From NCBI GenBank assembly GCA_947494305.1, contig CANLUL010000001.1, forward strand, positions 1,116,001 to 1,180,000: a DNA stretch of 64,000 nucleotides. The letters are read 5' to 3'. Below are positions 1-64,000 of this stretch, piece after piece (positions within the stretch are counted from its first letter, which is position 1; every line of letters starts with the position of its first letter). Below the pieces are notes generated by a model. The model saw nothing but the letters and a program-made list of their open reading frames with translations, was not told where the DNA came from and did not search any database. The stretch comes from an uncultured Sphingomonadaceae bacterium (GTDB lineage: Bacteria > Pseudomonadota > Alphaproteobacteria > Sphingomonadales > Sphingomonadaceae). The translations under genes were made by a program, and so were the position numbers.

Positions 1-415
1 TGGGATATGGGGCGGCAAAGCATATCGTGATGCACATCGCGACAAAGCACATGCACTTGCAATGGAGTCTGACTTTGGCGCAGATAACATTTGGCGTGTT
101 GAGTTTACACTGCCAGACGCTGCTAAAGATATATCCAATCAAATCGCAACAGACTTACTTAATCTGGGTATTGGTCGCTCTTCTGGAAAAGCCGGAGGCG
201 GAGCCGATATCGGGCCAATCATTACCGACAAAAACCTGGCCATCATTGATCTGCAACAGGATGGTACAAGATATTTCGACCTCCATCATACCCCGGATGA
301 CACACTTGATAAAATTGATCCAAAGCAGCTTCAACAAAATGTTGCGGCATGGACCACTGTACTTTCGATTATCGCCAACAGCGATGTAGATTTTACCATG
401 CCACCGCTGGAGTAG
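1..415 (+). CDS. M28-family metallopeptidase, C-terminal fragment (gene starts before the window)
   Basis: The reading frame is open from the first base, so only the last ~137 residues are seen. M28 zinc peptidases remove amino acids from peptides, usually in the periplasm. The fragment reads WGGKAYRDAH..., then AMESDFGA, where the acidic pair belongs to the metal site, and FDLHHTPDDTLDKID, which holds the last His metal ligand. This order is the usual C-terminal half of carboxypeptidase Q-like M28 enzymes. The gene ends at TAG, four bases before the next start (420), so it is probably cotranscribed with the lipoprotein gene. The signal peptide and first metal ligands lie outside the window, so substrate and exact subfamily cannot be judged. 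Confidence 0.85.
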   Translation, partial: GIWGGKAYRDAHRDKAHALAMESDFGADNIWRVEFTLPDAAKDISNQIATDLLNLGIGRSSGKAGGGADIGPIITDKNLAIIDLQQDGTRYFDLHHTPDDTLDKIDPKQLQQNVAAWTTVLSIIANSDVDFTMPPLE

Positions 416-419
416 CTAA

Positions 420-674
420 ATGAGACCAGTTACATTTTTCATCCTACCGCTCTTTCTGGCGACTGGTTGTTCGGAAACAAACTTAGATGATCTCGATCAA
501 GGCGGCCTGGACGAGATTGAAAAACAGGTAGAGGAAGATGCGCAGTCTTTGGAAGAAGCGGCTGATGAAGCTGTAAAAGTGCTTGAGCAAGAAGTAAGCG
601 CCGAGTTGGACGATGATGGTGTTAACACCTCTGTACCTTCTCCCACGCCCACCGATGTACAGGAAGCCGAATAG
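420..674 (+). CDS. Small acidic lipoprotein of unknown function
   Basis: An 84-residue protein. The first ~17 residues are a hydrophobic signal ending in the lipobox LATGC, so Cys17 should be lipidated after signal peptidase II cleavage. The mature part is almost all Asp, Glu, Ala and Val, with heptad-like spacing (EEDAQSLEEAADEAVKVLEQE) that suggests a short amphipathic or coiled-coil helix, then a Ser/Thr/Pro-rich tail. It starts 4 bp after the peptidase stop and ends 2 bp before the SDR gene, so the three genes look like one operon. No known family is recognised; envelope location is the only supported statement. Confidence 0.7.
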   Translation: MRPVTFFILPLFLATGCSETNLDDLDQGGLDEIEKQVEEDAQSLEEAADEAVKVLEQEVSAELDDDGVNTSVPSPTPTDVQEAE

Positions 675-676
675 CA

Positions 677-1585
677 ATGATAAAAGGGTTTACGAGCGAT
701 CATGTGCCTGATCAATCAGGGCGTACCATCATGGTTACGGGCGCCAACGCAGGGCTAGGTTTCGAAACCGCCAAAATACTGGCCGGAAAAGGCGCACGAA
801 TATTGTTAGCTTGCCGTTCGAAAGATCGCGCAAATAGTGCGATAGACTCCATTAAAATCGACCATCCTGATGCTGACCTCAAATTTATTGAATTGGATCA
901 AGCAGATCTGACGAGCATCCAAAAGGCAGCCCAAGCGGTACGCAAAGAGAAGCGATTGGATATCCTTGTAAACAATGCTGGGATTATGGGGCCTCCTTAT
1001 GAACTGACCAAAGACGGTTTTGAATCGCAATTTGGCGTCAATCATTTGGGAACATTCGCGTTGACCGGCCTATTGCTCCCCAAACTTCAAGAAACGAAGA
1101 AATCTCGTGTCGTCATTACCAGCAGCCTTGCGCACAAAGGCGGTAAAATTCACTTTCACGATATCAATGCAGAGAGACGTTACAGCTCCTGGGAACGATA
1201 TGCGCAAAGCAAGCTTGCGAATATCGTACATGCAACAGAATTAGATAGACGATTGCGAGCCAGTGGCTCCGAAACAATTGTAACCTGTTGTCATCCCGGC
1301 ATCGCTAGCACCGAACTAGCGCGCCACCTTCCCGCCGCCGCACAGATATTTATGCCGTTGGTCGGTATATTTTTGAACACTGCGGCGCAGGGGGCGTGGG
1401 CCACTCTGGCCGCTGCAACCGGAAAGGGCGCGGTTGGCGGCGAGTATTATGGTCCCAAAGGATTGGGTGAATGGTCAGGCAAAGTCAGCGAAGCATCGCG
1501 AACCCGTCGCTCCAAAGATGAAGCATTGGGCGCAAAACTGTGGGATCTATCTGTCGAATTGACTGGTGTTGACCCCAAAATTTGA
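677..1585 (+). CDS. Short-chain dehydrogenase/reductase (retinol dehydrogenase-like)
   Basis: A 302-residue classical SDR, expected to oxidise or reduce a hydroxyl/carbonyl group with NAD(P). Visible motifs: the Rossmann glycine motif TGANAGLG near residue 21, NNAG near residue 98, a catalytic Ser region (VITSSLAHKGG) and the YAQSK active-site Tyr/Lys pair near residue 176. The length and the long C-terminal part after YxxxK resemble the retinol dehydrogenase/WWOX-type subgroup. Substrate cannot be read from sequence. It follows the lipoprotein gene by 2 bp and is the last gene of that short operon. An ~110 bp AT-rich gap follows. Confidence 0.88.
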   Translation: MIKGFTSDHVPDQSGRTIMVTGANAGLGFETAKILAGKGARILLACRSKDRANSAIDSIKIDHPDADLKFIELDQADLTSIQKAAQAVRKEKRLDILVNNAGIMGPPYELTKDGFESQFGVNHLGTFALTGLLLPKLQETKKSRVVITSSLAHKGGKIHFHDINAERRYSSWERYAQSKLANIVHATELDRRLRASGSETIVTCCHPGIASTELARHLPAAAQIFMPLVGIFLNTAAQGAWATLAAATGKGAVGGEYYGPKGLGEWSGKVSEASRTRRSKDEALGAKLWDLSVELTGVDPKI

Positions 1586-1713
1586 AACAGCCTTAATTTT
1601 TCTTCTTCTTTTGTTAAGCCTCTTCAAGAAAATTCAATTAGTGACCGTGTGTTATTCATCACGCAATCCAAAAGCGCGTTAAAAATTCGCAAAATCTTTT
1701 GAGTGGGGAATAT

Positions 1714-2055
1714 ATGATCTACGGCCATGGGCTTCATATCGAAGCTACAGTGAAACAATCCAATTCGAGCGCGGTGCCCTGCACGGTGACCAGCATTTCG
1801 GATACTATCATCAAATTTGACTGCGTTTCGCAGTTTAATCCTGAAGAAGCTGTCTCCCTAAAGGTGCAGGGATTGAACATTATCACAGCTCGGCTTTTGT
1901 GGAAAAAGGGCGACGAATATGGATGCAGGATCGACTATGTATTCCATCCGGCAGTCATCAACGCGGTTGTTGATCAATCTCGCGCTGACGAGGTTATCGA
2001 TCAACCTTACGCCAGATTGATCAAAACAACGGCTTCGCAGCGCTGTAGCTGGTAA
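1714..2055 (+). CDS. PilZ-like small protein, degenerate
   Basis: About 113 residues. ATG at 1714 is preferred because GGGGA lies about 5 bases upstream; an in-frame TTG at 1699 is the alternative. The pattern of alternating beta-strand-like segments (VPCTVTSISDTIIKFDC, AVSLKVQGLNIITARLLWKKGDEYGCRIDY) resembles the PilZ barrel seen in many sphingomonad proteins. The RxxxR and (D/N)xSxxG residues needed to bind cyclic di-GMP are absent, so any ligand binding is doubtful. Monocistronic by position, with tRNA genes facing it downstream. The family call is an inference from shape only; 'hypothetical protein' is the safe label. Confidence 0.5.
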   Translation: MIYGHGLHIEATVKQSNSSAVPCTVTSISDTIIKFDCVSQFNPEEAVSLKVQGLNIITARLLWKKGDEYGCRIDYVFHPAVINAVVDQSRADEVIDQPYARLIKTTASQRCSW

Positions 2056-2079
2056 AAACATTTATCAAAAATGAAAAAA

Positions 2080-2156
2080 TGGTCGGGGAGACAGGATTTG
2101 AACCTGCGACCCCCTGTACCCAAAACAGGTGCGCTACCAGGCTGCGCCACTCCCCG
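2080..2156 (-). tRNA. tRNA-Pro (anticodon TGG)
   Basis: Read on the reverse strand it folds as a full 77-nt cloverleaf: acceptor CGGGGAG pairs with CTCCCCG, the D arm contains GCGCAGCCTGGTAGCGC, the anticodon stem CCTGT/ACAGG encloses TTTGGGT (anticodon TGG), and the T arm holds GGTTCGAATCC. Discriminator A and an encoded CCA end it. The TGG anticodon reads proline CCN codons. It lies downstream of the CAT tRNA on the same strand and is probably cotranscribed with it. Confidence 0.97.
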
Positions 2157-2228
2157 ACGCGCGCTTCCCCTAGGCGGTGAAATTGGGAAATGCAAAAGGT
2201 TTTTTCGTCTAATCCCGATTTTGGAAAA

Positions 2229-2305
2229 TGGTGGGCCCGGAGGGACTCGAACCCCCGACCTAGCCGTTATGAGCGGCCAGCTCTAACCAACTGAGCTACA
2301 GGCCC
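2229..2305 (-). tRNA. tRNA with CAT anticodon, probably tRNA-Ile2 (lysidine-modified)
   Basis: A 77-nt cloverleaf on the reverse strand: acceptor GGGCCTG pairs with CGGGCCC (one T-G pair), D arm TAGCTCAGTTGGTTAGAGC, anticodon loop CTCATAA (anticodon CAT), T arm with GGTTCGAGTCC, then ACCA. CAT can be elongator Met or Ile2. The acceptor start GGGCCTGTAGCTCAG resembles isoleucine tRNAs, and pairs C4-G69 and C5-G68 match the known recognition bases of TilS. I therefore favour Ile2, which reads AUA after lysidine modification. It is not an initiator tRNA because position 1-72 is a normal G-C pair. Confidence 0.85.
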
Positions 2306-2358
2306 CACAGGCAGTCTGATTATCAATCAAGTGCCAAAGAGAGCGCCCCGATAGCCGA

Positions 2359-2380
2359 AGCTTGCGCAAGTTGGCAAGCT
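2359..2380 (-). terminator. Hairpin between the deacetylase gene and the tRNA pair
   Basis: AGCTTGC (2359-2365) and GCAAGCT (2374-2380) can pair around an 8-base loop, directly after the stop of the reverse-strand deacetylase gene and before the tRNA-Ile2 gene. No T run follows, so it may act as a transcript-end stabiliser or processing site and not as a classic rho-independent terminator. Confidence 0.3.
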
Positions 2381-2387
2381 CCCTTGA

Positions 2388-3377
2388 TCAATTTATTGTA
2401 GCAAGCTTCGAGACGTCGAGTGGTTTGACATTCATATGTTCTAAATGTGCAATGACATCGCGCCACCACGCATAGAACTTATGCAAATCTTCCTCAGTCT
2501 GAACATAGGGCGTATGACCTGGTGACAAAGACGGGGAATGGAACGAAAATACAAGTAGCTGCAGATTGTCATCCAAGGCAATGTCAATTGCTTCCTTAGC
2601 TTCTCTAGCAGAAATGCCTTCTGGAGTGAGCGGAATACGTTGCAATAACTTGGACTTAGACAGGATTGCGTTTGCTAAAGGAGACCGGTTGTAGACACCT
2701 GATAATATATCTGATTGTTGACGGAATGGTCCTGAGTAAATGGTTGTCAGAGGCAACTCCAACAGCGCTTTTTTATCATCCAGCCAGAATGGTATCGGAC
2801 TCAGATGATGAAAGTCTGGCCCCCCTTCTCTGCTGTAATCAAACCGAGAACGCACACTGCTGTCTATTTGAAAACCTAGTTTGGATAGAATTTCAATAGT
2901 GTTTTGCCCTACACCATAACGTCCAGCACGATAGATTTTGGAAACAATGCCAGTGCGTTCTTCTATTCGATCGCGCAACTGGACTATTTTGGCTTCTTCC
3001 AACTCCTTTGAAAGGTTACCAGCAAAACTATTGTGGTCATTTACTTCTTCATCGAAGGGGGGATTGACCCAAGGGTGTAGATGGACGCCAATTGTAGCGT
3101 TATCGCCCTCTGCCGCACGCTTAAGGAAAGCGGCAGCCTCGTCGTTCTCTATAATAGAATAGTCGACGAAATAGACCGGTTTAATGCCATATTTCTCTAC
3201 AAATTGCTGAAACCTCTCCAGCATAGGCACTGTGATGGTCGTGTGCCCGCTCCGCTCAAAAGGCGCGCTCCAGTCAAATTCTTCTTCCGTATCAATGGTA
3301 ATGAGGAAACGACGTCCGAAATCGCTGGGCAATTGCAACCTACTATCAGCCGATGGCTGTTGTTGCTTTAGAAACAT
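2388..3377 (-). CDS. Polysaccharide deacetylase family protein (WalW-like)
   Basis: About 329 residues. NodB-type deacetylases remove N- or O-acetyl groups from sugar polymers using a metal-bound (beta/alpha) barrel. Here the first motif is LITIDTEEEFDW near residue 15 in place of TFDDG, and the metal His motif is GVHLHPWVNPPFDE near residue 100; both are typical of the WalW-like branch. RAGRYG and the late FSFHSPSLSPG segment complete the barrel. ATG at 3377 is chosen (GTGGGG upstream); an in-frame TTG at 3398 would add seven residues. There is no signal peptide, so it probably acts in the cytoplasm on a lipid-linked or nucleotide-linked sugar. It follows the histidine kinase gene by about 33 bp on the same strand. 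Confidence 0.82.
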   Translation of the reverse strand: MFLKQQQPSADSRLQLPSDFGRRFLITIDTEEEFDWSAPFERSGHTTITVPMLERFQQFVEKYGIKPVYFVDYSIIENDEAAAFLKRAAEGDNATIGVHLHPWVNPPFDEEVNDHNSFAGNLSKELEEAKIVQLRDRIEERTGIVSKIYRAGRYGVGQNTIEILSKLGFQIDSSVRSRFDYSREGGPDFHHLSPIPFWLDDKKALLELPLTTIYSGPFRQQSDILSGVYNRSPLANAILSKSKLLQRIPLTPEGISAREAKEAIDIALDDNLQLLVFSFHSPSLSPGHTPYVQTEEDLHKFYAWWRDVIAHLEHMNVKPLDVSKLATIN

Positions 3378-3409
3378 TGCCGCCCCACTTTGTAACAAAC
3401 CGAACCTTC

Positions 3410-5110
3410 TTATTCGATTTCTGTTTCCCTAACTCCCAGTTCGCTAGTCGTGACCGCTGGCAGGGTCAAGCCAATCCTCTGCTCGGAAATAGACAGAGCG
3501 CCAGAGGCTGACTGCGCAAGATTGCGTACCAAGCGCAAGGAAAATCCCAGCCCAAGTAAGGGCGCATCATTGGGATCACCGTCGATTCCCTGTGATGGAT
3601 CAAGCAATTGTTCTTCCGAAATTCCGATCATGCTTTTGGGGCGAGAAAGGCTGAAATGGTTTACCGGGTTCGCTCCAATTCGCGTTCTCAGTTCCGCATC
3701 CAACTCCTCCCCCTCCTCGCATGCGATAATCGTTGCCGACAACAATCGCGCAAACACGCGTTCCACAGTCTCCCCCTCAAGGGCAAAGGCTCGAATAGGC
3801 TCTGCTTTGTTAATACGCAGATCTACAGATTTGCTTTGCGTAAGACTGGAAAGACGTTGAGCCAATCGTTCAAGCAACCAATCAGGTTCCGTTAAACCGG
3901 AAACAGTGTCCAATTGACCCGAATCAATCTTTGCAGCGATATCTAGGTCTTCAAAACCAGTAAGTAGACGCCGTGCTTCGTCCATGATGCTACGAGACAA
4001 GGTCCGATATTCAAACGAAGCAGGACCAAATAGTTGTTGTTCGATTATTTCGCTGAAACCTATAATGGCATTGAGTGGGGTGCGCAGCTCATGAATCAGC
4101 TGCTGCAACTGTTCTCGCCGGTCGGCATCCACTCCTGCATGAGCAGCATCTTCGGCCGCGTTCGGCCGGCGCATGACACCGCGATATCCCTGAAAACGGC
4201 CAGTTTCATCGCTAAAATACGGAATTGCCGTCATGCGCCAGTTTCCAGCTATTGCTGAAGCTCCTGATAAACGCATACGTGCGTTTTCAAGCGGCATTCT
4301 TTGGCGAAAGGCTGCTGCCCCATAGGCATCTGGGCCCGGTCCGTCATCGAAGGTTGGCTCTGAAATTGTAACCCCAACTACGGCTCCAGTCGGAGGTCCT
4401 TCTACCCAGTTTATCGTGCCGCTATCATCCGTTTCAAACTGAATTGTTTCGATCGATTCAACCAAAAAAGATCGGTGTTGCCGATCTTCTAGTGGCAATT
4501 TTGGCGTTTCAACATTTCGATCACGCTGATAATCGGCAATTTTGGCCACCAGATTACTAATTTGGGATTGTTCGTCAGATTCAATTTCTTGATCGGTACC
4601 TTGATTTTCGTCTGATTGAACTGATTTCAAGCTTGTATCGAGAGAGGAAGTTGCTTCAGCGATATCCTCATCTTCCAACAACAGCACTTCTTCGGAGGGA
4701 GAGAGATTTAGCACCGATTTGCTCAATGGGCCAATATCTGGCCGTTTTTCAATCAACGCCTTTGCTTGTGAGGGAAGTCCAGGTATCAATTCAGCCCATT
4801 CCTCATCGGCAAAATCTGCAGCATTTACCGCTGATTTACAGATACTTTCACTATCCGCACACAGATAAACCAGCAACGGGCCAGAACGCAGTCGTCCGTC
4901 TAATGCTTCCACCGCTGAAAGCCGATCAGCTTCATTTACTCTGTCATGAAGATCGCGAAGACGTGTTAACCCCGCTTGGACGTCCTCATTGACCAGCTTT
5001 CCAGGCTTTTGCGCCATTATGTCGGCGACTTGTCGCCATTGCAAAGCAGCAGCTAAGCCCTCTGGCAATGGTCCTTTCAATACTGTTGTTAGGCGATCAT
5101 CAAAGCGCAA
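3410..5110 (-). CDS. PAS-type sensor histidine kinase with an atypical ATP-binding domain
   Basis: A 566-residue protein with no membrane segment. Order: an uncharacterised N-terminal half including an acidic linker (~residues 150-190), a PAS-like region around 210-325 (IQFETDDSGTINWVEGPP..., FQGYRGVMRRP), then HisKA with LIHELRTPLNA near residue 340 (phosphoacceptor His). The ATPase part keeps a G2-like segment LLGLGFSLRLVRNLAQSASG, but the N-box Asn is replaced (RVFARLLSATIIACEEG) and no DxGxG is visible. Autophosphorylation may therefore be weak or absent. It heads a two-gene unit with the deacetylase; no response regulator gene is near, so the partner is unknown. Confidence 0.8.
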   Translation of the reverse strand: MRFDDRLTTVLKGPLPEGLAAALQWRQVADIMAQKPGKLVNEDVQAGLTRLRDLHDRVNEADRLSAVEALDGRLRSGPLLVYLCADSESICKSAVNAADFADEEWAELIPGLPSQAKALIEKRPDIGPLSKSVLNLSPSEEVLLLEDEDIAEATSSLDTSLKSVQSDENQGTDQEIESDEQSQISNLVAKIADYQRDRNVETPKLPLEDRQHRSFLVESIETIQFETDDSGTINWVEGPPTGAVVGVTISEPTFDDGPGPDAYGAAAFRQRMPLENARMRLSGASAIAGNWRMTAIPYFSDETGRFQGYRGVMRRPNAAEDAAHAGVDADRREQLQQLIHELRTPLNAIIGFSEIIEQQLFGPASFEYRTLSRSIMDEARRLLTGFEDLDIAAKIDSGQLDTVSGLTEPDWLLERLAQRLSSLTQSKSVDLRINKAEPIRAFALEGETVERVFARLLSATIIACEEGEELDAELRTRIGANPVNHFSLSRPKSMIGISEEQLLDPSQGIDGDPNDAPLLGLGFSLRLVRNLAQSASGALSISEQRIGLTLPAVTTSELGVRETEIE

Positions 5111-5253
5111 ACTAAATTCCGGTTCAAACTGAATGGAGCGTTAACATTTTGATAACTTCATAAGCGCGTAATCAAAAGGGCGTTAAACGCCACGTCACAA
5201 TGTGGGACATGCGAGAAACCATTGCTTGATGTCGTTATTATATTATAACAGCT

Positions 5254-5268
5254 GAACGAATCTCGAAC
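5254..5268 (+). promoter_or_regulatory. GAAC-N7-GAAC direct repeat upstream of the Lrp-type gene
   Basis: GAAC at 5254-5257 and 5265-5268 are separated by seven bases, the form of the alphaproteobacterial LexA operator (GTTCN7GTTC on the other strand). It ends 13 bp before the ATG of the Lrp/AsnC gene. A match of this length is expected about twice by chance in 64 kb, so only the position argues for function. Confidence 0.25.
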
Positions 5269-5281
5269 GGAAATTTCTCTT

Positions 5282-5761
5282 ATGGCTGAACTAAATCTGG
5301 ACGAAATTGATCTACAGATCCTAAATCGATTACAGCATGATGGACGTGTCACTAATGTGGAACTGGCGCAAAGTGTCGGATTAACTGCGCCCCCTTGCCT
5401 TCGCCGGATGCGCGCGCTGGAAGATGATGGCATTATCACCGCCTATCATGCGGCTATTGATCCGATAAAGATGGGTTACACCATTACCGTTTTCGCAATG
5501 GTTAGTCTTAAAAGCCAAGCGGAAGCAGACCTTCAGGCCTTCGAAGATCATGTGCAGGGGCTGCCAGAAGTCAGAGACTGTTATATGTTAAATGGTGAAA
5601 TAGACTTTATGTTGAAAGTCGTTGCCAAAGATTTGCAGCAATTTCAGAAATTTTTGACCAGTAATCTTACGTCGGCTCCAAACGTCGCGAGTGTAAAAAC
5701 CTCTTTGACTATTCGGTCAGCAAAGCATGAACCGGGCGTCCCAATCGATATTGGACTATGA
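5282..5761 (+). CDS. Lrp/AsnC family transcriptional regulator
   Basis: A 159-residue DNA-binding regulator of the feast/famine type. The N-terminal helix-turn-helix (IDLQILNRLQHDGRVTNVELAQ, then GLTAPPCLRRMRALEDDGII) spans residues 6-50; the C-terminal RAM domain with small-ligand/oligomer interface starts about residue 65 (YTITVFAMVSLKS, EVRDCYMLNGEIDFMLKVVAKD). Such proteins usually sense amino acids and control transport or metabolism genes. The target cannot be told here: the divergent gene is the histidine kinase 171 bp away, and a strong terminator follows, so it is transcribed alone. Confidence 0.93.
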   Translation: MAELNLDEIDLQILNRLQHDGRVTNVELAQSVGLTAPPCLRRMRALEDDGIITAYHAAIDPIKMGYTITVFAMVSLKSQAEADLQAFEDHVQGLPEVRDCYMLNGEIDFMLKVVAKDLQQFQKFLTSNLTSAPNVASVKTSLTIRSAKHEPGVPIDIGL

Positions 5762-5769
5762 TTGGATTA

Positions 5770-5805
5770 TGCAAAAAAAGGGTGCGTAAAAGCACCCTTT
5801 TTGCA
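5770..5805. terminator. Bidirectional rho-independent terminator
   Basis: An 11-bp stem, AAAAAGGGTGC with GCACCCTTTTT around a six-base loop, sits between the convergent Lrp-type gene and the reverse-strand TPR-like gene. A-tract on one side and T-tract on the other allow it to work in both directions. Confidence 0.85.
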
Positions 5806-5819
5806 GCAACCAATTTAAA

Positions 5820-7109
5820 CTAGTTCTCAGTGACAGCTGCGGTCACAGCCTGTGCAGGCAGTGCGCTTTGCTGATCAATCCACAACGACCAGAAATTAGC
5901 GATGGGTTGCCGTGACCCATTGACTGCAGCAAATGCCATTTTAGCACCTTGCCAGTCCTTTTTACCAGCTTTAGCAATTCCTAGCCCAACTTGTGCTCGG
6001 TTGTCATCTATACCACCTTTTGAAATGGCTGCTTGATACATGCTTTCGGCTTTTTGATAGTCAGCATAGCCCAAAAACGCATCGGCAGTGGCCAGGGCTA
6101 TCTTGCCATTCGCAGACTTGTCTGCATCACGTTCAGAAGCTGGCAGACTAGCTTTATCTGCATTTACAGATCCACGAGCTAGGCCGATAGTTTCTTTTGT
6201 ATACTGCGTGTTCGCTCGGACCACCCCTTTGGCAATACCTTCTTCGAGAACTGATACAACTTCACCGGGAAGTCGCCGTGGACCGGCCGCATCGGCATAT
6301 TCAAAATAATCTCGTTCGCTTGCCATAGCGTCGGCTTTTCTCATCAAACGCATAAGCTCTAGGTTTTGTTGGTTGTCTAACTTTGGAGTTGCTGAATCAC
6401 GGTAGACGGAAAGAGCGGCCCGCCAATTCTCGCCAGTTGGGTAGGCCTCCACTAGTTTGTAAGTCCAAGCCGCTGACGCTCCTGCAACATCACCTTTCAA
6501 GGCAACTCCTGCGCCGCGCCGATACCAATCTTCCGGCGCAGCAGCACCCTCAGCTTTCTTATCGGCGATAGCACGATCCAGGGCTGTTAAGCCTAGCTGG
6601 TTCTTGTTTTCCTTGAAATATGCTTCAGCAAGAAGTGCCGCTATGTTGTTGCTGCGAAATCCACCATCATAAGCAGATTGCAACCGTTGTTGGGCTTCAG
6701 CATATCGGCCTGCTCCGTAAGCAAAGTTACCCAGAAAAAAGGTGTATTGCCCAAGCTGTTCGGCGGGAGTATGCCCACTACTGACCATCGCATTTAGACC
6801 AAGTTCTTGGAGCGATTGATCTTTCAATTTACTGCCGAGACTTACTGCAAATTGTCCCGATACAAATTTATCATAACCGGTCCATTGTTGCGCCACTAAA
6901 GCCTCTACCATAGGCTTGGCAGATGCGGGATCTTCTCCTTCAATCGCTTTTTGAATTGGGCCAGCCTGCGCCGAAAACTCTTTACTCAACTTCGGTTTTT
7001 TCTGCTTCTTTTTCTTTTGAGCCTGAGCTTCGGTTGGCAAAGCAGTTACAGCTACAGCTCCCGCTGTGGCCAAAGCAATGCCCATCGAAAAATGAGATAG
7101 AAAACGCAT
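5820..7109 (-). CDS. Exported TPR/Sel1-like repeat protein of unknown function
   Basis: A 429-residue protein with a signal peptide (hydrophobic stretch ~6-28, cleavage near TEAQA-QKK) followed by a Lys-rich patch. The remainder is alpha-helical with TPR-like helical pairs, for example GQYTFFLGNFAYGAGRYAEA, AALLAEAYFKENKNQLGLTALD, ADAFLGYADYQKAESMYQAA and VGLGIAKAGKKDWQGAKMAF. The start ATG has a good ribosome site (GGAGG five bases upstream). TPR proteins act as protein-binding scaffolds; location in the periplasm or outer envelope is inferred from the signal sequence. It stands alone between a terminator and the divergent yaaA gene. Confidence 0.75.
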   Translation of the reverse strand: MRFLSHFSMGIALATAGAVAVTALPTEAQAQKKKKQKKPKLSKEFSAQAGPIQKAIEGEDPASAKPMVEALVAQQWTGYDKFVSGQFAVSLGSKLKDQSLQELGLNAMVSSGHTPAEQLGQYTFFLGNFAYGAGRYAEAQQRLQSAYDGGFRSNNIAALLAEAYFKENKNQLGLTALDRAIADKKAEGAAAPEDWYRRGAGVALKGDVAGASAAWTYKLVEAYPTGENWRAALSVYRDSATPKLDNQQNLELMRLMRKADAMASERDYFEYADAAGPRRLPGEVVSVLEEGIAKGVVRANTQYTKETIGLARGSVNADKASLPASERDADKSANGKIALATADAFLGYADYQKAESMYQAAISKGGIDDNRAQVGLGIAKAGKKDWQGAKMAFAAVNGSRQPIANFWSLWIDQQSALPAQAVTAAVTEN

Positions 7110-7293
7110 GTAATCCTCCAGTTTATTAAAACTTTGCGCCGAAGCCCTCCGGCGACCCTAAATATGGTTGCACCATAGAATGTCTTGGCTCTAATACCAA
7201 GATACAACTGGCTATTTAGCAAAATTTCGCTGAATGGCTGTTGAACGGCATTCATCATTCCGCCCTGTATTATGAACAAAAAGGCAAAAACCC

Positions 7294-8052
7294 GTGCTAG
7301 CAGTAATATCTCCCGCCAAATCCCTGGATTTTGATAGTGAAATTCCTAACGTAACTTCTTCCCCTAGTCGTTTTCCAGAAGAGACCAAACGGTTAGCAAC
7401 TGGTATCAAAAATCTTACGAAGTCCAAGTTGAAGAAGATAATGCCCGTCTCCGAAAATTTGATCGAATTGAATCGCGGTCGCTATGCAGAATTTTTCGAA
7501 CAGGCAGAACGTGCTGCTATTTATGCATATAGTGGGGACGTTTACACCGGCTTTGAAGCACAAACTATTGGTGAAGACGCTATGTCCTTTGCGCAAGGTC
7601 ATTTGCGAATCCTTTCTGGTCTGTATGGCTTGCTACGCCCTTATGACGCTATCAGGCCCCATCGCTTGGAAATGGGAACAAAATGGGCTCCTCGCTACAA
7701 AAAACTCACCGATTTTTGGGGAGATAAGATTGCACATGAACTGTCCGCGGACTTAGATGCCAATCAGGACAGGATCATCCTCAATTTAGCGAGCAATGAA
7801 TATTGGGCGTCGGTTAAACCCCATATCAAAAAGCTAGATGCTCGTATCGTAGATGTAGACTTTCGCCGCGAAGGCCCTGATGGCCCACAATTTGTCAGCT
7901 TTGAGGCCAAACGCGCCCGAGGCATGATGGCGAGATACATGTGTGAGAATCACATTGTTGATGTCGAAACACTCAAAGGTTTTGACAGCGATGGGTATAA
8001 ATTTATTACTGAAGATAGCACTGAGGATAGCCTGCGCTTTATCCGTTCATGA
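7294..8052 (+). CDS. yaaA: Peroxide stress protein YaaA
   Basis: 252 residues, the usual length for the YaaA/DUF328 family, with the characteristic opening LAVISPAKSLDF, and later YSGDVYTGFEA, LRILSGLYGLLRPYD and LNLASNEYW. In E. coli YaaA is an OxyR-induced protein that limits free iron and protects DNA from Fenton damage, and it can bind DNA. GTG at 7294 is the start because the conserved MLAVISPAK begins there. The stop overlaps the ATG of the following SDR gene by four bases (ATGA), so translation of the pair is probably coupled. No OxyR site was identified. Confidence 0.95.
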   Translation: MLAVISPAKSLDFDSEIPNVTSSPSRFPEETKRLATGIKNLTKSKLKKIMPVSENLIELNRGRYAEFFEQAERAAIYAYSGDVYTGFEAQTIGEDAMSFAQGHLRILSGLYGLLRPYDAIRPHRLEMGTKWAPRYKKLTDFWGDKIAHELSADLDANQDRIILNLASNEYWASVKPHIKKLDARIVDVDFRREGPDGPQFVSFEAKRARGMMARYMCENHIVDVETLKGFDSDGYKFITEDSTEDSLRFIRS

Positions 8053-8753
8053 CCGGAAAATCAGCGGTTGTTGTTGGTGCCAATGGAGGGATTGGCCGTT
8101 CATTTGCCAATGCCTTGGAATCGGAAGACACGTATAGCGAGGTTATCCGGCTATCGCGATCTGATGATAGTGCTGTGAAACTAGATGTAACCGACGAGGA
8201 ATCAATCATTGAGGCGGCGCAATGGCTCAAGGACAAAGCCATTGAACCGTCGCTAATTTTCATTGCAACAGGATTACTTCACAAAGGAGAACGCGGACCT
8301 GAAAAATGCCTGCGAGAACTCGATTCGGATTGGATGATCGAGAACTACAAACTCAACGCCGTTGGTCCTGCCCTAATCGCCAAACATTTCTTGCCGCTGA
8401 TGCCCAAAAACAAAATTGCGACATTCGCTGCAATTTCCGCACGAGTTGGCAGTATTTCCGACAATCGCCTGGGTGGCTGGTATGGATATCGTGCCTCCAA
8501 GGCGGCGCTAAACATGTTGATCCGAAATCTATCCATAGAATGGTCCCGCAAAAACAAACGGTCAATCATCGTTGCGTTGCATCCGGGAACGGTCGACACA
8601 CCGCTAAGCGAACCCTTTCAAGCCAATGTTCCAAAAGGAAAGCTGTTCGATACAGAACGAGCGGCGCTGCAACTTCTGGATGTTTTGGACGAGTTGAAAC
8701 CCGTTCATTCTGGCAAGATTTTCGCATGGGATGGCGAAGAAATCGCGCCATAG
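8049..8753 (+). CDS. SDR-family oxidoreductase (C-factor/CsgA-like)
   Basis: 234 residues, with Rossmann motif GANGGIGRS at residue 10, a catalytic region FAAISARVGSISDN and YRASK (catalytic Tyr/Lys) near residue 150, followed by ALHPGTVDTPLSEPF. The short length and IGRSFANAL start resemble the cell-signalling-like 'C-factor' SDR branch. It should bind NAD(P); the substrate is unknown. Its ATG overlaps the yaaA stop, so the two form one operon. Expression with a peroxide-stress protein hints at detoxification of a reactive carbonyl, but this is only inference. Confidence 0.86.
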   Translation: MTGKSAVVVGANGGIGRSFANALESEDTYSEVIRLSRSDDSAVKLDVTDEESIIEAAQWLKDKAIEPSLIFIATGLLHKGERGPEKCLRELDSDWMIENYKLNAVGPALIAKHFLPLMPKNKIATFAAISARVGSISDNRLGGWYGYRASKAALNMLIRNLSIEWSRKNKRSIIVALHPGTVDTPLSEPFQANVPKGKLFDTERAALQLLDVLDELKPVHSGKIFAWDGEEIAP

Positions 8754-8859
8754 AAAACACCTCTAAATAAAGCAGAAAATCTGGACCTAATAACTGGCCT
8801 TTTGAACCCCCTTCCTCTAAGAGAATTCCCAAGAGAAAACACACCAAAAAGGTCCGTTT

Positions 8860-11616
8860 GTGAACGAAATTACCTCACCTCCAGAACCCTCCGGAATCGA
8901 ACCCATTGATATCGTCGATGAGATGAAATCCAGTTACATGGATTACGCGATGTCTGTGATCGTCAGCCGGGCATTGCCTGATGTTCGCGATGGCCTGAAA
9001 CCGGTTCATCGGAGAATATTGTTTGCTTCCAAAGAAGGCGGATTTGTAGCCGGTCGCCCATATAGAAAGTCAGCCAAAATTGTCGGTGATGTGATGGGTA
9101 ACTATCACCCGCATGGCGACAGTGCTATTTACATGGCCTTGGCCCGCATGACACAGGATTGGTCGATGCGCGTGCCATTGATCGATGGTCAAGGTAATTT
9201 TGGCTCTATGGACCCCGACATGCCCGCTTCTATGCGATATACGGAAGCACGGCTTGATAAGGTCTCTAACTTCCTGCTGAATGACCTCGACAAAGATACG
9301 GTTGATTTTCAGGACAACTACGATGGAAGCTTGCAAGAACCAACGGTTCTTCCTGCGCGTTTTCCGAACCTACTCGTCAATGGTGCTGGCGGTATTGCGG
9401 TGGGCATGGCGACCAATATCCCGCCCCATAACCTGGGTGAAGTCATCAATGCCAGCCTGGCTTACATCGAAAATCCGGGCATTACGGTCGACGAACTGAT
9501 CGAAATTATTCCCGGGCCAGACTTCCCGACGTCTCCATTGATTTTGGGTCAATCTGGCGCGCGAGCGGCGTATAAAGAAGGGCGCGGGTCAATCATGATG
9601 CGGGCGCGCCATGAAATTGAAGAAGGCCGTGGTGACAAGCGTTCCATCGTTCTAACCTCTATTCCGTTTCAAGTTGGCAAGGCCGGTTTGGTTGAAAAAA
9701 TTGCGGAGGCGGCGAAGGATAAACGGATTGAAGGCGTATCAGACATCCGCGATGAATCAAGCCGAGCCGGTGTCCGTGTCGTTATTGATCTTAAGCGCGA
9801 CGCCACAACCGAAGTGGTATTAAACCAGATCTGGCGCTTCTCCCCTGCCCAATCGAGTTTCCCTGCTAATATGCTAGCCATTCGTGGCGGTCGACCAGAA
9901 GTTCTCAATCTTCGCGATATTATCGAAGCATTTATCAAATTCCGCGAAGAAGTGATCACACGGCGGACCAAGTTTGAACTGAATAAGGCGCGTGAACGTG
10001 CGCATATCTTACTTGGGTTGGTTGTTGCGGTCACCAATATGGACGAAGTAGTCCGCATTATTCGCGGATCTGCGACGCCGATAGAAGCCCGCGAGTCTTT
10101 GCTTGCTCGCGAATGGCCGATTGCTGAGATCGCGCCTTATATTCAACTCGTTGAAGCAACTGAAGTAGAGGTCGAAGGCGACACTTACAAGCTGTCCGCT
10201 GTCCAAGTTAAAGCAATTCTTGATCTTCGATTGCAAAAACTGACCGCGCTTGGCCGAGAAGAAATTGGTGACGAGTTAAAAGAACTTGCTGTCGCTATTG
10301 AAGAGTATCTCTCAATATTGGCAGATCGTGTGAAGCTCTATGCCGTGATGCGCGAAGAGCTGGAAGAAGTGCGCGATGAGTTCGCAACGCCGCGCATGTC
10401 GGAGATAACAGCTGCGTGGGATGGTCTGGAAGACGAAGATCTGATGGAACGATCCGAAATGGTGGTTACAGTTACCCATGGCGGCTATATCAAACGAACA
10501 CCGCTAGATACATTTCGCGCACAACGGCGCGGCGGCAAAGGCCGCGCTGGTATGGCAACCAAAGACGAGGATGCAGTGACGGAGTTGTTCGTTACATCGA
10601 CCCATACACCGGTCTTGTTTTTCTCCAATATTGGTCAAGTTTACCGATTAAAGGTCTGGAAACTCCCCGAAGGCGGGCCTCAGACCAAAGGGCGACCAAT
10701 GGTAAACCTGCTGCCGCTGGGCGAAGGTGAGGTAATCACCAACGTGCTCCCTCTTCCTGAAGACGAGGAAGAATGGGCTGCACTCAACGTCATGTTCGCC
10801 ACCGCCAAAGGCAATATCCGTAAAAATAGCATGGATGCTTTCACCAACATTCCGTCAAACGGCAAAATCGCCATGAAGTTTGAAGATGGAAGCAATGATC
10901 GCCTAATTGGGGTCGAATTGTTGATGGAAACCGACGACGCTCAGCTTTCTACCAAAAATGGTAAGGCTATCAGGTTCGCTTCTGAGGCTGTTCGAGCAAT
11001 GCAAAGTCGCAGTTCCACGGGTGTTCGCGGGATTGCGCTCAAAGGTGATGACGAGGTTATATCGCTTTCCGTATTGCGCGGCTTTGACGCATCCACCGAA
11101 GAGCGTGATCAGTATCTGAAAGCTGCACCTTGGAAAGAAAATGACAATGCGCCGGAGCTTTCTGCAGAACGTATGGCTGAGTTTAGTGAAAACGAAGACT
11201 TCATTCTGACGGTCTGTGCCAATGGCTATGGCAAGCGCTCCAGTGCGTTCGAATATCGTCAATCTGGTCGCGGCGGTCAGGGTATTCTCAATATTGATAA
11301 CATAAAACGCAACGGTACAGTTGTTGCCAGCTTCCCAGCTACCGACGACGAGCAGGTCATGCTCGTCACCGATCAGGCCAAACTTATTCGCATGAAAGTG
11401 GCAGATATGCGGGTGATTGGTCGAAATAGTTCTGGCGTGAAACTGTTTGATGTATCCGAAGGTGAGCAGGTTGTTGGAGCCGCCAAGATTGACGAAGAAG
11501 AAGAGCCTGAGAATGAAGGTGAAGAAGCAGTAGCTGAAGAAATGGTCGATCAAGGTGTTTCCGAAGGAGAGACAGCACCTCCAAATCCCGCGGAAGGAGA
11601 TGACAATCAAAATTGA
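8860..11616 (+). CDS. gyrA: DNA gyrase subunit A
   Basis: 918 residues. GyrA breaks and rejoins DNA while GyrB supplies ATP energy, introducing negative supercoils. Seen: the N-terminal start [23 protein letters not shown] segment [16 protein letters not shown] at 82-97, catalytic Tyr127 in SMRYTEAR, and six-bladed C-terminal domain with the GyrA box QRRGGKGR, which separates gyrase from topoisomerase IV. The position matching E. coli Asp87 is Met92; Ser88 (E. coli Ser83) is kept. The tail after ~residue 875 is strongly acidic ([12 protein letters not shown]...), as in other gyrases where it tunes supercoiling. GTG at 8860 is the start, with AAAAAGG upstream. The 3' end overlaps the dioxygenase gene. 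Confidence 0.97.
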
Positions 11617-12445
11617 GCCATCCGGACAAGCTTGCGGAGCTGAAGTAACAGGCGTCGACCTGTCAAAGCCGCTGAATGATGATCAAATCGCTGAAATCCG
11701 TACTGCTTGGTTGAAACATCACGTATTGTCTTTCCCCGATCAGCCTATGACCGATGATGATCTGGAACGATTTACGCACTATTTCGGAGGCTTTGGACAC
11801 GACCCGTTTTTCGATCCGATCGAAGGGCGCGAGCATATTGCAGCAATCCGGCGTGATGCAGATGAGACTTCGCCTTTATTCGCGGAAAACTGGCACAGTG
11901 ACTGGAGCTTTCAAGCACATCCTCCTGCAGGCACTTGCTTGAGAAGTATTACAATTCCACCGGTTGGCGGCGATACGCTTTTTTCCAACCAACATGCGGC
12001 GCTCGACGCCATGACGTCAGAAATGCGAACCAAGCTTGAAGGTCTGACAGCAATTCACAGCGCAAAAATGGCTTATGCTCCGGATGGAGCTTATGGCGAT
12101 GGTGACGATGGTCGATCCATGGCCATTCGTCCTGATGAGTCGGCGCGTGAAACCCAAACCCATCCATTGATCCGCAAACACCCAGAATCTGGGAAACTCG
12201 GCTTATTCAGCTGTATGGGTTATATTATCGGATTTGAGGGCATGGCCCAGGTGGACGCCCTGCCCTTGCTTCAAGAACTCTACGCCTGGCAAGGCCGTGA
12301 AGTATTTACCTACCGGCACAAGTGGCAGGAAAATATGCTGCTCATGTGGGACAATCGTTCGGTTCTACACTGCGCTACTGGCGGATATGAAGGTCATGAT
12401 AGGTTGCTACACCGCACAACAATCGCGGCCTATCAAGACAGTTAA
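11600..12445 (+). CDS. TauD/TfdA-family Fe(II)/2-oxoglutarate dioxygenase
   Basis: About 281 residues. These enzymes use Fe(II), O2 and 2-oxoglutarate to hydroxylate small organic acids, releasing for example sulfite from taurine. The family start [18 protein letters not shown] is present; the metal site is WHSDW (HxD) near residue 103 and the distal His in VLHCATGGY...RLLHRTTI, with the Arg that binds 2-oxoglutarate just after it. ATG at 11600 fits the family N terminus and overlaps gyrA by 17 bp, but AAGGAG abuts the ATG directly, so the start is not certain; GTG at 11555 is a longer option. Substrate cannot be assigned. Confidence 0.88.
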   Translation: MTIKIEPSGQACGAEVTGVDLSKPLNDDQIAEIRTAWLKHHVLSFPDQPMTDDDLERFTHYFGGFGHDPFFDPIEGREHIAAIRRDADETSPLFAENWHSDWSFQAHPPAGTCLRSITIPPVGGDTLFSNQHAALDAMTSEMRTKLEGLTAIHSAKMAYAPDGAYGDGDDGRSMAIRPDESARETQTHPLIRKHPESGKLGLFSCMGYIIGFEGMAQVDALPLLQELYAWQGREVFTYRHKWQENMLLMWDNRSVLHCATGGYEGHDRLLHRTTIAAYQDS

Positions 12446-13107
12446 GGGTTTGGGACATGCAGTTTGTCGCGCAGCGTCCGGACGACGCCAATCGCGATAA
12501 GAAACTGACCGCCATAATATAGCGGCCAAACTGTCCAGTCGGGAATGACTGAGTTTTGCAAAAAACCCATGCGTGAGAATATCAGCAAATCCGAGATAAC
12601 GAACAATATCGCGCCGATGCCAACCCGATAGCGAGGAAAACTGCTGGTCCAGGCCATTGCAGCCATGACTGCTAAAAACAGGCTATAAAGTGCCAATCCT
12701 GGTGCCTCTGCACGATCAAGTGGCAATGACCATGCAATAAATACCGTGATTGGTACTAGGACCATGGCAAAAAGTTTTTGACTTAATGCCAGCTTTTCGC
12801 GGCGATGACGAAGATAGAGCGTGATCGCAATGCAATGCCCGACCAGAAACGCCACCGCTCCCATGATCAGATCAATTTCAATCAACATATCGCCAAGCGC
12901 GCCAAACGCCATGACCGCTGCGATTAACCTACCATCAAAATTGTGTATCCGGCGCAGCGCATAAACTGCCAGAAAACCAACACCCAATCCCTTCCAGAGC
13001 ATCAAATATGTCCCTGGAATATTGCTGTCCATGACGAAAAAGTAGCTAATCCCAAAGAGCAGGCTCAACAGGAGATAGGGTCTGGATTCAACAATCGCGC
13101 GTTTCAT
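12442..13107 (-). CDS. YhhN/TMEM86-family membrane protein (lysoplasmalogenase-like)
   Basis: 221 residues with about seven or eight hydrophobic segments and short loops, ending in LHVPNP. The conserved family Asp motifs are visible: FGALGDMLIEID around residue 70 and AILFVISDLLIF around residue 170. Animal TMEM86 proteins hydrolyse the vinyl-ether bond of lysoplasmalogens; bacterial YhhN proteins share the fold, but their substrate is mostly unknown. It converges on the dioxygenase gene with a 4-bp overlap of the 3' ends and is divergent from trmFO by 95 bp. Confidence 0.85.
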   Translation of the reverse strand: MKRAIVESRPYLLLSLLFGISYFFVMDSNIPGTYLMLWKGLGVGFLAVYALRRIHNFDGRLIAAVMAFGALGDMLIEIDLIMGAVAFLVGHCIAITLYLRHRREKLALSQKLFAMVLVPITVFIAWSLPLDRAEAPGLALYSLFLAVMAAMAWTSSFPRYRVGIGAILFVISDLLIFSRMGFLQNSVIPDWTVWPLYYGGQFLIAIGVVRTLRDKLHVPNP

Positions 13108-13202
13108 TATGTCGTCCCAATAATAATCTCGTCCCGCTTGTATCAGGCGAAAGCTTCAACTGCCAGATTGACATTATAGTCTTACCACAACATTAGCGCC
13201 GC

Positions 13203-14555
13203 ATGACAAAAGTACACATTATTGGTGGCGGACTAGCCGGATCGGAAGCAGCTTGGCAATTGGCGGAGCAAGGCGTGCAAGTGCGTCTGTCCGAAATGCG
13301 CGGGAGCGGTGAAATGACACCGGCGCACCAGACCGATGGGTTAGCAGAGCTTGTTTGCTCAAACAGTTTCCGCAGCGATGATGCTGAAAAAAGTGCCGTT
13401 GGTCTGCTGCATCAGGAAATGCGTGACCTAAACTCGATCATAATGAGCGAAGGTGGCAAACACCGATTACCCGCCGGTTCTGCGCTTGCCGTGGACCGTA
13501 TTCATTTTTCGGATGCTGTGACCAAAATACTGACCGAACATCCCAATATCGAAATTGTTCGCGAACGCATTGATACACTTCCCGAAGAAGGCCTGACGAT
13601 AGTTGCGACCGGTCCCCTCACCGCTTTATCACTCGCAGAGAGTATTGGTACGGCTACTGGTGAAGACTCCCTCGCCTTTTTCGATGCGATTGCCCCAATT
13701 GTCTATAAAGAGACGATCGATATGGACATCGCGTGGATGCAATCCCGCTGGGACAAGGTCGGGCCAGAAGGCGATGGCAAAGACTATATCAACTGCCCGA
13801 TGAATAAAGAGCAATATTATGCCTTTATCCAAGGCCTGCTTGATGGAGAGAAAACAGAATTCAAACAGTGGGAAAAGGACACACCCTATTTCGAGGGGTG
13901 CATGCCGATTGAAGTCATGGCGTCACGCGGTCCAGAAACTCTGCGCTTTGGGCCGATGAAGCCAATTGGCCTCACCAATTCACATGACGGCAGCAAAGCC
14001 TATGCTATCGTGCAGCTGCGACAGGACAATGCGCTCGGTACGCTGTGGAATATGGTCGGGTTCCAGACGAAACTTAAATATGGCGCACAAGCAGAGTTGC
14101 TGAAAACCATTCCAGGGCTCGAAAACGCAGAATTTGCGCGCATGGGCGGATTGCATCGCAACACATTTATCAACGCACCCAGACTGCTCGACAAAGAGAT
14201 GCGACTCAAGAAAGCCCCGCACATCCGTTTTGCCGGCCAGATTACCGGGTGTGAAGGTTATGTTGAAAGCGCGGCCGTCGGACTGATGGTTGGCCGCTGG
14301 GTTGCCGCCGAAATCAAGGGTCAAAATCCACCCTACCCACCAGATACGACTGCTTTGGGCGCCTTGCTCTCCCATATTACAGGCGGGGCTGACGCCAAGG
14401 ATTATCAACCGATGAACGTGAACTTTGGCCTGTTCCCTCCATTTCCAGAACGCGTGAAAAAGAAAGAACGTAAACAGGCATATACCGCAAGAGCGCGCAA
14501 GGATTTCGCGGACTGGCACAAACCACTATCAACCAAGGGCCTGCAGCTCGTTTAG
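13203..14555 (+). CDS. trmFO: Methylenetetrahydrofolate-tRNA (uracil-54 C5) methyltransferase TrmFO
   Basis: 450 residues, the usual family length. TrmFO makes ribothymidine at position 54 of the tRNA T loop, using methylenetetrahydrofolate as carbon source and FADH2 as reductant. The FAD-binding GxGxxG-like motif [15 protein letters not shown] is at the N terminus; [56 protein letters not shown] and HITGG follow in family order. The conserved Cys residues of the active site (VCSN and GC) are present. The stop overlaps by four bases the 3' end of the EF-hand gene on the other strand. It is transcribed alone. Confidence 0.96.
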
Positions 14556-15022
14556 CATTTGCAGCGTGGAGCGGATCTCTTCGGCCTGGTGGTTCGAAAT
14601 TCAGAACGTGTTAGCTGGTTGTTTTTATTGCGATCGGCTTTTTCAAACCGATCGCTAGTCGCCACCGCCCATTCTTCAAAAGTTAGCAGATTGTTGCCAT
14701 CTTTATCTAATTTTCTGAATGCTTTGGTTCGACTGCTCATGAGCTCCAGACGGGTGATCACCTCATCTCGATCGCGATCATAGCGATTGAAACGCAATTC
14801 TTCACGTGACGCTTTATATGCTTTGGGCGGTGTTGGTGGAGCGGAACCTTCAATTGGTGATTCTGCATTTGCAACTGGAAGTACATTTTTAGCCTCCTGC
14901 ACCTGAGGCGGAGCAGGTGCATCGGGCAGCACTGTTTCCCGTTCTTGCGCGCCAATCCAAATGAAGAAGCCAGCTGATAGCATCAGCATTGTGGCAACAG
15001 CTCCAGCAATGTACTTCTGCAT
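14552..15022 (-). CDS. EF-hand calcium-binding protein, membrane-anchored or exported
   Basis: 156 residues. An N-terminal hydrophobic segment ([19 protein letters not shown]) acts as anchor or signal, followed by a Pro/Ala-rich linker. Three EF-hand loops follow: [12 protein letters not shown] (Glu at the usual Gly position 6), [12 protein letters not shown] and [12 protein letters not shown], each with acidic or Asn ligands at positions 1, 3, 5 and Glu at 12, so calcium binding is plausible in the periplasm. The basic tail ends RCKC. Partner and role are unknown. It converges with trmFO. Confidence 0.8.
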
Positions 15023-15051
15023 CAGCTAGTCCCTACCTCAGGGGCCTTGTG

Positions 15052-15720
15052 TCAAAGTCCCGTTATGCCGTGCCATACGATATGCGCGGCAGTTGATGGT
15101 CGGTACATGGTTTCCGACAATCGGCCACTTTTGGCATCGCGCATCGCCAATTTACAGAGGATTGAAAGCGGTCGACCGTTTCTGTCAAAAGACGGCGGCT
15201 TAGTTTCTTTGGACAAGCTCACACACCGCGCAAATGCCTCGCCCCTCATTTTTGCATCCGAGCAATGAGCCGCAAAATCCCACAAAGCCCATAGTTTTGC
15301 GATTTTGATATGTTCGTCTGATAGTTTCGACTTTCCTAACACAAAGCCAAAAAAGCCGACTCCCCGGTTTAAAGCGTAGTTTTCAATCTGACGATCATCC
15401 CATGGAAAATCTTCGAGCATGATTTCCCAACCATCAAGCAGCGCCAAGAGATGAGAAATAATCAAGCCATCACGCTTGATATTGTTGAGTAATTCAACCA
15501 GCGGTTCTCCTTCAGGACGATCTTCCGGAGCTTTGGTTAAAATATCTCGCCACCAGGTTAACCGCATTTGACCAATCAACGGTTCAGACGTTGAACGAAT
15601 AACCTCTGCCAAACGCGAGTCGAAAGCGAACAGAAACTCAAATTTTCGACGAACTTCCTCTTTTGCATAGGAAAGAATCAATAATTTCAGTGGATTCAGG
15701 CTGTCGTTAACGCTTTCCAT
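15052..15720 (-). CDS. Squalene/phytoene synthase-family protein, probably non-catalytic
   Basis: 222 residues, shorter than true phytoene synthases (~300). FEFLFAFDSRLAEV, then QMRLTWWRDIL, is the recognisable family core near residues 27-60, and WALWDFAAHCSD resembles the second helix pair. The two aspartate-rich motifs (DxxxD) that hold the Mg-diphosphate are not intact, so condensation of prenyl diphosphates is unlikely. Such truncated members resemble mitochondrial NDUFAF6, an assembly factor for respiratory complex I. Either a membrane assembly role or a relic is possible. Located between the EF-hand gene and the divergent Tad cluster. Confidence 0.65.
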   Translation of the reverse strand: MESVNDSLNPLKLLILSYAKEEVRRKFEFLFAFDSRLAEVIRSTSEPLIGQMRLTWWRDILTKAPEDRPEGEPLVELLNNIKRDGLIISHLLALLDGWEIMLEDFPWDDRQIENYALNRGVGFFGFVLGKSKLSDEHIKIAKLWALWDFAAHCSDAKMRGEAFARCVSLSKETKPPSFDRNGRPLSILCKLAMRDAKSGRLSETMYRPSTAAHIVWHGITGL

Positions 15721-15850
15721 AAGTTGGCCGATGCCAGTTTTCCGCCATGAATCAAGGTAAAAATTGCTTTAACCAGAAGCATTTGATCGCCGCTAACCCT
15801 TTTCCCCGTATTTGATCCGCTCAATAAAGATTTTTCAGGGGCTTAAGCAA

Positions 15851-17431
15851 ATGTCTGCCAAAAAACGGAATTCTACCGTCACCGGTTTTCTTAAACGGTT
15901 GCGCAGAGACACAAGCGGTAACACGCTGGCAATGATGGCCGCAGCGATGGTCCCATTGGCTGGAATGATTGGTGGCGGTCTGGACATAAGCCGTGCCTAT
16001 ATGGCGAAAGCAAAGCTTCAGAATGCCTGTGACGCCGGTGCGCTGGCTGCACGTCAAGGGATGACAGGCACCAACTTTACGAATGCAGATCGCTTAACGG
16101 CAGAAAAGTTTTTTGACTTCAACTTTCCCGCTGGAACGATGGCCGCAGAAGACATTGATTTTGATATTCAACAGGATTCAGATGATGTTGCAGCTCTAGA
16201 AGGAGTTGCGACGGCAACGATCCCTACCAGTTTGATGAAAATATTTTCGTTTGACGAAATTGATATAGCCGTCGATTGCAATGTGAAGCGCGATCTCGGC
16301 AATAATGATATCATGGTCGTTCTCGATGTTACCGGGTCGATGAATTGTGATCCCGGGACAAGAACAGGCTGCACCGGCGGTGCGAATTCAAAGATCGCCC
16401 GCCTTCGCACAGGAACATTGGGTCTTTATCGCGCCTTGCAAGATGGTACCAACACATCACGTACCCGCTTTGGGTTAATGCCTTATTCCGGCACTGTCAA
16501 CGTTGCCAGACGCATGCGCAATCGTGATTTTCTGCGGACCACAAACTACAACGAGTGCAATAATGGTTACTATCGTGGTGGTAGTTTCACATCGGGCGAA
16601 ACCATATGTTCCTCCGTTAATGGAGCGCTTACCGGCGTACATATCAATGACACCGAATGGTCTGATGATGGCGGCAATGCCAATCAACGGATCAGAGCTT
16701 GGCGGCAGAGTGGTAATGGCTGTATTGAGGAACGACCGACGATTGGCAATGCCGCTAATCCAGTCCGCATTTCATCATCAGTAAGCCAAGATGATATTGA
16801 TTTAATAGCTCAAAGTAACAACGATTCAGCGCGGCAATGGGGCCGCTACGACACACCACCCGAAGATACCGGTGGAAATATTCTGTTTATGCCGGCCTAT
16901 CAACAGGTTGCATGTCCCTCGGAAGCCCAGCCGTTACGAACATATGGTGGTGAGGCAGGGTTCCAAAATGCTGTTAACGCCGCAACCGCAAATGTCACGG
17001 GCGGGACATATCACGATGTTGGAATGATTTGGGGGGCAAGATGGCTTTCCCCCACAGGAATGCGAGCCAACAATAATCCGGCTGAAGTCAATGGCTTTCC
17101 GGTGAATAAACATATTGTATTTATGACCGACGGTATATTGGACACGGGCGGAAAATTTTACTCTGCATTTGGCCTTGATAGTTTCGAGAACCGACGCACG
17201 GGCACCGCCGATGCCGACGCCTGGCACGTTGAACATTTCCATTCCGCTTGTGCAAGAGCCCGGGCAATGGACATGACAGTCTGGGTAATTGCGCTTGATG
17301 TTGCCGATACTGACGACATTGAACCTTGTGCAACGAGCACCGACCATTTTTACACCAGCGATGGATCGGATCTTGAAGAGGTCTTCGCAAAAATCGGTCA
17401 AGGGATCGGTGACTTGAGGTTGACACTATGA
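15851..17431 (+). CDS. TadG-like pilus assembly protein with von Willebrand A domain
   Basis: 526 residues. ATG at 15851 precedes the basic/hydrophobic leader (FLKRLRRDTSGNTLAMMAAAMVPLAGMIGGGLDISRAYMAKAKLQNACDAGALA split here by function): a charged region, then one membrane helix with the typical 'DISRAY..K.KLQ.A.DA.ALA' of TadG. The VWA domain starts near residue 155 (NDIMVVLDVTGSMNC; MIDAS DxTGS) and includes HIVFMTDGILDTGG. TadG-like proteins are minor components of Tad/Flp adhesive pili anchored in the inner membrane. It overlaps the next gene by four bases (ATGA). The TadA/B/C motor is not in the window. Confidence 0.85.
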   Translation: MSAKKRNSTVTGFLKRLRRDTSGNTLAMMAAAMVPLAGMIGGGLDISRAYMAKAKLQNACDAGALAARQGMTGTNFTNADRLTAEKFFDFNFPAGTMAAEDIDFDIQQDSDDVAALEGVATATIPTSLMKIFSFDEIDIAVDCNVKRDLGNNDIMVVLDVTGSMNCDPGTRTGCTGGANSKIARLRTGTLGLYRALQDGTNTSRTRFGLMPYSGTVNVARRMRNRDFLRTTNYNECNNGYYRGGSFTSGETICSSVNGALTGVHINDTEWSDDGGNANQRIRAWRQSGNGCIEERPTIGNAANPVRISSSVSQDDIDLIAQSNNDSARQWGRYDTPPEDTGGNILFMPAYQQVACPSEAQPLRTYGGEAGFQNAVNAATANVTGGTYHDVGMIWGARWLSPTGMRANNNPAEVNGFPVNKHIVFMTDGILDTGGKFYSAFGLDSFENRRTGTADADAWHVEHFHSACARARAMDMTVWVIALDVADTDDIEPCATSTDHFYTSDGSDLEEVFAKIGQGIGDLRLTL

Positions 17432-18084
17432 CAATTTTTAAAAACCTTAAGAGAAAACTATCTCGTGATGAACGCGGAATGGCGGTCACCGAGTTTGGGA
17501 TCATCTTGGTGCCATTTTCGATATTGCTAATGGGAGCTTTTGATCTTGGTTATCAAAACTATCTTCGTTCGGTATTGCAAGGTACATTGACCGAAGCTGC
17601 TCGACAGGCATCGACAGAAAATCCAATATTTGCAGGTACTGGCGCGACGCTTCAAGATCGCATTCAGGACTCGATCGAGAAAAGAGTAAAAGACCTGTAC
17701 CCAGATGTTGACTTTGAAGGTGATCCAAATGATCCCGACGATGATGCCGTAAAAATCAGAAACTATTATGAATTCTCCGGTGTCGGAAAACCTGAGAAAC
17801 TGACGTATGATGCCAATGGTAACGGTGAATTTGACTTTGATGATGCAGACTGTTGGCAGGATCTGAATGATAATGGTAGTTTTGATCTGGACGCCGGGCG
17901 TGACGGCTTGGGCGGCTCTAGTGACATTATATTTTACGAAATAAACGTCAGCATCCCTAGAATTTTTCCCATGGCTGCTTTGATAGGCGCTTCTGAAAAC
18001 TATACGGTAACGGCAGACACCGCGGTGCGAACACAACCGTTTGAAACTCAACAAGTACCACAAAATGTTTGTGCGGAGCCCTAA
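17428..18084 (+). CDS. TadE-like minor pilin/pilus assembly protein
   Basis: 218 residues. The short basic leader LKRKLSRDERGMAVTEFG has the Gly/Glu spacing (GMAVTEF) seen in TadE prepilin-type signals cut by the TadV peptidase, followed by the hydrophobic helix IILVPFSILLMGAFDLGYQ. The rest is extracytoplasmic and Asp/Asn rich, with DANGNGEFDFDDADCW and DLNDNGSFDLDAGRDG, which look like calcium-binding DxDxDG loops. Translationally coupled to the TadG gene by a 4-bp overlap and followed by a third pilus gene 1 bp later. Role: structural minor subunit or anchor of the Tad pilus, by family knowledge. Confidence 0.85.
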   Translation: MTIFKNLKRKLSRDERGMAVTEFGIILVPFSILLMGAFDLGYQNYLRSVLQGTLTEAARQASTENPIFAGTGATLQDRIQDSIEKRVKDLYPDVDFEGDPNDPDDDAVKIRNYYEFSGVGKPEKLTYDANGNGEFDFDDADCWQDLNDNGSFDLDAGRDGLGGSSDIIFYEINVSIPRIFPMAALIGASENYTVTADTAVRTQPFETQQVPQNVCAEP

Positions 18085-18085
18085 C

Positions 18086-18727
18086 ATGCTAGAATTCAAG
18101 AATAAATCTGGAATACTGAGTAGATTGCGGCATAGCGACAGCGGTATTGCGCTTACGGAATTCGCTCTTGCTCTCCCTGTATTCATTACCTTGACAGTCG
18201 GTGGGCTTGAATATGCAAATTTGGCCACCGCGCATCTGCGGATCAGTCAGATTGCGATGAGCGTTGCGGACAATGCCGGTCGTTATGACCCCAGTATCGA
18301 TGAGTCTGATATTGGCGAATTGATTGCGGCAGCTGAAGTCGTAGGCGATAATTTGAACTTCATTGCCAATGGCCGTGTCGTTTTGTCATCCTTGCAACAC
18401 AACGGTCTATCAGATGATGATGAAGGGCAAGTTATTAACTGGCAACGCTGTTTTGGCGACTTGTCCGTTGTCTCAGCTTACGGCGTCGAGAATGATGGTG
18501 AAACAGACGATAGCCTTGAGGATGGAATGGGCGAAACAGGTAACAAAATTGTAGCGGCCGATGGCACTGCGGTCATGTTTGTAGAAGTTACCTACGATTA
18601 TAAACCGTTCTTCCCCGGTATAATTCCAGCAAAACAGATTCGTTACGAATCTGCTTTTAATGTCCGTTCGCGCAACAGTTTTGATATTACCAATGTCGAC
18701 AATCAGCCGATCAATAGTTGCACATAA
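18086..18727 (+). CDS. TadE/TadG-like pilus assembly protein
   Basis: 213 residues; ATG at 18086 lies two bases after the previous stop and fits the leader: LSRLRHSDSGIALTEFALALPVFITLTVGGLEYANLA split as basic patch, GIALTEF prepilin-like site and a single hydrophobic helix. The extracytoplasmic part is Asp-rich with two Cys (one near the middle, QRCFG, one at the C-terminal NSCT), which could form a disulfide. Third and last gene of the pilus operon; about 35 bp separate it from the converging pdhB. Confidence 0.82.
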   Translation: MLEFKNKSGILSRLRHSDSGIALTEFALALPVFITLTVGGLEYANLATAHLRISQIAMSVADNAGRYDPSIDESDIGELIAAAEVVGDNLNFIANGRVVLSSLQHNGLSDDDEGQVINWQRCFGDLSVVSAYGVENDGETDDSLEDGMGETGNKIVAADGTAVMFVEVTYDYKPFFPGIIPAKQIRYESAFNVRSRNSFDITNVDNQPINSCT

Positions 18728-18761
18728 CCTCCTGCTTGGCACACGTACAAAAGCGGCTTTG

Positions 18762-20132
18762 CTATCTATAACAGACTGACTTAACAGCATCGACAATACG
18801 CGAGCTATCGATCAAGGCCGCCTTTTCCAAATTAGCCGCATAGGGAAGAGGGACATCCTCATTGGTAACGCGTGTTACCGGTGCATCTAAATCATCAAAG
18901 CCTTGCTCCATACAAAGACTTACAATCTCGCTTGAGATAGAACACGCAGGCCATCCTTCTTCGGCCACAACCATTCGATTTGTTTTGGAGAGGCTTTTTA
19001 ACACTGTCTCGGTGTCCAACGGACGCAATGTACGAAGATCAATAACTTCCGCATCGATCCCCTCACCCGCGAGTTTATCTGCTGCTTCCAAAGCCAAACC
19101 GACACCGATAGAGTAACTTACAATTGTGACATCACCGCCTTCTCGCATGATCCGCGCTTTGCCTATCGGAAGCGTATGATCCTCTAGATCAGGCAGTTCA
19201 AACGATTGTCCGTAGATTAACTCATTCTCCAAAAACACGACGGGATCAGGAGACTGAATTGCTGCCTTCAAAAGCCCTTTGGCATCAGCCGCGTCATAGG
19301 GAGAAATAACAATCAATCCGGGCACTGACGCATACCAAGGTCCGTAATTTTGGCTATGTTGTGCACCAACCCGAGACGCTGCTCCGTTGGGACCACGGAA
19401 CACAATCGGGCAACGCATCTGACCACCAGACATGTAGTTGGTTTTCGCAGCAGAATTAATAATATGATCAATCGCTTGCATGGCAAAGTTGAACGTCATG
19501 AATTCAACTATCGGCTTCAATCCGCCCATGGCGGCACCCGCGCCAATGCCTGCAAAACCGTGTTCGGTAATCGGTGTATCTATGACTCGCTTTGCACCAA
19601 ATTCATCTAAAAGTCCCTGAGTAACTTTGTAGGCGCCTTGGTATTCCGCAACTTCTTCGCCCATCACAAAGACCGTATCATCCTTGCGCATTTCTTCGGC
19701 CATTGCATCACGTAGCGCTTCACGAACAGTTAGTGATACCATTGCAGTTCCCTCTGGAACAGCAGGATCATCTGCGCGAGAAACTGGTGTAGGTGCAGCG
19801 ACTTTAGCGGCTTCAATTTGTTCTGGTTCAGCCTCAGGGGCTTCTTCGGCGACGACCGGTTCCGAAGAAACGACAGAATCCTGTTCTTCTCCTTCTCCTG
19901 TCATTTCGGCAATGACAGCGCCAACGGCAACTCCATCGGTACCCTCTGCAATCAATATCTTGGAGATCACGCCTTCATCAATCGCTTCAAATTCCATTGT
20001 CGCTTTGTCGGTTTCAATTTCAGCAAGAATGTCGCCCGATGTGACTTCATCGCCTTCCTTGACCAACCATTTGGCAAGAGTGCCTTCTTCCATTGTTGGA
20101 GATAGAGCGGGCATTTTTAGTTGGATCGCCAT
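18762..20132 (-). CDS. pdhB: Pyruvate dehydrogenase E1 component, beta subunit with N-terminal lipoyl domain
   Basis: 456 residues. E1 decarboxylates pyruvate with thiamine diphosphate and transfers the acetyl group to lipoyl groups of E2. The first ~80 residues form a lipoyl domain (ETDKATME; lipoylated Lys43), then an Ala/Glu/Pro linker, then the E1 beta body ([50 protein letters not shown]-type segment, [16 protein letters not shown]). A lipoyl domain on E1 beta is a known trait of many alphaproteobacteria. ATG at 20132 shares its A with the pdhA TGA stop, so translation is coupled. E2 and E3 genes are not in the window; they may lie elsewhere. Confidence 0.96.
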
Positions 20133-21235
20133 CAATACTGCTCCACCAAAATGTCAGTATAAAGTTCAGACAATTCGGGTTCCGGAGACTCCTCAGCAAA
20201 ATCTGCGGAATCAGCAACGATTTTGCGCACTTTCTTATCCAGCGCTTTCAAATCCTCTTCTTTCACACCGTCCTTGATCAAGGTCGCTTTAAGACGTTCA
20301 ATCGGATCTGATTTCTCACGCACATCCTTCACTTCATCGCGGCTACGATATTTTGCCGGATCTGACATAGAGTGCCCGCGATAGCGATAGGTTTTCAACT
20401 CCATAATTACGGGACCACCACCGCTTCGAACATCTTTCAATGCCTCTTCAACAGCGCCGCGTACTGCCAATACGTCCATTCCATCGACCTGCATTCCAGG
20501 AATACGGAAGCTCTCACCGCGTCGATACAGCTGATTCTCCGCGGAAGATCGATTGACACTCGTTCCCATCGCATATTGGTTATTTTCAATTACAAATATG
20601 ACCGGCAATTGCCATAGTTCGGCCATGTTGAAGCTTTCATACACCTGGCCTTGATTGGACGCACCGTCACCGAAATAAGCCAAGCATACCCCGCCATCTT
20701 CCTTATATTTATGAGCGAAAGCCAAGCCGGTACCCAGAGACACCTGGGCTCCAACAATGCCGTGACCGCCGTAGAAGCCATGCTCTACGGAGAACATGTG
20801 CATGGAACCGCCCTTGCCTTTCGATATGCCGGTAGATCGACCGGTTAACTCCGCCATCACAACATTAGGGTCTATCCCGCAAGCGAGCATGTGCCCGTGA
20901 TCGCGATAGCCGGTAATAACGCTGTCTTTTCCAGGACTGATTGCTGATTGCAGGCCAGTTACAACCGCCTCTTGCCCAATGTAAAGGTGACAGAAACCGC
21001 CGATGAGACCCAGGCCATAAAGTTGACCAGCCTTTTCTTCAAAACGGCGAATGAGCAGCATCTGCTCATAAAACTCCATTTTTTCAGCCTTGCTAGCTTT
21101 GTAAATAGGAGTCTTCAGACCTCCCGTGGTCTTAGCTGGCTCTGCTTTGCTAGCAGCTGGTTTTTTCTTGGTTGGGGCTTTGCGCATCGCAGCAGTTTTT
21201 TTTGCTGCAGGTGATTTACGGGGTGCTTTAGCCAC
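20132..21235 (-). CDS. pdhA: Pyruvate dehydrogenase E1 component, alpha subunit
   Basis: 367 residues. The first ~40 residues are a Lys/Ala/Pro-rich, disordered extension ([20 protein letters not shown]), then the E1 alpha body: [40 protein letters not shown], the thiamine diphosphate motif [15 protein letters not shown]...ENNQ, and the phosphorylation-loop equivalent [11 protein letters not shown]. It works as the alpha2beta2 heterotetramer with PdhB in the cytosol. It is the upstream gene of the pdhAB pair, and its stop overlaps pdhB. About 100 bp separate it from ftsB, so it may have its own promoter. Confidence 0.97.
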
Positions 21236-21331
21236 GCTAGCGGTATCCTCTATATTTGGGTTACTTGCACAATAGACATTATGAGAAAAAATCCCACTGC
21301 AAAGTTAACAATCTAAGGGAAATGAAGTCCA

Positions 21332-21643
21332 CTATTTTAGCGGAACGATAATCTCATCTGGATGCACCACGTTGACATCCCTCCGCAGCAACTCCCCAAT
21401 CAAGTCAGGGTCAGCGCCATTTGGATCCAGCAACTGTACTCGGTTCTTAAGCGCGTCGCGCTTAATCTCAAGTTGAGCGAGCTGCATCTCACGTGAATCC
21501 AATGCAGTTTGATATTCACCCCAAGCCAAAACTCCGGTGGGACCTAACACAGCATATCCTGCTATCGCGAGAAGAGTGAGCAGTGCGAATCCTGGCCCTA
21601 GAGCCGATCGGATAAGTCCTGCTATTTTTTCGCGTTGCGCCAT
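21332..21643 (-). CDS. ftsB: FtsB/DivIC-type septum formation initiator
   Basis: About 103 residues; ATG at 21643 is preferred to an upstream in-frame start at 21691 because the family begins close to MAQREKIAGLIRSALGPGF. One membrane helix (FALLTLLAIAGYAVLGPTG) is followed by a coiled coil (YQTALDSREMQLAQLEIKRDAL split by heptads) and DPNGADPDLIGELLRRDVNVVHPDEIIV, the typical C-terminal patch. FtsB joins FtsL and FtsQ in the divisome and activates septal wall synthesis. The eno-ftsB-pdhA order is conserved in alphaproteobacteria. Confidence 0.9.
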   Translation of the reverse strand: MAQREKIAGLIRSALGPGFALLTLLAIAGYAVLGPTGVLAWGEYQTALDSREMQLAQLEIKRDALKNRVQLLDPNGADPDLIGELLRRDVNVVHPDEIIVPLK

Positions 21644-21730
21644 AGATGACCTTGAATCAGAAAAGTGATTCGCGCGCAAGCGCGTTAACACTTTTTTCTT
21701 GGTAAGAATTTTAGCGGGCGATGATTATAA

Positions 21731-23137
<1,407 letters not shown>

Positions 23138-23171
23138 TTAGAGCATAAGCGAAACAGAGGAGGAATCCCCC

Positions 23172-23684
23172 ATGACTACAAAGGCCGCCAAAACGACCAA
23201 AAAACCTGCAGCAAAAAAGCCAGCTGCGCGTAAACCTGCAGCCAAAAAAACCACAGCGAAGAAAGCTGCTCCACGTAAGACAGCAGCAATGCCGGCAAAG
23301 CCAATTAAAATGGCCGCGACACGCGCAGCTGCTGCAGAAAAAACCAGCGAGTTTAAAGATAAAGCAGCCAAAAAGGCGCATTCGGTGGCAACGGCCAGCA
23401 AAGATAAAACCGGAGATGCGATCGGCGGCTTGAGTCGAATGATTGAAGACAGCGCTAGCACCATTGATGAAAAAGTCGGTGAACAATATGGCGATTATGC
23501 ACGCTCAGCCGCAGATGCCGTATCTGACTTCGCTGACAAGCTGAATGCCAAAGATGTTGATGAACTGGTTGAAGGAACACGCGAATTTGTGCGTAAGTCC
23601 CCCGCGGTCGCGATTGGCGCAGCAGCGGTTGCTGGCTTCCTTTTGTCACGTCTAATCAAATCAGGGATGGATGATAAGGAATAA
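23172..23684 (+). CDS. DUF883-like (ElaB/YqjD) membrane-anchored protein with histone H1-like tail
   Basis: 170 residues. Residues 1-55 are Lys/Ala/Pro repeats (KKPAAKKPAARKPAAKK type) that look like histone H1 or HU-family tails and could bind nucleic acid. An amphipathic helical middle (DKAAKKAHSVATASKDKTGD, GLSRMIEDSASTIDEKVGE) leads to the DUF883 end: DELVEGTREFVRKSPAVAIGAAAVAGFLLSRL divided into a charged helix and a C-terminal membrane helix, then basic KSGMDDKE. In E. coli such proteins anchor ribosomes to the inner membrane in stationary phase. First gene of a five-gene forward operon. GGAGGAA precedes an ATG at 23172. Confidence 0.8.
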   Translation: MTTKAAKTTKKPAAKKPAARKPAAKKTTAKKAAPRKTAAMPAKPIKMAATRAAAAEKTSEFKDKAAKKAHSVATASKDKTGDAIGGLSRMIEDSASTIDEKVGEQYGDYARSAADAVSDFADKLNAKDVDELVEGTREFVRKSPAVAIGAAAVAGFLLSRLIKSGMDDKE

Positions 23685-23738
23685 TCCCTGTATCATAGGT
23701 CTCCGGGCAATTTGATGGCCCTGCCTTTGGGATGATAG

Positions 23739-24146
23739 ATGTTGGCGGATGGCGACAACACAGCAGTAATAGAGCCGGAAACATCCGAATTGGATGCCAC
23801 AGAAACACGTCCTGAAGAAAAGCCATTAAAGCTTCAAGTTTCAGATCTTGTGGAAGATGCGAGAACGCTGGCGCTCGCCGAAGTTGAATATTACAAGACT
23901 AAGTTATCGGTCAACATGGCAGCAACCAAAACAGTATTGGGGCTGTTCGGAGTAGCGATCACAATGGCGCTGACCGCAATTGTGGCACTAATTTTGGGGC
24001 TTTTGCTGATCGCGGACTATTATCTTGGCCCCATTGCAGCGACAGGGCTCGTTACTGGATCATTCATTTTGATCGCTGCACTAATGGGCAAAATGGCAAT
24101 CAACCGCGCGCGCAAATTACCGTTGAGTGAGAATAGTGATGAGTAA
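23739..24146 (+). CDS. Phage holin superfamily III/YqjE-like membrane protein
   Basis: 135 residues. An acidic N-terminal 40 residues, an amphipathic helix (DLVEDARTLALAEVEYYKTKL) and two membrane helices (VLGLFGVAITMALTAIVALILGLLLIA split; ATGLVTGSFILIAALMG) separated by DYYLGP. This is the topology of the holin-like family that in many Gram-negative genomes sits next to DUF883/YqjD genes as YqjE. There is no endolysin or other phage gene around, so a phage role is unlikely. Overlaps the next gene by about 8 bp. Confidence 0.85.
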   Translation: MLADGDNTAVIEPETSELDATETRPEEKPLKLQVSDLVEDARTLALAEVEYYKTKLSVNMAATKTVLGLFGVAITMALTAIVALILGLLLIADYYLGPIAATGLVTGSFILIAALMGKMAINRARKLPLSENSDE

Positions 24147-24474
24147 ACAAAATGACGACATTTTTCGCCTTCGCGAACTAGCTATCGAGCGTGATGAAGC
24201 GCGAGAAAATCTTAAGGATAATGCTGCGGATACCAAAGACAAATTTAAGCCGGTAAATCTGGCCAAACGAGCCGGTAAGGTAGCGGTCAAGAACGCAAAA
24301 TCCAGCGGAGAGAAAGTCTCAGAAACGGTCAAAGAAAAACCCGTTGTAGCAGCCTCTGTTGCAGCATCGGTTGTTGCTGCGGCCACTATTGCTGCGTTTC
24401 ACAAGCCCATTGGGAAAATGATCAGCAAAGGATTGAATTCACCATCCGATGATCAAAAGCATATTGAGGATTAA
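24139..24474 (+). CDS. Small membrane protein of the DUF883/holin cluster, unknown function
   Basis: 111 residues from ATG 24139 (an in-frame GTG at 24127 would add four). A charged helical N terminus (DDIFRLRELAIERDEARENL), Lys/Ala-rich linker, and one hydrophobic helix (VVAASVAASVVAAATIAAF) with a short C-terminal tail. The layout resembles its neighbour DUF883-like proteins, but no family signature is recognised. It overlaps the end of the holin-like gene and is followed 3 bp later by the next member, indicating translational coupling in one operon. Confidence 0.7.
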   Translation: MSKQNDDIFRLRELAIERDEARENLKDNAADTKDKFKPVNLAKRAGKVAVKNAKSSGEKVSETVKEKPVVAASVAASVVAAATIAAFHKPIGKMISKGLNSPSDDQKHIED

Positions 24475-24477
24475 GTC

Positions 24478-25050
24478 ATGAGCAAATTGACTGACAAGAT
24501 AGACGAGGCGCGAACGGCTTCGCGCCGACATTTGGATAATATGAAAGATGGTACCGGGGAACGAATAGAATCTGTCCGTGAAATCACTTCCGAAAAATTG
24601 GATAGCGCCAAAGAAATTGCAAATGATAAGTCGTTGATCGTTCGTGAACATATGTCAGCAAGCAAACAACGCGCAGCTGAATTGCTCAGTGATGGCACTG
24701 AAAGAAGCATCGCTGTGACGAAGGAAACCGCGCGTAAAGCGGTGACCAAATCCGAGGAAACGGTCGCAAGAAGCCCACTAACGGTTGTAGCTGGCGGACT
24801 GGCATTAGGTGCGCTTTTTGCTGCATTGCTGCCGCGGACGAAAACCGAAACTCAAATTGTCGGTGCCGCCGGACGGGCAGTGAATGATGCCGCAAAAAAG
24901 GTGATCGAAACCGCCAAGGAAGTCGGTCAAGAGCAGGCAGCCGAATTGGGCCTGACCCCCGACACATTTCGCGACCAGGTCAAAGATTGGCTTGGCAAAC
25001 TGTTTGAGGCTGCTAAGAGCGCCGCCAAAGAAGACAGACGGGACAAATAA
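24478..25050 (+). CDS. DUF883-like helical membrane protein, unknown function
   Basis: 190 residues. Long amphipathic helices rich in Glu, Lys, Ser and Ala (DKIDEARTASRRHLDNM, EITSEKLDSAKEIANDK), one membrane helix (SPLTVVAGGLALGALFAALLPR) after the DUF883-like 'VARSP' turn, and a C-terminal helical part with RDQVKDWLGKLFEAAKSA. The helical repeats recall apolipoprotein-like or late-embryogenesis-type proteins that bind membranes under stress. Its stop shares a base with the ATG of the DUF4170 gene (TAATG). Confidence 0.7.
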   Translation: MSKLTDKIDEARTASRRHLDNMKDGTGERIESVREITSEKLDSAKEIANDKSLIVREHMSASKQRAAELLSDGTERSIAVTKETARKAVTKSEETVARSPLTVVAGGLALGALFAALLPRTKTETQIVGAAGRAVNDAAKKVIETAKEVGQEQAAELGLTPDTFRDQVKDWLGKLFEAAKSAAKEDRRDK

Positions 25051-25289
25051 TGAGCGAAGAAACACGCAGCAAAATTCACCTGGTTATGGGTGGGCGCGTA
25101 AAAGACCCACGTGGTTTGGAATTTGAAAATCTGGACCAGATGGATCTGGTTGGTGTCTACGACAATTTCGAAGAAGCTGAAGATGTCTGGCGTGGTAAAG
25201 CGCAACTCACCGTGGACGATGCCGAAATGAAATATGTCGTTGTGCATCTGCACAAACTGCTTGAGCCCGATCTTCCCGAAGAAGAGTAG
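25050..25289 (+). CDS. DUF4170 domain protein
   Basis: 79 residues. IHLVMGGRVKDPRG, then DLVGVYDNFEEAEDVWRGKAQ and YVVVHLHKLLEP match the alphaproteobacterial DUF4170 family, whose biochemical role is unknown. It is soluble, acidic and probably folds as a small alpha/beta domain. Last gene of the operon; its TAG stop forms the left arm of a hairpin shared with the converging rhomboid gene. Confidence 0.85.
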   Translation: MSEETRSKIHLVMGGRVKDPRGLEFENLDQMDLVGVYDNFEEAEDVWRGKAQLTVDDAEMKYVVVHLHKLLEPDLPEEE

Positions 25290-25313
25290 GCGCGAAGTCG
25301 CCTAAGCGTTTTT
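25287..25313. terminator. Terminator hairpin built from two stop codons
   Basis: TAGGCG (25287-25292) pairs with CGCCTA (25299-25304) around a six-base loop, followed by AGCGTTTTT. The TAG of the DUF4170 gene and the TAG (as CTA) of the convergent rhomboid gene are the outer ends of the stem. A short but plausible terminator for the forward operon. Confidence 0.5.
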
Positions 25314-25943
25314 AAATCGGTAGAGCAACAACGGTCGGGTGAGTAAAAGCCCGGCTACAAACCCTCCAATATGGGCGTATATCGCGATACCGTTCATGCT
25401 GCCGCTGGTCGCTAGGCCGATCATGAGTTGAATACCAATCCAGAAGATCGTCAGCCATGCTATGCGAACAATATGCCCTGGAATTGGTCCAACCGGCTTT
25501 ATCTCGTTGCGGGAATATAGCAGCGCATAAGCGCCAAATATTGCGGAGATAGCGCCGCTTGCGCCCACCACCACAGTCATGGATTCGGAGTTAAAAAGAT
25601 ATTCGGATAATGATGCGGCATAGGCACCAACCAAATAGAGAAACGCCATAAGCTGAGGCCCAAGGGCATGCTCGACATATCTGCCACAGAAAAACAACAT
25701 CAGCATATTAAACCCGATATGCATTGCGCCGCTGTGTAAAAATGCTGAAGAAATAGGGGTTAGCCAAGCCGGAACCATCCACCCATATTGCGAGACATCG
25801 GCAAATTCTTCGCTAAGCCGGGCAGGGAAAAAACCACCTTTCAGAAACGCTTCCTGTTCCATTCCACCCAGCAGAATTACCAGGAAGATCACAACATTTA
25901 CTGCGATCAACCCGTTGGTCAGCTTGCCTGGCGGAAAATTCAT
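25302..25943 (-). CDS. Rhomboid-family intramembrane serine protease
   Basis: 213 residues with six membrane helices. The catalytic dyad is intact: Ser129 in GASGAISAIFGAY and His191 in YAHIGGFVAGLL; the HxxxxHxxxN motif is HSGAMHIGFN at residues 70-79. Rhomboids cut transmembrane helices inside the bilayer. The natural substrate in this organism is unknown. It is downstream of greA on the same strand with only a few bases between, so it is probably cotranscribed; it converges with the DUF4170 operon. Confidence 0.93.
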   Translation of the reverse strand: MNFPPGKLTNGLIAVNVVIFLVILLGGMEQEAFLKGGFFPARLSEEFADVSQYGWMVPAWLTPISSAFLHSGAMHIGFNMLMLFFCGRYVEHALGPQLMAFLYLVGAYAASLSEYLFNSESMTVVVGASGAISAIFGAYALLYSRNEIKPVGPIPGHIVRIAWLTIFWIGIQLMIGLATSGSMNGIAIYAHIGGFVAGLLLTRPLLLYRFKNA

Positions 25944-25948
25944 CTGAT

Positions 25949-26422
25949 TTAGATGAACTCAACTTTTTCTAGCAGATAATATTTGTCACCGGACGGCACG
26001 GTGACTTCAATCTCATCACCAATGCTGCGACCAATAAAAGCACGGCCGATAGGAGAGTTAAAGCTGATCTTACCAGCTTTCGCATCGGCCTCTGCTTCAC
26101 CAACCAATTGATATTTGACCGGCTTGTCGTCTTCATCCAGCAGATGCAGCGTCGCACCGAATACCGCTTTGTCTCCGGAAAGTGAGGTTGGATCAATAAC
26201 TTGCGCACGCGACAGCTTACCTTCTAGATCAGCAATCGTGGCTTCCACCTGTCCTTGCCGCTCTTTTGCTGCGTGATATTCCGCGTTCTCGGACAGATCA
26301 CCATGCGCGCGTGCGGTTTCAATTGCATCAACGATGACCGGACGCTCGGCCTTTAGCTCTTTGAGTTCAGCTTCCATATTTGCATAGCCCTCGGCCAGCA
26401 TTGGTACTTTTTCTACAGCCAT
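25949..26422 (-). CDS. greA: Transcription elongation factor GreA
   Basis: 157 residues, exact family size. An N-terminal coiled coil inserts in the RNA polymerase secondary channel: [20 protein letters not shown]..., with the acidic tip [13 protein letters not shown] that promotes cleavage of backtracked RNA. The C-terminal FKBP-like domain has [51 protein letters not shown] and [10 protein letters not shown]. GreA rescues stalled elongation complexes. A ~115 bp gap separates it from carB upstream on the same strand, so it may have its own promoter. Confidence 0.97.
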
Positions 26423-26536
26423 GTCTTTGGCCTTTCCTTCTCACTATCGCCGCCGATTTCCGCCGTGCAGCGTCAAAAACAGTTTCCCGGCGCTCCTCCT
26501 TCAAGGATCGCCCGCAGTTGACAAAATGTCGGGGAA

Positions 26537-29500
26537 TTACGTCTGCGAAGACTTATAATAAGACTGTAACGAGCGAACTTCAAGGGTTTCGTCACGCATC
26601 GCCTCTATCGCCTGCATTACAGCATGGCTCGCAGTCGCGGTCGTATAGATCGGAATCTTGTTGTTCAGTGCCGCCGCCCGGATTGATTTGGAGTCCTTGA
26701 GCGACTGCCAACCCTCGGTCGTATTGAAAATCAGGTCCACATCGCCATCCTTGATCCGGTCGACAATATGCGGCCTGCCTTCGGCAACCTTGTTAATCTG
26801 TTCTACCTTGATGCCTTTTTCGGTCAGATATTTGGTCGTTCCGCTGGTGGCGATGAGTTTGAAGCCCAGTTTTTCGGCCAATCGCGCCGCGGGTTCAATA
26901 ACCACACGGTCGGTTTCTTTGACCGATACAAACAAGGTTCCGCCATCGGGCAACATATTACTCGCCCCCATTTGCGATTTGCCAAAGGCAATCGGGAAGC
27001 TCTGATCAATGCCCATGACTTCGCCGGTAGACTTCATTTCCGGCGACAAAACCGGATCGATTCCGGGGAAACGACTGAACGGGAAGACCGCCTCTTTCAC
27101 AGCGATATAATCGATATTCCTATCAATCACTGGCAAGTCTTTCAACTTCTCCCCAGCCATGACCCGTGCGGCAATTTTAGCAATGGGCGTACCTATCGCT
27201 TTTGCGACAAAGGGTACGGTCCGACTGGCGCGCGGGTTCACCTCGATCAGGTAGACTTCGCCATCTTTCACTGCGAACTGGATATTCATCAATCCGCGAA
27301 CCGTCAGTCCAAACGCCAGTGCCTCCGCCTGGCGCTCCATTTCGGCGATAATATCATCGGGCAAGCTGTGCGGCGGAATGGTACAGGCACTGTCACCACT
27401 ATGAACGCCCGCTTCCTCGATATGCTGCAACACGCCGCATACGACAACATCGTCGCCGTCACAGATCGCATCAACATCGACTTCGACCGCATCGCGCAGA
27501 TACTGGTCTACTAGCACCGGTTGGTCACCGGACACCTGAACCGCGGTATTGATATAATTTTCGAGCTGGGCCGGGCCGTCGACAATCTCCATCGCGCGTC
27601 CGCCGAGCACGAAACTGGGCCGGATCAGCACAGGATAACCGATGCGTTCAGCGATTGCGACCGCTTCCTCTTCGGTTTTGGCCATGCCATTTTCAGGCTG
27701 TTTGAGCTTCAGCTTGTCCACCAGAGCCGCGAAGCGTTCGCGATCCTCTGCCAGGTCAATTGCATCTGGCGTAGTGCCAAGAATGGGTATGCCCGCATCC
27801 TCTAGTGCAGCCGCCAACGATAATGGCGTTTGCCCGCCAAATTGCACGATAACACCGGCCAATGTACCTTTTGATTGCTCGACATACAGGATTTCCAGCA
27901 CATCTTCCGCAGTCAGCGGCTCGAAATATAACCGATCCGACGTGTCATAGTCGGTCGAAACCGTCTCCGGATTACAATTGACCATGATCGTTTCAAAGCC
28001 AGCATCAGCCAGCGCGAAACAGGCGTGGCAACAGCAATAGTCAAATTCGATCCCCTGCCCGATCCGGTTCGGTCCGCCGCCCAAAATGACGACTTTCTTG
28101 CGTTCAGAGGGCTGCGCTTCGCATTCCGGTTCGCCGAAAATCGGGGCTTCATAGCTAGAATACATATAAGGCGTCTTGGCTTCAAACTCCGCGGCACAGG
28201 TATCTATCCGCTTGAACACCGGCCTGACACCCAGCTTGTGACGCAATGCACGCACTTCTTTCTCGGTGGTTGCGCCCGCCATGGCTGACAGGGTTTCACC
28301 GATCAATCCGCCGCTGCCGGCAACAGAGCGCCCTGCCCCGCCCGCGACATGCACTGAATCCACCGCCAGTTTGGCAAGCCGTTTGTCTGAGAAGCCCATA
28401 GATTTGAGCGTACGAAGCGCATCTGCATCATTGGGCAGACCATTATCGAGAATATCCTGCTCGGCATCGATAATCTCCCGAATCCGATCCAGGAACCAGG
28501 GATCGAAACCGGCAATATCGTGGATCTCCTGATTGGAAAATCCTTCACGCATGGCCTGAGCCGCAACGAGAATGCGGTCGGGCGTCGCGCGCGCCAGAGC
28601 AGCCGCGATATCTTCTCTCTCTGCACCTTCGAGTTCCACCACTCGATTAAAACCATCCAGCCCGGTTTCCAGGCCGCGCAGGGCTTTCTGCATGGATTCA
28701 TTGATATTCCGGCCTATCGCCATGACTTCACCGACTGACTTCATGGCGGTGGAGAGCAATGGTTCCGCGCCCTTAAACTTTTCAAAGGCAAAGCGCGGGA
28801 TTTTGGTGACGACATAGTCAATGGTCGGTTCAAAGCTCGCCGGTGTTGCGCCGGTAATGTCGTTGTCGATTTCATCGAGCGTATAGCCAACCGCCAGTTT
28901 TGCGGCGACGCTAGCAATCGGGAAGCCGGTTGCCTTCGATGCCAGCGCCGAACTGCGCGACACACGCGGGTTCATTTCAATAACAACGAGCCGCCCATCC
29001 TTCGGATTGACTGCGAACTGTACGTTCGAACCCCCTGTTTCGACTCCAATTTCCCGCAGCACCGCCAGCGAGGCGTTGCGCATAATCTGATACTCTTTGT
29101 CGGTCAGCGTCAGCGCAGGCGCGACGGTGATAGAGTCGCCGGTATGGACGCCCATCGGATCGACATTTTCGATCGAGCAGATGATGATGCAGTTATCCGC
29201 CTTGTCGCGGACGACCTCCATCTCATATTCTTTCCAGCCTATCAGGCTCTCGTCAATCAACACTTCGGTGGTCGGACTGGCCTCCAGACCGCCGCGCACG
29301 ATTTGCTCAAACTCTTCGCGATTATAGGCCGCTCCGCCGCCAGTCCCGCCCATGGTGAAGCTGGGTCGGATGATTGCAGGCAAACCGATATCGTCGAGAA
29401 TTTCCATCGCCTGTTCAACTGTGTGCGCAATGGCCGAACGCGGGTTTTCCAGGCCAATCCTGTTCATCGCCGCGATAAACTGTTCGCGGTCCTCGGCCAT

Positions 29501-29872
29501 ATCAATCGCTTTGGCATCCGCGCCGATCATCTCGACATTATATTTGTCGAGCACACCCATTTTATTGAGCGAAAGCGCGGTGTTGAGCGCCGTCTGCCCG
29601 CCCATGGTGGGCAGGATCGCGTCGGGGCGTTCCTTCTCGATGATCTTGGCGACAATTTCCGGCGTGATTGGTTCAATATAAGTCGCATCGGCCATTTCCG
29701 GATCGGTCATGATCGTCGCCGGGTTGGAGTTGACCAGGATGATCCGGTAACCCTCCTCTTTCAGCGCCTTGCACGCCTGTGTGCCGCTATAATCGAATTC
29801 GCAGGCCTGCCCGATAATGATGGGGCCAGCGCCAACGATAAGGATGGATTTTATGTCAGTTCTTTTGGGCAT
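26537..29872 (-). CDS. carB: Carbamoyl-phosphate synthase large subunit
   Basis: 1111 residues. CarB makes carbamoyl phosphate from bicarbonate, ATP and ammonia delivered by CarA, feeding arginine and pyrimidine synthesis. The start [22 protein letters not shown] is at 29872. Two homologous ATP-grasp halves are seen: the first with [57 protein letters not shown]; the second with [55 protein letters not shown]. The C-terminal allosteric MGS-like domain ([27 protein letters not shown]) ends the protein. Its ATG overlaps by one base the stop of a small unknown gene that separates it from carA. Confidence 0.98.
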
Positions 29873-30246
29873 TAGTCGCCTTTGAAGAGAGCTATTAAAC
29901 TTACAACGAATGCACCAAGCGCGATCCAATCACTTCTGGGTACAGACCTAATCTTGTCGATTATTGATTTAGGACGTTGATTGTGACGAATTTTGTCTGC
30001 CATCAGAATTCCGTGACCATTGATCACGAAAGTATGACCGTCATGTGTAGACCAATCATCGCCCAAGTTCATTTCAACCAGCGTTCTAGTCACCGACTGC
30101 ACCCAAGTTGGCGCTGCTTTGGGAAAGTGCTTTGCACAAAATGCTTCCACTTCAATTGGTTCGATTTCGTCTGAATTCTGATTTTCAGCACAAGCAACGA
30201 GGAATTGGTCACAAAAGTCAGCATACGAGTCTTTTGGTGGTTTCAC
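29872..30246 (-). CDS. Small unknown protein encoded between carA and carB, C-terminal membrane anchor
   Basis: 124 residues. A helical N terminus with acidic stretch ([21 protein letters not shown]), then a segment shaped like a winged helix ([20 protein letters not shown]..., [20 protein letters not shown]), a basic patch and one C-terminal membrane helix ([17 protein letters not shown]) ending KGD. The GTG start overlaps the carA TGA by four bases and the TAA overlaps the carB ATG by one base, so ribosomes pass from carA through it into carB. The DNA is visibly more AT-rich than either neighbour, which suggests a later insertion. No family is recognised and no function is proposed. Confidence 0.78.
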
Positions 30247-31472
30247 CCCAATCCCCCCACAAATTTTGCGAACAGATAGAAACTATCCTGTGGGCCGGGG
30301 GAGGCTTCGGGGTGATATTGAACGCCAAAGGCGCGTTTGCCGGTGATGGCAATGCCGCAATTGCTGCCGTCGAACAGGCTTTTATGCGTTTCGATGACCG
30401 TGTCGGGCAGCGTTTCACTATCCACCGCGAAGCCGTGGTTCATGGACGTGATCTCGACCAGATTCTCGGTATCGCCCCAATCGCCGCCAACCCGCTGCAC
30501 CGGGTGATTGGCGCCGCGATGGCCTTGGTGCATTTTGACTGTCTTAGCCCCCGCCGCCAGCGCCAGCATCTGGTGGCCCAGGCAAATCCCGAATAGCGGC
30601 ATATCCGCTTCAAGCAGCTTTTGGATCACCGGCACCGCATATTCCCCGGTCGCCGCCGGATCGCCGGGGCCGTTGGAGAGGAATACACCCGCTGGTTCCA
30701 AAGCCATAATATCATCAAAGGAAGTTTCAGCCGGAACCACAGTGACTTTTGCGCCAGCTTTCACAAGGTTTCTGAAGATATTGCGTTTCGCCCCGAAATC
30801 CATCGCCACGACATGCGGGCGTTCTCCAACATTGGCGGAATTCTGACCTTCCTGAGTGGCAAGTTGGTCAACTTTGGGCGCTCCAAGAGGCGCATAGCCA
30901 TGCCCCAGACGCCATATACCGCTATCCCAGATCTTGGTCTGATGCCCGGTCACCGTAATCGCAAGGTCAGCGCCTTCCAGCCCGGCCCATGCGCGCGCTT
31001 TGCCGAGCAATTCATCAATATCAAACTGGCCATCCGGATCATGCGCAATCACGGCATTAGGCGCGCCCGCTTCACGTATCCGCCGGGTCAAAGCCCGCGT
31101 ATCGACGCCGCTCAGGCCAATCCGACCCTGCTCCGCCATCCACACATCAAATGGCTTCTGATCGCGGAAATTGGACGGTGCCGTTACATCTTCGCGTACA
31201 ATACAACCCAGCGCATGCGGTGTATCCGCCTCAACATCTTCGTCATTGGTCCCGACATTGCCGATATGCGGGAAAGTGAAGGTCACGATCTGCCCGGCAT
31301 AGCTGGGGTCGGTCATCACTTCCTGATAGCCGGTCATCGATGTGTTGAAGCAAACCTCGCCGACCGCCGATCCGGTCGTACCAAAACCTTTACCCCAGAT
31401 TACCGTGCCATCGGCCAATACCAATATCCCGGTTGCACCCTTGGGAGCTTCAGGGATATTTGCGTTGGTCAT
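30243..31472 (-). CDS. carA: Carbamoyl-phosphate synthase small (glutaminase) subunit
   Basis: About 409 residues; ATG at 31472 begins TNANIPEAPKGATGILVLADGTVIWGKGFG. CarA hydrolyses glutamine and channels ammonia to CarB. The N-terminal CPSase domain (VCFNTSMTGYQEVMTDPSYAGQIV split, HALGCIVREDV, GVDTRALTRRIRE) precedes the class I glutamine amidotransferase: the nucleophile Cys is in LFGICLGHQMLALAAG, and the His/Glu pair in GVQYHPEASPGP. Upstream, yqeY is divergent by about 130 bp, which should hold both promoters. The 3' end is coupled to the small unknown gene. Confidence 0.97.
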   Translation of the reverse strand: MTNANIPEAPKGATGILVLADGTVIWGKGFGTTGSAVGEVCFNTSMTGYQEVMTDPSYAGQIVTFTFPHIGNVGTNDEDVEADTPHALGCIVREDVTAPSNFRDQKPFDVWMAEQGRIGLSGVDTRALTRRIREAGAPNAVIAHDPDGQFDIDELLGKARAWAGLEGADLAITVTGHQTKIWDSGIWRLGHGYAPLGAPKVDQLATQEGQNSANVGERPHVVAMDFGAKRNIFRNLVKAGAKVTVVPAETSFDDIMALEPAGVFLSNGPGDPAATGEYAVPVIQKLLEADMPLFGICLGHQMLALAAGAKTVKMHQGHRGANHPVQRVGGDWGDTENLVEITSMNHGFAVDSETLPDTVIETHKSLFDGSNCGIAITGKRAFGVQYHPEASPGPQDSFYLFAKFVGGLG

Positions 31473-31602
31473 GGTCGAGTCCTTTTTTGTGGCGTAGGCG
31501 CAAAATTTCATGCGGACTAGTGTTAGATTTTTGACGTCACAATCTATGAAAAACATTTAGTTGCCGCTAGGGTGGTAGCTTATTCCAAAAAACGAGGTTC
31601 CC

Positions 31603-32055
31603 ATGATTCGCGACTCCGTGAAAACCGCGCAAATTGAGGCGATGAAGGCCAAAGACAAGGATCGCACCGCCGCGACTCGGGCCATTTTGGCCAAGTTCAA
31701 AGACAAGGATATCGAACTGCGGACCAAAGAAGGTTCGCAGGATGACGATACAATGGTCACCGATGTGCTCCAGAAGATGGCAAAACAGCGCCGCGAATCG
31801 ATCTCCATGTATGAAGAAGGCGGACGGACCGAGCTGGCTGAACAAGAAAAATACGAGCTGTCGGTGATCGAAGAATTCCTTCCCGCCCAGCTGAGCGAGG
31901 AAGATACTGCGGCTTTAATCGACGGTATCAAAGCCGAATTAGGCGCAGGCAGCATGAAAGATATGGGCCGGGTCATGGGCGAACTGAAAAAGCGCCACGG
32001 CAGCGAAATTGATATGAGCAAGGCCAGCGCCATGGTGAAGGCGGCTTTGGGATAA
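31603..32055 (+). CDS. yqeY: GatB/YqeY domain protein
   Basis: 150 residues. The family resembles the tRNA-binding tail of the GatB amidotransferase subunit: IRDSVKTAQIEAMKAKDKDR, ATRAILAKFKDKDIELRTKE, QRRESISMYEEGGRTELAEQE, YELSVIEEFLPAQLSEED, MKDMGRVMGELKKRHGSEID and a basic/hydrophobic end ASAMVKAALG. Its role is uncertain, perhaps linked to tRNA-dependent amidation. GAGG lies five bases before the ATG. In alphaproteobacteria it usually sits just upstream of dnaG; here a DUF559 cassette has come between them. Confidence 0.93.
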   Translation: MIRDSVKTAQIEAMKAKDKDRTAATRAILAKFKDKDIELRTKEGSQDDDTMVTDVLQKMAKQRRESISMYEEGGRTELAEQEKYELSVIEEFLPAQLSEEDTAALIDGIKAELGAGSMKDMGRVMGELKKRHGSEIDMSKASAMVKAALG

Positions 32056-32058
32056 ACA

Positions 32059-32093
32059 TCCCCCTCCCGCTTGCGGGAGGGGCTAGGGGTGGG
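32059..32093 (+). repeat. Left copy of a 35-bp perfect inverted repeat (REP-like)
   Basis: This 35-base element is repeated exactly, in reverse orientation, at 32458-32492. It contains its own palindrome, arms CCCCTCCCGC and GCGGGAGGGG around TT, followed by a CTAGGGGTGGG tail. It begins four bases after the yqeY stop. The form, a GC-rich palindrome plus short tail in an intergenic site, is that of a REP sequence. Confidence 0.9.
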
Positions 32094-32109
32094 AACGAGA
32101 TAACGCACA

Positions 32110-32499
32110 GTGGTAACCTTCAAACAAAGAGATACCAATCGCGCTCAATCTCTGCGCAACGAAGCAACACCAGCTGAACGAGAATTGTGGAAATTTCTAA
32201 ATAAGAGGCAGGTTTCTGGTTACAAGTTTAGCAGGCAAATGCCAGTTGGTCCCTATTTTGCAGATTTTCTATGCCGAGAACTCAATGTAATTGTTGAAAT
32301 TGATGGTTTTTCCCATGATGTTCAACAGAGTTATGATGCACGACGAACAAAGGCTTTAGAAGATCATGGGTATAGGGTGATCAGGTTTACTAATCGGGAT
32401 GTGATGGAGAATATTGAGGGCGTTGTGCAGCAAATTGAGACTTTGATCTCGGATATGCCCACCCCTAGCCCCTCCCGCAAGCGGGAGGGGGACTGTTGA
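32110..32499 (+). CDS. DUF559 (Vsr/PD-(D/E)XK-fold) endonuclease-like protein
   Basis: 129 residues with the compact DUF559 core: SLRNEATPAERELWKFLNKRQ, GYKFSRQMPVGPYFADFLCREL, then NVIVEIDGFSHD and YRVIRFTNRDVMENIEGVV. D52 with E63xD65 form a likely metal-binding nuclease site, related in fold to the very-short-patch repair nuclease. Activity has not been shown for most members. The last ~14 residues ([13 protein letters not shown]) are translated from the right inverted repeat, so that part is not likely functional. GTG at 32110 is the start used; support is moderate. Its TGA overlaps the TTG start of dnaG by four bases. Confidence 0.85.
   Translation: MVTFKQRDTNRAQSLRNEATPAERELWKFLNKRQVSGYKFSRQMPVGPYFADFLCRELNVIVEIDGFSHDVQQSYDARRTKALEDHGYRVIRFTNRDVMENIEGVVQQIETLISDMPTPSPSRKREGDC
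32458..32492 (-). repeat. Right copy of the 35-bp inverted repeat, overlapping the end of the DUF559 gene and the dnaG ribosome site
   Basis: Exact reverse complement of 32059-32093. It encodes the C-terminal residues of the DUF559 protein in one frame, and its purine-rich arm (GGGAGGGGG, 32483-32491) ends four bases before the TTG start of dnaG, the right place for a Shine-Dalgarno sequence. Confidence 0.9.
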
Positions 32500-34358
32500 C
32501 CCTTACTCCGCAATGGCTTGATGAACTGCGATCGCGGACAACGCTTTCGACTTTGATCGGACGAACGGTCAAAGTTCAAAAAGCCGGACGCGAGTTCAAA
32601 GCCTGTTGCCCGTTTCATAACGAAAAGACACCCAGCTTTACCATCAATGACGAGAAGGGTTTTTACCACTGCTTTGGCTGCGGCGCCCATGGCGATGCGA
32701 TCCGGTGGATGACCGAGCAGCGCGGACTGGGCTTCATGGACGCGGTGAAAGATCTTGCCGCCGAAGCGCAGATGGAAGTCCCTGCCCCCGATCCACGCGC
32801 TGCACAGCGTCAGGAACAGCGCGCCACGCTGCATGACGTCATGGCGGCAGCGCAGGATTGGTTTGTCACGCAGTTCAACGGTATCGAAGGCACGCAGGCC
32901 CGTGAATATCTAAAAAACCGGGGGATTTCGGAAGAAACCATCCGCGAATTCGGCTTTGGTTTTGCGCCCAATTCTCGAGGCATGTTAAAGGAAGCGCTGT
33001 CCAGTCACGGTATGGATCTACTCATTGAGGGTGGTTTGTTGATCAAGGTAGACGACAAAGACCCTTATGATCGGTTCCGTGGCCGTCTAATGATACCTAT
33101 CCGTGATCCGCGTGGTCGGGTTATCGCCTTTGGTGGCCGGATATTGGGAGATGGCGAGCCGAAATACCTAAACTCGCCAGACACGCCGTTATTCGACAAA
33201 GGGCGCACACTCTACAATCTCGACAAAGCTTCGCCAGCCTCGCGCCAGACGGGGCGGATATTGGTGGTTGAAGGCTATATGGATGCCATCGCCCTGGCAC
33301 AGGCGGGGTTTGAGGACGTCGTCGCGCCGCTGGGAACGGCACTGACCGAACATCAGATCGAACGCATTTGGAAAATGGTGGAAGCGCCGATCCTCTGTTT
33401 TGATGGCGACAGCGCCGGACAGAAAGCGGCAATGCGCGGCGCATTGCGTGCCTTGCCCATCCTGAAGCCCGCACACAGCTTGAACTTTATCTCGCTTCCC
33501 GCTGGTCAGGACCCCGATGATCTGATCCGGTCTGAGGGACCACAGGCTTTCGCGGCCCTGGTGGCAAAACCGCAAATGCTTGGCGATAAAATCTGGCAGG
33601 TTGAATATGACGCGGAACCTTTGATCACCCCGGAAGCCAAAGCAGGTTTGAAGAAACGCGTTGCCGATCATGTCCGTGATATCGCCGACCCCGATATCGC
33701 CCAGCATTATCGCCAGGATTTTCAGGAACGGTATCAACAGGTATTTTTTGCCAAAAAAGATGACCGCAGCCAACAATTTCGGCGATTTGGCAAAGGACAT
33801 TACGGAGGATTATTTTCAAATAGACCAAAAGACGAAACAAAATCCGTTCTCGTCGAGGGGCACGACCTGCGTATTGCCCGCGCGATTGTTGGGGGCTTGG
33901 TTCGTCATCCGTCGCAGATTTCCAAGCATTTTGAAGAACTCTCCACAATCAAAATGGCCGATTCGCAATTACAAACGTTGTTGTCCGAGCTAATTGGTGT
34001 CGCATTAAGCAAAGAAACGCTTGATATGCAGGGCCTTCTTACCATATTGGAACAAACAGATTGTTATAATGTCGCAAAGGGGCTGTTACGGGCCGACGCG
34101 CTGAACTTTACTTTCAACCGCAAGTTGCCAGAAGATACTCCGTCTGAGACACTCGAACGGGCGCATCGTGATTTGGCAGAAGCGATTAAGGTAGTGACGG
34201 CGCGTCCGGGACTGGAAGCGGCTCTGGCGGAGGCAACGCGGCAAGTGCAAGATGATCTCACGGATGAGAGTTTTGCCGAGCAGCAGCGTCTCTTAAAGGC
34301 GAAACAGGAATTTAATGATCGACTGGTCGAAATGACCCAAGTTGATGATTTTGCATAG
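32496..34358 (+). CDS. dnaG: DNA primase DnaG
   Basis: 620 residues. DnaG makes the RNA primers for chromosomal replication. The N-terminal CHC2 zinc-binding domain is seen in [18 protein letters not shown] and [15 protein letters not shown] (Cys, His, Cys, Cys). RNA polymerase basic domain motifs ([54 protein letters not shown]) lead to the TOPRIM metal site [18 protein letters not shown] and [14 protein letters not shown]. The C-terminal helicase-binding part is present and alpha-helical. TTG at 32496 is the start, because [14 protein letters not shown] fits the family N terminus; it overlaps the DUF559 stop. rpoD follows about 20 bp downstream. Confidence 0.96.
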
Positions 34359-34377
34359 TAGTTGGGGAACCAAAGCG

Positions 34378-36387
34378 TTGGCAAGCAGAGCAAAAAAAGC
34401 AAAAGAAGAAGATGCACCTTTGATCGACATGAATGGGTCGGAAATCAAAAAGCTGCTCACTAAGGCAAAAAAGCGTGGGTACTTAACCTATGACGAACTG
34501 AACTCTGCCATACCGCAAGATCAAAATGAGCAGATCGAGGACCTTATGTCCCAGATTTCTGACATGGGCGTCAAAATCGTCGAGAATGACGATGAAGCCG
34601 CCGAAGAAATGGCTGGTGACGAAGTCGAATCAGTCGATGGTAAAGACAGCAAAGACAAAAAAGCTGTCGCTGCTGCGCCGAAAAAAGCTACCGGCGAGCG
34701 AACCGATGACCCTGTCCGCATGTATCTGCGAGAAATGGGTGCCGTCGAATTGCTTAGCCGTGAAGGCGAAATTGCAATTGCCAAGCGTATTGAGGCTGGT
34801 CGGGACACAATGATCTGGGGCCTATGTGAAAGTCCCACTACTTTTAATGCCATCATCGAATGGTCAACCGCATTGAACGATGGTGAAATGCAATTGCGCG
34901 AGATTGTAGATCTCGACGCCATGCTTTCCAAAGATCCAGCGCCTGAAAACCTCGAAGATGAAGATGATGATGACGGCGAAATTAGCGAAGCAACGGCCGG
35001 CCCCTCTTATAAAGACGACGATGAAGTCGAAGATGCAGAAGAAGAAGTTGATGAGGATGATGAAGAAGCCGAGCTGAGGGAAAAACGTGCCAAGCGCGAA
35101 GAAGAGGAAGAAGAAGACAATACGCTTTCTCTGGCCCAGATGGAAGAAGCCCTCAAGCCCGAAGCTTTAGAGAAATTTGCAAACATCACTTCGGTGTACA
35201 AGAAGTTCTCTAAACTTCAGGAAGATCGTTTGGATGCATTGGCTGCCGGTGATGATTTCGCAACGGCCAAAGAGAATAAATACCATAATTTGCGTGAAGA
35301 GCTGACAGCGCTTGTCGAGAGCGTGCAATTTCACGCGAACAAAATCGAGTTTCTTGTCGATCAACTTTACTCATTTAATCGCCGATTAACCGCCCTTGGT
35401 GGGCAAATGTTGCGGCTTGCCGAGCGTCACAAAGTTCCTCGCCGTGCTTTCCTGGATAGCTATGTCGGCAATGAACTCGATGACAGCTGGCTTTCCAGCA
35501 TGTCTAAGGCCGATAAAAAGTGGGCTGCTTTCGCTGAAAAAGAATCTGGGTCCGTTGAACGGATTCGTGCCGAAATTTCTGATATTGCAAGCAACACCGG
35601 CACATCACTGAGTGAATTTCGCCGAATCGTCAACATGGTACAAAAAGGTGAACGCGAAGCGCGTATTGCCAAAAAAGAAATGGTCGAAGCCAATCTGCGT
35701 CTCGTGATTTCGATTGCCAAAAAATACACCAATCGCGGGTTGCAGTTTCTGGATCTTATCCAGGAGGGCAATATCGGCCTAATGAAAGCGGTAGATAAAT
35801 TTGAATATCGCCGTGGCTATAAATTTAGTACCTATGCAACATGGTGGATTCGCCAAGCAATTACGCGCTCCATTGCAGATCAGGCACGAACCATCCGTAT
35901 TCCAGTTCACATGATCGAGACGATCAATAAGCTGGTCCGTACATCTCGTCAGTTCCTGCATGAGCAGGGTCGCGAGCCCACACCGGAAGAGATGGCTGAA
36001 CGACTCTCGATGCCACTTGAAAAAGTGCGCAAGGTGATGAAGATTGCGAAAGAACCGATTTCTTTGGAAACCCCAATTGGCGATGAAGAAGATTCGCACC
36101 TCGGTGACTTCATCGAAGACAAAAATGCGATCATTCCTGTCGATGCGGCAATTCAGGCGAACCTCAAGGAAACGGTTACCCGCGTACTTGCCAGCCTGAC
36201 GCCTCGAGAAGAACGTGTGCTTCGGATGCGCTTTGGTATTGGGATGAATACCGATCACACATTGGAAGAAGTCGGACAGCAGTTTAGCGTTACCCGTGAA
36301 CGTATTCGCCAGATTGAAGCAAAGGCCTTGCGTAAGCTGAAGCATCCAAGTCGTAGTCGCAAAATGCGTAGTTTCCTCGACCAATAA
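34378..36387 (+). CDS. rpoD: Primary RNA polymerase sigma factor RpoD (sigma-70)
   Basis: About 669 residues. The start is taken at TTG 34378, where [18 protein letters not shown] begins like other alphaproteobacterial RpoD proteins and GGGGA lies ten bases upstream; the frame is open to 34342. Region 1.1 is at residues 15-75, 1.2 around [24 protein letters not shown] very acidic non-conserved insert (EDEDDDDGE..., [13 protein letters not shown]) lies near residues 195-250. Region 2 contains [34 protein letters not shown]-type core and [17 protein letters not shown]; region 4 has [26 protein letters not shown]. It recognises -35/-10 promoters of housekeeping genes and is cotranscribed with dnaG. 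Confidence 0.96.
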
Positions 36388-36431
36388 ACCTGAATTTCAA
36401 CAGGTTGCAAAATATGGTTTGCGTATCCCTA

Positions 36432-36453
36432 ACGCGGAATAAACCGCGTCTTT
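36432..36453 (+). terminator. Probable rpoD terminator
   Basis: ACGCGG (36432-36437) and CCGCGT (36444-36449) form a stem around AATAAA, followed by CTTT, 45 bp after the rpoD stop. The T tract is short, so efficiency is uncertain. Confidence 0.5.
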
Positions 36454-36480
36454 AGGTTTGCACATTATAGAGTCGAGAAT

Positions 36481-36508
36481 GGAATGGGCTAAAAAGCCTA
36501 TCCATTCC
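36481..36508 (+). other. Imperfect hairpin upstream of the unknown gene
   Basis: GGAATGG and CCATTCC (36481-36487, 36502-36508) pair with an inner GCT/AGC and a small bulge. It sits in the 5' untranslated region of the following gene, or is a second part of the rpoD termination region. No T run follows. Confidence 0.3.
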
Positions 36509-36531
36509 AACTCTAACCAGATGTGAGCGCT

Positions 36532-37191
36532 ATGCCAGAAACCCGTTTATCAGCATCCGTCCAACCCGGACTAATGGACCATGTCAGTGAGCATGGCAGC
36601 TATTCATCGCAGTATATGTCGAAGATCAGCAGTAACTTTGCAATACTCGACACTTCTGATGTTGCAGATATCGCGCATTTCTTGTGTGTTCTGCATGGCC
36701 GTCATCCCGGTGTAGTCGATCATGCCTCTGGGAAAACCACCGAAGTAGACGCTCGGGATTGGTTTGTAGAAGCAATGAATGGCTTCGCTTCAGAGCGGGC
36801 GTTTTTAACCAAGTTAACGGTATCTGCAGGCCCTATCAGCGGTGTCAGCGCAAATGATCAGAGTAATGCTACTTTGATGGGACAGCGTAAAGCGATGGAA
36901 ATGCTATCGCAATCCGATCGCAATGGTTGTGCTTTGGGAGCATCTTTAGCGCTTGTTCTCGATTGGCAATCCATTCGACCGGTGTTGGAACAAATCGCAT
37001 TGAAACTTGATGTTGAACCGCGGCAATGGCCTCTTCCATCAGTAGAAAAGACCGAAGCTCTCTATTCCAAGCTATCACAATCATCCGCGACTGCTCGCGC
37101 GCTCCGCTTCGGCGCGGATCAGATTTTGAGCCAGCATCGCGGGCTATGGCAACTGTTAGAAGCGCGGCGTAACGTCCGTGCCGAGGGTTGA
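36532..37191 (+). CDS. Conserved-looking protein of unknown function
   Basis: About 219 residues from ATG 36532 (in-frame GTG at 36523 is possible). Soluble and mostly helical. Notable segments: YMSKISSNFAILDTSDVADIAHFLCVLHGRHPG, DARDWFVEAMNGFASERAFLTKL split by loops, NATLMGQRKAMEMLSQSDRNGCALGASLALVLDW, and a C-terminal helix SQHRGLWQLLEARR. No catalytic or ligand motif is evident and no family is recognised with certainty. It stands alone between rpoD and the MoxR gene, which begins 107 bp later. Confidence 0.7.
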   Translation: MPETRLSASVQPGLMDHVSEHGSYSSQYMSKISSNFAILDTSDVADIAHFLCVLHGRHPGVVDHASGKTTEVDARDWFVEAMNGFASERAFLTKLTVSAGPISGVSANDQSNATLMGQRKAMEMLSQSDRNGCALGASLALVLDWQSIRPVLEQIALKLDVEPRQWPLPSVEKTEALYSKLSQSSATARALRFGADQILSQHRGLWQLLEARRNVRAEG

Positions 37192-37298
37192 TTCCTCACT
37201 TCAAAACCGCAATCAATTAATCAAATGATTAACTTGCCTGCAAAGGCAGTTTTCCCTATCCCCTGCCCACTAACATTTGCGGCAAGGGAAGATAGAAT

Positions 37299-38144
37299 AT
37301 GCGTTTTGACGGCACTGACGATTATGTAGCAACCGATGATTTAAAAGTTGCGGTCAACGCAGCGGTGACTTTGCGCCGCCCGCTCCTTGTTAAAGGCGAA
37401 CCAGGAACCGGTAAAACCGTACTCGCGCACGAGATCGCCAAGGCTACCGGCGCCCCGTTGATTGAATGGAATGTAAAGTCCACAACCAAGGCGCATCAGG
37501 GCCTGTATGAATATGATGCAGTAGCACGTTTACGTGATGGTCAGCTCGGCGACGAACGTGTTCACGATATTTCTAACTATATCCGCAAAGGGAAATTGTG
37601 GGAAGCTTTCACTTCCCCTGAACTTCCTGTTCTGCTGATCGATGAAATTGACAAAGCGGATATCGAATTTCCAAACGATTTGTTGCAAGAACTCGACCGT
37701 ATGGAATTCCATGTCTACGAAACCAAAGAGACGGTTAAAGCGGCAGAACGTCCGATTGTTGTGATCACCTCCAACAATGAAAAAGAATTGCCTGACGCAT
37801 TCCTACGTCGTTGTTTCTTTCACTATATCAAATTCCCGGATCGCGAAACGATGCAGGAAATCATCAACGTTCACTTTCCTGATATTCAAGGCGTGTTGGT
37901 CAAAAAGGCGATGGATATTTTCTACGATGTCCGTGATGTTCCTGGACTCAAGAAAAAGCCAAGCACCAGCGAACTGCTCGATTGGCTGAAGTTGCTCCTC
38001 AGTGAAGATATGCCGCTTGATGTGCTGCAATCGAAAGATCCTAGTAAAGCTATTCCGCCGCTTCACGGAGCATTGCTGAAAAATGAGCAAGATGTAATGT
38101 TGTTCGAACGCCTTGCGTTCATGGCGAAACGGGAAGCACGGTAA
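37299..38144 (+). CDS. MoxR-family AAA+ ATPase
   Basis: 281 residues. MoxR ATPases act as chaperones that help insert cofactors or remodel protein complexes, usually together with a VWA-domain partner. Walker A GEPGTGKTVLAHE is at residues 33-45; Walker B is LPVLLIDEIDKAD; sensor-1 region VVITSNNEKELPDAFLRRC follows. The C-terminal lid has PSTSELLDWLKLL. AAGGGAAGA precedes the ATG. The VWA gene starts 15 bp after its stop, so the two should be made together. The target complex cannot be told from the neighbourhood. Confidence 0.92.
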   Translation: MRFDGTDDYVATDDLKVAVNAAVTLRRPLLVKGEPGTGKTVLAHEIAKATGAPLIEWNVKSTTKAHQGLYEYDAVARLRDGQLGDERVHDISNYIRKGKLWEAFTSPELPVLLIDEIDKADIEFPNDLLQELDRMEFHVYETKETVKAAERPIVVITSNNEKELPDAFLRRCFFHYIKFPDRETMQEIINVHFPDIQGVLVKKAMDIFYDVRDVPGLKKKPSTSELLDWLKLLLSEDMPLDVLQSKDPSKAIPPLHGALLKNEQDVMLFERLAFMAKREAR

Positions 38145-38158
38145 AAGGTTAGCGAGCT

Positions 38159-39340
38159 ATGTTCTTTAACTTCATGGATGAACTCCGGGCCGCCGGAATC
38201 AACGCTTCCCTTAAGGAGCACCTGGTGCTTTTGGAAGCGCTCGACAAAGAGGTAATTCGTCGAAGTCCGGAAGAGTTCTACTATCTATCCCGCGCCACCG
38301 TAGTGAAAGACGAAGGTCTGCTAGATCGTTTTGATCAGGTCTTTTCCAAAGTCTTCAAAGGTATCGAGACCTCCTACGGCACGGAAGAAGAAGAGATTCC
38401 TCTTGAATGGCTGAAAGCCGTTGCCGAAAAATATCTTTCCGAAGAAGAAATGGCCGAGATCGAAAAACTCGGCACATGGGAAGAGTTGATGGATACGCTG
38501 AAAGAGCGCCTGGAAGAGCAAGAAAAACGCCATGAAGGTGGTAACAAATGGATCGGTACCGGCGGTACGTCACCCTATGGCAATAGCGGTTATAATCCTG
38601 AAGGTGTACGCATTGGCGGTGAAGGCGGTCAGAAAAAAGCGGTTAAAGTCTGGGATAAACGCGAGTTTGCCAATCTAGACAATACCAAGATGTTGGGCAC
38701 GCGTAACATTAAAGTTGCGCTCCGTCGCTTGCGCAAGTTTGCCCGTGAAGGAGCCCAAGATGAGCTCGATATCCGAAGCACGATTGATGGTACGGCCAAA
38801 AAAGGCTGGCTCGATATTCATATGCGAGCCGAACGGCACAATGCCGTAAAGCTGCTACTTTTCCTTGATGTTGGTGGATCGATGGATCCCTTCATCAAAC
38901 TATGCGAAGAGCTGTTTAGCGCTGCAACCAGTGAATTTAAAAACCTGGAGTTTTTCTACTTTCATAACTGCCCATATGAGGGTGTGTGGAAAGACAACCG
39001 TCGGAGATTTTCCGAGCGCACGCAGATGTGGGATATTCTGCACAAATATGGCCACGACTATAAGTTAATTTTTGTCGGCGATGCCTCAATGAGCCCCTAT
39101 GAAATCACCCATCCAGGCGGTTCTGTGGAACATTTTAACGAAGAAGCCGGTGTGACATGGATGCAGCGACTGACAAACACCTACCCTGCTGCAGCTTGGT
39201 TAAATCCCGTTCCTGAGAAACAATGGGGCTATTCACAAAGCGTCAAGATCATTCGCGAATTGATGAATGATCGTATGTATGGCTTGACGCTAGAGGGCTT
39301 GAGTGATGCGATGAAGGAACTAACCCGCAAACAAGGTTAG
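38159..39340 (+). CDS. VWA-domain protein, CoxE-like partner of MoxR
   Basis: 393 residues, no signal peptide. N terminus MFFNFMDELRAAGINASLKEHLVLLEAL..., an acidic helical middle, a Gly-rich spacer (NKWIGTGGTSPYGNSGYNPEG split), RNIKVALRRLRKFAREGAQDELDIRSTIDGTAKKGWLDI and the VWA domain LLLFLDVGGSMDPF near residue 235, with MIDAS DxGxS. Here the canonical second Gly/Thr pattern is DVGGS, as in CoxE-type proteins. Paired with a MoxR ATPase it probably acts in metal or cofactor loading of an enzyme. It converges with a short reverse gene two bases past its stop. Confidence 0.88.
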   Translation: MFFNFMDELRAAGINASLKEHLVLLEALDKEVIRRSPEEFYYLSRATVVKDEGLLDRFDQVFSKVFKGIETSYGTEEEEIPLEWLKAVAEKYLSEEEMAEIEKLGTWEELMDTLKERLEEQEKRHEGGNKWIGTGGTSPYGNSGYNPEGVRIGGEGGQKKAVKVWDKREFANLDNTKMLGTRNIKVALRRLRKFAREGAQDELDIRSTIDGTAKKGWLDIHMRAERHNAVKLLLFLDVGGSMDPFIKLCEELFSAATSEFKNLEFFYFHNCPYEGVWKDNRRRFSERTQMWDILHKYGHDYKLIFVGDASMSPYEITHPGGSVEHFNEEAGVTWMQRLTNTYPAAAWLNPVPEKQWGYSQSVKIIRELMNDRMYGLTLEGLSDAMKELTRKQG

Positions 39341-39342
39341 CT

Positions 39343-39645
39343 CTAGTCTTCTACAACCAAAAGGGTTTCACCTTCGTATTTTTCAGCAGCGGGTTCAAAT
39401 ATGTCCACTGGCTGGAAATGCTCATCCTCAACTTGCACATCTTTCAATCCGGAGAGTTTGAACGTACCAAGCTTCACTTCACGAGGCGCTTCTCCATCTT
39501 TCTCCAAGGCCACAGCATCTACATATAGCTCATCGTGTCGCGTGTAGACGATATGGGGGGCGAGCCGGAACTGAGTCCGGTTGTAAGTGGCAGCAACGCA
39601 TTTTTTCAACGCCACGCCTTCAAAAAATTCTTTGTTCGGTAACAT
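39343..39645 (-). CDS. Small conserved-looking protein of unknown function
   Basis: 100 residues, predicted as all-beta: KKCVAATYNRTQFRLAPHIVYTRHDELYVDAVALEKDGEAP, VKLGTFKLSGLKDVQVEDEHFQP split by turns, acidic tail LLVVED. The pattern of a basic, Arg/His-rich strand pair and a 'GLKDV' turn recalls small WYL-like or SH3-type folds of regulators, but there is no DNA-binding part. No family can be named. It is a single reverse-strand gene between the convergent VWA gene and namZ; the ATG is at 39645. Confidence 0.6.
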   Translation of the reverse strand: MLPNKEFFEGVALKKCVAATYNRTQFRLAPHIVYTRHDELYVDAVALEKDGEAPREVKLGTFKLSGLKDVQVEDEHFQPVDIFEPAAEKYEGETLLVVED

Positions 39646-39710
39646 GGTTCTAAATTAGCAGGTCTGAATATAAAATCAACAAAAAATGCTGCACTGCAAC
39701 ATAAGAGGTT

Positions 39711-40907
39711 TCAGTAGATCAAATAGTCCCTAAGAGCCTCTCCCCACATGCGTTCATCGGGAGCTGCTATCGATTCAAGGTCATTGGCAATGGAAGAATG
39801 ATTATCGACCCATTCTCGCAGTTGCGGACCGCCATTGATTAGATCAATTGCCAACCTGTCTTCCTCATACTCATAGTGAAAATCACGCCACACTTCATAA
39901 CCGAAATGCACCTTTTTGATTGCCTTGAACACCAAAGCTTGCAACCGCCAAGGTCTGAATTTCGAGTGATCGTAATCCGGACCTTCGGCATGGAATTGGA
40001 TTCCATTGCAAAGCATTCCCTGATGCTTGTGAAACGTGGGCTCAAACCAACATTCACGTAAGGTTACACCTTCCAGCCATTGCGGCGCTTTTCGTCGCAT
40101 CTCGGCAACGACAGCCTTTGCGTCAATATCGGGCGCACCGAACAATTCCAAAGGACGTGTTGTTCCCCTGCCCTCTGACAAAGTCGTGCCTTCCAGCATT
40201 ACGGTCCCCGGATAAGAGCGGGCCATAGCTACATTTGGGGCATTCGGGCTTGGATTGATCCAAACGCGATCTTCGGGCCACCCGAAGCCGGCTCCTTCGG
40301 GTTGCCATCCCTGCATCGCCACAATGTGATAATCGAGATCGAGGTCGAAATAGCTGATAAACCATCGCCCCATTTCACCCATCGTTAATCCGTGCCGCAT
40401 CGGCATGGGAGCGGCGCCAACAAAGCTCTCCCATCCTTCTGCCAGCATCAATCCTTCGATCGGTCGCCCAATTGGGTTTGGCCGATCCAGCACCCAAACT
40501 GACTTACCGTGCTCGGCCGCAGCTTCCATCATATAGCGAAGCGTGGTGATGAACGTGTAAATCCGGCAACCTAAATCCTGCAGGTCAACCAGCAAAACAT
40601 CAAACGTTCCCATCGCTTGTCCGGTTGGTCGTCGCGATTCTCCGTAAAGACTGAAAACGGGAATATCGTGTACCGGATCCGTATAATCATCGGATTCCAC
40701 CATATTGTCCTGCTTGTCGCCGCGCAGGCCATGTTGAGGACCAAAAGCGGCCGTCAGGTTGATATCGTCACACGCTGCAAGAGCATCCATCGAATGCGTT
40801 AGATCCTTCGTAACAGAAGCGGGATGAGCTAAGAGCGCAACGCGTTTCCCTTCCAACGGTTTGCGCAGTGACGCGTCTTCGATCAGACGGTCTATTCCAA
40901 ATTTCAT
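39711..40907 (-). CDS. DUF1343 protein, probable exo-N-acetylmuramidase NamZ
   Basis: 398 residues. Characterised DUF1343 members (NamZ) cleave N-acetylmuramic acid from the non-reducing end of peptidoglycan chains for recycling. Family sequence is clear: FGIDRLIED, ALLAHPASVTKDLTHSMDAL, AAFGPQHGLRGDKQDNM, PVFSLYGESRRPT, DVLLVDLQDLGCRIYTFITTLRYMMEA split, VLDRPNPIGR, GLTMGEMGRWF, FVGAAPMPMRHG, SEGRGTTRPLELFGAP. No signal peptide, so a cytoplasmic role in recycling fits. Its ATG shares one base with the stop of the DOMON-like gene upstream (TAATG), which makes the two a coupled pair. Confidence 0.88.
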   Translation of the reverse strand: MKFGIDRLIEDASLRKPLEGKRVALLAHPASVTKDLTHSMDALAACDDINLTAAFGPQHGLRGDKQDNMVESDDYTDPVHDIPVFSLYGESRRPTGQAMGTFDVLLVDLQDLGCRIYTFITTLRYMMEAAAEHGKSVWVLDRPNPIGRPIEGLMLAEGWESFVGAAPMPMRHGLTMGEMGRWFISYFDLDLDYHIVAMQGWQPEGAGFGWPEDRVWINPSPNAPNVAMARSYPGTVMLEGTTLSEGRGTTRPLELFGAPDIDAKAVVAEMRRKAPQWLEGVTLRECWFEPTFHKHQGMLCNGIQFHAEGPDYDHSKFRPWRLQALVFKAIKKVHFGYEVWRDFHYEYEEDRLAIDLINGGPQLREWVDNHSSIANDLESIAAPDERMWGEALRDYLIY

Positions 40908-41455
40908 TACGATCCGGTTCCTTCAAGCTGATGCACAAAACAATCTCTATTGTGAAAATCAGGATTACCCGAAGGGTGTGCCAAAGCCCATAGAGATTTT
41001 CGACCATTTTTCTCTTCGATCACAGCGGTTATCGACAGTTCCAAACAATCCAGCTCCATTCCAGGGAGTCCCCTTAGATTCAACTCTGCCGAAAGACGAT
41101 AGCTGCCATTGCTCTCCAAAACATCGATAATTGGTTCAGTCATCAATTCTGGATTGCGCATTCCGCGTCGATGGTCTTCAAATGTGTAAACCGCCCATTC
41201 GGTTGACGGCGACAGATTAAATTCCAAATAACCACTTTCATCCTTTGCCCCCACAAAAGCTTCAAAACAGGTTTTTTGCCACAAATAGTCTGTTCTCTTA
41301 GGAGACGTTTTATCTAGGAGTGCCAGTGCGTCTATGTCTCCTGAAACCAAATAAGTCAGCATTAGTCTTCCGCTAGCATCGAACTCAACATCCACGTCAA
41401 TTGCATTGATAGCATCGGCAGGAAAATCGGGATGGTATTTCAATGATAAAGTCAT
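40907..41455 (-). CDS. DOMON-like domain protein
   Basis: 182 residues from ATG at 41455 (the frame is open further upstream, into tyrS territory, but that part is not protein-like). Beta-rich: LKYHPDFPADAINAIDVDVEF, WQKTCFEAFVGAKDESGYLEFNLSPSTEWAVYTFEDHR split by loops, LECLELSITAVIEEKNGRKSLWALAHPSGNPDFH pattern. The 'YWQKTCFEAF..YLEFNLSPS.EW..Y.F..YR..M' core is typical of the alphaproteobacterial DOMON-like family, a sugar- or haem-binding beta sandwich fold. No haem ligands can be asserted. Coupled to namZ, so it may serve the same cell-wall recycling step. Confidence 0.82.
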   Translation of the reverse strand: MTLSLKYHPDFPADAINAIDVDVEFDASGRLMLTYLVSGDIDALALLDKTSPKRTDYLWQKTCFEAFVGAKDESGYLEFNLSPSTEWAVYTFEDHRRGMRNPELMTEPIIDVLESNGSYRLSAELNLRGLPGMELDCLELSITAVIEEKNGRKSLWALAHPSGNPDFHNRDCFVHQLEGTGS

Positions 41456-41493
41456 ATTGCGACTTGGCTCCTCTCCATGTAACGCACCATCCC

Positions 41494-42726
41494 ATGACAG
41501 ATTATCAATCCGACCTCCTGCGCTTACTGAATGATCGCGGCTATATCCACCAATTAACAGATGCAACAGGCCTGGATGCTTTGGCATCTAAACAAGTTGT
41601 GCCTGGATATATTGGATTTGATGCAACCGCCCCCTCGTTGCACGTTGGAAGCCTCGTTCAGATCATGATGCTCCGCCGTTTGCAACAGGCGGGACATAAA
41701 CCAATTGTTCTGATGGGCGGGGGAACGACAAAGGTCGGTGATCCATCTGGTAAAGACGAAAGTCGCAAAATGTTAAGTGCGGCAGATATCGAAGCTAATA
41801 TTGAAAGCATTCGTCGTATTTTTGACAATTTCTTGGCTTTTGGCGATGGACCAGCGGACGCTGTGTTGGTCAACAATGCTGATTGGTTAGATAAACTGAA
41901 TTACGTAGATATGCTGCGCGATATAGGACCGCATTTCACGATCAATCGCATGCTGACATTTGAATCAGTAAAATTGCGCCTAGATCGGGAGCAGCCTCTG
42001 ACTTTTCTCGAATTCAACTACATGATCCTTCAGGCCTATGATTTTCGAGAATTGGCGAATACGCAAGATTGTAAACTGCAACTTGGTGGCTCAGACCAGT
42101 GGGGCAATATCGTGAATGGCATTGAACTGGGTCGACGGATGGATGGCAAACAGCTTTACGGCCTAACAACACCCCTGATAGCAACCGCAGATGGCGGTAA
42201 AATGGGCAAAACTGCCAAAGGTGCCGTGTGGTTGAATGCAGATCAACTCCCTCCTTATGACTACTGGCAATTTTGGCGCAATACGCAAGATGCCGACGTT
42301 GGTCGCTTCTTGCGGTTGTTTACCGACATTGAACTGGGAGAAATCGCACGATTGGAAGCCCTCGAAGGTTCCGAAATCAACGAAGCCAAGAAAGTTTTGG
42401 CCGATGCAGCAACAGCAATGGCACATGGTGAAGGTGCAGCTAAAGATGCAGCAGCGACGGCGCAAAAAACCTTTGAACAGGGACAGGTCGGCGGCGACTT
42501 ACCGGTGTTTGAAACCACAGATGATGAAATATCAATTCTAAACGCGTTAGTCTCTATCGGCTTTTGTGCCTCCAAAGGTGAGGCCAAACGAATGGTGGCT
42601 GGCGGTGGTGCTCGCGTAGATGATGAACAAGTCAAAGATGCCGGTTTTATGGTCTCATTGTCGAATGAGGATAGAAAAATATCAGCCGGGAAGAAAAAGC
42701 ACGGGCTTCTTCGAAAGATCAATTGA
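41494..42726 (+). CDS. tyrS: Tyrosyl-tRNA synthetase
   Basis: 410 residues. Class I synthetase that activates tyrosine and charges tRNA-Tyr. ATG at 41494 gives TDYQSDLLRLLNDRGYIHQ. The HIGH-equivalent is HVGS (50-53) in SLHVGSLVQIMMLRRLQQ; GGGTTKVGDPSGKDESRKM, MLTFESVKLRLDREQPLTFLEFNYMILQAYDF split, QLGGSDQWGNIVNGIEL (tyrosine and AMP pocket) and the KMSKS-equivalent KMGKT follow. A C-terminal S4 RNA-binding domain includes GFCASKGEAKRMVAGGGARVDDEQV. Divergent from the DOMON-like gene by only 38 bp, so their promoters overlap. Confidence 0.97.
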   Translation: MTDYQSDLLRLLNDRGYIHQLTDATGLDALASKQVVPGYIGFDATAPSLHVGSLVQIMMLRRLQQAGHKPIVLMGGGTTKVGDPSGKDESRKMLSAADIEANIESIRRIFDNFLAFGDGPADAVLVNNADWLDKLNYVDMLRDIGPHFTINRMLTFESVKLRLDREQPLTFLEFNYMILQAYDFRELANTQDCKLQLGGSDQWGNIVNGIELGRRMDGKQLYGLTTPLIATADGGKMGKTAKGAVWLNADQLPPYDYWQFWRNTQDADVGRFLRLFTDIELGEIARLEALEGSEINEAKKVLADAATAMAHGEGAAKDAAATAQKTFEQGQVGGDLPVFETTDDEISILNALVSIGFCASKGEAKRMVAGGGARVDDEQVKDAGFMVSLSNEDRKISAGKKKHGLLRKIN

Positions 42727-42783
42727 CCAGTATCAGGCTATTTAAGCATGGCATTCCATACAAACCGCATATATCTTTACCTT

Positions 42784-42797
42784 TTGTTCGGGAACAA
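42784..42797. promoter_or_regulatory. Palindrome upstream of the PilZ gene
   Basis: TTGTTC-GG-GAACAA is a perfect 6-bp inverted repeat centred 48 bp before the PilZ ATG, in the spacer after tyrS. The form fits a dimeric repressor operator, but no known regulator motif is matched. Confidence 0.25.
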
Positions 42798-42838
42798 TGG
42801 TTACATAACTGGTTCAACTCTGATGAGGACCAGCATCG

Positions 42839-43162
42839 ATGCCGAGAGCCGTAGGCCAGCATAATCCAGATCCACGCCGTGCAACACGGTTTCCAGTGGA
42901 CTTCACTACGATTTGCGAAAGCCGCAAAGATGGTGAGTTTAACGTCAAAATGACCAATGTTTCGGCTCATGGCTGTCAATTGGTACATGAAGTTGAATTA
43001 GACAAAGGTGATCGGGTTGTAGTTCGTTTGCCAGTGGCTGGTCGTATTGAAGCCTTCCTTATCTGGAGTCACAATGGCCGTTCAGGCTTTGAATTTGAAC
43101 GGGTTATTCGACAGGACGAGTTCATGGAAATGATCGACAAAATCGGTCATTCCATCGGTTAA
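42839..43162 (+). CDS. PilZ-domain protein, probable cyclic di-GMP effector
   Basis: 107 residues, nearly all one PilZ domain. The two ligand motifs are present: RRATRFPV (RxxxR) near residue 14 and NVSAHGCQL ((D/N)xSxxG) near residue 40, so cyclic di-GMP binding is plausible. Strands VELDKGDRVVVRLPVAGRIEAFLIWSHNGRSGFEF split follow. Single-domain PilZ proteins regulate motility, pili or polysaccharide machinery by docking on partners. It converges with recG, six bp away. The EAL-protein gene at 49 kb could modulate its ligand, though no direct link is shown. Confidence 0.9.
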   Translation: MPRAVGQHNPDPRRATRFPVDFTTICESRKDGEFNVKMTNVSAHGCQLVHEVELDKGDRVVVRLPVAGRIEAFLIWSHNGRSGFEFERVIRQDEFMEMIDKIGHSIG

Positions 43163-43168
43163 ACCCGT

Positions 43169-45226
43169 CTAACCACTGCGTAAAAGCGAAACACCCCAAT
43201 CTTTTTCAAACAAGTAAAGGGCCACCCGCGCCGCTTTGCCGCGTTCGCTGTCCAATCCGCCATCACGATCAAGTAACAACCGCGCATCATCCGTCGCTGT
43301 GCCAATATAGGCTGTCACCTGTTCAGGAGAAGCGACTCTGAAGCCGGCCTCTCCAGATTGCCGGGTGCCCAGTATCTCTCCCGCACCTCGTAGCCTCAAA
43401 TCTTCTTCAGCAATCCGAAAACCATCATTTGTCTCTCTCAAAAGGGACAATCGTGCTCGGGCAGTCTCGCTAAGAACTTCTCCGCGCAGCAATAAACAGT
43501 TGGATTTCTCGCTACCGCGCCCCACGCGACCACGCAATTGATGTAACTGTGCCAAACCAAAACGGTCAGCATGTTCGATAATCATCAAACTCGCATTGGG
43601 TACGTCCACGCCAACTTCGATTACAGTGGTAGCAACCAACAATTTCACCTCGGCACGCTGAAAGCGCTCCATCACTGCGTCTTTTTCAGGCCCTTTCATC
43701 CGGCCATGTACCAATCCTACCTGATCACCGAAACGCTGTTGCAACATCGCGGCACGTTCTTCTGCAGCCGCAAGGTCGCTTTTTTCACTTTCTTCAACCA
43801 ACGGACAAACCCAGTAAGCTTGCCCCTTGCCAGCCAAATGCCGTGCTAGCCCATCCACCACTTCGGACAATCGGTTTTCAGAAATTACCCGTGTTTCAAT
43901 AACTTGCCTCCCTGGAGGAAGTTCATCGATACGGGAAACATCCATCTCGCCAAATTGGCTAAGAGTCAGAGTACGCGGGATAGGCGTAGCGGTCATCGCC
44001 AAAAGATGCGGTGTTTTTTCGGCCTTCTGAGCCAACATTAGTCGCTGGGACACGCCAAATTTATGCTGCTCGTCAATAACGGCCAACGCCAAATTCTTAT
44101 ATTGTACTTTGTCCTGAAATATTGCGTGCGTCCCAACCAAAATATTGATCGATCCATCCGCAAGTCCCATCAAGGTGGCTTCACGAGGCTTCCCTTTGTC
44201 GCGACCGGTAAGAATAGCAATGTTGATGGGTAATCCTGATAAAAGCGTCTGCAGGCTTTCGAAATGTTGCCGCGCTAAGATTTCGGTTGGAGCCAGAAAA
44301 GCCCCCTGATAACCGGCCTCAACAGCATTTAGTAACGCCATAAGAGCTACCAAAGTCTTTCCAGACCCCACATCTCCCTGCAGAAGCCTGAGCATGGGTG
44401 CCGATTGTGCCAAATCGCCTTCAATTTCAGAAATACAACGTTTTTGCGCACCAGTCAGCTCGAACGGCAGCTTCAATTTGTCGCGTAACTCTGCATTGCC
44501 TTGAATAGGCACTCCCTTTTTTCGGCGGTTGCTCGCTTTGACCAACATAAAAGCCAACTGATTTGCGAACAGCTCATCATAGGCCAACCGTTCTTGTGCA
44601 GCCTCGCTATCCTTGCGGTGTAGCGCGATCACACTGTCTTTCCATTTTGACCAGGATTGCCCTACCAATTGGCTTGGTTCAATCCATTCGGGCAATTCTG
44701 GCACCAGTTCCAATGCCTGCTCAATTAGTTGGCTCATGCGTTTATTGCCAAGACCATCTGACAATGGATAGATTGGTTCCACCAAAGCAATCTGACCGCT
44801 CTGCCCTGGCTCAAGAACTTCATCGGGATGAACAATTTGCAGCTCATCACCATAACGTTCGAGCTTACCGGATACGATTTTGGGTTTGTTCAACGGCAGT
44901 AGTTTTTTCGGCCAACCTATATTGCGACCAAAATAGGTAAGGCTGATGTAATTTCCATCCTTGTCGGTCGCTTGAACCCGAAGCGGACTGCGCGGACCGC
45001 CGGACTTATAGTCGACAGGCGTCAGTTCAATGATGATCGTTTCATCAACATCGACTTCATCCAGCACATCGACTCGTTTGCGCTGCATCCAGTAGCTTGG
45101 TTGATGGTACAGAAGATCTTTCACGCGCGTCAGGCGCAATTTCTCAATGGGCTTAGCTAGGGCCTTGCCAACACCTTTAAAAGCAGCGGTTTCGCCAAAT
45201 AATGGATTGAGTATCTCTGGTCGCAT
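43169..45226 (-). CDS. recG: ATP-dependent DNA helicase RecG
   Basis: 685 residues. RecG remodels stalled replication forks and Holliday junctions. N-terminal wedge/OB domain (GVGKALAKPIEKL, DLLYHQPSYWM, DVDETIIIELTPVDY). Superfamily 2 helicase motifs: GDVGSGKTLVALMAL (Walker A ~residue 285), APTEILARQHFESLQ, GTHAIFQDK, DEQHKFGVSQR (~380), TATPIPRTL, then VHGRMKGPEKDAVME, TTVIEVGVDVPNASLM, HQLRGRVGRG and LRGAGEILGTRQSG. The sequence ends LFEKDWGVSLLRSG. Divergent from sdhE by about 65 bp; the recG-sdhE-mfd neighbourhood is conserved in related genomes. Confidence 0.97.
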   Translation of the reverse strand: MRPEILNPLFGETAAFKGVGKALAKPIEKLRLTRVKDLLYHQPSYWMQRKRVDVLDEVDVDETIIIELTPVDYKSGGPRSPLRVQATDKDGNYISLTYFGRNIGWPKKLLPLNKPKIVSGKLERYGDELQIVHPDEVLEPGQSGQIALVEPIYPLSDGLGNKRMSQLIEQALELVPELPEWIEPSQLVGQSWSKWKDSVIALHRKDSEAAQERLAYDELFANQLAFMLVKASNRRKKGVPIQGNAELRDKLKLPFELTGAQKRCISEIEGDLAQSAPMLRLLQGDVGSGKTLVALMALLNAVEAGYQGAFLAPTEILARQHFESLQTLLSGLPINIAILTGRDKGKPREATLMGLADGSINILVGTHAIFQDKVQYKNLALAVIDEQHKFGVSQRLMLAQKAEKTPHLLAMTATPIPRTLTLSQFGEMDVSRIDELPPGRQVIETRVISENRLSEVVDGLARHLAGKGQAYWVCPLVEESEKSDLAAAEERAAMLQQRFGDQVGLVHGRMKGPEKDAVMERFQRAEVKLLVATTVIEVGVDVPNASLMIIEHADRFGLAQLHQLRGRVGRGSEKSNCLLLRGEVLSETARARLSLLRETNDGFRIAEEDLRLRGAGEILGTRQSGEAGFRVASPEQVTAYIGTATDDARLLLDRDGGLDSERGKAARVALYLFEKDWGVSLLRSG

Positions 45227-45293
45227 GTCTATCCGCCTTTATACGCGTGGTAATCGGATTTGCCAGATAAGTTCAAAACCATTGGAGCAAAAA

Positions 45294-45560
45294 ATGGATC
45301 GAGAAATTCGCTTAAAACAGCTCCATTTTAGAGCTTGGCACAGAGGAACACGAGAAGCTGATTTCATGATCGGTGGTTTTTTCGATCGTTACGGGAAAAG
45401 TTGGTCAGAAACGGAACTGAACTGGTTTGATCAATTACTCAATGCTGAGGATGTCGACATCATGGCTTGGGCCATTGGCACACAGCCCGTTCCGCAACAT
45501 TTTCAGGGTGAGCAGATGACCAAAATGCAAAAACTCGACTTCATCAATATCCCCAAATGA
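45294..45560 (+). CDS. sdhE: FAD assembly factor SdhE (DUF339)
   Basis: 88 residues. SdhE helps attach FAD covalently to the flavoprotein subunit of succinate dehydrogenase. The family RGxxE motif is HRGTREADFMIGGFFD; LSETELNWFDQLLNAEDVDIMAW is the second helix pair in family style (here WSETELNWF). ATG at 45294 is chosen with GGAG nine bases before; the frame extends further but without protein character. mfd follows 33 bp downstream on the same strand. Confidence 0.92.
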   Translation: MDREIRLKQLHFRAWHRGTREADFMIGGFFDRYGKSWSETELNWFDQLLNAEDVDIMAWAIGTQPVPQHFQGEQMTKMQKLDFINIPK

Positions 45561-45592
45561 AACTCTATCTTACTCTTAAATATAACGCGTAA

Positions 45593-48500
45593 ATGACTCA
45601 GCTAGATACAATAATATCTTCCGAATCTGGAATGACGTTAGCTGGCATAACGGCCGGCTACCGCCCGCTTTGTCTTGCTGAAATTGCTGATGGCTCTAAC
45701 AAGCGCACTGTTTTTATTGCCACTGACGATGCCGCCATGAGCGGCACAGCTCAGGCAGCACGCTATTTTAGCCCAGACCTGGACATCATTGAGTTTCCCG
45801 CCTGGGACTGCCTGCCCTATGACCGCGCATCCCCTGCCCTCCACACGACAGCAGATCGCCTTGCAGCACTGTCCAAACTTTCTACTCCTGCAGAAGCTCC
45901 ACAGCTTGTTGTCACTACGATAAATGCGATTATCCAACGCGTTTTGACGCCGTCACGGGTAAAACAATTGGTGACACGATTGGAACCCGGCGTTGAGATA
46001 GAGCAGGAAGAGCTGGTTTCTTTCCTCTACGCCAATGGCTTTGTGCGCGTAGACACGGTTGCCGATAGCGGTGAATTTGCTGCCAGAGGCGGTTTGATAG
46101 ATCTTTTCCCGCCCGGTACAGATATGCCGCTTCGTATTGATTTATTTGGTGACGAAATCGAAACCCTGCGACAATTTGATCCAGCAGACCAACGCACAGT
46201 AGGCAATGTTGATAGCTTTGATCTTCTGCCCGTATCCGAGTTTTTGCTTGATGAGACCAGCATCACTAGATTTCGGACACGTTATCGTGAGCTTTTCGGC
46301 GCAGAATCTACTGGTGACCCGCTTTATCAATCAATTTCGGATGGACGCCGCCTGTCAGGGATGGAGCATTGGCTTCCGCTTCTAGAAGAAAAGCTTGTTA
46401 GCTTTTTCGACTACCTTGGCAATGACGCAGTAATTATGAGAGATTCTGCAGTGACTGGCGCAGCGGAAGCCCAGTTCTCATCCATTGAAGACTATTATCG
46501 GAATCGGTTGGAAGCGGACAAAGCTAATTTGTCCAGCTATCGCCCGCTTCAACCCCAAGCACTTTATTTAGAACCAAGAGATTGGCGTACTGTTCAGCGG
46601 GAAACCCCGGTTCATGTAATAAGCGAATTTGATGAGCCGGAATCAAATTCGGTTACTTCTTTATCCGTTTCATCACCGCGTGATTTTTCTCCGGAACGTG
46701 CACGCAATGAAAATGTTTATGCTGCGCTTGCAGCTCATGTAAAGGCACTTACAAAATCGGGTAAAACCACTGTCTTAGCCAGTTATAGCAAAGGGTCACG
46801 TGCGCGGCTTTATGATTTGCTGAAGGATAATGACGTCAAGGCGGCAACGCTCTGTGATGACTGGGAAAGCAGCCTTTCTGCCGATTCAAACCTAGCCCTT
46901 ACCGTTGTTCCACTAGCATCTGGGTTTCGCACCGATGATATAGCTCTGCTTACAGAACAAGATATTTTCGGTGACCGTCTGGTCCGCAAATCCAAACGCA
47001 GGAAAAGCGGTGATGCCTTTATCGAGGAACTCTCTGCGCTCAATCAGGGTGATCTCGTTGTCCACCTGGAACATGGCATTGGCCTTTATGAAGGCATTGT
47101 TTCCATTCCCGTTGGCGAAAGCCCCCACGATTGCGTGCATCTTAAATATGCCGGCGGTGATAAACTTTATGTCCCGGTTGAAAATATCGACATCCTCAGC
47201 CGTTACGGAGAAGGTGGCGAGAGTGTTGTTCTTGATCGATTAGGGGGCGAAGGCTGGCAGCGGCGCAAATCCAAACTTAAAGAACGCATTAGAGCCATAG
47301 CACATGAATTGCTTAAAACCGCCGCTGCTCGTGAGCTACAACCGGCAACGCCGGCAAGAATAGAACCCAGCGAGATGTCAGGCTTCGTCGACCGTTTTCC
47401 CTACCAAGAAACAGACGATCAGCAGCAGGCGATTGAAGAAGTGCTTGAGGATATGGGGTCCGGCAAGGCAATGGACCGACTGGTTTGCGGAGATGTCGGT
47501 TTTGGTAAAACAGAAGTCGCTATGCGCGCGGCCTTTGCTGCAGCTATGACCGGGATGCAAGTAGCAATTATTGCACCAACAACTTTGCTAGCACGTCAAC
47601 ACTTCAGTAACTTTGAAGAACGCTTTCGGCCATTTCCTATCAAGATTGGCCGCTTATCCCGTCTGGTACCGCCATCGGAAGCAAAACGAACAAAAGAAGG
47701 CCTTACCAGCGGGGATATCGACATCGTCATTGGTACCCACGCTTTACTAGCCAAGTCCGTGGAGTTTAATCGGCTGGGATTGATTATTGTCGATGAAGAA
47801 CAAAGATTTGGCGTCGTCCACAAAGAACGTCTGAAGGCTATGAAAGCCGATGTCCATGTACTGACTCTGACGGCCACACCAATTCCGCGAACCTTGCAAA
47901 TGGCGATGACGGGGCTGCGCGAACTTTCAGTGATTCAGACGCCACCGGTAGATCGTCTAGCCGTGAGAACTTATGTCATGCCATGGGATCCTGTGCCATT
48001 GCGCGAGGCATTATTGAGAGAACATTATCGTGGGGGGCAATCTTTCTTTGTTGTACCGCGTATTGCTGATCTTCCTGAGATTGAAGAATTTTTCAAAGAA
48101 TATGTACCTGAAGTAACCTGTGTGGTGGCACATGGTCAGATGCCTCCAGCGCAAGTTGAAGAGCGGATGTCTGCCTTCTACGATAAGAAATATGATGTGC
48201 TGCTGTCGACGACTATCGTTGAAAGTGGATTAGATATACCGAGCGCCAATACATTGGTTATCCATCGTGCTGATCGTTTTGGTCTCGCACAGCTCTATCA
48301 ACTTCGCGGTCGCGTTGGACGTTCCAAAACACGTGCCTATGCTTACATGGTCACACCAAAAGATCGGATAGTGACGGAAAAAGCCGAAAAACGCCTTAAA
48401 ATCCTGGGTGACTTGGACAGCTTGGGAGCCGGGTTTGAGCTAGCGAGCCATGATCTGGATATTCGCGGTGCCGGAAACCTTCTTGGCGATGAGCAGTCTG

Positions 48501-49060
48501 GACACATTCGAGAAGTTGGCTTTGAATTGTATCAATCGATGCTGGAAGACGCAATCTTGGAAGCCAAGGCCAAAGGCGCTGGCCTGGAACCCAATACGGA
48601 CAGCTTCTCTCCGCAAATTACCGTAGATGCGCCAATTCTTATTCCGGAAAAATACGTGCCGGACCTTTCTCTACGCATGGGGCTGTACCGGCGGATGAAT
48701 AATTTGCAGAACGAACAGGAAATCCAGTCTTTTGCGGCAGAAATGATTGACCGTTTTGGCGATCTACCCGTCGAAACCGATAACTTGCTTAAGCTGATGC
48801 AGATAAAAATGAACTGCGTAAAAGCACGAATTGCGAAAATTGAAATGGGTCCGCGCGGTGCACTGGTCAGCTTCCACAAAGACGTCTTCCCCAATGTTCC
48901 GGGATTGCTCAACTATGTGGATCGGTTGAAAGGCACGGCTAGGATACGCCCCGACAATAAGTTGTTCATTGAGCGGAAATGGCGTGATCCAAAATCACGG
49001 TTGCATGGCTTAACTCAGTTGACCAACGGGTTGTCAAAGCTGGCGCAACAAAAGGCCTAA
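45593..49060 (+). CDS. mfd: Transcription-repair coupling factor Mfd
   Basis: 1155 residues. Mfd displaces RNA polymerase stalled at DNA damage and recruits UvrA. Order: UvrB-homology N-terminal domain (FIATDDAAMSGTAQA, PAWDCLPYDRASP, TTINAIIQRV), RNA-polymerase-interaction domain around residues 480-560 (DLVVHLEHGIGLYEGI), the RecG-like translocase with Walker A GDVGFGKTEVAMRAAF (~634), DEEQRFGVVHKE (~733), TATPIPRTLQMAM, VVAHGQMPPAQVEERM, STTIVESGLDIPSANT, YQLRGRVGRSKTRAYAY, and the C-terminal UvrA-binding regulatory domain (LFIERKWRDPKSRLHGLTQL). Its 3' end overlaps the EAL gene by four bases. Confidence 0.97.
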   Translation: MTQLDTIISSESGMTLAGITAGYRPLCLAEIADGSNKRTVFIATDDAAMSGTAQAARYFSPDLDIIEFPAWDCLPYDRASPALHTTADRLAALSKLSTPAEAPQLVVTTINAIIQRVLTPSRVKQLVTRLEPGVEIEQEELVSFLYANGFVRVDTVADSGEFAARGGLIDLFPPGTDMPLRIDLFGDEIETLRQFDPADQRTVGNVDSFDLLPVSEFLLDETSITRFRTRYRELFGAESTGDPLYQSISDGRRLSGMEHWLPLLEEKLVSFFDYLGNDAVIMRDSAVTGAAEAQFSSIEDYYRNRLEADKANLSSYRPLQPQALYLEPRDWRTVQRETPVHVISEFDEPESNSVTSLSVSSPRDFSPERARNENVYAALAAHVKALTKSGKTTVLASYSKGSRARLYDLLKDNDVKAATLCDDWESSLSADSNLALTVVPLASGFRTDDIALLTEQDIFGDRLVRKSKRRKSGDAFIEELSALNQGDLVVHLEHGIGLYEGIVSIPVGESPHDCVHLKYAGGDKLYVPVENIDILSRYGEGGESVVLDRLGGEGWQRRKSKLKERIRAIAHELLKTAAARELQPATPARIEPSEMSGFVDRFPYQETDDQQQAIEEVLEDMGSGKAMDRLVCGDVGFGKTEVAMRAAFAAAMTGMQVAIIAPTTLLARQHFSNFEERFRPFPIKIGRLSRLVPPSEAKRTKEGLTSGDIDIVIGTHALLAKSVEFNRLGLIIVDEEQRFGVVHKERLKAMKADVHVLTLTATPIPRTLQMAMTGLRELSVIQTPPVDRLAVRTYVMPWDPVPLREALLREHYRGGQSFFVVPRIADLPEIEEFFKEYVPEVTCVVAHGQMPPAQVEERMSAFYDKKYDVLLSTTIVESGLDIPSANTLVIHRADRFGLAQLYQLRGRVGRSKTRAYAYMVTPKDRIVTEKAEKRLKILGDLDSLGAGFELASHDLDIRGAGNLLGDEQSGHIREVGFELYQSMLEDAILEAKAKGAGLEPNTDSFSPQITVDAPILIPEKYVPDLSLRMGLYRRMNNLQNEQEIQSFAAEMIDRFGDLPVETDNLLKLMQIKMNCVKARIAKIEMGPRGALVSFHKDVFPNVPGLLNYVDRLKGTARIRPDNKLFIERKWRDPKSRLHGLTQLTNGLSKLAQQKA

Positions 49061-51039
49061 TCACTGCGTAATCCAAATATTTCAAACTCTTCCGGTGTTA
49101 GCGGGCCAGAGCGCAGAAACCCCTGGAAAAAATCACAACCTTGCAAAGTCAAGGTTTCAAGTTGCGCTTCGGTTTCGACACCTTCGGCAATGACGGCAAA
49201 CCCGAGGCTTTTTGCCATATCAATGATCGAACGAACGACAACTTGATCCTTTTCAGAACCGCTTATGTCACTTGTCAAACCGCTATCGATTTTCAGATAA
49301 TCAAGCGGCAAGTCTTTTAGATAGGCAAGGCTGCTATATCCCGTACCAAAATCATCAATCGCGATTTTTAGCCCATTTTCGCGCAATTGAGACAACCGGT
49401 CTACCGATCCCGTCATATCGCTAATCAATTCAGTTTCGGTGATTTCTAACGTTAATCGATCTGCACTAAATCCAGAGACATTAATTTCATTCAGTAGCTT
49501 TGATGCGAAACGATGATGGGCTAGATCGCCAGCTGTCACATTGATCGATAATCGTAAGAAAGATAAGCTCTCTGGCCATTTCGCGGCAACGGCAAGCGCA
49601 CGTGTGTGAATATGGGAAGAAAGCAGTTCCATCAAACCAGCTCGTTCTGCGACGGCGAAAAGTGTTGCTGCTCCTAACATGCCAAACTTAGGATGGTTCC
49701 AACGCGCCAAGGCCTCTGCTCCGGTCAATTGTCCCGATTCAATGCGAAGCTGCGGTTGTAACGCAATCACGATTTCCTGACGACCGATCGCTTCTTGCAG
49801 TTCTCCTTCCAATCGGTGCTCCAATTTCACCATTTCGTTCGATTGTTGGCTGATCTTTATTCTCACCGTATCGGAAACCATAGCTTCGGCCAAAGCTAGG
49901 CTAGAGCGCCTGATAACCAATGTGGCTTCGCTCGCATGGTCGCCACCGGCAATTCCAACGCGCGGCAAGAGTTGAATAGTGCGTTGGTCGATCGTCACTG
50001 ACTGCCCAACGGCATCGAGCAAGTTCATCACGAACTCGGTAAATTCGGCTTCAGATCGCTCCCAATCTCTGGCCAATAAAAAGTTCTGTCCATCAATGCG
50101 AGACACGATGAAGCCATCGTCAGGAAAATCGGTTGTTTCTGTCAGCAGGCGTTGCCCGACGATTCTCAATACCTGATCCCCGATTGCGCGACCGTAAGCG
50201 GCATTAATTGTCCGGAAATTTTTCAATCCAATGGATGCCACACCAAGTTTTTGGCCATCCTTCAATTTCGCATCGATCCAGCTACGTGCAGCTGATGCAT
50301 TGCGCAGTCCCGACAATAAATCTCTCTCCGTCCAACTGGTCGAACGATCACTTTCATCGACAAGCTCGAGACGCCCATGGACCCTATTATTGTCGAAGTG
50401 CAGTTGATGGATGACGTTTTTGCCATCTAACACATGCGGTACAGCTGCTTGAGGGGATCCATCTTTTATTCGACCCATAGCGCCACGGACACGGCCTCGC
50501 GCTTCGACATCAAGTTGACGATAAATGCCGGTCACAGGATAGTTTGTGAAATCTATCGATGGCAGAATTTTTGCTAAACTATCGCTAACAACAGCCGCTG
50601 CGACATCGGTTGGATTGAATGACCATTCCAGATCCGCTTCCTCCAACAATGCTCTAAATTGCTTAAGCCCTTCATCACCGCCTCGCATTTGCTCGGTGTA
50701 ACGATAGGCGAAATTTATGGCCTGTTGCAGGTCAGCGTCGGCATTGTACATATCCAGAAAATGCGTAGCTCCCGCCTCGTAACATTTTGCTGCAATCTTG
50801 GGCTGTTCGTGCTGATCGGCAAGAACCAGTATCGCGATACCACTTCCTTCGGTGACCTCAGACAAATTCATAATTGCAGTAAGGCCTTCGATTTCAGCCT
50901 TTCTAAGGTCAACAACAGCAATTAGAGCATTAGAAGCTAGAAAACGGCCCCCTAGATCTTGACTTCGCCGAGCAGAACTCACCCGCCAACCAAAACCGGA
51001 GATTCTGGCTGCCAGCGGGTCACGTTCACTAAAAGACAA
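49057..51039 (-). CDS. EAL-domain cyclic di-GMP phosphodiesterase with degenerate REC and GGDEF domains
   Basis: About 660 residues; the only start near the frame beginning is TTG at 51039, and no good ribosome site is seen, so the start is uncertain. Residues 20-125 look like a receiver-type fold (ALIAVVDLRKAEIEGL..., ILVLADQHEQPKIAAKCYEAGATHFLD). The middle (250-400) is a GGDEF fold in which the signature is replaced by SRIDGQNF. The EAL domain is well kept: TGAEALARWNHPKFGML, LRLSINVTAGDLAHHRF, LEITETELISD, IDDFGTGYSSLAYLKDLPLDYLKID split and VIAEGVETEAQLETL. It should hydrolyse cyclic di-GMP; the GGDEF part may sense GTP. Converges on mfd. Confidence 0.85.
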   Translation of the reverse strand: MSFSERDPLAARISGFGWRVSSARRSQDLGGRFLASNALIAVVDLRKAEIEGLTAIMNLSEVTEGSGIAILVLADQHEQPKIAAKCYEAGATHFLDMYNADADLQQAINFAYRYTEQMRGGDEGLKQFRALLEEADLEWSFNPTDVAAAVVSDSLAKILPSIDFTNYPVTGIYRQLDVEARGRVRGAMGRIKDGSPQAAVPHVLDGKNVIHQLHFDNNRVHGRLELVDESDRSTSWTERDLLSGLRNASAARSWIDAKLKDGQKLGVASIGLKNFRTINAAYGRAIGDQVLRIVGQRLLTETTDFPDDGFIVSRIDGQNFLLARDWERSEAEFTEFVMNLLDAVGQSVTIDQRTIQLLPRVGIAGGDHASEATLVIRRSSLALAEAMVSDTVRIKISQQSNEMVKLEHRLEGELQEAIGRQEIVIALQPQLRIESGQLTGAEALARWNHPKFGMLGAATLFAVAERAGLMELLSSHIHTRALAVAAKWPESLSFLRLSINVTAGDLAHHRFASKLLNEINVSGFSADRLTLEITETELISDMTGSVDRLSQLRENGLKIAIDDFGTGYSSLAYLKDLPLDYLKIDSGLTSDISGSEKDQVVVRSIIDMAKSLGFAVIAEGVETEAQLETLTLQGCDFFQGFLRSGPLTPEEFEIFGLRSD

Positions 51040-51229
51040 AAGAAACAGATTTCTCAGACTCTCATTTTGACCAGATATGGTTTCGCTCTTGCTAACGATT
51101 TTTCCTTCTATTCGGCCGCTTTGAAATTGTTCGTATACTCATCGGCCTATTCTTTTACATAGCATGCAAACCTTTATAGGCCGTTGCCTGAACCATTAGA
51201 AGCCGTTAGGATTTTAACTCATCAATTGA

Positions 51230-52228
51230 ATGGATTTTCGCATGCAAGACGGATTTGGCCGAAAAATCGACTATCTGCGCATATCGGTCACCGATCGATG
51301 CAATTTCCGCTGCCAATATTGCATGTCTGAAAAGATGACCTTTATGCCAAAGTCAGAGCTGCTGACTTTGGAAGAAATCACCCTAATTGCCGAACGGTTC
51401 GTAACCCATGGTATCAGAAAAATCCGGCTGACTGGCGGTGAACCACTTGTCAGACGTGATATGAAAGACGTGATTCAACGTCTTGGGCGTAAAGTAGAAA
51501 CAGGCGAACTCGAAGAACTGACACTGACAACAAATGGTTCGCTTTTAGAAGAATATGCCGACCATCTAGCTCAACATAACATCAGGCGAATCAATGTCAG
51601 CATGGACACAACCGATCCCACGCGTTTTTCGGAAATCACGCGCGGTGCCGATGTTCATAAAGTCCTTGCCGGAATTGCCGCGGTAAAATCTGTTGGAATT
51701 GATGTTAAAATCAACATGGTTGCTCTGCGTAGTTTCAATCAAGACGATTTGTTGCCGATGGCTGAATATTGTGCGGAACAGGGCCATGATCTGACGATTA
51801 TTGAGACCATGCCGCTTGGGGATACCGGGGCGGACCGCAAGCTGGAGCATGTCTCCGTTGAAGAGTTTATAGCGCCTTTGCAGTCACAATATGAATTGAC
51901 ACCTATCGCCCATCGCAGCGCAGGTCCTGCGCGCTATGAAATGGTTGAGCCTCTCGGGCTGCGTCTCGGCCTAATTACGCCGCTTAGCCAAAATTTTTGT
52001 GATGGCTGCAATCGCCTGCGGCTGACTACTGATGGTAAGATATTTATGTGTCTAGGCCATAACGCACATGTCGACTTGCGCGCCGCCGTTCGCAAAGATG
52101 GCATATCTGCTGTTGACCAATTGCTTCGACAGGCCCTAAAACTAAAACCGTTGCGGCATGACTTTAATGCCCAGCTGAACGGGTCCGCAGAAAAATTGGA
52201 GCGTCATATGAACGTCACTGGCGGATGA
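51230..52228 (+). CDS. moaA: GTP 3',8-cyclase MoaA (molybdenum cofactor biosynthesis)
   Basis: 332 residues. Radical SAM enzyme that rearranges GTP in the first step of molybdopterin synthesis. The N-terminal [4Fe-4S] cluster is CNFRCQYC (Cys24, 28, 31); LTGGEPLVRRD, LTLTTNGSLLEEYA and IETMPLGDTGADR follow. The C-terminal cluster has NFCDGCNRLRLTTDGKIFMC. The protein ends in Gly-Gly (NVTGG), needed for activity. ATG at 51230. The stop overlaps nadK by four bases, and other mo genes are not in this window. Confidence 0.95.
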   Translation: MDFRMQDGFGRKIDYLRISVTDRCNFRCQYCMSEKMTFMPKSELLTLEEITLIAERFVTHGIRKIRLTGGEPLVRRDMKDVIQRLGRKVETGELEELTLTTNGSLLEEYADHLAQHNIRRINVSMDTTDPTRFSEITRGADVHKVLAGIAAVKSVGIDVKINMVALRSFNQDDLLPMAEYCAEQGHDLTIIETMPLGDTGADRKLEHVSVEEFIAPLQSQYELTPIAHRSAGPARYEMVEPLGLRLGLITPLSQNFCDGCNRLRLTTDGKIFMCLGHNAHVDLRAAVRKDGISAVDQLLRQALKLKPLRHDFNAQLNGSAEKLERHMNVTGG

Positions 52229-52998
52229 GTGAAACTAAATGGGCGCTAGTCGTGTCCCCAACCCCGCAAGCACAAGAAGCGGGCGAAAAGCTAAAATCAA
52301 TCAATAATTGGGTCGACGTCGAGGATGCGGATCAAACCATAGTGCTGGGTGGCGATGGCTTCATGCTGCAAACACTGCACCAGATGCTAAATCGTCGAAA
52401 GATCATGCCAGTCTACGGAATGAATCTGGGAACTGTTGGTTTCTTGATGAATAACTGGAAGCAGGATGACCTAATGGACCGTATCAACAATGCGCGACCG
52501 TTCAAGGTTAAACCACTGAAAATGGATGTCGAAACCATTTCTGGTGCCACCTTTTCTCTTCCTGCAATAAATGAGGTCTCCCTTCTCAGGGAAACGCGGC
52601 AAACGGCAAAACTGGAAATTGAAGTCAATGACCGGATTATGCTCGAGGAGCTTGTTTGCGATGGCGTTTTGGTGGCGACACCCGCGGGTTCGACGGCTTA
52701 TAATTTGTCAGCCAACGGTCCTATATTACCACTTGGCTCCAATTTGCTCGCCCTAACGCCAATCAGTCCCTTTCGGCCCCGACGTTGGAAAGGGGCTATT
52801 TTACCAGACAAAATGCCCATCAGTATTAAGGTTCTAAACGCTGAAAAACGGCCGGTAAGTGCGGTGGGAGATCAGCAAGAAGTGCGCGATGTATCAAAGG
52901 TGACGATTACGATAGATCGTAACCAGACCCTGACAATGTTGTTTGATCCGGAGCACGCATTGGATGATCGCATTGCGATGGAACAATTTGTTGTTTGA
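52225..52998 (+). CDS. nadK: NAD kinase
   Basis: 257 residues. Phosphorylates NAD to NADP with ATP. The GGDG motif (42-45) is in VLGGDGFMLQTLHQ; MNLGTVGFLMN, NEVSLLRETRQTAKLEI, CDGVLVATPAGSTAYNLSANGPILP split and SPFRPRRWKGAILP follow in family order. Its ATG overlaps the moaA TGA (ATGA), so translation is coupled, although the two pathways share only GTP/NAD metabolism loosely. A tRNA-Asn gene follows 74 bp downstream. Confidence 0.95.
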   Translation: MSETKWALVVSPTPQAQEAGEKLKSINNWVDVEDADQTIVLGGDGFMLQTLHQMLNRRKIMPVYGMNLGTVGFLMNNWKQDDLMDRINNARPFKVKPLKMDVETISGATFSLPAINEVSLLRETRQTAKLEIEVNDRIMLEELVCDGVLVATPAGSTAYNLSANGPILPLGSNLLALTPISPFRPRRWKGAILPDKMPISIKVLNAEKRPVSAVGDQQEVRDVSKVTITIDRNQTLTMLFDPEHALDDRIAMEQFVV

Positions 52999-53050
52999 TG
53001 GCTTGCAGGCTTCGAATCTCGTTGCTATAGGCGCCGTTCAATATGAAGTT

Positions 53051-53067
53051 CTCGGTTAAAAACCGAG
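53051..53067 (+). terminator. Hairpin between nadK and tRNA-Asn
   Basis: CTCGGTT (53051-53057) pairs with AACCGAG (53061-53067) around AAA, followed by GTTGTT. It can end the moaA-nadK transcript, or lie in the tRNA leader and be removed during processing. The T tract is imperfect. Confidence 0.5.
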
Positions 53068-53072
53068 GTTGT

Positions 53073-53147
53073 TCCCTGATAGCTCAGCGGTAGAGCGTTC
53101 GACTGTTAATCGAAATGTCGTAGGTTCGAATCCTACTCGGGGAGCCA
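53073..53147 (+). tRNA. tRNA-Asn (anticodon GTT)
   Basis: A 75-nt cloverleaf: acceptor TCCCTGA pairs with TCGGGGA (one T-G pair), D arm TAGCTCAGCGGTAGAGC, anticodon stem TCGA with loop CTGTTAA (anticodon GTT), T arm GTAGGTTCGAATCCTAC, discriminator G and encoded CCA. It is followed at once by a run of six T, which may serve as terminator. Confidence 0.97.
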
Positions 53148-53191
53148 TTTTTTAAACTCTGTAAACATTGAATATGCCGTCTCGTGGCTCA

Positions 53192-53956
53192 CTATGCTAG
53201 TTGCTGCCACAGAATGCGCAGAGATACATAAACAATGAGTATAGCAGTCAGACGTCTTATCCAAATTTCCGGCAGTTTCCGGGAAGCCAGGACGCTGCCG
53301 ATTTGTCCTCCAACGAAAACGCCAAGAAACAGTGGCCAATAGGCCAACAATGTTTCACCCCCCTGCCCAACGCCAGACTTCGTAACTTGCCCAGCCAGTC
53401 CTGCGATCGAGTTAACCAATATGAACAGACTGGCTGTTGCAGCAATACGGCGACTGTCGGCCCAATTGATGAGCAATAGAACCGGTGCAAGGAAAATGCC
53501 CCCTCCGATGCCCACCATGCCGGATAGAAACCCAATGCCAGTGCCAACAACCGGCGGGAACCATCGATTGTTAAACCAACCTACAGCCACTTGATCGAAT
53601 TTCTTTAAGATCGGTTCCAATAACAAAAGCAATGCAGCGGAAAATAGCGAAAAACCCAGAAGCAGTAAAAAACTGTCTCGCTCAATTTCTATGAGACCAC
53701 CTATCCACGCAGCAGGAACCGAAAGAAGGATAATAGGCCAAACCCGTCTCCAGTCGATCAAGTTGCGCGCCTGAAACCGCAAAGTTCCTCCCACAACAAC
53801 AATGATGTTACAGAGCAATGCGATAATTGGCAGTACTCGGTAATCAAGATCAGCCAGTGCCAGGAGCGCGATATATGTAGACCCGCCTCCAAAACCAACA
53901 CTCGCATAGAGCGCCGCTGTCAGAACAAATAATGCGGCGAGCCCGAGTATCGGCAC
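53192..53956 (-). CDS. TauE/SafE-family membrane permease
   Basis: 254 residues with about eight hydrophobic segments. The family pattern is clear in the first helices: LFVLTAALYASVGFGGGSTYIAL, with the Gly-rich turn after the first helix, and the repeated motif GFLSGMVGIGGGIFLAPVLLL in the middle, where two related halves are each introduced by 'SG..G.GGG'. These proteins export sulfite or organosulfonates in some bacteria; substrate is unknown here. GTG at 53956, eight bases after the secA stop, suggests that it is cotranscribed with secA at a low level. Confidence 0.88.
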   Translation of the reverse strand: MPILGLAALFVLTAALYASVGFGGGSTYIALLALADLDYRVLPIIALLCNIIVVVGGTLRFQARNLIDWRRVWPIILLSVPAAWIGGLIEIERDSFLLLLGFSLFSAALLLLLEPILKKFDQVAVGWFNNRWFPPVVGTGIGFLSGMVGIGGGIFLAPVLLLINWADSRRIAATASLFILVNSIAGLAGQVTKSGVGQGGETLLAYWPLFLGVFVGGQIGSVLASRKLPEIWIRRLTAILIVYVSLRILWQQLA

Positions 53957-53964
53957 TTAGAGAC

Positions 53965-56700
53965 TCAGTATTTGCCGTGGCAATGCTTGTACTTTCGACC
54001 TGAACCGCACGGGCATGGTGCGTTTCGACTCACTTTACTACCATCGAAGTCATCACCAGCGGGATTGTTTAGCTGGCCTGATTGGCGTGGCGGCAAAGAC
54101 GAAGAAACGGTACCCAATGTGCCGCCATCAATATCGTTGCTGTTATCCTCTCCCGTCAAAGGGTCGATATGCGTCGTTAAAAAGTCCGGTAATTCAGGGA
54201 GTTCGGGAACCTGCAGTTCATCCGGTCTATGAAACTGACTGTTGGCTATAGTTTTGGTTACGCCTTCCCGAATCGTTTCCAACATGCGCTCAAACAGACC
54301 AAAAGCTTCTTGCTTATATTCATCCAAAGGTTTTTTCTGAGCATAAGCGCGCAAGAAAACAACTTGGCGCAATGCATCCAAAGTGGCCAGATGCTCTTTC
54401 CAGTGATGGTCTAGTGACTCAAGCAAAATACTCTTTTCAACCTGGGGCCAGATTTCCTGGTCGATTTCCTTGGTCTTGGCCTCGAATGCCTCATCTGCCA
54501 TTTCAGAGATTCGTGTTTCGATGATTTCCGGCTCAAGCGTGTCTTCTTCCATCCACTTGTCCAGATCGGGTTTTAAACCAAACACATCATCTACCCGTTG
54601 CTTCAGCTGCTCAATATCCCATTGCTCCGGATAACTTCCCGGCGGGCAGGCATCAGCCACGACGGCATTTACCGTTTCATGACGCATGTCTTCAACGACA
54701 TCACCAACAGTCTCTGCATCCATAATTTCTGAGCGTTGTTCATATATTACGGTGCGCTGGTCGTTCATCACGTCATCATATTCAACGACTTGCTTCCGCG
54801 CTTCGTAGTTACGTGCTTCAACTTTTTTCTGAGCAGTTTCAATCGCCTTAGACAGCCATTTTCCGCCAATTGCCTCGCCGTCTTCAAGGTTTTTGTTCAT
54901 CATCTTGGCGAACATGGTTTCGGTACCAAAAATACGCAGCAAGTCATCTTCGAGACAAAGATAAAAACGGCTTAGACCTGGGTCACCCTGACGCCCGGAA
55001 CGACCGCGAAGTTGGTTGTCGATGCGGCGACTTTCATGACGCTCTGTACCGAGAACAAAGAGACCGCCGGCAGCGCGAACTTCTTCACGCAAGGCACGCA
55101 CTTCTTCCTCAATTTTGGCAATGGCCTTATCCTTTTCGGGACCATCCTCCATGTCACTCAGTTCTTGTTCAATTCGAAAATCTATATTGCCGCCCAATTG
55201 AATGTCAGTACCGCGACCAGCCATGTTGGTGGCGATCGTAACAGCACCGGGACTACCGGCCTGTGCAACAATATGTGCTTCTTGCTCATGGAATCGCGCA
55301 TTCAAGACGTTATGCTTGACGCCCTCTTTCTCCAGAAAGTCGGACAACAGTTCTGACTTTTCGATGGAAACCGTGCCGACAAGAACGGGCTGCCCCTTTT
55401 CGGCATGCTCCTTAATCTTCTTGGCAATCGCAGCAAACTTATCGAGCGTGTTTTTGTAAAACTCATCATTGTCATCTATCCTTTGAACCGGTTTGTTCGT
55501 CGGGATAGTAACCACATTCATTTTATAGATTTCAAAAAATTCCGCAGCTTCGGTCTCTGCAGTACCGGTCATACCGGACAATTTTGGGTACATACGGAAA
55601 TAGTTCTGGAACGTAATCGAAGCCATTGTCTGGTTTTCAGGTTCGATCTGCACGCCTTCTTTGGCTTCAACAGCCTGGTGCAATCCGTTGGACCAGCGAC
55701 GCCCATCCATCATCCGTCCGGTAAACTCATCAATGATAATGACTTTGCCATCCTTGACGATGTAATCCGTGTCACGCTTTCGCATGACGTTGGCCATCAA
55801 CGCTTGATTGAGATGGTGAACGACTTGCGTGTTTTCAAAATCGTAAAGATTGCTACCTTCCAATAATCCTGCTTCTTCCAATAGCCGTTCGGCTTTTTCC
55901 GTTCCATCCTCGGTCAGAGCGAGGTTTCGTGATTTTTCGTCTTTTTCGTAATCCTCATCATCCAGATGCTGAACAATTTCATTTACCGAAATGTAGAGAT
56001 CCGATTTATCGTCGGTTGGGCCTGAAATAATCAGCGGTGTTCGTGCTTCATCAATAAGGATAGAGTCTACTTCATCCACAATCGCGAAATTAAATGGCCG
56101 TTGAACCATTTCGTCACGGTCATGTTTCATATTATCGCGAAGATAGTCAAAGCCGAATTCATTGTTTGTGCCGTAGGTTATATCAGCGGCATAGGCATCG
56201 CGGCGCTCCTGCGTGCCAATGTTAGGAACAATGATACCGACAGATAAACCAAGAAATGTATAAACTTGACTCATCCATTCGGCATCGCGTTTAGCCAGAT
56301 AGTCATTCACAGTAACAACATGCACACCTTTGCCGCTAATAGCGTTGAGATAGCATGCCAATGTTGCAACCAATGTTTTACCTTCACCGGTACGCATTTC
56401 TGCGATTTCACCACGGTGCAACGTGATTCCGCCGATCATCTGGACATCATAGTGACGTTGGCCAAGCGTGCGCTTTGCTGCTTCACGAACGACGGCAAAT
56501 GCCTCTGGCAATATGTCATCCAGAGATTCCCCGCCTGCCGCACGTTCTTTAAACTGCTGTGTCTTTTCTCTTAACTGGTCATCCGTTAACGGCTCAATTT
56601 CAGATTCAAATGCAGCAATCGCATCAACCGTTTTTTGCATGGACTTTACGTAACGGTCATTGGCTGACCCGAAGATAGATTTGGCTAAACCGCCGAGCAT
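53965..56700 (-). CDS. secA: Preprotein translocase ATPase SecA
   Basis: 911 residues. SecA drives unfolded proteins through SecYEG with ATP. Walker A is [22 protein letters not shown] split at ~100-120, Walker [23 protein letters not shown], the preprotein crosslinking domain follows, then [70 protein letters not shown] and [18 protein letters not shown]. The C-terminal zinc tail [19 protein letters not shown] (Cys, Cys, Cys, His) binds SecB. ATG at 56700. Confidence 0.98.
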
Positions 56701-56804
56701 AATAATTTCCGATTAATTAGGTGCAGGGACCATCTGATCCCTTGAATAAAGTGATTTAGAGATTTGTGGCCGTCAGTTCAACACTGATACGGCAGAGGTG
56801 CTCG

Positions 56805-57158
56805 TTAAGGCGCACCTTCAATATGCCGATTGTCGATCGGTTTCAAACGTTCCGGTAAAAGAACCAAAATAGCTGCCGCGCCAACGTTTTCAACGTTCAC
56901 TATCTGCCGTACGGAAGATGATATATAATTATGGCAAGCAACGTGATCAAAGCTGGTAACTTGTTTGGATGACATCGAAGAACATTGATCCGCCTGCCCA
57001 ATTTCCAAACCATCGCCAGTTAGAGCAACAGAATTATGCGTTTCAGCAGGCTTCACATTGGATGCCACGCGCTCTTCTGCAACGGCCCCTATTGCAGGCA
57101 CAGCAAGGCCGACGGCATTGAATACCAGCAACATAAAACTTGCAATATAAGCGTTCAT
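56805..57158 (-). CDS. Small exported protein of unknown function with a Cys pair
   Basis: 117 residues. The first ~25 residues form a signal peptide (YIASFMLLVFNAVGLAVPAIGAVAEE; cleavage near AVA). The mature part has two Cys (DQCSSMSSK and VACHNYISSSVR), which could form a disulfide, and a hydrophobic stretch (VGAAAILVLLPERLKP). There is no known domain. ATG at 57158 is used; TTG at 57164 is possible. It is divergent from argJ by 61 bp, and the gene end lies ~105 bp from the secA start. A real gene is likely because of the signal peptide but is not certain. Confidence 0.55.
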   Translation of the reverse strand: MNAYIASFMLLVFNAVGLAVPAIGAVAEERVASNVKPAETHNSVALTGDGLEIGQADQCSSMSSKQVTSFDHVACHNYISSSVRQIVNVENVGAAAILVLLPERLKPIDNRHIEGAP

Positions 57159-57219
57159 AGACAAGGCACCTGACGAAGTGAGCGCGTTCTAACAAAACAA
57201 TGATTAAAGGCAAGGTTAA

Positions 57220-58449
57220 GTGTCGAACAATATTTCTCCTCTAGCACCCGAGAACAGTCCTCAGTTACCAGATATTGGTGGTGTGACCTGTCGGGTGGCG
57301 CGGGCTCAATATAAAGAGTGGGATCGCTGTGATCTAACATTTATCGAGATGCAGGAAGAGACCTCCGTTGCAGGCGTTTTAACCCAGAGCAAATGTCCCT
57401 CAACAGAAGTAGATTGGTGCCGAAAGGCTCTTACACACGGAAAAGCGCGCGGCTTGGTTGTCAATGCAGGCAATGCCAATGCATTCACGGGTGCGCGCGG
57501 GATGGAAGCTGTGCAGCGGATATTGAATCTGGCGAGCAATCATCTTGGCTGCAGCGAGGAAGAAATATTTGTCTCTTCGACCGGTGTAATCGGCGTGCCA
57601 TTGCCTAAAGACAAAGCAGAAGCTGGTTTGCAGTCTGCATTTACAGCCAAACCTTGCAGCTGGGAAGACGCTGCGTCAGCTATAATGACCACCGACACTT
57701 TCCCCAAATTGGCTACAACTAGCGCGGTTGTCGACGGCGAAACGGTTCACTTGAACGGCATCATCAAGGGGTCTGGCATGATCGCCCCAGACATGGCGAC
57801 GATGCTGGGATATATATTCACAGATGCGATGGTGGATGCAGAGTTTCTGCAAGAGATGCTGAACAACGCAACCAAAACCAGTTTCAATTGCATTACAGTG
57901 GATAGCGACACATCAACCAGCGATACGGTGCTGGCTTTTGCAACCGGACAAAATGATGCTGCAGCCCTGACAAGCTATTCTGATCCGGGCGCGGATGCCT
58001 TTCAAGCCGCATTAAATGACCTCTGTCGCCAGATGGCCCATTTAGTGGTGCGCGACGGCGAAGGTGCAAGCAAGTTTATCGAAATCGCTGTGAGCGGAGC
58101 AGAGTCAGATGATAGTGCGAAGATAATAGCCCTGTCGGTTGCCAATTCTCCTCTAGTTAAAACGGCAATAGCGGGAGAAGATGCCAATTGGGGTCGTGTC
58201 GTGATGGCTATCGGCAAAGCCGGAGAACCAGCTGACCGGGACAAACTGAGCATTGGTTTTGGCGGCATTACTGTTGCCCAAGAGGGACTGGTGGTTCCTG
58301 GTTTTGATGAAGCGCCGGTCGCTGAGCATCTAAAAGGAACGGATATCGATATCAGCATCGATATTGGGCTGGGCCAAGGCAATGCCACTGTTTGGACCTG
58401 CGACCTGACCCATGGCTATATTTCCATCAACGCGGACTACAGGAGTTAA
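57220..58449 (+). CDS. argJ: Arginine biosynthesis bifunctional protein ArgJ
   Basis: 409 residues. Transfers acetyl from N-acetylornithine to glutamate and can also acetylate glutamate with acetyl-CoA, closing the arginine acetyl cycle. The self-cleavage site is in GSGMIAPDMATMLGY, between Ala193 and Thr194, which makes the alpha and beta chains and exposes the Thr nucleophile. Also visible: LTQSKCPSTEVDWC, VVNAGNANAFTGARG, SSTGVIGVPLP, TTDTFPKLA, NCITVDSDTSTSDTV and ANWGRVVMAIGKAGEP. GTG at 57220 is the start. ArgJ and carAB both feed arginine synthesis. The GST-like gene starts three bases downstream. Confidence 0.97.
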   Translation: MSNNISPLAPENSPQLPDIGGVTCRVARAQYKEWDRCDLTFIEMQEETSVAGVLTQSKCPSTEVDWCRKALTHGKARGLVVNAGNANAFTGARGMEAVQRILNLASNHLGCSEEEIFVSSTGVIGVPLPKDKAEAGLQSAFTAKPCSWEDAASAIMTTDTFPKLATTSAVVDGETVHLNGIIKGSGMIAPDMATMLGYIFTDAMVDAEFLQEMLNNATKTSFNCITVDSDTSTSDTVLAFATGQNDAAALTSYSDPGADAFQAALNDLCRQMAHLVVRDGEGASKFIEIAVSGAESDDSAKIIALSVANSPLVKTAIAGEDANWGRVVMAIGKAGEPADRDKLSIGFGGITVAQEGLVVPGFDEAPVAEHLKGTDIDISIDIGLGQGNATVWTCDLTHGYISINADYRS

Positions 58450-58451
58450 AC

Positions 58452-59351
58452 ATGCCGGAAGTTATTTTGCATCATTACGAAACTTCTCCTTTTGGAACGG
58501 CGATGCGTTTGGCGCTTGGCCTAAAGGGGATTTCCTGGAAGTTCGTTGAAGCACCAATGATCGCCCCCAAGCCTGATCTTAGCGCGCTCACAGGCGGTTA
58601 TGAGCGTATTCCCGTACTGCAGATTGGCGCAGACATCTATTGCGATACTGACTGTATCACTGACGCATTGGAAGCGTACAAACCAGAACCAAGCCTATAT
58701 CCAGCACCTTTAGGGCACTCTGGAAAATTGATCGCATTATGGTCTGGCAGTAGCTGGTTCATGCCCGCAGTCGGAACTGCTCTTGGCACTGATCCAAGCG
58801 TGGTATCGGAAGAGTTTTGGAATGATCGCAAAACTCGTTTCGGTATGAATCCGAAAACTTTTCTACCAGCGGTACCCCATCTCACTGCGCAATTTCATGC
58901 GGGTGCGGCGAAACTAGAAACCGCTTTGGCGGATGGTCGCGATTTTATCGGCGGTGATTGTGCTGGCCATGCTGATTTCGCTCTTTGGGTCAATATCCAC
59001 TTCGTCCGATTTGCCGGGATCGTTGCTGCAGATTTCAACTCCGTAATTGAAGCCTGGTACGGAAGAGTTGAAGCTATTGGTCACGGCTCATTTGAAGAAT
59101 GGACCGGACAACAAGCCATCGAACATGCCAAACAGAACGAACCCGTCAGTGGATGCTCTGTTCAAACGGCTTCAGACTTTTCAGAAGGCCAACAAGTCGC
59201 GATTAAAACTGATTCACCGGACCCGGCAATCGTCACTGGCACGCTCGTTGGCCTTGATGATCGTCGAATCAGTATTTCACGCACAAGCTATGCGACGGGG
59301 GAAGTCCATGTCCACTTCCCGCGACTGGGTCAGGTTTTGATGCCCTCGTGA
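58452..59351 (+). CDS. Glutathione S-transferase-like protein with extra C-terminal domain
   Basis: About 299 residues. The thioredoxin-like N domain is ILHHYETSPFGTAMRLALGLKGISWKFVEAP split, with YERIPVLQIGADIYCDTDCI near residue 50 that holds the conserved Pro of the glutathione site. A helical GST C domain runs to ~residue 225 (FIGGDCAGHADFALWVNIHFVRFAGI). The last ~65 residues (FSEGQQVAIKTDSPDPAIVTGTLVGLDDRRI...) are beta-rich and absent from usual GSTs. AGGAG lies seven bases before the ATG at 58452. It overlaps the next gene by four bases. Role in conjugation or signalling is unknown. Confidence 0.82.
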   Translation: MPEVILHHYETSPFGTAMRLALGLKGISWKFVEAPMIAPKPDLSALTGGYERIPVLQIGADIYCDTDCITDALEAYKPEPSLYPAPLGHSGKLIALWSGSSWFMPAVGTALGTDPSVVSEEFWNDRKTRFGMNPKTFLPAVPHLTAQFHAGAAKLETALADGRDFIGGDCAGHADFALWVNIHFVRFAGIVAADFNSVIEAWYGRVEAIGHGSFEEWTGQQAIEHAKQNEPVSGCSVQTASDFSEGQQVAIKTDSPDPAIVTGTLVGLDDRRISISRTSYATGEVHVHFPRLGQVLMPS

Positions 59352-60157
59352 AGCCAATGGAATCGCATCCGCTTTATCAGCAAGTAACCGATTTAATGCG
59401 TTCGGTTTCCGAAGATGTTATTCTTCCATACTTTCAGAATTTGAAACAGTCTGAGATTGAAGAGAAAAGCCCGGGCGATCTGGTGACCGTTGCCGACAAA
59501 CTGAGCGAAGAAAAGCTGTCGGAAGGTCTAAAGCGCATATTGCCCGAGGCAACCATTGTCGGTGAAGAAGCTTGTTCAAAAAATCCGGCCATATTGGATA
59601 ATCTATCGAATGAAGCTGTGTGGATTATCGACCCAATTGATGGAACGGGTAACTTTGCCAGCGGCAAAACACCATTTGGCATCCTCATCGCACTCGCTGA
59701 AGCCGATGAAACTATTGCGGGTTGGATTTTCGATCCAATTCGCAATCGAATATGCCATGCTTTTAAAGGTCATGGAGCGACCATAGATGGACAACGCGCA
59801 ACTTCTAGCGGGAAAGTCATGGGGAAGCCCAAAGCCGCACTTGCCACAGGTTTTATGACACCGGAACAAAGAGCTAAGACCATCACTCAAGCCACACCTC
59901 ATTACGAAATTGTGCCAATCCCAAAATGTGCAGCTGAACAATATCCATTGCTCGCTTCTGGGGATCATCATGTCACGATATTTGAACGCACGCTGGCTTG
60001 GGATCATGCTGCGGGCATTTTATTCCTCAATGAAGCCGGAGGAAAGGCCTGTCGATGGGATGGAACCCCGTATCGTCCGTCCAACGATACGACAGGTATG
60101 CTGGGCGCCTCTTCTCCAAAGCTATGGGAAGAAGCGCGCCAGATATTTGATAGGTAA
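59348..60157 (+). CDS. Inositol monophosphatase-family phosphatase
   Basis: 269 residues. These Mg2+-dependent enzymes remove phosphate from inositol phosphate, 3'-phosphoadenosine 5'-phosphate or histidinol phosphate. Metal-site motifs: IVGEE (Glu73, Glu74), WIIDPIDGTGNF (95-103) and WDHAAG near residue 220. Also present: DLVTVADKLSEEKLSEGLKRIL. The substrate is not clear from sequence; histidinol phosphatase-like members share this form. GTG at 59348 overlaps the GST-like stop (GTGA), so argJ, GST and phosphatase look like one operon. Confidence 0.85.
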   Translation: MKPMESHPLYQQVTDLMRSVSEDVILPYFQNLKQSEIEEKSPGDLVTVADKLSEEKLSEGLKRILPEATIVGEEACSKNPAILDNLSNEAVWIIDPIDGTGNFASGKTPFGILIALAEADETIAGWIFDPIRNRICHAFKGHGATIDGQRATSSGKVMGKPKAALATGFMTPEQRAKTITQATPHYEIVPIPKCAAEQYPLLASGDHHVTIFERTLAWDHAAGILFLNEAGGKACRWDGTPYRPSNDTTGMLGASSPKLWEEARQIFDR

Positions 60158-60162
60158 TGGGC

Positions 60163-60489
60163 TTAGGCGGGTAATGCGCCTTCCAACCAATCCTTGAGCT
60201 GGCTTTTTGGAGCTGCGCCAACCTTGGTTTCGACCGCTTCACCATTGTTGAACAAGATCATTGTCGGAATTCCGCGCACGCCATATTTGGCGGGAGAATC
60301 CGGACTGTCGTCGATGTTCAATTTTGCGATGGTGACCTGCTCGCCCAATTCGTCGCTAATTTCTTCGAGAGCGGGGCCGATCATTTTACAAGGACCGCAC
60401 CATTCTGCCCAAAAATCGACCAATACGGGGCCATCAGATTTCAAAACATCTGCTTCAAAACTTGCATCGGTAATTGCTTTAGTAGCCAT
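60163..60489 (-). CDS. trxA: Thioredoxin
   Basis: 108 residues. General dithiol reductant of the cytosol, recycled by thioredoxin reductase. The active site WCGPCK (30-35) follows [10 protein letters not shown]; cis-Pro region [24 protein letters not shown] and C-terminal [11 protein letters not shown] complete the fold. ATG at 60489. Its start lies about 75 bp after the addA stop on the same strand, so it may be read from the addA transcript; trxA next to addA is usual in sphingomonads. Confidence 0.97.
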
Positions 60490-60564
60490 AAGGAATCTCC
60501 ATTTGTTTGAAACCTATGTAGGAAAGGACTCGGATAGGCTCAAGCAAAAGCGGCTAAAGGATTT

Positions 60565-63500
60565 TCATGGTCCGTCCAAGCCCGGCTTGTGTCGCTCAAT
60601 CAACTCTGCGGGTATTTCCAACATTGCTGGACCTTGAGAATAGAGCAGACCGGCTTTGATCGGACGATCCGGAAATATCTTCTCCAACGCCATTACATAG
60701 GCCGACATTTGCCGGAAATATGCCACTGGTGCGTCTTCGATATTTTCGGGAACGCGGCGACCTGTCTTGAAATCAACAACATAGATCTGATCATCGGTGA
60801 TAAGCAGGCGATCAACGGTCCCGGATATTACATTTTCACCAACCACCGCGGCTATAGGAGCTTCAGCCAGGCTTTCGGGAGCAAACAGCGCCGACCACAC
60901 TGGATTGTCCAACACTACCAACGCAGTTTCGATCATGTCTCGACGTTCATCAGCGTTCGCAACTGCTTTTTGTTTTTTCAACCATCGATCCGCGACTTGG
61001 CTTCGTCGCTCCTGAGCAATATCTGGCAACCGTTGAAACAGGCTATGAAGCAATATCCCGCGTTGGGCAGCGGCACGCATTACGTCACTTGGCGGTGGGT
61101 TAGCGGTATTATCTGGGCCCAAATCAGACGGCGTTAGCGGCCGAGGAGGACGCGCTTCTTCGGGCGCAGATAATTTTACCCAATCTGGCAGAAGCAAAGG
61201 TTCATCCTCTTTTCCATCAACTAGTTCTTTTCCGGGGACAGCAGATTTGGGAAGATCACCTTCGACATATTGACGCTTGGCAATCCAATGGAAATTGTCT
61301 TGCCAATCACAGTTCAGGCTCATCAAACCTCGTTCAACCGCACCATACCAACTCTGTTCTGGTACAATACCATCGGCTTTAGGGCCGAGCGTACCAGCAA
61401 TGATGAGATGCTCCTCGGCGCGAGTCATTGCCACGTATAGCAGGCGCCAATGTTCTTCCATTTCTCTTGCCTCAGCGACCGTCGCATAAGCATCGAGCAA
61501 TTTTACCCGCTCCGATTTGCGAACAGGAACCGCAGGATATTCAATGTTTTCATCGGGGCGCAGCGGATCAGGAATATCAAAACCACCATGTCTTTTGTTC
61601 GCCGGATCAAAGGTAGCATTTGCCATGATAACGACGGGCGCTTGCAAACCTTTAGCACCATGAACGGTCATCAATCGAACTTCGTTTCCGCCGTCCACCT
61701 GATCGCGCTTGATATCTACATCGCCGCGATCAAACCAATCGAGAAAGCCCTGCAATGTTGGAATATGATCCTGTTCAAATGCGAGCGCCGTATTAAGCAA
61801 CTCTTCCATAGGGTCGATTGCCGCGTGACTAAGCCGGGCCGCCAGTTTCTTTCGTCCCTGCATCTCGCCGGAAAGAACAGTCTCCAGGAACTGATAGGGC
61901 GTGTTGAAGTCTGCCATATTGAGCAGATCACGAAGTGGTTGAATGGCATCTTCCAGTCCATCTTGCCGCCGCAAGAACTCCCAAAGGCTTTGCGCTTCAT
62001 GTTGCTCACCGCGATATCCATGTTTTAGCAGGTCCTCTTGCGACCAGCCCAACAAAGGCGATACCAATAGGCTGGCCAGGTTGAGATCGTCATTGGGCTG
62101 CAAGACAAAGCGGATGGCTGACAGCAGATCCTGCACGACCAGTGGTTGATTAAGACGAATGCGATCAATACCCGCAACAGGCACATTTTCAGCGAACAGG
62201 CGCGCCACGATCAACGCACTGAGTTCATCTCTTTTGCTGACTAATATTAGCACATCTTTGGGTTCGAGCGGCCGCCCTTCCCTTGCCAGCCACAGCGGAT
62301 TGTCCGGAGAAAGCCAGTTTTTGATTTGAAGCGCTAACTTGTTGGCAAAAAGACGCTTTTCATCGTTTATCCAGCTTTCTTCATCATCAGGATCAGCACC
62401 GGCACCATATGCTATGGGGCGCCAAAGCGAAACGCTGCCCGGTTTCCCAGCAAAGTGGCTGCGATGCGGTGGCACCACTTCATCCAACCCCAATTGATCA
62501 TGACCAATATTCCGCAATGTTTCATCTACCACTTTTAAGATCGGTGGTGTCGAACGGAAACTGCGATCAAGCGACAGTGGATTGAATGGCTTTTCAGAAG
62601 CCTCCGCCTTGGTGAAAAATTCTTCACGTGCTTTGGTGTAGTTGTGCGGACTGGTTCCCTGAAATCCAAAGATTGCCTGTTTAAAATCGCCCACAGTGAA
62701 CAGCGTACGCAATTTATCATCCTGCGCGCCTTTCCCGGCAAAAAACTCTTCCGCCAAAGCATCGACAATTTCCCATTGCGCCAAATTGGTGTCCTGCGCC
62801 TCGTCAACCAGAATATGATCGGTACGTTGGTCCAGTTTGTAGCGGATCCACTGGGCCATATCACCCTGGCCCAGCAGTTTCGCAGTCATCCGGATCATGT
62901 CATCAAAATCGACTACGCCCCGCAATTTTTTGGCACGGGTATAGCGATGATAAAATGACCGACCCGCGTTCAACGCTCCGGATAAAAGGTCAGCATATTC
63001 AAACAGCGTCGCTGTCTCCAACAACTCACCACTCCACGCCATAAGTACTTCAGCCACAGCATCGTAGTCAGGAAAGGCTGCCAGCAAGCCCTTGGTTGGT
63101 TTTTGCGGCGCACCTGTAGTCTTTGTAGCCCACGCATGATGAAGGTCCGGTAGCGCTGCTGCCCGTTCTTGATCGTTAAGCACCAGCCACTGGCGAATGA
63201 TCAATTGGCGCTCTTGCTCTTTCTTGCCGCCATTTTCTGTCATCGCGTCACGCAATGATGTCATTGCAGAACGATTAATCACATCATCCGAACATCGATC
63301 GGCCAGCCAGTCTTCGGCATCTCCCTCAATCGGTAGGCCGAGCAATCGCCTCACAAAAGGCAATAGGGGGCCTTCCGGCAAAGCTTCCATGGCGTCTGCC
63401 TTGGAAGCGCATCGCATCAGATATTGCTCGGCGGCCTCTTCTCCCATCCGGATGGATAAAGCCTGGATTGCGGATGTAATCTCGGCCTGTCCGCCTGCCT

Positions 63501-64000
63501 CTTCCTCCAGTAACATTTCACCCAATGCCTGCCGCGCCAATATTTTCTGATCACGCTCTTCAATAGGCGTAAAAGACGATGCAATACCCGCTTCTTCCGG
63601 AAATGAGCCCAGCAAGGCCTGGCAAAAACTGTGAATGGTCATGATCCTGAGGCCGCCGCCACGTGCATCCAAAACCCGCGCGAACAATGTCCTTGCCCGT
63701 TCCTGTGTAGGAGGATCATTGGATGCGCCAATGGCAAATAATTGTTGGCGCAATTCCTTTTGCGGCATTCGCACCCACGCTGCCAGTTGCCGATGCACAC
63801 GCTCGGCCATCTCTGCTGCGCCAGCTTTCGTAAAGGTCAGACACAGGATATGTTCCGGATCAACATTTTCACGCAACAGCAGGCGAAAAACCCGTGCCGT
63901 CAAAACTTGCGTCTTGCCCGTTCCCGCCGAAGCGCTCAGCCAGATATTATCCTCAGGGATAACCGCATCGGCCTGTTTGTCGGCTAGCGGATGAAGCGTT
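60565..64000 (-). CDS. addA: Double-strand break repair helicase-nuclease AddA (5' end outside the window)
   Basis: At least 1145 residues; the frame stays open to the right edge. AddA with AddB resects double-strand breaks for recombination. Walker A ASAGTGKTQVLTARV lies just inside the edge, then LCLTFTKAGAAEMAERV, IMTIHSFCQALL, Walker B ILVDEAQDTNLAQWEIV, FTVGDFKQAIFGFQG, SLDRSFRSTPPILK, LMTVHGAKGLQAPVVIMAN and LLYVAMTRAEEHLIIAG, all UvrD-type. The C-terminal nuclease site is DRLLITDDQIYVVDFKTGR, a PD-(D/E)XK RecB-type motif. The protein ends LIERHKPGLDGP. addB would be expected just upstream, outside the window. Confidence 0.95.
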   Translation of the reverse strand, partial: TLHPLADKQADAVIPEDNIWLSASAGTGKTQVLTARVFRLLLRENVDPEHILCLTFTKAGAAEMAERVHRQLAAWVRMPQKELRQQLFAIGASNDPPTQERARTLFARVLDARGGGLRIMTIHSFCQALLGSFPEEAGIASSFTPIEERDQKILARQALGEMLLEEEAGGQAEITSAIQALSIRMGEEAAEQYLMRCASKADAMEALPEGPLLPFVRRLLGLPIEGDAEDWLADRCSDDVINRSAMTSLRDAMTENGGKKEQERQLIIRQWLVLNDQERAAALPDLHHAWATKTTGAPQKPTKGLLAAFPDYDAVAEVLMAWSGELLETATLFEYADLLSGALNAGRSFYHRYTRAKKLRGVVDFDDMIRMTAKLLGQGDMAQWIRYKLDQRTDHILVDEAQDTNLAQWEIVDALAEEFFAGKGAQDDKLRTLFTVGDFKQAIFGFQGTSPHNYTKAREEFFTKAEASEKPFNPLSLDRSFRSTPPILKVVDETLRNIGHDQLGLDEVVPPHRSHFAGKPGSVSLWRPIAYGAGADPDDEESWINDEKRLFANKLALQIKNWLSPDNPLWLAREGRPLEPKDVLILVSKRDELSALIVARLFAENVPVAGIDRIRLNQPLVVQDLLSAIRFVLQPNDDLNLASLLVSPLLGWSQEDLLKHGYRGEQHEAQSLWEFLRRQDGLEDAIQPLRDLLNMADFNTPYQFLETVLSGEMQGRKKLAARLSHAAIDPMEELLNTALAFEQDHIPTLQGFLDWFDRGDVDIKRDQVDGGNEVRLMTVHGAKGLQAPVVIMANATFDPANKRHGGFDIPDPLRPDENIEYPAVPVRKSERVKLLDAYATVAEAREMEEHWRLLYVAMTRAEEHLIIAGTLGPKADGIVPEQSWYGAVERGLMSLNCDWQDNFHWIAKRQYVEGDLPKSAVPGKELVDGKEDEPLLLPDWVKLSAPEEARPPRPLTPSDLGPDNTANPPPSDVMRAAAQRGILLHSLFQRLPDIAQERRSQVADRWLKKQKAVANADERRDMIETALVVLDNPVWSALFAPESLAEAPIAAVVGENVISGTVDRLLITDDQIYVVDFKTGRRVPENIEDAPVAYFRQMSAYVMALEKIFPDRPIKAGLLYSQGPAMLEIPAELIERHKPGLDGP

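Follow-up and report, generated by a model that had tools for sequence, protein, structure and literature searches.

DUF559 nucleases may be the missing spreaders of a class of repeats widespread in bacterial genomes

Genes for small DUF559 nucleases lie between inverted palindromic arms whose tails covary with their hairpins, arm type matches DUF559 clade, the genes keep conserved chromosomal slots, and the number of palindromes dispersed through a genome, which recur there as doublets in the format of the cassette, depends statistically on the gene. Since a gene type and a scattered repeat type thus co-occur across many bacteria, the enzyme may be the spreader of the repeat. With a probability that we put at roughly 0.6, the cassette would be the enzyme-coding unit of a REPIN-RAYT-like system, its nuclease driving palindrome spread in trans; we infer that the nuclease moves the repeat from the dependence on the gene and from the doublet format, with RAYT as the analogy. 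Both the repeat and the gene family were known before; what is new is their pairing and its consequences.

Introduction

The intrastrand triplex motifs BoxC, PIT and TM combine a pyrimidine/purine hairpin with a mirror third strand and, in the parts of PMC4666352 that concern them, are linked to genomic instability. According to the same parts, the single-stranded E. coli motif forms a triplex in vitro, with none detected in double-stranded DNA or by in vivo footprinting, no remnant of a transposase or integrase was ever seen near the E. coli sites, and PIT elements had acted neither as promoters nor as terminators in earlier studies that it cites. In REP/REPIN-RAYT systems an enzyme gene is flanked by inverted palindromes and short non-autonomous inverted doublets are dispersed through the genome, while CGTC-tagged REPs are dispersed inverted palindrome dimers, chiefly alphaproteobacterial, without a known dedicated transposase, as described in the relevant sections of PMC3733652.

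DUF559 genes have been met in other contexts. Segments with a transposase and DUF559, and GIY-YIG homing endonucleases, are named as recombination hot spots of Legionella pneumophila in the relevant passages of PMC12308824. The Caulobacter DUF559 protein VsrA has been tied to the DNA damage response and SOS induction, with an active site likened to that of Vsr, in passages of PMC12907096, a text with no word starting with "palindrom". The main text of PMC4666352 contains neither DUF559 nor any word beginning with "nuclease" or "endonuclease", and a search among open-licence PMC papers found none that links DUF559 or GIY-YIG genes to such repeats; flanking palindromes are absent from the DUF559 passages of further papers as well.

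Results

A DUF559 cassette between yqeY and dnaG

The window, the whole 64-kb stretch of DNA that was analysed, contains the following features:

31603..32055, + strand: yqeY, left neighbour of the slot, called from its open reading frame
32059..32093, + strand: left arm, with hairpin at 32061-32082, spacer CTA and third-strand tail GGGGTGGG at 32086-32093
32110..32499, + strand: DUF559 nuclease gene, 129 amino acids, GTG start
32458..32492, - strand: right arm, exact inverted copy, with tail at 32458-32465 and hairpin at 32469-32490
32496..34358, + strand: dnaG, bordering the slot on the right, with a TTG start that overlaps the last bases of the DUF559 open reading frame

The two 35-nt arms (32059-32093 and 32458-32492) are 100% complementary and lie 364 nt apart, and they are the sole inverted 16-mer matches at most 1 kb apart across the 64-kb window; ten base shuffles of the window gave 0 such matches in nine cases and 1 in one. 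The palindrome core, with at most three mismatches, occurs at 2 sites in the window against 0.01 expected. The original prediction of a DUF559 gene between perfect 35-bp inverted repeats is therefore borne out, by the only such pair in the window, and its placing of the right arm just before dnaG was right (three bases before the TTG at 32496), but the left arm starts three bases after the yqeY stop, not four. The interior, as had also been noted, is AT-richer than both flanking genes (GC 0.42 vs 0.53 in each).

Each arm consists of a hairpin CCCCTCCCGC/GCGGGAGGGG, a 3-nt spacer and the G-rich tail pointing towards the DUF559 gene; it bears no GTAG tag at the hairpin foot and neither a CGTC tag nor a CCA tail. 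The DUF559 frame continues through the right arm, so that the palindrome codes for C-terminal residues before the reading frame runs into the dnaG start. At the residue matching the TTG start of dnaG in the window, congeners have ATG or GTG, and the annotation of Sphingomonas parapaucimobilis gives the same gene order, GatB/YqeY - DUF559 - dnaG.

The encoded protein matches PF04480 with an E-value of 5e-38 and 129.7 bits, against a curated cut-off of 20.6. Among 38 aligned sequences, that of the window included, E23, Q43, E63, D65, H69 and D76 are invariant and D52 is kept in at least 90%, and these residues form a putative active site. DUF559 profile relatives in the PDB include 3hrl at E 1e-28 and, at E 3e-4, the "mobile intron protein" 3r3p, which we take to be an EDxHD homing endonuclease domain. 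Vsr and the Vsr-fold (EDxHD) homing endonucleases would thus belong to the same fold family as DUF559; they differ from the present case, in which the cassette has inverted palindromic ends and no intron was seen.

Inverted palindromes flank DUF559 genes in general

For each DUF559 domain, the 300 nt on its upstream side were matched locally to the reverse complement of the 300 nt on its downstream side, and the best match gave the score for flanking repeats; windows shifted along the same loci served as controls. The sample comprised 145 distinct DUF559 domains, mostly from Sphingomonadales and with strong matches first (60 loci from the strong end of the list, 50 by similarity to the window protein; arms were scored for strong matches), close orthologues being retained when the protein differed. 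With a threshold of 32 set after seeing the data, inverted repeats flanked 121 of the 144 domains with enough flank vs 4 of 1320 shifted controls, and at a score of at least 36 the figures were 111 of 144 and 0. The genus itself gave 25 of 28 loci at 32 or more, partly overlapping the 144-domain set, and other orders and classes of the phylum 44 of 67 vs 1 of 323 controls, so that the predicted association of the nuclease gene with REP-like palindromes extends well beyond the window. Arms at threshold were missing from 23 of the 144 domains in the main set and from 23 of the 67 outside the order. In 350-nt windows scored without controls, five plasmid loci of Deinococcus and cyanobacteria reached 97, 114, 126, 34 and 25 (four of five at or above threshold), and the E. 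coli DUF559 gene ycjD reached 18, with a triplex repeat on one side only.

Left and right arms within a cassette are more alike (1.75 differences) than arms of different loci (3.03), at 0 of 5000 permutations; of 23 loci, three were dropped for a missing or unequal arm, which left 20. Known REP tags are infrequent, with GTAG or CTAC found anywhere in 24 of 282 DUF559 arms and CGTC or GACG in 36 of 282.

The arms carry the code of a DNA triplex

Beside 234 domains, the arm is a pyrimidine/purine hairpin followed by a tail that tends to mirror its purine arm, with A or T opposite A. Among 431 non-redundant asymmetric arms the mirror was perfect in 284 and the direct order in 86, while tails swapped from another arm gave a perfect mirror in a mean of 30 and a maximum of 46 arms over 200 draws. 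The mirror was the better fit in 247 of these arms and the direct order in 32, with 152 ties. Where all G positions fitted (299 arms), the bases opposite A were A in 290 cases, T in 250, G in 15 and C in 8. The spacer measured 2 or 3 nt in 182 of the 284 mirror-perfect arms, and the window arm obeys the same third-strand mirror rule by inspection.

The triads of an antiparallel purine triplex are G*G.C, A*A.T and T*A.T. The mirror pattern between arm and tail reads as this base-triad code, and on sequence the window arm can be assigned to the published BoxC/PIT/TM kind. A G-quadruplex would be possible in 183 of the 284 mirror-perfect arms; yet arms without two G3 runs still obey the mirror rule (85 of 160 perfect, against a mean of 11 and a maximum of 18 with swapped tails and 20 in direct order), and the triplex is thus preferred as the reason for the tail. 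Searches with other models returned one known RNA family match, below the cut-off of that family, and weak matches only to defence systems; both candidates were set aside.

The published E. coli sites, which share the kind of arm seen in the window, include one beside a gene of this family. Element no. 9 of E. coli K-12 (1,351,204-1,351,239; PMC4666352, Table 1) lies between fabI and ycjD, the latter annotated as DUF559 at 1,351,407-1,351,760. By megablast, ycjD is present in 3365 of 5426 E. coli genomes; in two E. coli genomes the match to fabI-ycjD-sapF ends after fabI, with an efflux operon beside that gene. A difference nevertheless exists: no mobility gene has been published near the E. 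coli sites, whereas here a nuclease gene is the partner.

The gene mostly stays in its slot

Grouped by shared flanking genes, 167 DUF559 loci fell into 53 slots, seven of which hold 94 loci (23, 22, 14, 9, 9, 9 and 8) and 36 a single locus each. The yqeY-dnaG slot accounts for 23 of the 167, in several genera, and all 23 carry type A arms. On the DUF559 tree, which has few columns and many unresolved forks, slot labels changed 18 times, against a minimum of 14 and a mean of 91 after shuffling (small slots, which make up 37 of 163 rows, left out), and arm types A and B changed 4 times vs 39 when shuffled (46 rows left out). As the yqeY-dnaG slot recurs in several genera and the DUF559 tree agrees with the slots, the gene is for the most part passed on where it stands, being lost or regained here and there. 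The cassette had been proposed as a minimal mobile unit; for most loci the conserved slots dismiss a freely hopping unit, and some movement of the gene may have occurred, 36 of 53 slots being single-locus. A cassette at the same place in all relatives, vertically inherited and with an element confined to it, had been named at the outset as the opposite outcome: the same place and largely vertical descent were found, presence in all relatives was not, and the element does occur elsewhere.

Within the genus, the slot is an insertion hot spot beside dnaG. Among 29 congeners it holds a DUF559 gene in 6, a GIY-YIG gene with other palindromes in 6 (L024, L026, L032-L035), in another 6 an unrelated ORF about 355 nt long (L010, L016-L019, L022), and something else or too short a stretch to tell in 3; the other 8 have a clean gap of 4 or 10 nt, and the empty sites that had been looked for therefore exist. 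DUF559 presence in the slot changes six times on the dnaG tree of these congeners. In G008 (L036) the slot contains a lone degraded palindrome-like remnant, as if a cassette had been lost.

This patchiness across species, in which one slot holds DUF559, a GIY-YIG cassette unrelated to it, some other insert or nothing but the clean gap of 4 or 10 nt, would fit a free-standing homing-type nuclease, as would the six changes on the dnaG tree and the profile relative 3r3p. DUF559 would cut the cassette-free allele of the slot, and homologous recombination across yqeY and dnaG would copy the gene in; the palindromes would be ends or recombination stops scattered as by-products. Both nuclease folds, DUF559-type and GIY-YIG, are known from homing endonucleases. 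We nevertheless consider this explanation unlikely, as it does not account for palindromes far from the slot that track the gene across 246 genomes, for doublets that repeat the cassette format, or for ends that keep the triplex code.

Palindromes away from the gene

In the 3.35 Mb of the source genome, the palindrome (at most two mismatches) is found at five places: the two arms, one solo copy and one inverted doublet. A second DUF559 gene of this genome also has perfect inverted flanks, made of another palindrome (24 nt); its neighbours, named from their translations, are presumably a 2-oxo acid dehydrogenase E2 and a dihydrolipoyl dehydrogenase. Solo and doublet copies away from the gene were seen in relatives as well. 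The doublet of the source genome lies in frame within a polymerase gene that we take to be DnaE-type. The insert is absent from G022, the dnaG-sister species, and other congeners have other palindrome families: at this spot, 27 rows comprise the source family once, a second family 4 times, a third 6 times, one partly masked row, 12 without insert and 3 that are uninformative or paralogous. The different in-frame inserts at one spot between congeners (L372-L399) would be translated. No target duplication was recognisable by eye in the polymerase gene or at the yqeY-dnaG slot.

Across 246 Sphingomonadales genomes, DUF559 genes and two exact palindrome patterns were counted, with backwards-pattern controls of 0 or 1; the patterns and the cut for a strong DUF559 match (E <= 1e-20) were set after seeing the data. 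Five or more palindromes occurred in 81 of the 111 genomes with strong DUF559 vs 2 of the 135 others (45 with weak DUF559 matches and 90 with none), the medians being 17 and 0. Palindrome number correlated with DUF559 over the 246 genomes (Spearman 0.75), and mean palindrome number was higher with strong DUF559 in 10 of 10 genera and in 4 families holding both kinds, this comparison within genera and families being the sole phylogenetic control for related, non-independent loci and genomes. Fewer than five palindromes were counted in 30 of the 111 strong-DUF559 genomes, 8 of which had none.

REP elements are mobilised by RAYT, so Y1 transposases were a candidate for the spread. Not one match to Y1_Tnp (RAYT/IS200) was obtained in the whole source genome, although the identical search matched 5 of 14 control genomes; for this family, the one searched, the reported absence of a transposase was confirmed. 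In the 246 genomes, Y1 transposases are present in 48. The 22 genomes with Y1_Tnp and no strong DUF559 have a palindrome median of 0 and none reaches five, whereas the 85 with strong DUF559 and no Y1_Tnp have a median of 14. RAYT as mobiliser is thus out, in keeping with the original prediction, and Y1 transposases do not explain the palindrome numbers.

A strict pairing of one palindrome type with one DUF559 type within a genome was only partly borne out. The type A share of palindromes had a median of 0.98 in 10 genomes with only type A cassettes sampled and of 0.58 in 33 with only type B sampled, most of which hold further DUF559 genes outside the sample, and so the share tracks the sampled cassettes loosely.

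Perfect pyrimidine/purine hairpins numbered 15 in 400 kb of G036 and 58 in 369 kb of G270, against 0 in two base shuffles of each, and all but two have a one-sided mirror tail with one mismatch allowed. Among hairpin pairs less than 150 nt apart in these 769 kb, 28 of 29 point both tails inward, and the last includes a hairpin of unclassified type. In 90 of 185 flanked DUF559 loci the tails are perfect and face inward at either end, in 7 they face outward at either end, and the rest are mixed or unclassifiable. The DUF559 cassette is therefore the same tails-inward format as the dispersed doublets, with a gene inside.

These observations bear on two other explanations. That a small gene merely has transcription terminators, or GC-rich inserts placed by chance, on its two sides would fit arms that are mostly intergenic hairpins, but hardly the 4 of 1320 controls, the mirror rule or the tails-inward doublets, nor the lack of promoter or terminator activity of PIT elements in work cited in sections of PMC4666352, and we give this account almost no credence. 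Host-side hairpin processing seems to us distinctly improbable. Under it, the palindromes spread otherwise, by replication slippage or through enzymes other than DUF559, which would be a repair nuclease specific for structure and kept to clear them, gene and repeats being mutually dependent with the gene not the spreader. Vsr enzymes are indeed repair nucleases, the SOS link of VsrA (in passages of PMC12907096) points the same way, and so does the instability attributed to triplex repeats in parts of PMC4666352. Clearing should, however, lower repeat number, yet the correlation is positive (+0.75), though a repeat-rich genome might keep the gene; and a repair gene need not be bounded by repeats in most loci.

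A second nuclease kind

Thirty GIY-YIG loci of the genus (L248-L277) were fetched, one of them from the source genome (L271, C1:1053679). Inverted palindromes at threshold flanked 20 of the 27 with full flanks vs 0 of 108 controls, and three of the seven loci without palindromes are presumably uvrC. Both arms matched a loose pattern of CGTC tag and CCA tail in 4 of the 20 loci.

Discussion

We favour a system in which a small PD-(D/E)XK (Vsr-like) DUF559 endonuclease would be paired with its own palindrome, a hairpin and third-strand tail that could fit an antiparallel triplex on one DNA strand, of the BoxC/PIT/TM type. The gene, between two tails-inward copies and long kept in one chromosomal slot, would encode a nuclease that recognises the same folded ends elsewhere, in trans, and drives the spread of solo stems and of short doublets, whose two stems have their tails inward and lie about 40-140 nt apart. 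It might cut or nick the folded end, and copying might then rely on repair or take place at replication forks, on DNA that is single-stranded. The spreading part would be the palindrome and the gene would mostly stay, as judged from their distributions rather than from movement seen directly. Dispersal of the palindromes by the nuclease is likewise argued from analogy.

RAYT genes mostly descend without leaving their place, and the type of REP goes with the lineage of the RAYT. The DUF559 system shares with REP/REPIN-RAYT a palindrome-flanked enzyme gene, dispersed inverted doublets and a repeat number that tracks the gene; it differs in having a PD-(D/E)XK nuclease for the Y1 HUH transposase and a third-strand tail for the GTAG tag. 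CGTC-REPs are likewise dispersed inverted dimers without a known transposase, and CGTC-like arms flank some small GIY-YIG genes, unlike the DUF559 arms of the window. The ends of the cassette are inverted, as in insertion sequences and MITEs, and by eye no target duplication was recognisable.

A broader proposal is tentative, and we lean slightly against it: in this form of transposase-free selfish DNA, stand-alone nucleases with two or more unrelated folds, DUF559 and small GIY-YIG, would each multiply a palindrome of its own in the form of non-autonomous doublets, and DUF559 would act by recognising the single-strand triplex fold. If it were true, the BoxC/PIT/TM repeats and the CGTC REPs would both gain their missing enzymes. 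Two published open questions become testable, with DUF559 and small GIY-YIG genes as concrete candidates. A domain of unknown function that spans proteobacteria to cyanobacteria and Deinococcus would gain a role, and the spread of DNA would here depend on a nuclease able to read a fold made of three strands.
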